Assembly: GCA_020341835.1 (NCBI GenBank)
Contig: CP070838.1
Location: 2,437,309-2,472,735, forward strand
Origin: Thiotrichales bacterium
GTDB lineage: Bacteria > Pseudomonadota > Gammaproteobacteria > SZUA-229
Reading direction: 5' to 3'
DNA length: 35,427 nucleotides
The notes beneath the pieces are model-generated. The model was not told the DNA's origin, made no database searches, and worked only from the letters and a program-made list of their open reading frames with translations. The first letter of the stretch is position 1. Every line of letters starts with the position of its first letter. Positions 1-35,427 of this stretch are shown piece after piece. Position numbers and translations under genes: made by a program.

Positions 1-976
1 GGTGATAACGGCATTCTCCATGTCAGCACAGGCAGCCACATCAGTCAGTTGGGTCTCACCGGCCGATGGTACGGTATTCCCGGTAGGCGCGATGGTGATG
101 CCCGAGGGCCAGGCAAGTGCAACCGGCACAACGGGCGCCGGGCTGGATCTGGCGCTGGTACTGGACTCCTCTGGAAGTATGACTCAATTGGAAACCGTTG
201 GCGCGATCACCCAGAGCCGCGCCCTTTGGCAAAAAGATGCTGCGATCGCGCTGGTAAACAGCCTGCCGACCACCGCGGTATCGGTTGCAGTCATCGAGTT
301 TGACTCCAATGCGAACCTGGTAAGGCAACTCAGCCCGTTGCTGTCGGAGAAAGCGCAAGTCATTGCGGCAATCAACAGCGTCGATGCCAGCGGTGGCACC
401 ACTATCGGTACCGGTATTGATGTTGCCACGACCGAACTGACCGGGGCGAACCATACAGTGGGGCGGTCGCAGCAGATGATTGTGTTCTCGGACGGCTCAA
501 CATTTGGTAATCCATCGGTGAATGCCGCAAACGCAGTTGCTGCAGGCGTCGATAATGTACACTCGGTAGCCCTGCCGGGTGCAAGCATTTCGACGATGCA
601 AGGCATTGCATCATCGGGTAACGGTACCTTTTTCGATGCAAGCACAGCCAACGGCATCCAGGACCTGATCGACCTGTTCTCAGGCCTAGGCGGCAATCTG
701 GTTGATATCGACCATGTCGACATCACCATGCCAGACGGCACATTTGTCGGCAGTGTTCCGGTCGACGCATTGGGCAACTTCAAGACACCGGCGTGGTTGA
801 TGGAACTCGGCGCGAACACGTTTACTGCAACAGCCTTTGGCACTGACGGTTCCTCGGCCTCTGCGCAGCTGACGCTGATCGGTCGTGATGCTGTCCAGAC
901 TCCGGAGCCAGGCATCCTTGGCCTGCTGGGCCTGGGTCTGATCAGCATATTCGGTATTCGTCGCCGCAAGCAATGA
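1..976 (+). CDS. VWA-domain PEP-CTERM sorted surface protein (5' partial)
   Basis: The gene is cut by the window edge. The frame is open from base 2 and begins inside a signal peptide: residues ending SMSAQA precede a plausible cleavage site and then ATSVSW. A von Willebrand factor A domain follows. It has the metal-site motif DSSGS near residue 55, the GGTT segment near 130 and the VFSDGS strand near 163. After it comes a roughly 70-residue beta-rich, Ig-like stretch (MPDGTFVGSVPV...). The C-terminus is a typical PEP-CTERM signal: a TPEPG motif, a hydrophobic helix of about 16 residues, then RRRKQ. In known systems such a tail is recognised by an exosortase, so the protein is expected to be exported and processed at the envelope. 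VWA domains usually bind proteins through a divalent metal, but the ligand here is unknown. A strong intrinsic terminator follows. The domain calls are secure; the biological role is not. Confidence 0.85.
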   Translation, partial: VITAFSMSAQAATSVSWVSPADGTVFPVGAMVMPEGQASATGTTGAGLDLALVLDSSGSMTQLETVGAITQSRALWQKDAAIALVNSLPTTAVSVAVIEFDSNANLVRQLSPLLSEKAQVIAAINSVDASGGTTIGTGIDVATTELTGANHTVGRSQQMIVFSDGSTFGNPSVNAANAVAAGVDNVHSVALPGASISTMQGIASSGNGTFFDASTANGIQDLIDLFSGLGGNLVDIDHVDITMPDGTFVGSVPVDALGNFKTPAWLMELGANTFTATAFGTDGSSASAQLTLIGRDAVQTPEPGILGLLGLGLISIFGIRRRKQ

Positions 977-990
977 TCTAGACTACATAC

Positions 991-1008
991 ATGCCATATG
1001 TATGGCAT
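991..1008. other. Perfect 8-bp inverted repeat, loop TG
   Basis: ATGCCATA at 991-998 and TATGGCAT at 1001-1008 are exact reverse complements around a 2-base centre. The dyad lies 14 bases past the VWA gene stop and just before the intrinsic terminator. It could be part of a compound terminator or a protein-binding dyad; the sequence alone does not decide. Confidence 0.5.
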
Positions 1009-1013
1009 ATGCC

Positions 1014-1043
1014 AAAAAGCAGCACGAAAGTGCTGCTTTTTTT
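1014..1043 (+). terminator. Intrinsic terminator after the VWA/PEP-CTERM gene
   Basis: AAGCAGCAC (1017-1025), a GAAA tetraloop (1026-1029) and GTGCTGCTT (1030-1038) form a perfect 9-bp stem that runs into an uninterrupted T tract (1037-1043), with A residues on the 5' side. This is a textbook Rho-independent terminator. It should separate transcription of the VWA gene from the TPR gene downstream. Confidence 0.9.
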
Positions 1044-1112
1044 GTGGTGCCGACAAGCTTTATGTCAACTTGTGCTAATCTTTATCACTGGATGCATTTA
1101 AAAAGGAATGCC

Positions 1113-3251
1113 ATGTTTATGATCAGGCGCATCTTACCTTTCTTCATCAGGCTGAGCTGTTCGGCATTGCTGTTGTCTCTGGCCCGGCCCGCAGCTGCTG
1201 TACCCGTATTATTCTCCCCCGAGGCAATAGACACTGAATCCATCGTACAGGAGCTGTCTGGTTTATCGACCCCGGATGCTGTGACTCAACGGACACTGGC
1301 GACGCTGCAAAATCCGCAGCAGGCGAAGCTGGCCCTGAACAGGCTGCAGCGGGATTTACGCGACAACGGCGAGTTGGGAAATATTGTTACGCTGGCCCCG
1401 CGCATTATGGAATTACTACCGGACAACACGGCCATCCGGAACATGTATGCATTGGCATTGGCCGCGAAAGGAGAAACGTCGGCGGCGGCTGCGGTGATCG
1501 AAGCGATGCCTGCCGGCAGTGAACCTTCTGATCTGTACGCATCACTGGCGAAATCAGCCATTGCCAAGGCCGGCGGCAGGCTGACGGAAGCGGGTACGGC
1601 AGCAAGCAGGGCCGCAGCGATTGATTCCGAGCACCCCTATTCCTATAACCTGCTCGGACAAATCGACATTGAACGCAGGGACTTTGAAAGCGCCCGTGAA
1701 AACTTCCAGACCGCAACGCTCTATGCGCCGCGTTTTTCAGCCGCCTGGTCTAACCTGGGTTCCGTGCAGTACCTGCAGGGCGAATCAAAGCAGGCCTGGA
1801 CATCATTTTCAACCGCGATCGACCTTTCCCCCCATTTTTGCGCACCACGAATCGGCCGCGCGGCGGTGTCGTCCGACAGGGGTGACAGCACCAATGCCAT
1901 CAGCGACCTCGAGGCCTGTCTCAAATCCGAACCGCAACAGCCACTGGCTAGCAGATTACTGGCGACGCAATACCTGCAATCAGGCCGACTGGATGATGCC
2001 GAAAACATCGCCAACGCCCTGTCGGCAGCCGATAGTGATTATGCACGGATCATACTGGCGGACATCTACCTGCGCAGGAATCTGCCGAAGGAAGCTCGCA
2101 AACAATTACAGGCCATCACCAAACCCGACGTCCAGGTTCACTATCTGCTGTCTTTCTGCGATATGATCGAAGGCAGGCACCACGATGCCGTCAAACGTAT
2201 CAAGCAGGCTGAAGCGCTGCAAGCTGACGCTGCCACCCTGGCGGTAGTTGGCCAGATCTATCACTTTTATACCGGCATGCCAGTGGACCAGACAAAATTG
2301 ATCAGACTCGGCCAGGACGTGGCTGTTGGCCAACTGGCCCTGTATGTTGCCGGCAACGTCAGTGCTTCCGCTGGCAACCTCGATGAAGCTTACCGGTTAT
2401 GGAGCAAAACCGAAAACCTGCTGCCCGGTTTTACGCTCCAGGGCGTCAGTCGAGCACAAGTCGGTAAGTCGGTCGACCGAGGTGAACAACGACACCTCGC
2501 GCTCGGCATATTGTACTACCTCAAGAGTCTCTATCCCGCCGCTCAATCGGAGTTCACAAAGGCACTGGACACCAATACCGACTCATTTATGGCAAATTAT
2601 CTGGCGGCGCTGGCCGTTGCACAGGCCGGTGATAGTGACACGGCTGGAAAATACCTTCAGCGTTCGCTTAAACAAACACCCGGATTTTTTCCGGCGAACT
2701 ACATGCTGGCCGAGATCTATTTGCGACGTGCTGATATCGATGCCGCCATCCGGCATTACCAGGCAGCCGCGGACAGCAAACCCGACGGCGGCGTACTCAT
2801 TAAACTCGGCTTGCTCTACGAACAGAACAAACGCAAGAAAGAAGCTGAAAAGGCCTACCGGAAGTTCATCGCAACGTATCCGGATAACTTTATCGGCTAC
2901 AACCAGTTAGCCTGGATGTTTACGCGCGATGGCGTACGTCTCGATGAAGCGCTAGGGCTTGCAAGCAAGGCAAATGAACTACAAACCGACAACGCCAGCG
3001 TGAATGACACCCTCGGCTGGATCTACTTCCAGAAAAACGATTATGCGCAGGCGAAGAAGTATCTGCAGCATGCCAACACGATCAGCAACGGCAAGAACCC
3101 GGATATCCTGTTTCACCTGGCTTCTCTGGAAAATGCGCTGGGCAATACCTCGGCAGCAAAAACACTGGTCAAAAGGGCCCTGGAAAATTCAGCAAACTTT
3201 GAAAGCGCATCACAGGCGCGACAGTTGCTGGAGAATCTGCGTGCGAACTAG
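1113..3251 (+). CDS. Secreted TPR-repeat protein, PEP-CTERM/exosortase-associated type
   Basis: A 712-residue protein. The start at 1113 is chosen because AAGGA lies 5 bases upstream and a signal peptide begins there (MFMIRRILPFF..., hydrophobic core, LARPAAA-VPV cleavage). The frame is open upstream to 1002, but that part overlaps the terminator and codes no family-like sequence. The mature protein is almost all tetratricopeptide repeats (for example YSYNLLGQIDIERRDFESA, WSNLGSVQYLQGESKQAW). Its last 150 residues, with the pattern YNQLAWMF...NDTLGWIYFQKNDYAQAKKYL, resemble the C-terminus of the large TPR proteins found beside exosortase/PEP-CTERM loci (PrsT type). It lacks the lipobox of PrsT, so it is probably periplasmic. 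TPRs are protein-binding scaffolds, and a role in export or polymer assembly together with the preceding PEP-CTERM protein is inferred. It is transcribed separately from that gene. Confidence 0.75.
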   Translation: MFMIRRILPFFIRLSCSALLLSLARPAAAVPVLFSPEAIDTESIVQELSGLSTPDAVTQRTLATLQNPQQAKLALNRLQRDLRDNGELGNIVTLAPRIMELLPDNTAIRNMYALALAAKGETSAAAAVIEAMPAGSEPSDLYASLAKSAIAKAGGRLTEAGTAASRAAAIDSEHPYSYNLLGQIDIERRDFESARENFQTATLYAPRFSAAWSNLGSVQYLQGESKQAWTSFSTAIDLSPHFCAPRIGRAAVSSDRGDSTNAISDLEACLKSEPQQPLASRLLATQYLQSGRLDDAENIANALSAADSDYARIILADIYLRRNLPKEARKQLQAITKPDVQVHYLLSFCDMIEGRHHDAVKRIKQAEALQADAATLAVVGQIYHFYTGMPVDQTKLIRLGQDVAVGQLALYVAGNVSASAGNLDEAYRLWSKTENLLPGFTLQGVSRAQVGKSVDRGEQRHLALGILYYLKSLYPAAQSEFTKALDTNTDSFMANYLAALAVAQAGDSDTAGKYLQRSLKQTPGFFPANYMLAEIYLRRADIDAAIRHYQAAADSKPDGGVLIKLGLLYEQNKRKKEAEKAYRKFIATYPDNFIGYNQLAWMFTRDGVRLDEALGLASKANELQTDNASVNDTLGWIYFQKNDYAQAKKYLQHANTISNGKNPDILFHLASLENALGNTSAAKTLVKRALENSANFESASQARQLLENLRAN

Positions 3252-3548
3252 TTAGTCTGATTGTTTAATCGGATCCTGTTCTCGACACCCTGCGGGTCAA
3301 AATATCCCGACCATGTGCCACGGGTTTACCCGGTGAGTTAGATCATTTATTCAGTATGCCTGGTACACAATCGACCTGAACAGCACGCTTGATATCGCGT
3401 ACGTATCATACATTAATAATTCGACAAAAATCGGATACTGTATATCCGGTTTGCTTACGGTCGTTTTGCACAATGGTGCCAGGCCGGAAAATTGTTACGA
3501 TTACGTAACAAAACCAGGCACCGGCAACGCGTACGTGGCACCGGCTAA
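3252..3548. other. Convergent intergenic region without a gene
   Basis: The 297 bases between the TPR gene and the converging CDGSH gene contain no ORF with gene-like composition. The only clear structure is the 8-bp dyad at 3492-3511. A short direct repeat GGCACCGGC flanks GCGTACGT near 3517-3546. Confidence 0.6.
3492..3511 (-). terminator. Possible intrinsic terminator for the CDGSH gene
   Basis: TTGTTACG (3492-3499), loop ATTA, CGTAACAA (3504-3511) form a perfect 8-bp stem. Read on the - strand it follows the CDGSH gene stop by about 37 bases and is followed by TTTT, so it may end that transcript. The stem is AT-rich and hence weak; an operator dyad is the alternative. Confidence 0.4.
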
Positions 3549-4202
3549 CTAGTCGGCTTCGAAACCGGCATCATTATGACTGCCATCACAGAATGGCTTG
3601 TTTTTTGACTGGCCACACCTGCACAATGCAGCCTGCTTGCCCTGCCATGCGATACGACCGCTGCTGGCGACAATCGCAAAGCTTCCCGACAACAGCAAGG
3701 GACCATTGGTGACGGATTTGATTGTCAGCTTGCCACCTTCAATCTCGAGGCCGTCACCTTTCTCACCAACGGCACCGTAATCCTCGAAGCCGGCCTTGAG
3801 GTGGCTGTTGTCACAGAATGGCTTGTTTTTCGACTGTCCACAGCGACACAGCGCTGCCCGGTAGCGGACACCGGGCATATCATCAGCAGCGCGATCGATA
3901 TGCAGTTCACCCTGAATATAAAGGGGTCCGTTGTAGACAACCTGCACCGTATTGCAGCTCGCCGGCGTTTCATTGTCTGCCTGCGCCTTGTCGTTATAGG
4001 TCAGCGCACCGGAGGGACAGCGCTTGACGATTTCCCTGACTTCTTCATCGGATACCAGATCCGGCTGGCACCAGGGGTCGCGGCCACCGACGAACAGGTC
4101 GCCGGCTGAATAGCCGCACTCACCGATATGGATACAGAGCCGACTGTCCCACTGGACGTCGATATTCCTGCCCTTGTAGGTCGTCGTTTTATCACCGGCC
4201 AT
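3549..4202 (-). CDS. Iron-sulfur protein: Fer4_19 domain plus two CDGSH domains
   Basis: A 217-residue soluble protein. Residues about 20-70 match the divergent 4Fe-4S mono-cluster (Fer4_19) pattern: CIHIGECGYSAGDLF, then PWCQPD, then KRCPSGALTY. Two CDGSH iron-sulfur motifs follow near residues 135-155 and 190-212. Both read CRCGQSKNKPFCD, followed by NSH in the first copy and GSH in the second, giving the 3-Cys/1-His ligand set of 2Fe-2S mitoNEET-like clusters. It would therefore carry up to three clusters. Known CDGSH proteins take part in redox signalling or Fe-S transfer; no substrate can be assigned. The ATG at 4202 starts a typical N-terminus (MAGDKTTTYKGRNIDVQWD). The DsrE-like gene lies 43 bases upstream in the same direction, so the two are probably co-transcribed. 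Confidence 0.85.
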   Translation of the reverse strand: MAGDKTTTYKGRNIDVQWDSRLCIHIGECGYSAGDLFVGGRDPWCQPDLVSDEEVREIVKRCPSGALTYNDKAQADNETPASCNTVQVVYNGPLYIQGELHIDRAADDMPGVRYRAALCRCGQSKNKPFCDNSHLKAGFEDYGAVGEKGDGLEIEGGKLTIKSVTNGPLLLSGSFAIVASSGRIAWQGKQAALCRCGQSKNKPFCDGSHNDAGFEAD

Positions 4203-4245
4203 ATCAGCTACCCCTGCAGATTTGAATTAACCTTCTAAAAACGCA

Positions 4246-4749
4246 CTACGGCTTGATATAGGCATAACCCTGCTGCTGCAATTTGGCGACCTCGGCAACA
4301 CCGCTGGGAACAATGTCATCCTGGTCTACGTTGTAGAGGTCATTTTCCAGATCGACTTTGCGCCCTTTTACGGTATTGGCACAGACGTTGAACGAAACGC
4401 CCTGCGCTTTCAATCCGTCAATTTTCGCAGTCATTTTTTCATCGGCATTCGCCTGCTTGAATTTCTTGAGTTTCTCGAGCGAATCCGGATCCAGCAGCAG
4501 AGCCAGACCGTTTCCGTGCAATACTACCTTGATCTCCAGGTTTTCTGCACCAACGGCATTGATATGGTTCTGGATATTACGCAGAGCCCCGGCCTGTTTC
4601 TTCGGATTATCGTAATTGATGTGGTACACGACTTTCTGTTTTGCGTAGCTGTCACCAGCATCAGCATCACCGACATGCAGCACGGTCGCGGTAACCAGCA
4701 GTGCTGCCATCAGTAGTGCGGATAAAAAGTTTGATCTGGTCTTCAACAT
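4246..4749 (-). CDS. Periplasmic DsrE/DsrF-like family protein
   Basis: A 167-residue protein. I chose ATG at 4749 because GGAGG lies 5 bases upstream and a clean signal peptide starts there (MLKTRSNFLSALLMAALL..., cleavage near ADA-GDS). An upstream in-frame GTG at 4773 has no such support. The mature part has the DsrE-like fold signature: VVYHINYDNPKKQAGALRNI early, a central LEIKVVLHGNGLALLL strand, and a conserved cysteine in GVSFNVCANTVKG near residue 120. Exported members of this family are common in sulfur-metabolising and other proteobacteria. The cysteine suggests persulfide or thiol chemistry, but this is family-level inference. It is followed by the CDGSH protein and preceded by a striking promoter-like dyad at 4801-4827. 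Confidence 0.8.
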   Translation of the reverse strand: MLKTRSNFLSALLMAALLVTATVLHVGDADAGDSYAKQKVVYHINYDNPKKQAGALRNIQNHINAVGAENLEIKVVLHGNGLALLLDPDSLEKLKKFKQANADEKMTAKIDGLKAQGVSFNVCANTVKGRKVDLENDLYNVDQDDIVPSGVAEVAKLQQQGYAYIKP

Positions 4750-4767
4750 AATAGCCTCCAGTTTTTT

Positions 4768-4785
4768 TGCCACACATTCGTGGCA
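4768..4785 (-). other. Hairpin in the leader of the DsrE-like gene
   Basis: TGCCAC (4768-4773), 6-base loop, GTGGCA (4780-4785) form a 6-bp stem located about 20 bases upstream of the chosen ATG at 4749. On the - strand it is followed by seven A residues, so it is not a terminator for that strand. It may affect mRNA stability or initiation; this is a guess. Confidence 0.35.
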
Positions 4786-4799
4786 TTTATTGTTTAATC

Positions 4800-4827
4800 A
4801 TTGTATTGAATGCACGATTCGATACAA
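4800..4827 (-). promoter_or_regulatory. Candidate promoter overlapped by an 11-bp dyad, upstream of the DsrE-like gene
   Basis: TTGTATTGAAT (4801-4811) and ATTCGATACAA (4817-4827) are inverted repeats matching at 10 of 11 positions around a 5-base centre. Read on the - strand the same bases give TTGTAT, a 16-base spacer, and TACAAT (rc of 4800-4805), a plausible -35/-10 pair. Both hexamers lie inside the half-sites, so a regulator bound to the dyad would cover the promoter. The regulator is unknown. The site is 51 bases upstream of the ATG at 4749. Confidence 0.45.
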
Positions 4828-4935
4828 GCCTGTCATGTTTAGACGTAGCTGACAGCTGTTTATTCAACGGAAACATCAGATAAGTAAAATTGAATAACCC
4901 CGAATAAAATATGTAATTTATTATGCAGGAAGGCA

Positions 4936-5187
4936 CTACTGATGTATGCGCTGAATATCCCTGATCAAGCGGTTCACATTGTCATCACTGGACTGCATGT
5001 TACCCAGCAACAGATCGAACAGAACCTGGTCGGGATAATCCAGGATTTCATTGAATACGGCACCCTGATCCGCTGACATCGTACGGTAGTTTTCATCCAG
5101 GTAGCTGTTGAGCAGAATATCCAGTTCCAGCATGCCCCTGCGGCAGCGCCATTTAAGCTCGGAATATTCCAGCACAGCAGAACTCAC
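4936..5187 (-). CDS. sdhE: SdhE, FAD assembly factor of succinate dehydrogenase
   Basis: A small 83-residue protein of the SdhE/YgfY (SDHAF2) family, which promotes covalent FAD attachment to SdhA. The diagnostic RGMLELD sequence, the family's RGxxE motif, is at residues 17-23, and the length is typical. The start is a GTG whose last bases overlap the sdhB stop (GTGA overlap), so it is translationally coupled to sdhB. In many gammaproteobacteria sdhE sits apart from sdh; here it is the last gene of the sdhCDAB operon, which supports the assignment. Confidence 0.93.
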   Translation of the reverse strand: MSSAVLEYSELKWRCRRGMLELDILLNSYLDENYRTMSADQGAVFNEILDYPDQVLFDLLLGNMQSSDDNVNRLIRDIQRIHQ

Positions 5188-5882
5188 AGCGAGCGCTTGA
5201 CCATCATTTTCTTGATGTTATTGATTGCCCGGGTTGGATTCAGCCCCTTGGGACAGACCTGCACACAGTTCATGATGCTGTGGCAGCGAAACAGCTTGAA
5301 CGGGCCTTCGAGTGCCGCGAGGCGCTCCTCCGTTGCCTGGTCACGGCTGTCCTCGATAAAGCGTGAAGCCTGTAACAGTGCAGCGGGACCAAGGTATTTG
5401 TCCGGGTTCCACCAGAAAGACGGGCATTGGGTTGAACAGCAGGCACACAGGATGCATTCATAAAGACCATCGAGCTGTTCACGCTGCTGCGGTGTTTGCG
5501 GCAGCTCGACTTCAGGCATGGGATCGTTAACGATCAGGTAGGGTTTGACATCACGGTAATTCTGCCAGAACTGATCCATGTCGACGATCAGGTCGCGAAC
5601 CACCGGCAAACCTGGCAACGGTCGTATTTCGATCGGCTGCTTCAGACTCGCCAGCGGCGTGACACAGGCAAGGCCGTTGATGCCATTGATATTCATGCCG
5701 TCGGAACCGCAAACACCTTCGCCGCAGGAACGCCTGAAACTCAATGATTCATCGATGGTGTCCTTGATTTTCAGCAGCGCCGCAAGCAACATCATGCCGG
5801 GTTCGGGATCCGCCAACTCAAAGTCCTGCATGTAGGGCTTTTTGTCGGCATCCGGGTTGTAACGGTAGATTCTGAATTTCAT
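5184..5882 (-). CDS. sdhB: Succinate dehydrogenase iron-sulfur subunit SdhB
   Basis: A 232-residue Fe-S subunit of complex II that passes electrons from SdhA flavin to ubiquinone. The 2Fe-2S ligands are in SCGEGVCGSDGMNINGINGLAC-type sequence near residues 55-75. The 4Fe-4S ligands are in CILCACCSTQCP near 149, and the 3Fe-4S set is in CHSIMNCVQVCPKG near 205. ATG at 5882 (MKFRIYRYNPD) is chosen because it gives the family N-terminus and has GAGGTGA about 7 bases upstream; the frame extends to a GTG at 5900. The gene is separated from sdhA by 171 bases carrying two palindromic repeats, unusual for this operon, and it overlaps sdhE downstream. Confidence 0.96.
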   Translation of the reverse strand: MKFRIYRYNPDADKKPYMQDFELADPEPGMMLLAALLKIKDTIDESLSFRRSCGEGVCGSDGMNINGINGLACVTPLASLKQPIEIRPLPGLPVVRDLIVDMDQFWQNYRDVKPYLIVNDPMPEVELPQTPQQREQLDGLYECILCACCSTQCPSFWWNPDKYLGPAALLQASRFIEDSRDQATEERLAALEGPFKLFRCHSIMNCVQVCPKGLNPTRAINNIKKMMVKRSL

Positions 5883-5917
5883 AGGCTCATCACCTCGCAC
5901 GACCTGGAAGACGCTGG

Positions 5918-5937
5918 ATTCCCGCTGTCGCGGGAAT
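5918..5937. repeat. Palindromic repeat between sdhA and sdhB (ATTCCCGC type)
   Basis: ATTCCCGC (5918-5925), loop TGTC, GCGGGAAT (5930-5937) is a perfect 8-bp dyad in the context CTGGATTCCCGC...GCGGGAATGAC. Repeats of this form are widely dispersed in proteobacterial intergenic regions. It sits in the transcribed gap between sdhA and sdhB, so it will form an mRNA hairpin. Confidence 0.65.
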
Positions 5938-5994
5938 GACGGCAGTGATCTGTTGGCTTCGGCTTCACTATTCGCTTTGTCTTTGTCATATGAA

Positions 5995-6020
5995 CCCGGA
6001 TTACGCTGTGCTAATCCAGG
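5995..6020. repeat. Second palindromic repeat between sdhA and sdhB (CCCGGATTA type)
   Basis: CCCGGATTA at 5995-6003 and TAATCCAGG at 6012-6020 pair with one mismatch around CGCTGTGC. This sequence and its surroundings resemble the GGATTAGCGCAGCGTAATCC-like dispersed repeats of many gammaproteobacteria. It is distinct from the repeat at 5918-5937. Confidence 0.55.
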
Positions 6021-6053
6021 CTACACTTTGTTCACGGTATTCCGTTGACTGCC

Positions 6054-7823
6054 CTAATAGACTCTTGCCTTTGGCGGAAAACTGTCAACACTGATCGGTT
6101 TCGTTCTCACCGGCTTGTAATCCAGTCCGGTGTCGAGCGAATACAGGCTGTGACGCATCCAGTTGATATCGTCACGCTCGGTATAATCCGTTCTTGAATG
6201 CGCCCCACGGCTTTCCTGTCGCGCCCTGGCAGAATGAATCGTCGCCAGCGCAACACCGAGCAGATTCTCGAGCTCCAAAGCCTCGACTCGAGCCGTATTG
6301 AATACCGCACTATGGTCATCGATACGCGCATGTTTGAAGCGCTCTACGATCTGTTCGACCTTTGCGACACCTTCAGCCAGAACTTCATCATTGCGGAACA
6401 CACTGCAATGGTTTTCCATGACCATCTTGAGCTCATCGCGCAATCCACTCACCGACTCACCCTCACCATCACCCTTTCTGTCCCAGCGCTGCATGCGGTT
6501 GACCGCCGACTCCAGGCTGTCGCTGTCTATCGGGCGGTGATAGCGGTTCTCCGAAAGATAATCGATGATGTGATTGGCTGCGGCGCGACCGAACACAAGG
6601 ATATCGAGCAGAGAATTACCGCCAAGACGGTTGGCGCCGTGAACGGAAACACAGGCGCATTCACCGGCCGCATACAGCCCCGGCACCGGCTCCTCGGGTG
6701 TATCCTTCACCGGCATCACGACCTGGCCGTCGCGGTTTGTTGGAATGCCACCCATGGTGTAATGTGCGGTCGGAAATATTGGCACTGGCGCTACCGCCGG
6801 GTCGATCCCTACGAAGGTGATACAGGTCTGGCGTATACCGGGCAACCGCTTCTGGATCACGTCCTCACCGAGGTGATCCAGTTTGAGCATGACGTGGTCC
6901 TTGTTCGGGCCACAGCCCCGGCCCTCGCGCACTTCGGTAGCGATGGCGCGACTCACGACATCGCGACTGGCCAGATCTTTTGCCTTCGGTGCATAACGTT
7001 CCATCAGGCGTTCGCCATCGGCATTCACCAGGTAGCCGCCTTCGCCGCGCGCGCCCTCGGTAATCAGCATACCGCGTCCGGCGATACCCGTCGGATGAAA
7101 CTGAAAGAATTCCATGTCCTGCAGCGGCACACCGGCACGTAATGCCATACCCATGCCGTCACCGGTGTTGATCAATGCATTGGTGGTTGTTCTGAACAGC
7201 TGCCCGGCACCACCAGTGGCCAGCAGCGTCGTTTTCGCCTCGATAATAACCGGCTCGCCGTTATGAATATTGAAAGCCAGCGCACCCAGAATGTAACCCT
7301 GGTCATCCTTGAGCAGGTCGACCGCAAAATATTCGTCGAAAAAATGGGTTTTGGCACGTATGTTCTGCTGGTACAGGCTGTGCAGAATGGCATGGCCCGT
7401 GCGATCAGCGGCTGCACAGGTCCGCGCTGCCTGGTCGCCGCCAAAATTCTGGCTCTGGCCGCCAAAAGGACGCTGGTAGATACTGCCATTGTCGAGGCGG
7501 GAAAAGGGTACGCCGAAATGTTCGAGTTCGTATACCGCTGTCGGAGCCGCCCGGCACATATATTCGATCGCATCCTGGTCACCGAGGTAATCGCTGCCCT
7601 TTACCGTATCAAACATGTGCCAGTGCCAGTTGTCCGGTAACACATTGGCAAGCGCGGCATTCATACCGCCCTGCGCTGCAACAGTATGTGAACGCGTGGG
7701 AAACACTTTCGAAACCACGGCGACGCTGGCATCGGCATTGGCAAGTTGCAATGCCGCTCTCAGACCACCGCCACCGGCGCCTATGATCAATGCATCGAAC
7801 TGTCTTCTGGGTAAATCAGGCAT
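6054..7823 (-). CDS. sdhA: Succinate dehydrogenase flavoprotein subunit SdhA
   Basis: A 589-residue flavoprotein, essentially the length of E. coli SdhA. It oxidises succinate to fumarate with covalently bound FAD. The Rossmann dinucleotide motif IGAGGGGLRAALQLA is near residue 13. The FAD-attachment region SHTVAAQGGMNAAL contains the expected histidine near residue 45. The substrate-site sequences HPTG and HGANRLGGNSLLDILVFG are present. ATG at 7823 (MPDLPRRQFDALI) lies 14 bases after the sdhD stop and is preferred over a GTG at 7877 inside sdhD, although the Shine-Dalgarno is weak. Operon order sdhC-D-A-B is conserved. Confidence 0.97.
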   Translation of the reverse strand: MPDLPRRQFDALIIGAGGGGLRAALQLANADASVAVVSKVFPTRSHTVAAQGGMNAALANVLPDNWHWHMFDTVKGSDYLGDQDAIEYMCRAAPTAVYELEHFGVPFSRLDNGSIYQRPFGGQSQNFGGDQAARTCAAADRTGHAILHSLYQQNIRAKTHFFDEYFAVDLLKDDQGYILGALAFNIHNGEPVIIEAKTTLLATGGAGQLFRTTTNALINTGDGMGMALRAGVPLQDMEFFQFHPTGIAGRGMLITEGARGEGGYLVNADGERLMERYAPKAKDLASRDVVSRAIATEVREGRGCGPNKDHVMLKLDHLGEDVIQKRLPGIRQTCITFVGIDPAVAPVPIFPTAHYTMGGIPTNRDGQVVMPVKDTPEEPVPGLYAAGECACVSVHGANRLGGNSLLDILVFGRAAANHIIDYLSENRYHRPIDSDSLESAVNRMQRWDRKGDGEGESVSGLRDELKMVMENHCSVFRNDEVLAEGVAKVEQIVERFKHARIDDHSAVFNTARVEALELENLLGVALATIHSARARQESRGAHSRTDYTERDDINWMRHSLYSLDTGLDYKPVRTKPISVDSFPPKARVY

Positions 7824-7837
7824 ATCGATAGAATCGT

Positions 7838-8185
7838 TTACATCGCCACTGACAACAGCAGTAGTTTTGCACTCCACAATCCACTGCTGATAAGTACGAC
7901 GATGACAAGGGTAAAGGCCACCATCCGTAGCAGCGTGTTATGCACGTAATCCAGAATGATGTCACGCATCCCGATCCATGCATGCAACAGCAGGGCGATG
8001 ACAAACAGGCCGACTGCGACGACATTGACCGGGTGAAACAACCAGTCATGCCATTGCTGGTAGCCTGTATCACCGGCCATCGCGAGCGTAACGACAATAT
8101 AGACAACGAACAGTGCCATGTAGACCGCACTGATGCGTTGTATTAACCAGGGCCTGAGGCCGTGCAGTACATAAACGCTGCTCAT
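7838..8185 (-). CDS. sdhD: Succinate dehydrogenase membrane anchor SdhD
   Basis: A 115-residue hydrophobic subunit that, with SdhC, anchors complex II and contributes to the heme b and ubiquinone sites. Three membrane helices are visible (around 17-37, 53-72 and 86-110). The HAWIGMRDIILDYV stretch between helices 2 and 3 carries the conserved His and Asp-Tyr pair. The ATG at 8185 overlaps the sdhC stop (ATGA), indicating translational coupling. Confidence 0.93.
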   Translation of the reverse strand: MSSVYVLHGLRPWLIQRISAVYMALFVVYIVVTLAMAGDTGYQQWHDWLFHPVNVVAVGLFVIALLLHAWIGMRDIILDYVHNTLLRMVAFTLVIVVLISSGLWSAKLLLLSVAM

Positions 8186-8559
8186 AGCAGGACAATCCCC
8201 ACATACGCAAGCATGATCAGCAGCTCGGCTATCAGTACGGTCCAGGCAGAAATATTGGAGCTGGCTTTTTCGACAGCAATATCAAAATCCAGTAACAGGT
8301 ATCGAATACCGGCGAGAAAATGGTGCACCAGGGACCACACCAGTATCAGTAAAGTGATCTGCATCACAGGATGCTGCATAAACCGGACACTCTGCTCAAA
8401 TGCCTGCTCCGAGGACACAGAACGATCGAGAAGATAGACACACAGGGGAATCGCCAGGAACAGCAATGCGCCGGAAACGCGATGGGCGAACGATACGATG
8501 CCAGTGGTTGGCAGGCGAATCTTGAACAGGTTCAAATAGACCGGTCTTTTATCAGTCAA
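8182..8559 (-). CDS. sdhC: Succinate dehydrogenase cytochrome b556 subunit SdhC
   Basis: A 125-residue membrane subunit. The family N-terminus TDKRPVYLNLFKIRLPTTGIVS and the quinone-site HRVSG motif are followed by three membrane helices; the heme-ligand histidine lies in LVHHFLAGIRYLLLDF. I place the start at a TTG at 8559: AAGGAT (8566-8571) stands 6 bases upstream and the resulting protein begins like other SdhC proteins. The frame extends to an ATG at 8622, but those 21 residues have no family resemblance and lie across a hairpin. It is the first gene of the sdh operon. Confidence 0.92.
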   Translation of the reverse strand: MTDKRPVYLNLFKIRLPTTGIVSFAHRVSGALLFLAIPLCVYLLDRSVSSEQAFEQSVRFMQHPVMQITLLILVWSLVHHFLAGIRYLLLDFDIAVEKASSNISAWTVLIAELLIMLAYVGIVLL

Positions 8560-8758
8560 CTTTGTATCCTTGATTGCTGTTCCAGCATACCGTCGGGTAT
8601 GGCTGGACAGTTGGACATACATTACTGCGAACGGTTCTGCGTGGCTCCAGTCTAATATGGCGGGTACATGTCAGGCAAGACAAATACCGACATAATGCCT
8701 GATGAATTAAATCCGTGCTTTGACTAAGATAGGCAAAAACCAGCAAAAGTGAATAACC
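8560..8758. promoter_or_regulatory. Divergent sdhC / ygfZ intergenic region
   Basis: These 199 bases must hold the promoters of both sdhCDAB-sdhE (- strand) and ygfZ (+ strand). I see no strong consensus sigma-70 promoter in either direction. The clear features are the sdhC Shine-Dalgarno at 8566-8571 and a hairpin at 8581-8607. Confidence 0.5.
8581..8607 (-). other. Stable hairpin in the sdhC leader
   Basis: TCCAGC (8581-8586) plus ATACC (8587-8591) pair with GGTAT (8596-8600) plus GCTGGA (8602-8607), with loop GTCG and one bulged G at 8601. The 11-bp stem ends 9 bases upstream of the sdhC Shine-Dalgarno. It could modulate ribosome access or mRNA decay; no function is demonstrated. Confidence 0.5.
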
Positions 8759-9826
8759 ATGAAACACGAGTGGAAAGAATTCCTGAAAAACAGCGGGGCT
8801 GAATTCGAAGAAGACTGCGTATGCACCTTCGGCAATCCCGAGAGAGAACGCCGTATTGCTCATACCGGCGACCTGTTCTGCGACCTGTCACATTTCGGCA
8901 TCATATCCGCCTACGGCGAGGACGCCGCCGAGTTCCTGCAGGCGCAATTCACCAATGACATTAACCAGGTCGATGAATCACACAGCCAGCTCAGCGCGCT
9001 GTGTTCCCCCAAGGGCAGGATGTTGTGTAACTTCCGTATATTCAGACGCGAACAAACCTACTACCTGGTACTGCCCTACGAGCTGCTGGAAGCAGCCCTG
9101 AGCCGGCTGCGCATGTTCGTGCTGCGCTCCAGGGTTACGCTCGAGGATGCCAGCGATGCGCTGATGGGAATTGGCGCGAGCGGCACCAAAATGATCGATC
9201 ATCTGGGTGATATCGCCGGAAATTTGCCCGAGAAGGTTGACGAATCGATCGAGTCACAGGGATACACCATCATCCGCGTCGCCGGCGTAAACCCGCGCTT
9301 CGAAATTTATGGCCTGCTGGAACCGATGAAAAAGCTCTGGCAGGCACTGGATGTTCACGCCACACCGGTCGGCGCGAACGTATGGGAATTGCTGAACATA
9401 CAGGCCGGGATCCCGGTCATTACCGCAGGATCGATCGATGCCTATGTCCCGCAAATGGCCAACATGCACCTGATCAATGGTGTCAGCTTCAGCAAGGGAT
9501 GCTATCCGGGCCAGGAAATCGTCGCGCGCATGCATTACCTGGGCAAGCTCAAACGACGCATGTACCACATCGGTTTCAGCGCTAAGGACAAGCCCGCCGC
9601 GGGCACGGCGCTGGTCACCGAAAGCTCTACAGAAAGCCAGGACATCGGCACCATACTCAGTGCGCAGCAGAATCCTGACGGCGACTATGATGCGCTCGCG
9701 GTAATCCAGACCAGTGATGCCGAGAACAGCGCACTGAAGCTGGGTGATGCCGAGGGGCCGGATGTGAGGGTGCTGGATTTGCCCTACGGGTTTGATAATG
9801 AAGAATTAAAAATGAAAAATGAATAA
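8759..9826 (+). CDS. ygfZ: YgfZ, folate-dependent Fe-S protein maturation factor
   Basis: A 355-residue member of the YgfZ/CAF17 (GcvT-like) family, which supports assembly or repair of certain Fe-S enzymes in a folate-dependent way. The signature KGCYPGQEIVAR, containing the conserved Cys of KGCYxGQE, is near residue 245. Other family sequences include LSHFGIISAYGEDAAEFLQAQFTND near the N-terminus. ATG at 8759 is the only good start; its Shine-Dalgarno is weak. The last ten residues (DNEELKMKNE) are encoded by an AT-rich repeat shared with the lysS 3' end. It is divergent from the sdh operon, which fits a role in SdhB or related enzyme maturation. Confidence 0.93.
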   Translation: MKHEWKEFLKNSGAEFEEDCVCTFGNPERERRIAHTGDLFCDLSHFGIISAYGEDAAEFLQAQFTNDINQVDESHSQLSALCSPKGRMLCNFRIFRREQTYYLVLPYELLEAALSRLRMFVLRSRVTLEDASDALMGIGASGTKMIDHLGDIAGNLPEKVDESIESQGYTIIRVAGVNPRFEIYGLLEPMKKLWQALDVHATPVGANVWELLNIQAGIPVITAGSIDAYVPQMANMHLINGVSFSKGCYPGQEIVARMHYLGKLKRRMYHIGFSAKDKPAAGTALVTESSTESQDIGTILSAQQNPDGDYDALAVIQTSDAENSALKLGDAEGPDVRVLDLPYGFDNEELKMKNE

Positions 9827-9994
9827 TGAAAAAGCGATGCGCTCAGTCCGAATTTTACTATTAACTGACACGGGTGAACGGCCTTCCGGCATGTTTCGCG
9901 GCTAAAGCCGCTGCTACAGCCTTGCTCACAGGGGCCAGTCTATTAGCTATCTTTCATTTTTCACTTTTCATTTTTCATTATTATTTATTCATTC
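9797..9994. repeat. AT-rich inverted-repeat element spanning the ygfZ and lysS 3' ends
   Basis: Left arm 9797-9833 (repeating AATGAAAAATGAATAATG pattern) and right arm 9951-9994 (TTTTCATTTTTCATTATT pattern) are imperfect inverted copies about 120 bases apart. They overlap the last codons of ygfZ and of lysS, which converge here. Between them is a REP-like palindrome at 9898-9911. The layout resembles a small non-coding insertion element, but no target duplication could be proven. Confidence 0.5.
9897..9919. repeat. REP-like palindrome (GCGGCTaaAGCCGC)
   Basis: GCGGCT (9898-9903), AA, AGCCGC (9906-9911), followed by TGCTACAG. The - strand reading, CTGTAGCAGCGGCTTTAGCCGCG, is close to the REP sequences of Pseudomonas and relatives (GTAGGAGCGGCTTTAGCCGCGA type). 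It sits in the convergent ygfZ/lysS gap, a typical REP location. Confidence 0.6.
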
Positions 9995-11508
9995 CCTTCC
10001 GCTTCCTGGCGCATATGCGGGAACAGGATCACGTCACGGATTGAAGGCTGGTCGGTCAACAGCATGACCAGGCGATCGATGCCGATGCCCTCTCCGGCGG
10101 TTGGCGGCATGCCGTGTTCGAGCGCTCGAACATAGTCGGCGTCGTAATGCATGGCTTCATCATCACCCGCCTCTTTCTCCAGTACCTGTTTCCTGAAGCG
10201 CTCCGCCTGGTCCTCGGGGTCATTCAACTCGGAGAAACCGTTGGCAATTTCGCGACCACCGACAAAGAGTTCGAAGCGGTCCGTTACAAAAGGATTGTCG
10301 TCATTGCATCTCGCCAGGGGTGAAACTTCCTTTGGATACTCGGTGATGAAGCTCGGATCCTTGAGCTCATGCTCGACGGTCTTTTCGAATATCTCCAGCT
10401 GTATCTTGCCGAGCCCGTAGCCATCCTTCATCGGGATCCCGAGTTTTTCAGCATACTGTCGAGCAGCATCGATATCGGATAGCGCGTCGGCGCCTAGTTC
10501 TTGGTTATATTGAAGTATCGAATCAAACACGGTCATGCGCTTGAACGGTCTGGAGAAGTCGTGCTCTTCACCCTGGTATTTCACCGTGGTATTGCCCAGC
10601 ACTTCACTGGCCAGTTTGCGCAGCAGGTCTTCCGTCAGGTCCATCAGATCATGATAGTCGGCGTAAGCCTGGTAAAACTCGAGCATGGTGAACTCGGGAT
10701 TATGCCGTGTAGACACCCCCTCGTTACGAAAACTGCGGTTGATTTCAAACACCCTCTCAAAACCGCCGACAACCAGTCGCTTCAGATAAAGCTCCGGTGC
10801 GATACGTAAATACATCGCAAGATCGAGCGCGTTATGATAGGTCTCGAAGGGCCGCGCCGTCGCGCCACCTGGAATAACCTGCATCATCGGTGTTTCGACT
10901 TCCATAAAATCATGCCTGTCGAAATACTCGCGGATAAAAGCCATGATCCTGGCGCGCAGCCGGAAGGTCTCCTTGACCTCCCAGTTCATGATCAGGTCAA
11001 CATAACGCTGACGATAGCGAAGCTCGGTATCGGTCAGGCCGTGGAATTTTTCGGGCAAGGGGCGTAATGCCTTGGTCAACAGCCGGATCTGGTCGACCTT
11101 GATCGACAGCTCGCCGGTCTTGGTCCTGAACATGACACCTTCGGCGCCAATCAGATCGCCGATGTCCCATTTCTTGAATCCTTCGTTATAAACGCCCTCG
11201 GGCAAGTTATCGCGCTGCAGAAACAGCTGTATCTGCCCGGACATATCCTGCAACTTGGCAAAACTGGCTTTGCCCATGACGCGTTTCGCCATCATGCGCC
11301 CGGCCACAGAAACCCGCGCCTGCATGCTCTCGAGTTCTTCTGCGCTTTTATCTGCATACAGCTCATGCAATCCCGCGGCCAGGGAGTCGCGCCTGAAATC
11401 ATTCGGATATGCTGTCCCGTTCTGGCGCAAAACCGCGAGTTTTTCACGCCGCTGCGCAATCAGTTTGTTTTCGTCTTCTAGAGTTAGTGTTTTGCTTTCT
11501 TCACTCAT
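9985..11508 (-). CDS. lysS: Lysyl-tRNA synthetase, class II
   Basis: A 507-residue class II synthetase that charges tRNA-Lys. It has the N-terminal OB-fold anticodon-binding domain ([23 protein letters not shown] at about 68-90). The catalytic domain has motif 2 ([23 protein letters not shown] near 262-284) and motif 3 ([22 protein letters not shown] near 474-495). Length matches the family (about 505). ATG at 11508 gives the usual charged N-terminus ([17 protein letters not shown]). It lies 67 bases downstream of prfB, the same prfB-lysS order as in enterobacteria. Its last codons fall in the AT-rich repeat at 9951-9994. Confidence 0.97.
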
Positions 11509-11575
11509 AATTCATCGCATTCATATTTTTTCAACGAGGATTTCTGGCCAGGACCGGGTTGAACAAAAAGGCCAC

Positions 11576-12671
11576 CTAGAGGCCGCTTTTCAGGCTGGCT
11601 TCGATAAACATATCTATGCCGCCATCGAGTACCGCCTGGGTATTGCCGGTTTCGACACTGGTCCTGAGATCCTTGATACGTGACTGGTCGAGCACGTAGG
11701 AACGGATCTGACTACCCCAGCCAATATCGGATTTGGTGTCTTCAATGGCCTGCTGGTCAGCGTTTCGCTTCAGCACTTCCAGCTCATACAGCTTGGCCTT
11801 TAGCTGCTTCATTGCGGTTGCCTTGTTTTTATGCTGGGAACGATCATTCTGGCACTGCACGACCACACTGGTCGGCATGTGGGTAATGCGTACCGCGGAT
11901 TCGGTGCGGTTGACGTGCTGCCCGCCCGCACCGCTGGCACGATAGACATCAATACGTAAATCCGCCGGATTGATATCGATTTCGATATCGTCTTCAACTT
12001 CCGGTGAGACGAACACGGCCGCGAATGATGTATGGCGCCGGTTGCCCGAATCGAACGGCGATTTTCGCACCAGACGGTGCACGCCGGTTTCGGTACGCAG
12101 GCGCCCGAACACGTAATCACCGGCAATACGGACGGTCGCGCTCTTGATACCGGCGACATCGCCAGCCGACGCCTCGATCAGCTCGGTATCGAAACCGTGT
12201 GCTTCGCCCCAGCGCAAATACATTCTCAGCAGCATCTCTGCCCAGTCCTGGGCCTCGGTGCCGCCGGAACCCGCCTGTATATCCAGGAACGCATTGCATG
12301 CATCCATTTCACCGGAAAACATGCGTCTGAATTCGAGTGCCTCGACTTTTTCCTGAAGCTCTGTCAGGTCCTGCTGTACCGCCTCAACACTGTCTTCGTC
12401 GCTCTCCTCGACCGCCATGTCAAGCAGTTCGCTGGCGTCGTTCAGACCGGTTTCCAGCTGCTCCAGTACGAGTACGATTTTTTCCAGCCGCGCCCTGTCC
12501 TGCCCCAGCTTCTGTGCCGTCTCGGGATCATTCCAGACATCCGGTTGTTCCAGTTCGCGAATGACTTCTTCGAGCTCTTCTTTTCGTGTAGCGAAGTCAA
12601 AGATACCCCCTTAGCGACTCGGAACGCTCGCGCAGGTCATTGATTTGACTGGTGATTATATTGACTTCCAT
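11576..12671 (-). CDS. prfB: Peptide chain release factor RF2, with programmed +1 frameshift
   Basis: The product is about 364 residues after frameshifting, and E. coli RF2 is 365. Translation starts at ATG 12671 ([20 protein letters not shown]) and meets an in-frame UGA at codon 25 (12597-12599). It resumes one base later at GAC (12598-12596) and continues to the TAG at 11576. RF2 releases peptides at UGA and UAA. The SPF codon-recognition tripeptide ([15 protein letters not shown]) and the catalytic GGQ ([19 protein letters not shown]) are present. The position four residues before GGQ is Ala, the usual form, rather than the Thr of E. coli K-12. The frameshift makes this gene autoregulated by RF2 level. 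It is upstream of lysS and 77 bases after tsaB. Confidence 0.97.
12596..12612 (-). promoter_or_regulatory. prfB: prfB programmed +1 frameshift site
   Basis: The mRNA reads AGGGGGTATCTTTGAC: an internal Shine-Dalgarno-like AGGGGG, then TAT, the slippery CTT, and the in-frame TGA followed by C. This is the canonical RF2 autoregulatory site. When RF2 is scarce the ribosome slips from CUU to UUU and decodes GAC. Confidence 0.97.
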
Positions 12672-12748
12672 AGATCCGGCTTACAACTGTTGAGAAGGCG
12701 CAAATCATACCGCAAGACGAACTATATTTCATTGATTCTGCAAGGAAT

Positions 12749-13435
12749 TCAGGCGGCAGACTTTTTCGCGACATTATCACGCAGATAAACCGGCACCGCC
12801 TGCGCCGCTGCCACGGTACGGCCCGCCTGATAGTCAACCACGGCCAGCCTGGCGATCGAATCGGCTGATGGCAGGCAGTCACCGAGTTGCGCTGTCAGGC
12901 GTTCAGCGCCAACCGCAGCCGTCAATACATCGCCATAGGCTGACCAGCCGGTGCCGGCACCGGTCCAGCCCCTGTCTTCGCTGACCGGGACCTGCTCCGG
13001 CGCGGTCACGTGCTCCTTTCCATCGAGCTGCATACAGCCATTCTCTGACAGCCGGTACGCACCCCAGTAGACTTCATTCATGCGTGCATCGATAGCAGAC
13101 AGTACCTGTGCTGCACCGGACTGCAGGTGTGCTGTCTGCGCGATCGCCGCCAGGGTGGACACGGGCACCACCGGCAGGTTCCAGGCAAAAGCGATACCCT
13201 GGGTAACACCGGCCGCAATCCGCACACCCATGAATGAACCCGGCCCACGACCGAATGCGAGCGCATCCAGCTCGGCCAGCCTGATGCTGGCATCGGTCAG
13301 CAACTGCTCGATCATCGGCAGGATGATATGACTGTGTTCTCTGGGTGCCACGCGGTAGTGCTGACTGACCTCGCCATCAAGGTACAAAGCGGCAGAACAG
13401 GCTTCCGTTGCGGTATCGATTGCCAGTATTTTCAT
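12749..13435 (-). CDS. tsaB: TsaB, tRNA threonylcarbamoyladenosine (t6A37) synthesis subunit
   Basis: A 228-residue ASKHA-fold protein that works with TsaC, TsaD and TsaE to make t6A37 in ANN-decoding tRNAs. The N-terminus MKILAIDTATEACSAAL is the family signature; GRGPGSFMGVRIAAGVTQGIAF near residues 62-84 is the conserved GPGSFTGxRI-like segment. Length matches E. coli TsaB (231). It overlaps the end of yoaA by 4 bases (ATGA), a pairing also seen in E. coli where yeaZ and yoaA are neighbours. Confidence 0.95.
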   Translation of the reverse strand: MKILAIDTATEACSAALYLDGEVSQHYRVAPREHSHIILPMIEQLLTDASIRLAELDALAFGRGPGSFMGVRIAAGVTQGIAFAWNLPVVPVSTLAAIAQTAHLQSGAAQVLSAIDARMNEVYWGAYRLSENGCMQLDGKEHVTAPEQVPVSEDRGWTGAGTGWSAYGDVLTAAVGAERLTAQLGDCLPSADSIARLAVVDYQAGRTVAAAQAVPVYLRDNVAKKSAA

Positions 13436-15393
13436 GCGACAGCCACTTGCACCTGTCCGGAAAAGAATTTTTCGACATCCTTGAACTCTGCTGTCACCGG
13501 CATCGCGGGCAGGCTGTTGAGGAATATCCTGCCGTAGCTTTTGCGGGTAATTCTGGGATCACCGATCACGACAACCCCGCGATCACTGACATCACGGATC
13601 AGGCGGCCAACACCCTGCTTCAGCGCGATCACCGCGCGCGGCAGCTGGTAGTCCATGAACGGCTGACCACCGCTGTCGCGTATCGCATCTATCCTGGCCT
13701 GCATCACCGGGTCACCCGGTGATGCAAAAGGCAGTTTGTCGATGATCACGCACGACAGCGCTTCACCGCGCACATCGACGCCCTCCCAGAAACTGGAGGT
13801 TCCCAGCAGAACCGCATTACCCGCTTCCCTGAAGCGTTCCAGCAACTGGTGTTTGGGATACTCACCCTGCATCAGAATCGGAAAATCCAGCGTACCCTGC
13901 AGCAGTTTCTCGGCAGCATGCATGGCACGGTAACTGGTGAACAGCAGAAAGGCGCGACCCTGGCTGGCGGCGATGACCGGCCTGACCTTATCGATCAGGG
14001 TTTCGTTGAAGGAAAAATCCGATGGCTCAGGCATGTCTTCGGGAAGGTATAGCAGGCTCTGCTTCTGGTAATCGAACGGGCTTTGCCAGGTACCATTATC
14101 GTAGTCACGAATTCCCAGCCCGTTAGCGAAGTGCGAGAAGTCCTTGTTCACCTGCAGGGTCGCAGAGGTAAAAATCCACGATGCCGCAAAATCATCAGTA
14201 TGCTGCCGGAACAGGCTGGATACATCGACCGGGGTTGCATGCAGCATGAAGCTGCGCGACCAGCTCTCAAACCAGAGCACCGACTGCGTACCCTCACAGT
14301 CACCGTCATCGCTCTGCGGGGCGTCTTCGCCAAACTGGGCCAGGCTCTGTAACAGCAGCATGCAACGCTGATGGCACTGATCAAGCCCCCGGCTCCTTTC
14401 CGCGGCGACACCGAGCATCTCGGACAGGTCACGCAAGCATGCCATCAGGGCTTCGAGTGACTGTTTGACAGCCGGTTTGTGCCGTATCTGGGCCCAGGCC
14501 TGGCGTTGGCCGGCCTCGCCCAGTGACAGCCTGAAGTCACGGGCCGAGTTCTCCAGTGATTCTGCATATTCTCTCATCTCGGCCATATCCGGTGCGTCAT
14601 TGACCTGTTCTGCAATCGCGTCCTTCGCCAGACCGATCAGCTGACGGCTACTGACGGAGCGGCCGAAAAACCTGGACGCCACTTCATGTAGCTGATGGGC
14701 TTCGTCAACGATAAATACTTCGGCACCCGGCAGCAGGTCAGCGAAACCGTCCTGCTTCAGGGTCATATCCGCCAGCAGCAGGTGATGATTGATCACCAGC
14801 AGATCCGCATCCAGCGCCTGCTTTCTCGCCTTGACGATATGGCAGTCATTCCAGTGATCGCACTCACCGCCCAGACAGTTCTCCGTCGTCGATGTCACCA
14901 TGGGCCAGATCATCGAGTCTTCAGGAACACTGTCGAGTTCTGAGATATCACCAGTCGATGTGATACCCGACCACTCCCTGACCAGCTGCAGATCATGCTG
15001 CGTGGTTTTGTTGAGGTATCCCAGATGCGGCGCAATATCGAGCCGGTGTACGCACAGATAGTTTGCACGGCCCTTCAACAGGGCGGTTTTCACCGGCGAA
15101 GCCAGCGCTTTCAGCACCAGCGGAAGATCAGACTGGAACAACTGGTCCTGAAGGTGGCGGGTCCCGGTCGAGATAATCACCTTCTTGCCCGAGCGTATCG
15201 CGGGTACCAGGTAGGCAAAGGTTTTGCCAATACCGGTGCCTGCCTCGGCGGTCAGTACGCGCGCCTGATGGATAGCCGCATCGATGGCATCACTCAGGTC
15301 CTGCTGGCTGGCGCGAACCTGGTAACCCTCAATAATTTCCCTGAAGGGCCCGTCAACTCCCAGAATTTCAGACGGCCTGTCGCTAGCCCGCAT
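13432..15393 (-). CDS. yoaA: YoaA, DinG-family ATP-dependent DNA helicase with Fe-S cluster
   Basis: A 653-residue XPD/DinG-like superfamily 2 helicase. Walker A AEAGTGIGKT lies near residues 49-58 and the DEAH box IVDEAHQLHEVA near 230. The four cluster cysteines are in NYLC (about 113) and ENCLGGECDHWNDC (about 172-184). C-terminal helicase motifs include SSFWEGVDVRGEALSCVIIDKLPF and ALKQGVGRLIRD. In E. coli YoaA acts in DNA damage tolerance together with HolC. ATG at 15393 is required because no other start precedes Walker A suitably. That ATG, its Shine-Dalgarno GGTGAG and the first three codons lie in the left arm of a 22-bp inverted repeat, so the present N-terminus was shaped by the element. 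Confidence 0.94.
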   Translation of the reverse strand: MRASDRPSEILGVDGPFREIIEGYQVRASQQDLSDAIDAAIHQARVLTAEAGTGIGKTFAYLVPAIRSGKKVIISTGTRHLQDQLFQSDLPLVLKALASPVKTALLKGRANYLCVHRLDIAPHLGYLNKTTQHDLQLVREWSGITSTGDISELDSVPEDSMIWPMVTSTTENCLGGECDHWNDCHIVKARKQALDADLLVINHHLLLADMTLKQDGFADLLPGAEVFIVDEAHQLHEVASRFFGRSVSSRQLIGLAKDAIAEQVNDAPDMAEMREYAESLENSARDFRLSLGEAGQRQAWAQIRHKPAVKQSLEALMACLRDLSEMLGVAAERSRGLDQCHQRCMLLLQSLAQFGEDAPQSDDGDCEGTQSVLWFESWSRSFMLHATPVDVSSLFRQHTDDFAASWIFTSATLQVNKDFSHFANGLGIRDYDNGTWQSPFDYQKQSLLYLPEDMPEPSDFSFNETLIDKVRPVIAASQGRAFLLFTSYRAMHAAEKLLQGTLDFPILMQGEYPKHQLLERFREAGNAVLLGTSSFWEGVDVRGEALSCVIIDKLPFASPGDPVMQARIDAIRDSGGQPFMDYQLPRAVIALKQGVGRLIRDVSDRGVVVIGDPRITRKSYGRIFLNSLPAMPVTAEFKDVEKFFSGQVQVAVA

Positions 15394-15630
15394 TTCTCAC
15401 CAGGATCACGGGAGCAGGCGCAGGATTCGTGTTCGAAAGCGCCGCTCTGGAGCGAAAAGCGTAGCCGCTGCTACGGTTTGAGTGAAGAGCAAGCTTACGG
15501 ACACGAAGACCAGCCTGAACCGTGATAGGCATGCTTGAATTACATACTGTATTTTTTGTCATGCGGACTGTCCCCAAAGAGTCAATGCCTTATCAGCATT
15601 CGACGCCGCCTGGTGAGAAATGCGGGCTAG
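15383..15630. repeat. 248-bp element with 22-bp perfect terminal inverted repeats (MITE-like)
   Basis: Bases 15383-15404 are the exact reverse complement of 15609-15630 (22 of 22; outer end CTAGCCCGCATTTC). Inside, ATCACGG (15405-15411) pairs with CCGTGAT (15520-15526), CGTAGC (15460-15465) with GCTACG (15470-15475), and 15427-15435 with 15498-15506 with one mismatch. The whole can fold into a long stem. It encodes no protein. It separates the TPR lipoprotein stop (15638) from the yoaA start (15393), which lies within the left arm. No transposase is nearby, so it would be a non-autonomous element. Confidence 0.7.
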
Positions 15631-15637
15631 ACATTTC

Positions 15638-16114
15638 TCAAAGGCTCTGCAGGATGGAGATGGCCTTGTTGGCATTCTGCACACCCTCGATGTCATCGAG
15701 CATGTCACTGGCCTCGCGAATGAACTGCCAGTTAAGCAGCTTCAGCTCGACCGAATTGCCGGCATGGCTGTTACTGCGTTTGGCCATTTGAATGGCGCGC
15801 TGCGGGTCCTGCCTGAACAGCGCGATTTGTGAAAGGCGGCTCCAGGCGGGTGCATAGTCGGGTGAAATACGCAGCGCGCGCTCGAGTTTTTCTGATGCGA
15901 CATCGTAGTTGCTCATCGCGATCTGGCTGTCAGCCTGGTTAATCAGATCATCGACCGCGGGTAAAGCATCACCCGAAGCCTGCTGCCAGGTATCCGTGGC
16001 CATCGCCAGCGACGGTACTTCCGCGGTTTCAGGTTTCTGATAACTCGCAGGTGCACAGGATAACTGTGCCAGAATGATGACGGCAACAGCCGTCAGAAAA
16101 ATCTGTCGGATCAT
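15638..16114 (-). CDS. TPR lipoprotein coupled to PBP1B (possible LpoP-like activator)
   Basis: A 158-residue protein. It has a signal peptide ending AQLSC (residues 16-20), a degenerate lipobox, then an unstructured Pro/Glu-rich linker and two to three TPR-like helices (DLINQADSQIAMSNYDVASEKLERALRISPDYAPAWSRLSQIALF...). The ATG overlaps the mrcB stop (TAATG), so translation is coupled to PBP1B. In Pseudomonas, PBP1b is activated by the TPR lipoprotein LpoP. A short TPR lipoprotein tied to mrcB is therefore a good candidate for the same job, reaching from the outer membrane to the synthase. This is inference; sequence identity with LpoP was not tested. The gene ends 8 bases before the inverted-repeat element. 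Confidence 0.7.
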   Translation of the reverse strand: MIRQIFLTAVAVIILAQLSCAPASYQKPETAEVPSLAMATDTWQQASGDALPAVDDLINQADSQIAMSNYDVASEKLERALRISPDYAPAWSRLSQIALFRQDPQRAIQMAKRSNSHAGNSVELKLLNWQFIREASDMLDDIEGVQNANKAISILQSL

Positions 16115-18447
16115 TATTTAAATATTTTCTTTAACCAGTCCAGCGGCGACCTGGCCTCACAGCCGGCATATTCTTCCGGCTCCGTCCCCCTGATGTACGG
16201 CAATTCTACCGCATTTTCACAATGCTTAGCGCTGCGCAGTCCCGTTGGCTGATCGATCCAGACCAGGTGGATATCGTCGGGCAGATCGAGGTTGACCGAG
16301 CTGACCGAGATATCCGCAAAAATCCTCCTCCATACGCGCATCGCACCGCTGGAACCGGTCAGGCCGGTGGGGCGGTGATCGTCAAAGCCAACCCAGACGA
16401 CCGCGACCTTGTCGCGTGAAAAACCGGCAAACCAGCTGTCGTGAAGCTCATCCGAGGTACCGGTTTTACCCGCCACTTCGAAACCCAGGCTCTTCGAAAG
16501 ACCCTTTGCGGTACCCGCGTGCGTCACCCTGTTCAGCACGAAGTTGATCAGCGCTATCGCGGCCGGATCGGTTTCGCGCTTGACATCGAGCTGGTAGCGT
16601 TTCAGCGGTGTTCCGTGCTTGTCGAGTACCGCGCGAACACTTCGCAGCGGACTGTGGAAACCGCTGGCCGCGAAAGTCTGGTAAATCGATGCCATCTCGA
16701 ACGGCGACATATCAACTGCGCCCAGCGTAATCGATGGATAAGGCGGCAGCACTTTGTTGCTGCCAAGTTGCCTCAGGGTATCGCTGATATTGGACAGCCC
16801 GAGTTCAAGTCCGAGCCTGGCAGCCGGTATGTTGTACGACTTCAACAGGGCTTCGTACATGATGACATCGCCGTGAAATTCCTTGTCGTAGTTCTCCGGT
16901 TCCCAGACCTTCTTGTCTTCGCCCTGTACGCGTAAACGCGTATCGGACAGCAGGGAACCGAGCGTATAGTTTTCCTTTTGCTTGACCGCGGTCAGATAAA
17001 TCACCGGTTTCATCAGTGAACCGATATGACGCTGTGCATCCAGCGCCCGGTTGAAGCCGGCGAAGGATGGATTCCTGTCACCAACAATCGCCAGGATTTC
17101 ACCGCTATCGGCTGACGCCACGACGGCGGCCGCCTGCAATTCATCAGATTGCCGATCGAGTTCGGGTACGGTGGTGCGAATGGACTTCTCTGTTATCTTC
17201 TGAACGTAGGGATCAAGCGTGGTGAATATCCGCAAGCCTTCTGATTTCAGGTCTTCCGCATCGTAATCCCGGATCAGCTGCCGCTGAACGAGATTGATAA
17301 AGGCAGGATACAACGAACGTTTGTTCCTCGAGGTGACAACAAGCGGTCTGTTTTTCTGTATTAGAGCCTGGCTCTCGCTGATCAGTCCGTTACTCTCGAC
17401 AACATCGATAACCGTGTTGCGCCGCCTGGTCGCGCGTTCCGGGTTCCTGACCGGATTGTAATAGGACGCACCCTTGACCATACCGATCAACACCGCCATC
17501 TGATCAAGGTCCAGCTCGGACAACGGCTTGCCGAAATAGAAATCACTGGCCAGACCGAAGCCATGGATGGCGCGCTCGTTGTCCTGGCCCAGGTAGACTT
17601 CGTTCAGATAGGTCTCGAGGATCTGCTCCTTGTCATAATGAAGCTCGAGCAGCAACGACATCACGGCTTCATTGACTTTTCGCCACAGGTTGCGGTCCGG
17701 TGTCAGGAACATGTTTTTCACCAGCTGCTGCGTAATGGTACTACCGCCCTGCACGGTTTTACCGGCCTTGATATTTGCCAGCAACGCCCTGCCAATCGAT
17801 TTCAGGTCAACGCCGTTATGCTCGTAGAATCGCCGGTCCTCGACCATCACCAGCATCTGCAGGAAGACATCGGGCGCATCCTCCAGCCTGACCAGGATGC
17901 GGTCCTCGCCGTGCGCAGGAAAAATACCGGTGATATAGACCGGATCGAGGCGAATCAGTGGAATGGCTTTTTTGTTGTACAGACCATGCAGCGCCGAGAC
18001 GGTATCACCATGGATATCGATGCGTATTTCCCTGCTTTCCTCGGACCCGTCCCAGAACCTGAACGCGCGGGTCTTGATCTCAAAATGATTATCCCATTGA
18101 TGAAAGCGCCCCGGTCTGGTCGGGGGCTGATCGACACGTTGATAATCCAGACTGTTCAGCTCGAACAGCAGCTCTTCGACCGTCATCTTTTTGCCGGCAT
18201 ACAGTTCCAGCGGTCTGGCGTACACCCTCGCCGGCAATGACCACAAACGGCCTGTAAAGCGATCGATGACGCGGTAATCCAGCCAGATTACGTAGAGTAT
18301 GGCAATGATGAATGACGCCAGCGCGAACCAGCCGATAACGCGCTTGCCCGGCCTGTATTTCACTTGTGCACGAGAACCTCGCTTACGTTTTCTGGTAACC
18401 GTAGACTTGCGTCGTGATCGTTTTTTAGTGGACTTCTTTTTTACCAC
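16114..18447 (-). CDS. mrcB: Penicillin-binding protein 1B, bifunctional peptidoglycan synthase
   Basis: A 777-residue class A PBP. A short cytoplasmic tail very rich in Lys/Arg is followed by one membrane helix (VIGWFALASFIIAILYVIWL, about 37-56) and a UB2H-like region (about 85-170). The glycosyltransferase domain has catalytic Glu in VEDRRFYEHNGVD and the GGSTITQQLVKN and LNEVYLGQ motifs. The transpeptidase has SxxK in GSLMKPVIYL, SxN in KSYNIPAARLG and KTGTSDELHDSWFAGF. It polymerises glycan and cross-links peptides at the inner membrane. The start is a GTG at 18447 with no clear Shine-Dalgarno. The next gene, a TPR lipoprotein, overlaps it by one base. Confidence 0.96.
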   Translation of the reverse strand: MVKKKSTKKRSRRKSTVTRKRKRGSRAQVKYRPGKRVIGWFALASFIIAILYVIWLDYRVIDRFTGRLWSLPARVYARPLELYAGKKMTVEELLFELNSLDYQRVDQPPTRPGRFHQWDNHFEIKTRAFRFWDGSEESREIRIDIHGDTVSALHGLYNKKAIPLIRLDPVYITGIFPAHGEDRILVRLEDAPDVFLQMLVMVEDRRFYEHNGVDLKSIGRALLANIKAGKTVQGGSTITQQLVKNMFLTPDRNLWRKVNEAVMSLLLELHYDKEQILETYLNEVYLGQDNERAIHGFGLASDFYFGKPLSELDLDQMAVLIGMVKGASYYNPVRNPERATRRRNTVIDVVESNGLISESQALIQKNRPLVVTSRNKRSLYPAFINLVQRQLIRDYDAEDLKSEGLRIFTTLDPYVQKITEKSIRTTVPELDRQSDELQAAAVVASADSGEILAIVGDRNPSFAGFNRALDAQRHIGSLMKPVIYLTAVKQKENYTLGSLLSDTRLRVQGEDKKVWEPENYDKEFHGDVIMYEALLKSYNIPAARLGLELGLSNISDTLRQLGSNKVLPPYPSITLGAVDMSPFEMASIYQTFAASGFHSPLRSVRAVLDKHGTPLKRYQLDVKRETDPAAIALINFVLNRVTHAGTAKGLSKSLGFEVAGKTGTSDELHDSWFAGFSRDKVAVVWVGFDDHRPTGLTGSSGAMRVWRRIFADISVSSVNLDLPDDIHLVWIDQPTGLRSAKHCENAVELPYIRGTEPEEYAGCEARSPLDWLKKIFK

Positions 18448-18641
18448 GATGGTTTTGATGCAGCGTTTATTGATGGTGGTCTGTCGCTGATCTTACACTA
18501 CTGGCAGGCCAAGCCGGTACTGCCAGGCCGTTAATAGAATCAATGAATAATGGACTTTGGTAGTTCATATTTGATCGGACAGTTACCGTATGAATCTGCC
18601 GACTCAAAAATGTTCGTGACTGTTATCCGGTCTTTTTGTCC

Positions 18642-18815
18642 TCTCGCCAAGTACTCTTCAGGTTGTTTGCAGGAATAACCTCTGCGCACTCTGCGTCCCT
18701 GCGAGAAAAAAGCACGATTTTTTGCTCTCGCAGAGCACGCAGGGGCCGCAGCGAAACTGTTTGCCTGAAGAGAATGAGAGAAAGAGTCCTTTGCGAGCTT
18801 TGCGCGCTGGCGAGA
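18642..18815. repeat. 174-bp nested inverted-repeat element (TCTCGCCA...TGGCGAGA family)
   Basis: Outer arms TCTCGCCA (18642-18649) and TGGCGAGA (18808-18815) are exact complements. Inside are CTCTTCAGG (18654-18662) with CCTGAAGAG (18764-18772), and a central hairpin CTGCGAGAAAAAA (18699-18711) with TTTTTT (18718-18723) and CTCGCAG (18727-18733). The right side reads TCCTTTGCGAGCTTTGCGCG before TGGCGAGA, very like the TCCTTTGCGCCTTGGCGAGA arm of the element at 29327-29429. The two are probably members of one dispersed repeat family. Confidence 0.6.
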
Positions 18816-18953
18816 ATAAAACCTGGGTCCGCATCACGACCAAGTCAGATGGGGCGAAATCTTACGGTAACCTTCAAATAAAGCAGGGAGTTTCATGATT
18901 TAACATAAGAAATATTCGCGTCCTTTGCGTGTTTTGCGGACCCTGAAACGACA

Positions 18954-18974
18954 CAGCCCGGATGAACCGGGCTG
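18954..18974 (-). terminator. Hairpin after the Sel1-repeat gene, probable terminator
   Basis: CAGCCCGG (18954-18961), loop ATGAA, CCGGGCTG (18967-18974) is a perfect GC-rich 8-bp stem 25 bases past the stop of the - strand gene. The following bases on that strand (TGTCGTTT) are only moderately T-rich, so termination efficiency is uncertain. Confidence 0.5.
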
Positions 18975-18999
18975 CTTCGCGATTTGAAATAATCGGGGA

Positions 19000-19938
19000 C
19001 TATCGGCAGGTTGACAGGAATCGCGCTGATTTGCCGGCACAGGGATCGGATTCAAACTGGGCCTGCTTTTCCTTCTCTTTTTTCTTGCGTTGCTCCATCA
19101 CTGCCTTGCGCTTCTTTTCGGCTTCGGCTTCCCTTTGCGCGATTAGCTGCTGCCTTTTCGCCTCTTCTTCCGCAGCTTTGCGCTCAGCTTTGCGCTCAGC
19201 TTCACGCTGTTTTGCCAGCTTCTTGTCCTGTTCGGCTTTTTTTCTTGCGGCAGCGTCCTGTTGCTTGCGTTTCTCTGCGTCGCGCTGTGCCTCCTGTTGC
19301 TTGCGCTCTTCCTGCTTGCGTCGGGCTTCGTCCTCCCGTGCCTTTTGCTCCGCCTGCTGTCTGGCACGCCACTGGGCATTCTGCCTGGCTTCGTTGACAT
19401 GCACGATCTCCGCTTCAGCCGCAGTAACACCGACCAGCGAGGCCTTGTTCAACCAGTCGAGTGCGACCGTGCTGTTTCTTCGCAAACCCACACCGCGCGA
19501 GTGCATCAAGCCCACGTAGTACTGCGCATAACCGTCGCCGGCCTTCGCTGCATTCTGCAAATCGATCAGTTCGGGTTTATTGGCAGCGGTTACACCGTTC
19601 TTTTTCAGATCGTAATACAGCAGCTTGTAACCCGCTGCCTGGTGGCCCTGGGCGGCTGCCTTGTTGATCCAGCGCATGGCCTCGACCTGGTTCTTTGCAA
19701 CGCCGCGGCCGGACTCGTACATTTCACCCACCTTGTACTGTGCTTCGGCGTTGCCCTTCTTTGCCAGCTTCATCTGGAAGTCAAACACCATGTCGGCCTG
19801 TGCAGTGGAAATCTCGGTCAGGAACACAACCAGAACCAGCAGCGCGATGTGCCACGCCGCGGTTTTCCAGTTTCTTTTCGGCAGCAAACCGGTGCTGTCG
19901 AATATGTTCTGTTGATGAATGTTACGGTTAATGTTCAT
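19000..19938 (-). CDS. Sel1-repeat protein with long charged helix
   Basis: A 312-residue envelope protein of unknown function. ATG at 19938 (MNINRNIHQQN) is chosen over a TTG two codons upstream. A hydrophobic segment (WHIALLVLVVFLTEISTAQA, about 29-48) looks like a signal peptide or anchor with cleavage after AQA. Sel1-type repeats follow (EAQYKVGEMYESGRGVAKNQVEAMRWINKAA and YAQYYVGLMHSRGVGLRRNSTVALDWLNKAS). From about residue 170 to 300 comes an almost unbroken Lys/Glu/Arg/Gln/Ala helix, likely a single alpha-helix or coiled coil. The last residues DPCAGKSARFLSTCR contain two Cys that could form a disulfide. Sel1 repeats bind proteins. A GC hairpin at 19952-19968 lies just upstream; the porin-like gene is 81 bases upstream in the same direction. 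Confidence 0.7.
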   Translation of the reverse strand: MNINRNIHQQNIFDSTGLLPKRNWKTAAWHIALLVLVVFLTEISTAQADMVFDFQMKLAKKGNAEAQYKVGEMYESGRGVAKNQVEAMRWINKAAAQGHQAAGYKLLYYDLKKNGVTAANKPELIDLQNAAKAGDGYAQYYVGLMHSRGVGLRRNSTVALDWLNKASLVGVTAAEAEIVHVNEARQNAQWRARQQAEQKAREDEARRKQEERKQQEAQRDAEKRKQQDAAARKKAEQDKKLAKQREAERKAERKAAEEEAKRQQLIAQREAEAEKKRKAVMEQRKKKEKEKQAQFESDPCAGKSARFLSTCR

Positions 19939-19951
19939 TGTCAAAGTGCCT

Positions 19952-19968
19952 GCCCGGCGTTGCCGGGC
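19952..19968 (-). other. GC-rich hairpin between porin and Sel1-repeat genes
   Basis: GCCCGGC (19952-19958), loop GTT, GCCGGGC (19962-19968) forms a perfect 7-bp stem. It lies 51 bases past the porin stop and 14 bases before the Sel1 gene ATG. With no T tract it may be a partial terminator, an mRNA-stabilising end or a REP-like unit. Confidence 0.45.
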
Positions 19969-20019
19969 GCTGGCTTAAAGTGTCTGGGTTGATTAGATCA
20001 TTTACCCGATGAACAATGC

Positions 20020-21324
20020 CTAGAATATTACGTCGAGTGCAACACTGTAGATTCCGACCTTTTCACTGGGTGGTGCCAGGGTAAAGTCGGTATTAAACAG
20101 ACCATAGTTGACACCGAGCGGGTTGTTCGTTGACGCCAGCTCGGCCGGATCGTTTTCGACATCGACTACTGCGTACTCGAACTTCAGTGCCGCGCTGTCA
20201 TTGACTTCGTAGCGCAGGCCCGCAGTAATCGAACTCTGCACCGCGATCGGGAAATTGAACAAAGGCGTGCCGCCATCAACAGTTCCTATCGGCGTTGCGC
20301 ATCCACCACCGCCTGCAACCGTACCTGTTGACGCAGCACATGAAACCGCGCCTGGTGTCACTGTCGACGCGGTGCCGTCGATGGTTGCATAGGTCAGGTG
20401 CGGCAGCCATTTACCGATGCGGTAGCCCAGTGTTGCATACCAGGCTTCCTGGTCGCCGAAAGGACGCGACAGCGTTTCGGTCGTCGTGCGCTCCTGCCAC
20501 TCGGCATAGACCACCACGTTGGCCACATCGAAGGTCAGACCGGCGGAGGTCACATCGCATTCACCCTTGCCGTTCAGGTCGACATCGACCGGAAATCCGA
20601 ATGCCGTGGGGACATCACTCAAACTACCGAAGGTATTCACGTCACACTGGAAATTGCTGGCGTGCACGGTATAGCCACGGCCGGAGTATTTGACGTCGAT
20701 ACCGAGGATATTCTCTGCCTCGAAGAACGCCTGGCCACCGGTGTTAGGAATATCATCCCTGTTCGAACCGATATAGGGCTGGAACGACAGCGTACCCGGG
20801 CCCACAGGGAACGCCAGCAGCAGTGCCGCGCCGTTAACGGTGTTCAACGGGTTGTTCAGGTAATAGACTTCGACCGGCGGACGAATCCACGGATAGGCGA
20901 AACCGACTTCGACGTAGTCATTCACCAGGTATACCGGCTGTTTGATCTTACCGGCACGCAGGCTGATCCAGTCGGCAAACTCGTAATCAGCGTAGGCCCA
21001 CTCGATAATCGCATCGAAGTTGCTGATGGTACCGCGCCCCAGCAACTGGGCCACGACTTTCATCTTTTCACTGACCTCGGACGAGATCTGCAGACCGAAA
21101 CGTGTGTCGGTCTCAAACGTCAGGTCCTGGGTGATGCCGCGATCACCGAGGCTGCTGATGTAGACGTTCTCACGCCCGTTAGCAAGCGGATTGTTCTTGT
21201 TGGTATCATCATCATGAATCGCCGCACCCACGGTAAAAAAACCGTCGAACTGGATTGCATGAGCCGAGGCACTCGCCAGCATGGCAAGACCGAAAGTTGT
21301 AAATTTACGCAAAAACGGAATCAT
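20020..21324 (-). CDS. Porin-like outer-membrane beta-barrel protein
   Basis: A 434-residue exported protein. ATG at 21324 (MIPFLRKFTTFGLAML...) is chosen because a signal peptide starts there, ending ASAHA-IQFDGF, with GAGGAG directly upstream; the frame extends to 21387 without a signal-like sequence. The mature chain alternates polar and hydrophobic residues with many Gly/Tyr/Trp strands and ends in a terminal Phe (YSVALDVIF), the usual barrel insertion signal. Sequences such as LRAGKIKQPVYLVNDYVEVGFAYPWIRPP resemble the phosphate- and acid-porin-like families seen in marine gammaproteobacteria. Four Cys (near FQCDVN, GECDVT, VSCAAS, GGGCATP) probably form two surface disulfides, uncommon in porins. 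The substrate is unknown. Confidence 0.72.
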   Translation of the reverse strand: MIPFLRKFTTFGLAMLASASAHAIQFDGFFTVGAAIHDDDTNKNNPLANGRENVYISSLGDRGITQDLTFETDTRFGLQISSEVSEKMKVVAQLLGRGTISNFDAIIEWAYADYEFADWISLRAGKIKQPVYLVNDYVEVGFAYPWIRPPVEVYYLNNPLNTVNGAALLLAFPVGPGTLSFQPYIGSNRDDIPNTGGQAFFEAENILGIDVKYSGRGYTVHASNFQCDVNTFGSLSDVPTAFGFPVDVDLNGKGECDVTSAGLTFDVANVVVYAEWQERTTTETLSRPFGDQEAWYATLGYRIGKWLPHLTYATIDGTASTVTPGAVSCAASTGTVAGGGGCATPIGTVDGGTPLFNFPIAVQSSITAGLRYEVNDSAALKFEYAVVDVENDPAELASTNNPLGVNYGLFNTDFTLAPPSEKVGIYSVALDVIF

Positions 21325-21432
21325 CTCCTCAAATCCCCTGTTATTTTTGTAATAACTAAAAGGTAGCCCATAATCGGGCTTTATCAAGCCTTGGCGAAGA
21401 ATTGATACAGGTTGTGCTCGACCGCGTAAGCG

Positions 21433-21455
21433 CCTGTTTATTCAAATGAAACAGG
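21433..21455 (-). terminator. Hairpin following der, weak terminator candidate
   Basis: CCTGTTT (21433-21439) pairs with AAACAGG (21449-21455) around a 9-base loop, and flanking CG/GCG extends the stem with one bulge. It lies 11 bases past the der stop. No T tract follows on the - strand, so the terminator reading is tentative. Confidence 0.3.
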
Positions 21456-21466
21456 GCGAGGTAAGG

Positions 21467-22873
21467 TTAGCGTTTGTTGCGTTTGCGCTCGCGCTTCTTG
21501 ATGTGCTGGATCATGCGATCACGCTTGAATTGCTGGCGTTTTGACAGCTTGTTTTTGCGGCCGGCAAAGGGATTCGTCCCCCCCTTGAACTCGATCTTGA
21601 TCGGCGTGCCAACCGATTTGAGGGTATCGATGAAGTAGTTCGTCAGATAGCGCCGGTAGCTCGCCGGCACCTGCTCGGTCTGGTTGCCGTGGATGATTAT
21701 ACGCGGTGGATTGACACCGCCCTGATGGGCATAGCGCAGCTTGAGGCGGCGGCCGCGCACCAGTGGCGGGGGGTGAGCCTCCATGGCCTGCTGCAGAATC
21801 CGCGTCAGCTGCGGCGTCGACAGGTCGCGCGTCGCTGACTCGTAGGCTCGATCGATGGCGGCATACAGCTTGCCGACGTTGGAGCCGTGCAGGGCAGACA
21901 CATACAGGATTTCGGCGAATCGAACGAAAACCAGCTGCTTGTCGACGTCCGCCCTGATTTTGTCTTTCTGGTAGTCATCCAGACCATCCCATTTATTGAT
22001 CACCAGCACCAGCGCTCGCCCGGCTTCCAGAATAAAACCAAGCAGATGCAGGTCCTGGTCTGCAATCTCCTTCTGCGCATCCATCATCATCACCACGACA
22101 TTGGCCTCTTCGACGGCCTGCATGGTTTTGATCACGCTGAACTTTTCCACGGCCTCGTGCACGGCCTTGCGCCGGCGCACACCCGCGGTATCGATCAGCG
22201 TGTAGCGCCGCTCATCACGTTCGAACGGGATATAGATGCTGTCACGCGTGGTACCCGGCATATCGAACACCAGTACGCGCTCCTCACCCAGCACCCGGTT
22301 GACCATGGTGGATTTACCGACGTTGGGTCTGCCGACAAACGCGACCTTGATACCCTGATCTTCATCGATCACCGGCTGATCCTGCTCAAACGGTGCCAGC
22401 ATGGTTTCCAGCAGCGCCCGGATGCCACGATGGTGGCTTGCAGAAATTGCGACTGGATCGCCCAGGCCCAGCGCATAGAACTCGCTCGCCACCATGGCGG
22501 CATCGACGCCATCGGTCTTGTTCAGCACCAGATGAACCGTTTTTCCGCTTCGACGAATATCGGCGGCAATTCCCTGATCAGCCGCGGTCAGGCCATCGCG
22601 TGCATCCACCAGAAACAGCACAACGCTGGACTCTTCGATGGCCTGGATGGTCTGTGCCGCCATGTGCTCGTCCAGTGCCTCGCTTTCGCCACTGAGGCCG
22701 CCGGTATCGATGACGATAAAATTTTTCTGGTTGAAACTGCCGTGGCCGTATTTACGATCACGCGTCAATCCCGGGAAATCCGCGACCAGTGCGTCACGGC
22801 TTTGAGTCAGGACATTGAACAGGGTCGACTTACCGACATTCGGGCGACCAACGAGGGCGATAACCGGTTTCAC
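21467..22873 (-). CDS. der: Ribosome-assembly GTPase Der (EngA)
   Basis: A 468-residue essential GTPase with two tandem G domains, acting in 50S subunit assembly. The first G1 motif GRPNVGKS is at residues 8-15 with NKTD near 118. The second GRPNVGKS is near residue 182 with NKWD near 294; DxPG (DMPGTTRDS) and switch sequences are present. The C-terminal KH-like domain ([15 protein letters not shown]) ends in a Lys/Arg-rich tail. The start is GTG at 22873 with AGGAG about 8 bases upstream. It is the last gene of the rlmN-to-der cluster, 27 bases after bamB. Confidence 0.97.
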
Positions 22874-22900
22874 TGGACAGGCTCCTGATATCCATGTGGG

Positions 22901-24079
22901 CTAGTCAAACAGTTCTTCATCGGTATAGACAGCCGACTCATTCAGGGTATAGCTGGTCAGGGAGCCGCCTCGGGACAATACCAGCAGCCGGTCACCGTCG
23001 ACAATCGGTGGTATCAGGATACCGTCAGAATCCACCTGGGTGCGCGCGACAAAGCTCCCGTCGAAGCGTGACATCACGTGGACATAACCCTCAACATCGC
23101 CAACCACCAGAAAATCCTGGAAAATGACCGGTCGGGTCGGGTGGCGGGCCTGCAGCTTGTCCTGCTTCCACAGGGTCGCGCCATTGTTGCGATCCAGTGC
23201 CCAGATATGGCCGCGATCATCGCTGCTATACACGGTATCGGGACCGACGCTGACACCGGTATTACTCGAAAATTTCCGCGACCACAGAATCTGACCGCGG
23301 GTGACATCCAGTGCGGCGATACGCCCGTGATAACTGGCCGCATAGAGTACACGCCCGTAGAGTTCGGATCTGCCGTCAATATCGACCAGGCGCTGAATCT
23401 CGGAACGCCCTTCGGGTACGGTCAGGGCAATGTCCCAGACAACTTCACCATCGATCGGCGACATCGCAATCAGGCGGCCGTTTTCGAGCCCGGTATAGAA
23501 GTGACTGCGGGACAATATCGGCGGGCTGCTGCCACGCAGCGTCAATGCAGGGATGGCCTTTGAATAATTCCAGTGGATCCTGCCGGTTTTGATATCCAGA
23601 CCCAGGATCTGGCCGTCGGCGGTGCGAACCAGCACGGTATTTCTGTTGTAAACGATCGGGCGGGCAAGTATTTCGCTCGGCACCCGGGTACGCCAGAGAA
23701 CATCCTCGCTGCTGCCACTGACGGCAATCAGCTCGCCATTACGGCTGCCCACCAGCCAGATATCCTCGGTGCCGCCAATCCCGCCGCTCAACGGAATGCC
23801 CAGCTTGATCTCTGCCAGCTCATCGCCGTCTTCGAGTTCGTAAACGTTCAGGATGCCTCTGCGCCCGGCAGTGACGATCCGGTCCTTGAGCAGCAGCGGC
23901 TCAATGAACAGGTATTGCTGCTCGATCTCGTCGTCGGTGGAAGCCGACCACTGTAGATTCAGATAATGTGTGTGCTTGAAATCCGTCAGTTCAGCGGGCG
24001 GTTCTGTATTGTCATCGTCGCCGCAGGCTGTTAACAGCAGCGCACTGATCAGTAATAGACAATAGCTACCGAACTTCAT
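22901..24079 (-). CDS. bamB: Outer-membrane assembly lipoprotein BamB
   Basis: A 392-residue lipoprotein of the BAM complex that folds outer-membrane beta-barrels. The signal peptide ends in the lipobox LTAC (Cys about residue 19), followed by GDDD. The mature part is an eight-bladed PQQ-type propeller, with repeats such as GQILGLDIKTGRIHW, GRLIAMSPIDGEVVW, GRIAALDVTRGQILW and GHIWALDRNNGATLW. Length fits E. coli BamB. Position between yfgM and der is conserved in gammaproteobacteria. Confidence 0.96.
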   Translation of the reverse strand: MKFGSYCLLLISALLLTACGDDDNTEPPAELTDFKHTHYLNLQWSASTDDEIEQQYLFIEPLLLKDRIVTAGRRGILNVYELEDGDELAEIKLGIPLSGGIGGTEDIWLVGSRNGELIAVSGSSEDVLWRTRVPSEILARPIVYNRNTVLVRTADGQILGLDIKTGRIHWNYSKAIPALTLRGSSPPILSRSHFYTGLENGRLIAMSPIDGEVVWDIALTVPEGRSEIQRLVDIDGRSELYGRVLYAASYHGRIAALDVTRGQILWSRKFSSNTGVSVGPDTVYSSDDRGHIWALDRNNGATLWKQDKLQARHPTRPVIFQDFLVVGDVEGYVHVMSRFDGSFVARTQVDSDGILIPPIVDGDRLLVLSRGGSLTSYTLNESAVYTDEELFD

Positions 24080-24096
24080 GAAAAGCGGTCAATCGT

Positions 24097-24741
24097 TCAG
24101 CGAATATCGAGATCGGAACTGCCCAGATCCTGACGTTTCAATATCAACCAGCGGCTGGCATTGCCTCCAGCGGCACTGATCGCCTCGTCATAGGCCACAC
24201 GTGCCAGGGCCGTCTCGCCCCTGGCCGCGTAAAGATCACCCTTGAGCTCTTCATAACCACTGGCGAATCCCGCGGGATAGGTGGACGTCAGTATGGCTTC
24301 TGCCTCGTCATAGTTACTCTGGGAAATCAGAATTCTTGCCAGTCTGAGTTTCGCCACATGCTGCACATCGGCTTCAGTCGAGTTTTCGCTGGCCCATCTC
24401 AGACGCATCAGTGCAGACTCGACATCGCCCTGCTCGTATTCAAACTTCGCCTGCGCCATCGAGACCAGTGCCGCATAGGGTGTATCCGAATAATCACTAC
24501 GGATCAGGTCGGCTTTCTTGATATGGGCGTCATCAAGCCTGTTGTTAGTCACCTGGGCCTGCACTGCCTGATACAGGTCGCTGGCTTCTGCTGAATGCCC
24601 GGTCTGATACGACAGGTATTCGCGCCAGCCAAGCAATGCCGCAACACCGATACCCAGACCCAGAATCAGAGAGGCACCGTTCTCTTTCCACCATTTTTTA
24701 ATGGCCTCGATCTGTTGATCTTCACTTTCAAATTCATCCAT
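24097..24741 (-). CDS. yfgM: YfgM, membrane-anchored TPR-like ancillary subunit of SecYEG
   Basis: A 214-residue protein with a short acidic cytoplasmic N-terminus (MDEFESEDQQIEAIKKWWKENG), one membrane helix (about 24-42, SLILGLGIGVAALLGW) and a periplasmic TPR-like domain (SDLYQAVQAQ..., YAALVSMAQAKFEYEQGDVESALMRLRWA, LRLARILISQSNYDEAEAIL). In E. coli YfgM works with PpiD at the translocon and in periplasmic chaperoning. It begins 3 bases after hisS and precedes bamB, the conserved order. Confidence 0.93.
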   Translation of the reverse strand: MDEFESEDQQIEAIKKWWKENGASLILGLGIGVAALLGWREYLSYQTGHSAEASDLYQAVQAQVTNNRLDDAHIKKADLIRSDYSDTPYAALVSMAQAKFEYEQGDVESALMRLRWASENSTEADVQHVAKLRLARILISQSNYDEAEAILTSTYPAGFASGYEELKGDLYAARGETALARVAYDEAISAAGGNASRWLILKRQDLGSSDLDIR

Positions 24742-24744
24742 CGT

Positions 24745-26016
24745 CTATACCTGATTATTTTTCAGAAATTCACTTAGCTCACTCTGGCTGATCGTCTGCT
24801 GCTGTCGCTGCTCTCGCAGAAATTTCACTGTAACAGCATCCGCAGCCAGTTCATCTTCACCCAGAATCAATGCGACCGCGGCACCTGACTTATCGGCTTT
24901 TTTCATCTGGCTTTTAAAAGAGCCACCGCCGCAGTTCGACAGAATTTTCATGCCGGGGTTCTCGTCCCGCAGTCGCTCAGCCAGCGGCAGGCCGTCACGC
25001 GTACTGGCCTCACCCGGCAGTAACAGATAAACATCCGGGCAGTCAGGCGGCACATCAATATCCGCCGCTTCACGCATGGCCAGCAGCCGTTCAATACCGA
25101 GCGCAAAACCGCTGGCCGGTGTCGCCTTGCCGCCCAGCTGTTCCACCAGGCCGTCGTAGCGACCGCCGGCACACACAGTGCCCTGCGCACCCAGTTGATC
25201 GGTCACCCACTCGAATACTGTTTTGCAGTAATAGTCCAGGCCTCTCACCAGCCGCGGGTTGACAGTGTATTCAATAGCAGCAGCGTCCAGGTACTGCTTC
25301 AGCCGGTCGAAATCTTCAACCGATTCGCTGTCCAGATGATCCAGCAATGACGGTGCGCGCTCGATCACCGCCGTCATTTCCGGGTTCTTGCTGTCGAGTA
25401 TGCGCAACGGATTCGTACCGAGCCGGCGCAAACTGTCTTCATCCAGCTGGTCCCGGTTATCGCTCAGATACTCGACCAGAATATCGCGGTAAGCGACGCG
25501 TGCTTCATTACTACCCAGCGTGTTCAGCTCCAGCCTGATATCTGCCAGCTGGAGCGCTTTCCACAGCCGCGCAGTCATGATGATGAGCTCGGCATCGATG
25601 TCCGGGGTGGCAATGCCGAATGTTTCAACACCGAACTGATGAAACTGGCGGTAGCGCCCTTTCTGCGGGCGCTCATGGCGGAACATCGGCCCCAGGTACC
25701 ACAGTCGCTGCACCTGATTATACAGGATGCCATGCTGGATACCGGCACGCACGCAGCCCGCCGTGCCTTCAGGACGCAATGTCAGCATATCGCCGTTACG
25801 GTCCTCGAAGGTATACATCTCCTTTTCGACAATGTCGGTCACCTCACCGATCGAGCGGCAGAACAGATCGGTCGATTCGACCGCCGGCATGCGTATTTCA
25901 CGATAGCCATAGGCGGACATCAGTTCCCTGACGATGCGCTCGAAAGCCTGCCACTGATGGGATTCATCAGGCAAAACATCGTGCATTCCACGAATGGACT
26001 TGATCGTCTTGGACAT
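24745..26016 (-). CDS. hisS: Histidyl-tRNA synthetase
   Basis: A 423-residue class II synthetase (E. coli 424). ATG at 26016 gives the family start [16 protein letters not shown]; the frame continues upstream into the end of rodZ without family resemblance. Motif 2 ([24 protein letters not shown]) and the two histidine-specific sequences ([13 protein letters not shown] and [13 protein letters not shown]) are present, followed by the C-terminal anticodon-binding domain. In many relatives ispG lies between rodZ and hisS; here only 19 bases separate them. Confidence 0.96.
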
Positions 26017-26035
26017 GTCTGGAATCAGGTTAGCG

Positions 26036-27082
26036 TTAATGAAATCGTGCCCGGCCTTCTTCGACCGAGATCTTGAACTGCGCAATATTATTGGATCGGA
26101 TGTACTTTGTCATATCGATATTGAGTGAATTCAGGCTAAGAGTGACCGCTGGCGCATTGCCCAGGAAGACTTCGAACGGCGCCTGGCCGGTCAGTTTGAG
26201 GTCGCGGCCTGGTACGATGGTACCGTAAAACATGCGTATATCATTGGCATCGACGATTTCGGCCCAGCACTCCTGCTCGGCACTGAGTGCCAGAACATCG
26301 CCACCGGTAATCGGTTGCGGCTGCGGCACGGGCATGGTCGGATCGACCGTCGTCACCCTGGCAGCCTCTACAGCGTCATCTTGTTGCACTTCCTCAGCTG
26401 CGACCTCGAGCGCTGGTTCCACCGGCTCCGGGGCGACTTCGACCCGGTCTTCGGGCTGCTCGATCGGTTGTGACGGCTGTTCCGGCGGTTCCACGGCAAA
26501 TTCTGCTGTCTCGGGGGCTTCCTCGGCCGGCGCGTCAGCGGCTTCCGGTTGCCGGGGTGCCTGCTCGTCAATCGCTGGCTCCGGCTCTGTCAGCGGTGCT
26601 TCCGTCGGCAGTTCCTGACTGGCGTCGTCAGCGGCAAGCCGGGCCTGTTCGACGCTTTCGGTTCTTTCGATGTAAAAGCTGTAGAGCGCATAGGCCAGCA
26701 CCAGTACTGCCAGCACGATGATCAGTGTCGTAACCAGCTTGATCACGGGTGTCTGGCTGTTGGCTCCGTCCGGCGATGGCGGCCTCGGGACCAGCTCAGA
26801 CTCCATCTCGTGAGGCACTTCTTCCTCGAATTCCTGCAGGATTCTATCTTCCGGCAGACCCAGCAGCCTTGCATAGGTACGGACATACCCCTGCACAAAC
26901 GCGACCGGCGGCAGTTTATCCATCGCCGATTGTTCAATCGCCTCGACGATTTCCTCTTTCAGGTTCAGCGCGCGCGCGGCCTCATCAAGCGACATACCCG
27001 CCTTTTCCCGGGCGAGCAACAGCTGCTGCCCGAATGCAGCTGGTTCGTGCAATTCGAACTCGCTATTCTCGGATTCGCTCAT
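26036..27082 (-). CDS. rodZ: RodZ, cytoskeletal membrane protein
   Basis: A 348-residue bitopic protein linking MreB to the elongation machinery. An N-terminal helix-turn-helix domain ([34 protein letters not shown], to about residue 90) is followed by one membrane helix (about 115-137). A periplasmic linker of about 120 residues, very rich in Glu/Pro/Ala, leads to a C-terminal DUF4115 beta domain ([29 protein letters not shown]). The ATG lies 20 bases inside the end of pilW, with AGAGGAAA upstream, so the two genes are coupled. Confidence 0.95.
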
Positions 27083-27851
27083 TTTTCGCCATTTCCTCTA
27101 GCAGGCCTGCTTCATCAGAGTCCGGAAATTCTCTTATCAGCTGTCTTGCATATTTCAGATAATGCTCTTGCGCACCCAGCGCTTTTTCTGACTGGATCTG
27201 CAGCCATAAACTTTCTGCACTCGGTCTGGCAACGGCATGATATCGCTGAATGTAGGCTCTCGCCATCATGTATTTTTCTGTGGCGACACCGATTTCGGCC
27301 ATCGAGATCAGTGCGCTGGAATAGCTGGGTTGCTCTCGCAGCGCCTTGCGCAACATTATCTCGGCCTCTTTGTAATCACCCTTTTGTAGCAGACAGGTAC
27401 CGGCGTTGGCATAGGCAAGGTACAGGGTTTCATAGAACGGATTCTTGTAAGCCTTTTGAATCTCGTCGAGCGCATCGTCATAGCGGCCTATCTGGCACAA
27501 CAGACCACCATAATTGTTATGGATATTCGGGTCATTGGACTTGATGTCGAGAGCCTGAAGGTAATAGTCCTCAGCGACGTCGTATTCCTTTATGATTCTT
27601 TTCAGATAAGCGTAGGTGGTATAGGCATCGACATTGTCCGGATTTTGCTCGATCGCTTTGTCCAGCTTTTCCTGTGCGATGTTTAACTGATCTCGTTCAA
27701 TATAGCCAAGCGCCAGCTGCACATTGAGTGCTGAAGCCTGTATCAGGTCAGGCTCCTGTACTTTCTTGTCGACTACAATGTCTTCCTTGGTTGAGCAGGC
27801 GGTCATTCCGGTGATTGTTATTATTAGTATGATCCGGATTATTTTTGTCAT
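27063..27851 (-). CDS. pilW: PilW/PilF, type IV pilus secretin pilotin lipoprotein
   Basis: A 262-residue lipoprotein with lipobox MTAC (Cys about residue 19) and several TPRs (VQLALGYIERDQLNIAQEKLDKAIEQNPDNVDAYTTYAYL..., DPNIHNNYGGLLCQIGRYDDALDEIQKAY). PilF/PilW helps outer-membrane assembly of the PilQ secretin. It overlaps rlmN by 4 bases (ATGA) and rodZ by 20 bases, so all three are translationally linked. No other pilus genes are in the window. The name pilF is used in Pseudomonas. Confidence 0.92.
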   Translation of the reverse strand: MTKIIRIILIITITGMTACSTKEDIVVDKKVQEPDLIQASALNVQLALGYIERDQLNIAQEKLDKAIEQNPDNVDAYTTYAYLKRIIKEYDVAEDYYLQALDIKSNDPNIHNNYGGLLCQIGRYDDALDEIQKAYKNPFYETLYLAYANAGTCLLQKGDYKEAEIMLRKALREQPSYSSALISMAEIGVATEKYMMARAYIQRYHAVARPSAESLWLQIQSEKALGAQEHYLKYARQLIREFPDSDEAGLLEEMAKNERIRE

Positions 27852-28984
27852 GTTTGCATTCCGATTCTCGGTTCCTCAAATCTTCGATGGCGTCGGCTTC
27901 TGTCTTTGACCTGGCCAACCAGTTGCCCGCAGGCAGCGTCAATATCATCGCCCCTGGTGCGGCGAATGACGGTAGTGAGCCCTGCATCAGCCAGTATTTT
28001 GTAAAACCGCTCGACCCGTTTTCTCGGCGATGTTTTATAACCCGAACCCGTAAACGGATTGAAGGGTATTAAATTTATTAGCGCCGGGATTCCTTTTACC
28101 AGTTTTATCAGTTGTTGTGCGTCCAGATCACTGTCATTCACGCCATCGAGCAAAACATATTCGAAGGTAATCCGGCTGCGTACATTCTGTTTATCGATAA
28201 ATCGCCTGCACGCCGCCATCAGCTCGCGCAACGGGTATTTCCCGTTCAGCGGTACCAGGCTGTTGCGTAATTCATCGTCCGCTGCATGCAGTGATACGGC
28301 GAGACGCATATCCAGCAAATCGCCGATCCGGTCCATTGCCGGCACCACCCCGGCAGTGCTGACGGTTACCCGGCGCTTGCTCAATCCATAGGCAAAGTCA
28401 TCCATCATCAGATGCACAGCCCGAACCACGTTGTCAAAATTCAGCAACGGCTCTCCCATACCCATCAGCACGACATTGGTGACCTTGCGCCCCGGCTTTT
28501 TCTCCTCGTCGATCAGGCGAGTCGCCAGCCAGACCTGCGAAATGATTTCGGCCGTCGTCAGGTTGCGATTGAATCCCTGGCGGCCGGTAGAGCAAAAACT
28601 GCAATCGAGTGCACAACCGACCTGGGACGAAACACACAGGGTGCCGCGGTCATCTTCCGGAATATAGACGGTTTCGACGCGGTTGCCATCATCCAGCTGC
28701 AGCACCCATTTGCGCGTGCCATCGCTGGAGGTCGCATCGTAGACGATTTCAGGCATATGAACGCGGGTCTCGCTCTGGAGGCGATCGCGCAGCGCCTGGG
28801 AGATATTGGTCATCTGCTGAACATCAAGGATCCCTTTCTGGTGCAGCCACTGAACCACCTGGCTGGCCCTGAATGACTTTTCACCCATTGCGGAGAAATA
28901 GGTTTCCAGCCCCTGTCTGTCGAGGTCGAGCAGGTTCAGCGTCTCTGCGGAAAGGTGATTGTCTTGTACGATCAATGATCTCAT
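27848..28984 (-). CDS. rlmN: RlmN, dual-specificity 23S rRNA A2503 / tRNA A37 methyltransferase
   Basis: A 378-residue radical SAM enzyme. The cluster motif CxxxCxxC is CALDCSFC near residue 122, followed by STGRQGFNRNLTTAEIISQVW. GEPLLNFDNV and RRVTVSTAGVVP are conserved SAM-binding segments. The methyl-carrying Cys is in DIDAACGQLVGQV near residue 353. It methylates C2 of A2503 in 23S rRNA and A37 in some tRNAs, and it needs a 4Fe-4S cluster supplied by the adjacent isc system. ATG at 28984. The order iscX-rlmN-pilW-rodZ resembles Pseudomonas, except that ndk is absent here. Confidence 0.96.
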   Translation of the reverse strand: MRSLIVQDNHLSAETLNLLDLDRQGLETYFSAMGEKSFRASQVVQWLHQKGILDVQQMTNISQALRDRLQSETRVHMPEIVYDATSSDGTRKWVLQLDDGNRVETVYIPEDDRGTLCVSSQVGCALDCSFCSTGRQGFNRNLTTAEIISQVWLATRLIDEEKKPGRKVTNVVLMGMGEPLLNFDNVVRAVHLMMDDFAYGLSKRRVTVSTAGVVPAMDRIGDLLDMRLAVSLHAADDELRNSLVPLNGKYPLRELMAACRRFIDKQNVRSRITFEYVLLDGVNDSDLDAQQLIKLVKGIPALINLIPFNPFTGSGYKTSPRKRVERFYKILADAGLTTVIRRTRGDDIDAACGQLVGQVKDRSRRHRRFEEPRIGMQT

Positions 28985-29075
28985 CGGGTGATAAGTATAT
29001 TCGATAAGCTCCCGATTTTACGCGTGTTTCAGGTGTTTAGAAAGGACCCACGAAGATATTTCAGCCGATGGACAA

Positions 29076-29276
29076 TCAATCCTTTTCCTCGATCCACGCC
29101 ATCTGGATCGCCTCGAGAATACGTTCGCCCGAATGCTCGGGATCATCGTCAAATTCTTCCAGCTCAAGAACCCAGTTGCGCAAATCCACGAAATTGACGT
29201 GCAATGGATCCACATCGGGGAATTTATCGTTCAACTCGATCGCGATATCCAGTGAATCCACCCATTTCAAGCCCAT
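29076..29276 (-). CDS. iscX: IscX, small acidic ISC accessory protein
   Basis: A 66-residue acidic protein (MGLKWVDSLDIAIELNDKFPDVDP...HVNFVDLRNWVLELEEFDDDPEHSGERILEAIQMAWIEE-type). Length and the FxDL..WV and DDP motifs fit IscX/YfhJ. In E. coli it binds IscS and modulates cluster assembly, possibly through iron binding. It is usually adjacent to fdx; here a 215-base gap with a palindromic element intervenes. Confidence 0.94.
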   Translation of the reverse strand: MGLKWVDSLDIAIELNDKFPDVDPLHVNFVDLRNWVLELEEFDDDPEHSGERILEAIQMAWIEEKD

Positions 29277-29326
29277 AATAGCCCCCTAGAAAAACTATGC
29301 CCAATGGACAAAAAGCTGATATTGAC

Positions 29327-29429
29327 TCTCGCCAAGGCGCCAAGATCGCAAAGGATTTTTCCCGGTGAAACTTATACCACGAAAAATTGGCCTAATAGTC
29401 ATCTTTGCGTCCTTTGCGCCTTGGCGAGA
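29327..29429. repeat. 103-bp inverted-repeat element between fdx and iscX
   Basis: TCTCGCCAAGGCGC (29327-29340) and GCGCCTTGGCGAGA (29416-29429) are exact 14-bp complements. The similarity continues inward imperfectly (CCAAGATCGCAAAGGA against AAAGGACGCAAAGATG read from the other arm). It shares the TCTCGCC and CTTTGCG words with the element at 18642-18815. It sits in the transcribed gap of the isc operon and has no coding capacity. Confidence 0.65.
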
Positions 29430-29491
29430 AAAACATTCAATGATTACCAGCGTCAGTCCCCTGTTATTCCGCCGAACAGTGATATCGTTGC

Positions 29492-29830
29492 CTAATGGTT
29501 TTCGGAAACCATGTTGATCGTATACTTCGGTATCTCGATAATCAGGTCTTCCTCGCCGACCACTGTCTGGCAACTCAGGCGCGAATCGGGCTCGAGGCCC
29601 CAGGCCTTGTCCAGCATGTCATCCTCATCTTCACTGTTCTCATTCAGCGAATCCATGCCTTCACGGATGTAGACATGACAGGTGGTGCATGCACAGGACT
29701 TTTCACAGGCGTGCTCGATCTCGATCCCGTTCTCGAGCGCAGCATCGCAGATGGTTGTACCTGCCTCCGCCTCGATAACCATGCCTTCCGGGCACAGTTC
29801 TTCATGCGGCAAAAATACTAGCTGCGGCAT
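29492..29830 (-). CDS. fdx: ISC-type 2Fe-2S ferredoxin
   Basis: A 112-residue adrenodoxin-type ferredoxin. The four cluster ligands are in CEKSCACTTCHVYI (Cys near 42, 48 and 51) and LSCQTVV (near 87). It supplies electrons during cluster assembly on IscU. ATG at 29830 gives the usual MPQLVFLPHEELCPEG start. It lies 43 bases after hscA in the conserved hscA-fdx order. Confidence 0.96.
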   Translation of the reverse strand: MPQLVFLPHEELCPEGMVIEAEAGTTICDAALENGIEIEHACEKSCACTTCHVYIREGMDSLNENSEDEDDMLDKAWGLEPDSRLSCQTVVGEEDLIIEIPKYTINMVSENH

Positions 29831-29873
29831 TTAGCGGCACCCCTGCTGTTTACAATCGTTCATAAATGGCAGA

Positions 29874-31751
29874 CTACTCGTCCTCGGTTGCATATTCATC
29901 AATCGCGTGGCCTTTCATGGCCTTGCGAATACTCGTATTCATCCTGCGCGCAACGAAATCCTCACAGGCCTTTTCCAGACCGACGATGGCTTTTTTTATC
30001 GCCTCCGGATCATCGCCTGCGCTGGTCAGAACCAGTGATTCGCGTGCGGCGGAAATCGTTTGACTCTCTTCTTCCGTTAACAGATCAGCATCGGCTTCGA
30101 GCGCCGAATCGAGTGCCTCGATGACGCGCTCGGCTTCAACCTGCTCTTCACGCAGCGTCCTGGTCTGCATGTCTTCTTCGGCGTGATCAATGGATTCCCG
30201 TAACATGGCCTCAATCTCGCCATCCGTCAGGCCGTATGAGGGCTTCACGTCGACGCTGGCTTCGGTACCGCTGTTCTCTTCGCGTGCGTGCACACTCAGC
30301 AGGCCGTCAGCGTCAACCTGGAAAGTCACACGTATCCGCGCTGCGCCGGCAACCTGAGGGGGAAAGCCGCGCAGCTCGAAGTGCGCCAGCGAGCGACAGT
30401 CAGACACCAGCTCACGCTCACCCTGGACAACGTGCAATGCCATTGCAGTCTGACCATCCTTGTATGTGGTGAAATCCTGAGCGCGCGACACGGGTATCGG
30501 CGTATTGCGCTGGATGATCTTCTCGCTCAGCCCGCCCATGGTTTCGATGCCCAGCGATAGCGGAATGATATCGAGCAGCAGCATATCCTCGCCCGATTTG
30601 TTGCCAACGAGCACATCGGCCTGCAGGGCTGCACCGATAGCGACCACCCTGTCCGGGTCGATACTGACCAGCGGCTCGCATTCGAAGAACTCGCCAACCC
30701 TGTCTCGCACATAAGGAACACGCGTCGAGCCGCCAACCATGACCACTTCGATAATGTCCTGGTTGGCGATACCTGCATCGCGCAGCGCTCGTCGGCATGA
30801 CATCAGGGTCTTGCGAACCAGCGGCTCGATCAGGGCATTCATCTGTTCACGCGACAGGCTGCCGTGCCACTGGAATTCATCCGTATCGATTGCAATCCCG
30901 GTTTGCGACTGTTCGGTCAGGTCTTCCTTTGCGGCTCGCGCTGCGCGCATCAACTCCCTCGCCAGCCGCGGTTCCGGGTCCTGTGTGTATCCGGCCTGAT
31001 CAAGCATCCACTCGGCAATCACGTGATCGATATCATCACCACCGAGCGCACTGTCGCCGCCGGTTGCCATTACTTCGAACACACCCTGGTGCAGACGCAG
31101 TATGGATATATCAAAGGTACCGCCGCCAAGATCGTATACCGCGATCACGCCTTCACGACCGGAGTCCAGGCCGTAGGCAACAGCGGCCGCAGTCGGTTCG
31201 TTCAAAAGACGCAGTACGTTCAGGCCGGCCAGGCTGGCCGCGTCCTTGGTTGCCTGCCTCTGGGCTTCGTCAAAATAGGCAGGCACGGTAATGACTGCGC
31301 CCTGCAGCTCATCACCCAGCGTGTTAATCGCTCTTTTTTTCAAGGCCCTGAGGATTTCTGCTGAAACTTCGGTGGCACTGACATCACCACCCCGGGTCTG
31401 TATGCGGGGTACCGCCTTGTCTGCGTCGACGAATTGATACGGCAGCTTGCTACCCAGAACGCGCAGGTCACCGATACCGCGTCCCATAAATCGCTTGACC
31501 GAAACGATGGTGTTGGCCGGATCCGCGACAGCATGCAACAAGGCATCGGCACCCACCTCAACGCTATTGTCAAGGTAACGCACAACCGATGGCAGCAGAT
31601 GATTGCCGTTTTCATCAGGCAAGGTCTGGACGTTGCCACTGCGCACGGTTGCAACCAGTGAATTTGTCGTGCCCAGATCGATGCCGACAGCCAGCCGGTG
31701 TTGATGTGGTGCCGTTGATTGCCCGGGTTCAGATATCTGTAATAAGGCCAT
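29874..31751 (-). CDS. hscA: HscA, Hsp70-type chaperone for Fe-S cluster transfer
   Basis: A 625-residue specialised Hsp70 that, with HscB, releases clusters from IscU. The N-terminus [12 protein letters not shown] is nearly the E. coli one; phosphate-binding [11 protein letters not shown] follows, and [14 protein letters not shown] and [12 protein letters not shown] mark the ATPase domain. The substrate domain follows from about residue 390. It recognises the LPPVK motif, which is present in the IscU encoded upstream. It starts 6 bases after hscB, with GAGGGT close to the ATG. Confidence 0.97.
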
Positions 31752-31757
31752 ATACCC

Positions 31758-32300
31758 TCACATCAGCTCATCTTCGATACTGACGGTAAGCTCCTCAACT
31801 TCTTTCGATGCCTTGTATAAAAACTGTAATTTTCTCACTGCTTCTCTGGCCTGTTCCAGTTCCCCGGCTGCATAGGTCTGCTTGAATTCAGTTGCGATCC
31901 TGTTCATGCCGGATCTGATGTCAGCCGATATCCTGTCGAGCTCGGCAATCGGGTCGTCGCGATCGCGGATACTTTCCAGTGCTTCGCGCATCTCCATCTG
32001 CTCCATCAGAAAAGCCGCATCCATGGTGGTCTCGTTATCCATGGTGAAATCCACGCCTTCGAGCTGGAGCAGATACATCGCCCGCTCTACCGGGTGCTTC
32101 AGGGTATGCAGCGCCTGGTTGATCAACGAAGTCTGCTGCATGGATATTCTGCGTTCCTGCGAACTTGCGCTCGCATATTTATCCGGATGCACAGCCTTCT
32201 GTAATTCCCGATACCTGTGCTGCAACTGATCGTGATCAATATCATAGGTTACGGGAATTTCGAACAGCTCGAAATAATTAACAGGCAGGGTTTCAGCCAT
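31758..32300 (-). CDS. hscB: HscB, J-domain co-chaperone of HscA
   Basis: A 180-residue J-type protein. The N-terminal J domain includes YFELFEIPVTYDIDHDQLQHRYRELQ and the HPD tripeptide (AVHPDKYAS near residue 40); a C-terminal three-helix IscU-binding domain follows. ATG at 32300 is used; a GTG one codon upstream is possible. It stimulates HscA ATPase and delivers IscU. Position between iscA and hscA is conserved. Confidence 0.95.
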   Translation of the reverse strand: MAETLPVNYFELFEIPVTYDIDHDQLQHRYRELQKAVHPDKYASASSQERRISMQQTSLINQALHTLKHPVERAMYLLQLEGVDFTMDNETTMDAAFLMEQMEMREALESIRDRDDPIAELDRISADIRSGMNRIATEFKQTYAAGELEQAREAVRKLQFLYKASKEVEELTVSIEDELM

Positions 32301-32347
32301 CACGTGTCGCCATGATATTCAAGTGATAACCGATGTGATTGAATCAG

Positions 32348-32671
32348 TCAGACCGTAAAACTTTCACCACAGCCGCACTGAGCCTTCTCGTTCGGGTTGT
32401 TGAACTTGAAGCCCTCGTTCAGGCCTTCCCTGGTGAAATCGAGTTCGGTGCCATCAATGTAGACCAGACTTTTTTTATCAACGATCACCTTGACACCATG
32501 ATCTTCGAATACCTCGTCTTCAGGATTCAGCTCGTCGACAAATTCAAGCACATAAGCCATACCCGAACAGCCAGTCGTTTTTACGCCGAGTCGCAGACCT
32601 ATGCCTTTGCCGCGGTTAGCCAGAAAGTCATTGACGCGATCAGCAGCAGCTTGTGTCACCGTAATAGCCAT
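32348..32671 (-). CDS. iscA: IscA, A-type Fe-S carrier
   Basis: A 107-residue A-type carrier. The three conserved cysteines are in [13 protein letters not shown] (near residue 35) and CGCGESF at the C-terminus (near 99 and 101). It receives clusters from IscU and passes them to client apoproteins. ATG at 32671 has AGGAG about 9 bases upstream. It lies 14 bases after iscU. Confidence 0.96.
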
Positions 32672-32685
32672 ATATGTACTCCTGA

Positions 32686-33066
32686 TCAGGATCTCTTCTG
32701 CATGTAATCTTCCACTGCGGCATTAATGGCGTCTTCGGCCAGCACTGAACAATGTATCTTCACCGGCGGCAACGCCAGCTCCTCTGCAATTTCAGTGTTC
32801 TTGATCGCCCTGGCTTCATCCAGTGTCTTGCCTTTCACCCATTCAGTCAGCAGTGAACTCGAAGCAATTGCGCTGCCACAGCCATAGGTTTTGAATACTG
32901 CATCCTCGATGACACCGCCATCTCCGACCTTGATCTGCAATCGCATCACATCACCACAGGCAGGCGCGCCCACCATGCCGGTACCGACGTTGATTTCGTC
33001 TTTGCTGAATGAACCGACATTACGTGGATTCTCGTAATGATCCAGCACCTTTTCACTATAAGCCAT
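32686..33066 (-). CDS. iscU: IscU, Fe-S cluster scaffold
   Basis: A 126-residue scaffold on which 2Fe-2S clusters are built. Ligands are in GAPACGDVM (Cys about 35 with the partner Asp), [19 protein letters not shown] (about 61) and [16 protein letters not shown] (His/Cys about 103-104); LPPVK is the HscA-binding motif. ATG at 33066 ([16 protein letters not shown]) has AGGGG 8 bases upstream and matches the family start; a TTG two codons earlier is less likely. A 100-base gap separates it from iscS. Confidence 0.97.
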
Positions 33067-33098
33067 TTTCAATACCCCTGATTCATATAATCTTTAGA

Positions 33099-33135
33099 CA
33101 CCGATATATCAAAATCTTTCGATTCCCGATCGGTG
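33099..33135 (-). other. Inverted repeat in the iscS-iscU gap
   Basis: CACCGAT (33099-33105) and ATCGGTG (33129-33135) are exact 7-bp complements around a 23-base AT-rich loop in the transcribed spacer between iscS and iscU. It may be an mRNA structure influencing the relative levels of IscS and IscU, but the long loop makes it weak. Confidence 0.3.
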
Positions 33136-33166
33136 CTACACAATCTGTTTGCCCTCGTCCCTGGAG

Positions 33167-34387
33167 TCAGTGCGCCGCCCACTCGATGGAATCAAGATCA
33201 ATCCCATCCTTGTACATATCCCACAATGGCGACAGCTCGCGTAATTTGTTCACTGCAGTGCGAACGTGGTCTATCGTATAGTCAATATCCTGCTCGGTGG
33301 TGAACCGTCCGATACTGAAACGAATAGAACTGTGCGCCAGCTCATCGTTCCTGCCCAGCGCCCTTAGCACATAGCTCGGCTCCAGCGATGCCGAGGTACA
33401 GGCACTGCCGGATGATATCGCCAGATCCTTGAGCGCCATCAAAAGGCTCTCGCCTTCAACGAAATTGAAACTGATATTGATGTTTCCGGGTATACGCTGA
33501 TCAATGTCGCCGTTCACATACACCTCTTCCATATCTTTCAAGCCTTCCCAGAGGCGATTTCGCAACGAAAGAATACGCTTGTTCTCTTCCTCCATTTCTT
33601 CGCTGGCAATACGAAACGCTTCTCCCATGCCGACAATCTGGTGCGTCGCCAGTGTACCGGAACGCATGCCGCGCTCATGACCACCGCCGTGCATCTGTGC
33701 CTCGAGGCGAACACGCGGTTTCCGCTGTACATAAAGGGCGCCAACACCTTTCGGTCCGTACACCTTGTGCGCAGAGAAGCTCATCAAATCCACCTTGAGC
33801 TCATCAAGATTGATCGAAACCTTGCCGGGGCTCTGAGCGGCATCAACATGAAAAAGAATCTTTCGGCTGCGGCATATCTCGCCTATCGCGGCAATATCCT
33901 GGATCACGCCGATCTCGTTGTTCACATGCATGATTGAAACCAGGATCGTATCGTCGCGCAGCGCATCTTCGAGTTTGCCAAGATCCAGCAGGCCGTTTTG
34001 CTCCGGATCCAGGTAAGTTACCTCATATCCCTCACGCTCGAGTTGACGACAGGTGTCGAGTACGGCCTTGTGTTCGGTTTTGCAGGTTACGATATGCTTG
34101 CCGCTCTTCCTGTAGAAATGCGCAACGCCCTTGATCGCAAGATTGTCTGACTCTGTCGCGCCGGAAGTGAATACGATTTCCTTTGGATTCGCGCCAACGA
34201 GTGCGGCAACCTGTTTACGCGCCTCCTCGACAGCGGCCTCAGCATCCCAGCCAAACGCATGACTGCGGGAAGCCGGATTACCAAATACACCATCCAGCGT
34301 AAGATAGCTGCACATTTTATCGGCAACACGCTTGTCGACCGGTGTCGTTGCCGAATAATCAAGGTAGATGGGATGTTTTTCACTCAC
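33167..34387 (-). CDS. iscS: IscS, housekeeping cysteine desulfurase
   Basis: A 406-residue PLP enzyme (E. coli 404) that takes sulfur from cysteine for Fe-S clusters and tRNA thiolation. The PLP lysine is in [14 protein letters not shown] (about 206) and the persulfide cysteine in [20 protein letters not shown] (about 328). The C-terminus [21 protein letters not shown] is the IscU-docking tail typical of IscS. The start is GTG at 34387 with AGAGG 8 bases upstream; this Shine-Dalgarno overlaps the stop of the preceding desulfurase gene, implying coupled expression. Confidence 0.97.
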
Positions 34388-34399
34388 GTTGTATGCCTC

Positions 34400-35427
34400 T
34401 TATACACTGGCAGCCATCATGACTGCCGAACTCTTCATTGCATTAATAATTTCGCCCAGGGCCTTTAGCAGTTGTTCAACATCAGCAAGGGTATTGTCCT
34501 TGCCGAAACTGACCCTTACTGACCCCAGCGCAAGCGCAGCGGGCACGCCCATGGCCCTGAGCACATGACTCGGCTCGGTTTTACCGCTGGTGCAGGCCGA
34601 GCCGCTGGATACCGCAATGCCCATGCGGTCGAGCTGCATCAACAGGGTCTCCCCGTCAAAGCCCTGAACACCAAACTGAACGGTGTTGGGCAATCGCTCC
34701 GCTTCGCGGGCAAAAACCGTTACTGACGGAAAATGCACCAGCCCCTGTTCGAGCGCGTCGCGCAGCTTGCGGGCATGCAGCGCACGCTCAGTTAATTCGC
34801 GTTTTGCAAGTTCGGCGGCAACGCCGAAGCCTGCGATAGCCGGCACATTCTCAGTGCCCGCTCTCAGTCTGTGTTCCTGCACACCACCATGCAGCTGCGC
34901 CTGCAGCGGCAGACGTTTGTCGACCACCAGCGCACCCGCGCCGAGCGGGCCATAGAGTTTGTGCGACGAGACCGTCATCGCATGTACACCCCAGTCGCTG
35001 AAACTGACATTGATCTTGCCAGCCGCCTGTGATGCATCCGTGTGAAACCAGATGTTATTTGATCTGGCGATCTCCGCCAGCGACTGCACATCCTGAATCA
35101 CACCGGTTTCATTATTCGCGCTCATCACGGACACCAGACCGGTATCCGGCCTGACAGCCTGCTGTAATGCCTGCCCGCTGACGCGACCATCGCTATCGAC
35201 CGCAATATAATCAACGGCACAGGTGTCACCCAGTGCAGCCGCCGGCTCAAGCATGGACATGTGCTCAACCTTGCTAATCGCAATCCTGCTGATATCCGGC
35301 GATGCGGCGACACCCTTCACCAGCAGGTTGTTGGCCTCGGTACCACCGCTGGTAAACACCACCTGATCCGGATGTGCGTCGACCAGATCAGCCACCTGCT
35401 CGCGCGCTCGTTCAACGGCGTCTTTCT
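34400..35427 (-). CDS. Second cysteine desulfurase, NifS/IscS family (5' partial)
   Basis: The 5' end lies beyond the window; coding similarity continues to the last base (KDAVERAREQVADLV...), so the internal ATG near 35395 is not the start. The visible 341 residues form a class V aminotransferase fold with TSGGTEANNLL, PLP lysine in VSSHKLYGPLGAG, and the catalytic cysteine in SGSACTSGKTEPSHVLRAMG. It lacks the IscS C-terminal IscU-docking tail, ending LLKALGEIINAMKSSAVMMAASV. It is 12 bases upstream of iscS in the same direction. It may serve another sulfur acceptor or be a duplicated desulfurase; iscR is not in view and may lie further upstream. Confidence 0.92.
   Translation of the reverse strand, partial: KDAVERAREQVADLVDAHPDQVVFTSGGTEANNLLVKGVAASPDISRIAISKVEHMSMLEPAAALGDTCAVDYIAVDSDGRVSGQALQQAVRPDTGLVSVMSANNETGVIQDVQSLAEIARSNNIWFHTDASQAAGKINVSFSDWGVHAMTVSSHKLYGPLGAGALVVDKRLPLQAQLHGGVQEHRLRAGTENVPAIAGFGVAAELAKRELTERALHARKLRDALEQGLVHFPSVTVFAREAERLPNTVQFGVQGFDGETLLMQLDRMGIAVSSGSACTSGKTEPSHVLRAMGVPAALALGSVRVSFGKDNTLADVEQLLKALGEIINAMKSSAVMMAASV

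Follow-up and report, generated by a model that had tools for sequence, protein, structure and literature searches.

A structured, non-autonomous element with IS1380-type ends at the start of yoaA in a Thiotrichales bacterium

Introduction

The effects known for miniature transposable elements (MITEs) in bacteria mainly concern promoters, terminators, RNA stability and peptide insertions. Among these elements, RUP is moved by an IS630 element. The Rickettsia palindromic elements are small palindromic repeats which alter host proteins in frame through the addition of a peptide within genes. Correia/NEMIS, RUP, ERIC and other bacterial MITEs are short, non-autonomous, hairpin-forming and dispersed, some of them are fused to genes, and those listed present TA at their termini (PMC2229807, PMC10969869). 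According to the available part of the article on MITEAba12, the ends of this element share the repeats of a co-resident IS, ISAba12, with a 9-bp duplication, and its authors noted start codons near the termini, as possible fusions and not as starts in use (PMC6382973). IS1380 (NCBIfam NF033539) has been used as the prokaryotic outgroup of the piggyBac superfamily, in which TTAA is duplicated and the tips read CCCT or CCCTTT (PMC10813416, PMC12732532).

Here, we report on a 248-bp unit located at the start of yoaA in a window of 35,427 nt, i.e., the whole stretch of DNA that was analyzed (contig CP070838.1, assembly GCA_020341835.1). The unit belongs to a new kind of miniature transposable element, which is structured and linked to IS1380. 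It resembles Correia/NEMIS, RUP and ERIC in its general build, but differs from them by a YTAR duplication, IS1380-type ends, a covarying core shared across phyla and a start site in each end. As in MITEAba12, its ends are shared with an IS, although the IS and the duplication are not the same. Like the Rickettsia elements, it changes a host protein in frame; however, it replaces the initiation site instead of adding an internal peptide. Its YTAR duplication and CCC tip parallel the duplication and tips of piggyBac. We consider it very probable that a non-autonomous IS1380-type element was inserted in a CTAG of yoaA and gave the gene a new start.

Results and Discussion

Anatomy of the unit and its family

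The original prediction, made from the sequence alone, described a foldable 248-bp unit without a protein gene and with 22-nt perfect terminal inverted repeats, and all of this was found again. The arms (15383-15404 and 15609-15630) are 100% complementary and 204 nt apart, ORFs within 15383-15630 are only short or antisense, and a folding energy of -117 kcal/mol was computed for the minus-strand RNA, its shuffles giving -82.4 +/- 4.7 (z = -7.4). As had also been stated, the left arm carries the Shine-Dalgarno sequence and first codons of yoaA, reading on the minus strand GGTGA (15401..15397), three spacer bases, ATG (15393..15391) and CGG GCT AG-, and the right arm stops 7 bases (15631-15637) short of the stop codon of the TPR gene, which ends at 15638. 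The GGTGA is complementary to UCACC, near the 3' end of the 16S rRNA. The features are collected in Table 1.

Table 1. Features of the element and its surroundings in the window.
Feature	Position	Strand	Basis or remark
Entire element, non-autonomous, 248 bp with the two CTAG copies	15383..15630	+	Read core-first on the plus strand
CTAG on the yoaA side, one copy of the target-site duplication	15383..15386	.	YTAR boundary and 4-mer permutation, 79 copies
Terminal inverted repeat CCCGCATTTCTCACCAGG, IS1380 type	15387..15404	+	Minus strand carries the putative ribosome-binding site and start codon of yoaA
Element-supplied ATG, inferred start codon of yoaA	15391..15393	-	No other ATG/GTG/TTG before the conserved domain
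GGTGA, Shine-Dalgarno-like, GG 6 nt before ATG	15397..15401	-	Read from sequence
Conserved structured core, model R1	15401..15533	+	136.9 bits in window (the window copy is itself part of the model); covariation
Most conserved core hairpin, AAGCGTAGCCGCTGCTACGGTT	15457..15478	+	Covariation
Variable linker	15534..15608	+	66% pairwise identity in genus
Second terminal inverted repeat	15609..15626	-	Arm complementarity
CTAG, second target-site duplication copy	15627..15630	.	YTAR boundary and 4-mer permutation
Original yoaA ATG, severed from the gene by the element	15632..15634	-	In-frame excision
Putative leader ORF of 13 codons, MSSPHFSPGGVEC, which starts at the original ATG and runs into the element; expression not shown	15593..15634	-	
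yoaA (DNA repair helicase YoaA), 653 aa, MRAS N-terminus from element and target site	13432..15393	-	NF053712, 863 bits
Upstream TPR protein gene; TGA stop at 15640..15638	15638..16114	-	Gene order same in relatives

The unit is far beyond chance, since the search of its whole length against its own genome, one of the checks originally suggested, returned 36 alignments. With up to 3 mismatches, 36 arms were counted in the genome of the window (G000), 334 in G002, 71 in G003, 35 in G005 and 565 in G006, and a reversed-pattern control gave 1 match overall. These assemblies are mostly drafts, and that of the window is scaffolded, with N runs at some copies. The full-length element was not found in the other genera sampled (58 relatives), and plasmids and phages gave no match to it. 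Full-length relatives are present in assemblies of Acidobacteria, Ca. Versatilivorator and Thiodiazotropha. A text search did not find the arm sequence in the literature. The criteria of a MITE are met, as the element is short, lacks a transposase, has inverted ends, is dispersed in many copies, duplicates its target and has empty sites (yoaA, tusA).

Conserved core

The 133-nt core recurs in related elements of several phyla with different IS1380-type ends, and of the 274 genomes of the class, 26 were found to carry it with model R1, often in several copies and with varied CTAGCCC-type ends. Within the genus, pairwise identity reaches 89% in the core and 90-92% in the arms, the linker being much lower (Table 1). 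The covariation analysis (A2, 17 cores) gave 91.1% of cells paired and two-sided changes in 21 of 27 pairs, with a score of 0.617 against 0.236 for shuffled alignments, above all shuffles and slid controls. With the core no less strictly conserved than the ends, a role in the spread of the element itself, at an unknown step, is probable and is the simplest reading.

It is also conceivable, though rather unlikely in our opinion, that the core acts above all as a structured RNA with a function of its own, for which the ends are merely the vehicle. The compensatory changes across phyla, the conservation of the core, like that of the ends and not of the linker, and the presence of the same core with different IS1380-type ends would fit such a role. 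However, the core belongs to no known Rfam family (Rfam 15 gave no match at gathering score, and at E up to 5 only a chance-level match outside the element), no promoter-like site was found in the element, and two loci carry 49-bp elements without any core. Such short forms suggest that the core may not be strictly needed. The strand preference in the shared pairs is only mild (G-U 68 vs. A-C 45), and these counts could not be used to decide between an RNA and a DNA role. In G022 (L035, L041), the same core was observed in elements with a different end, CTAGCCCGAATGTTGCATGAAAC, and without an in-frame outward start.

Insertion at yoaA and at other genes

When the element and one CTAG were excised in silico, the junction read TGA-GAA-ATG-TCT-AGC-GAC-AGG-CCG, in frame, with a native ATG 3 nt after the TPR stop codon. 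The insertion point is the CTAG across yoaA codons 2-3 (ATG-T^CTAG^C), and the start changed from MSSDRPSEIL... to MRASDRPSEIL..., i.e., MRAS for MSS, with one codon gained. A 15-bp deletion of the native ATG, considered from the comparison with G002, was dropped because exact excision gave this in-frame native start. The YoaA model NF053712 aligns from residue 9, whereas yoaA has no further in-frame ATG/GTG/TTG until about codon 71; hence it is the arm that supplies the start. Initiation of YoaA at the element-borne ATG remains inferred, as there are no expression data.

In the sister species G003 and G005, the gap between the TPR gene and yoaA is empty, measures 14 to 15 nt and holds the native ATG (MSKPSELLG, MNKPAELLG). 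Thus, the proposal that a mobile element had rebuilt the N-terminus of yoaA, which a single copy in a conserved arrangement would have refuted, is supported by the multiple copies, the exact boundaries, the target duplication and these empty gaps. It had missed the IS1380 family and the native start on the far side (15634..15632), as well as the core common to other phyla and the supply of start codons at other genes.

Inheritance of the yoaA element from an ancestor shared with G002 appears improbable. The gap of G002 does hold another element, in the same orientation and followed by a similar GACAGGCC, but this copy has diverged strongly and lies on the TPR stop codon (TTTAACCC), outside yoaA. 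Moreover, the closer relatives G003 and G005 are empty at this gap, and the window copy is 91% identical to G006 copies at other sites, all of which speaks against such inheritance. In G006, the gap retains CTAGCCCGAATGTTGCAC, which resembles the ends of the G022 elements.

Each end of the element reads outward GGTGAGAAATGCGGG-YTAR, a putative ribosome-binding site and ATG in frame GYT-AR, so that an in-frame insertion in the early codons would give a gene a new start. A second case was found at tusA. The intact empty site is present in G003 (ATGTCTAGTTACAAACTG), where the CTAG doubles as the stop codon of the upstream gene, and in G000 and G005 the element occupies the same CTAG (...GGTGAGAAATG(C/G)GGG-CTAG-CTACCA(A/G)CTG), with an element-supplied start ATG(C/G)GGGCTAGC. 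The multiple copies, the boundaries, the duplication, the empty sites of relatives, the sole start codon and this tusA event are all read from sequence comparison. The two sides of the G000 tusA insertion (L010, L356) are far apart in the scaffold and the tusA copy adjoins an N run, which reflects either a scaffolding error or recombination between copies.

Frame-0 ORFs were then compared with those of the other open frame at genus ends. Among 25 distinct frame-0 ORFs without a near alternative start, the Pfam domain begins before any other start in 6 (yoaA, tusA, gspH, Rieske, STAS and NUDIX); the 28 ORFs of the other open frame include none (p = 0.008). Some of the frame-0 candidates had been chosen by eye ahead of the Pfam scan, and the remaining genus ORFs were scanned afterwards. 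In raw counts, long frame-0 ORFs were not in excess in the genus (17 vs. 20), owing to the predominance of antisense open frames, and the frames were told apart only by the test controlled with Pfam. Judging from sequence, start supply also occurred at tusA, in two species with an empty site in a third, and at about four more genes of the genus. Beyond the genus, PabC-like (L131), hydantoinase (L139, Acidobacteria) and ParE-like (L227) genes have the same look. The lpxA gene of G006 (L304:723-1505) begins MRAKPVIHETAIID, with its ATG in an element arm; the gene could alternatively start at a GTG, codon 6.

Target site and mobiliser

Similarity among the 79 copies with good arms stops exactly at YTAR, and the flanks are random beyond. 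The left and right 4-mers are the same in 51 of 79 copies, against 35.9 by shuffling (0/20000 shuffles reach this), which indicates a 4-bp target duplication; the unequal 4-bp flanks of the other 28 copies count against it. On this basis, the target is YTAR, mostly CTAG, with 4 bp duplicated. TA is nearly invariant (74/79 at each side), and identical non-CTAG 4-mer pairs number 10 for 1.75 expected; the 4-mer permutation test rules out a duplication of TA only.

The ends of the element are IS1380-type transposon ends, as judged from their match in another family of the class. There, locus L236 carries an IS1380 with an intact transposase gene (406 bits to NF033539), 1745 bp long from CTAG to CTAG, in which one arm is an exact match (0 mismatches in 21) and the other has 2 mismatches in 21. 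In the sister species G002, a truncated IS1380 lies at the edge of a contig and its end is related (4-mismatch arm). No IS1380 transposase was recognised in G000, which is about 82% complete, and co-occurrence of the core and the IS1380 transposase across the 274 sampled genomes did not exceed chance (2 genomes, p = 1). Since a lost or unassembled copy is possible in G000, mobilisation by IS1380 is stated as inferred, and movement in trans is not shown. Our element has no transposase, and L236 lacks the core; the element is therefore not a simple deletion derivative of L236, and an origin by internal deletion of this matching IS1380 was rejected.

Mobilisation by a transposase of another family, either IS630/Tc1-mariner, with a TA duplication as for RUP, or IS5-group, with YTAR, seems very improbable. 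It could account for the near-invariant TA, and DDE_Tnp_1 proteins do occur in the genus. However, no DDE_3 (IS630) protein was found in seven genus genomes, whole 4-mers match between the sides above shuffling, including the non-CTAG pairs, no convincing arm was found at DDE_Tnp_1 loci other than the IS1380 copy, and the exact arms sit on an IS1380. An IS630-type MITE (RUP, Correia-like) was rejected, as the 4-mers match beyond TA and DDE_3 is lacking in these genomes. Neither the anatomy nor the YTAR duplication suggests a REP/REPIN with a RAYT transposase (RAYT was not searched). IS1380 remains our inferred mobiliser.

Translation of yoaA

According to the proposed mechanism, the element inserts at YTAR and duplicates 4 bp, here the CTAG of yoaA codons 2-3. 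In the mRNA, the yoaA start site is predicted to pair with the far arm. Folding gave this site an unpaired probability of 0.001 when folded, 0.54 with the leader stretch held open and 0.38 for the reconstructed empty junction. We hypothesize that ribosomes translating the 13-codon leader from the old ATG could expose the start site and couple yoaA to the upstream gene; folding predicts a dependence of yoaA on leader translation, which would be fed by the upstream stop codon. The hairpin control of yoaA translation originally suggested is thus plausible and compatible with the folding model, without expression data. That the unit is only a local regulatory hairpin of the yoaA operon, not mobile, is scarcely credible: the strong fold and the almost fully paired start site would favour it, but the dispersed copies and the empty sites of sister species rule it out as a full explanation, and copy flanks are unrelated past YTAR.

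Stop codons and significance

A frame of at least 100 codons ends exactly on the TAR of YTAR at 49 of 181 genus ends (6 and 3 for the other two frames) and at 54 of 165 ends outside the genus (16 and 14). Per copy, this represents 43% (genus) and 48% (others), whereas 17% of the CTAG sites in the background are stops. The window holds 16 CTAG for 65.7 expected, a four-fold depletion. A special targeting of stop codons was not retained, as the frame bias in the genus is confounded by CTAG depletion and background stops; with CTAG depleted and 17% of background sites already stops, target choice plus selection suffices. The orientation bias relative to neighbouring genes (12 vs. 6) was not significant.

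Judging from sequence, one element family has repeatedly replaced host translation starts, with empty sites giving the state before and after. Dense insertion arrays may be tolerated because the target is rare in genes, is often a stop codon and is restored by duplication. More broadly, a cross-phylum superfamily of IS1380-type elements of about 250 bp, with a module for their own spread (an RNA or DNA device) and, in one lineage, self-healing ends, is possible, and we put it forward only tentatively. If this were true, YTAR would restore stops and the built-in ribosome-binding site and ATG would restore starts, and insertion into operon junctions would cost the host little. The covarying core makes it testable whether structured modules, of RNA or of DNA, are retained by MITEs, and gene-start annotation is affected in genomes carrying such elements.

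The length of the copies varies, the shortest being a 49-bp perfect palindrome, and at the other extreme are compound copies, in which a second element lies nested about 44 bp inside the outer one. Two identical palindromes of 49 bp, perfect and consisting of arms only, lie at two different loci of G006 (L098:1613-1661 and L099:1551-1599). The nested element measures about 168 bp or more, has IS1380-like ends (AGCCCGCATGTCTCACCAGATGG) and keeps a fixed position in the outer copy; this compound form recurs across several loci and genomes (L002, L008, L089, L096, L102). Some copies contain GCGCCTTTGCGAGAG / CTCGCAAAGGCGCAAAG repeat arrays (interiors of L013, L017 and L018). Finally, tandem copies at L304 and G006:C277:94-587 share or overlap one YTAR, as expected if one copy had inserted into the end of another.
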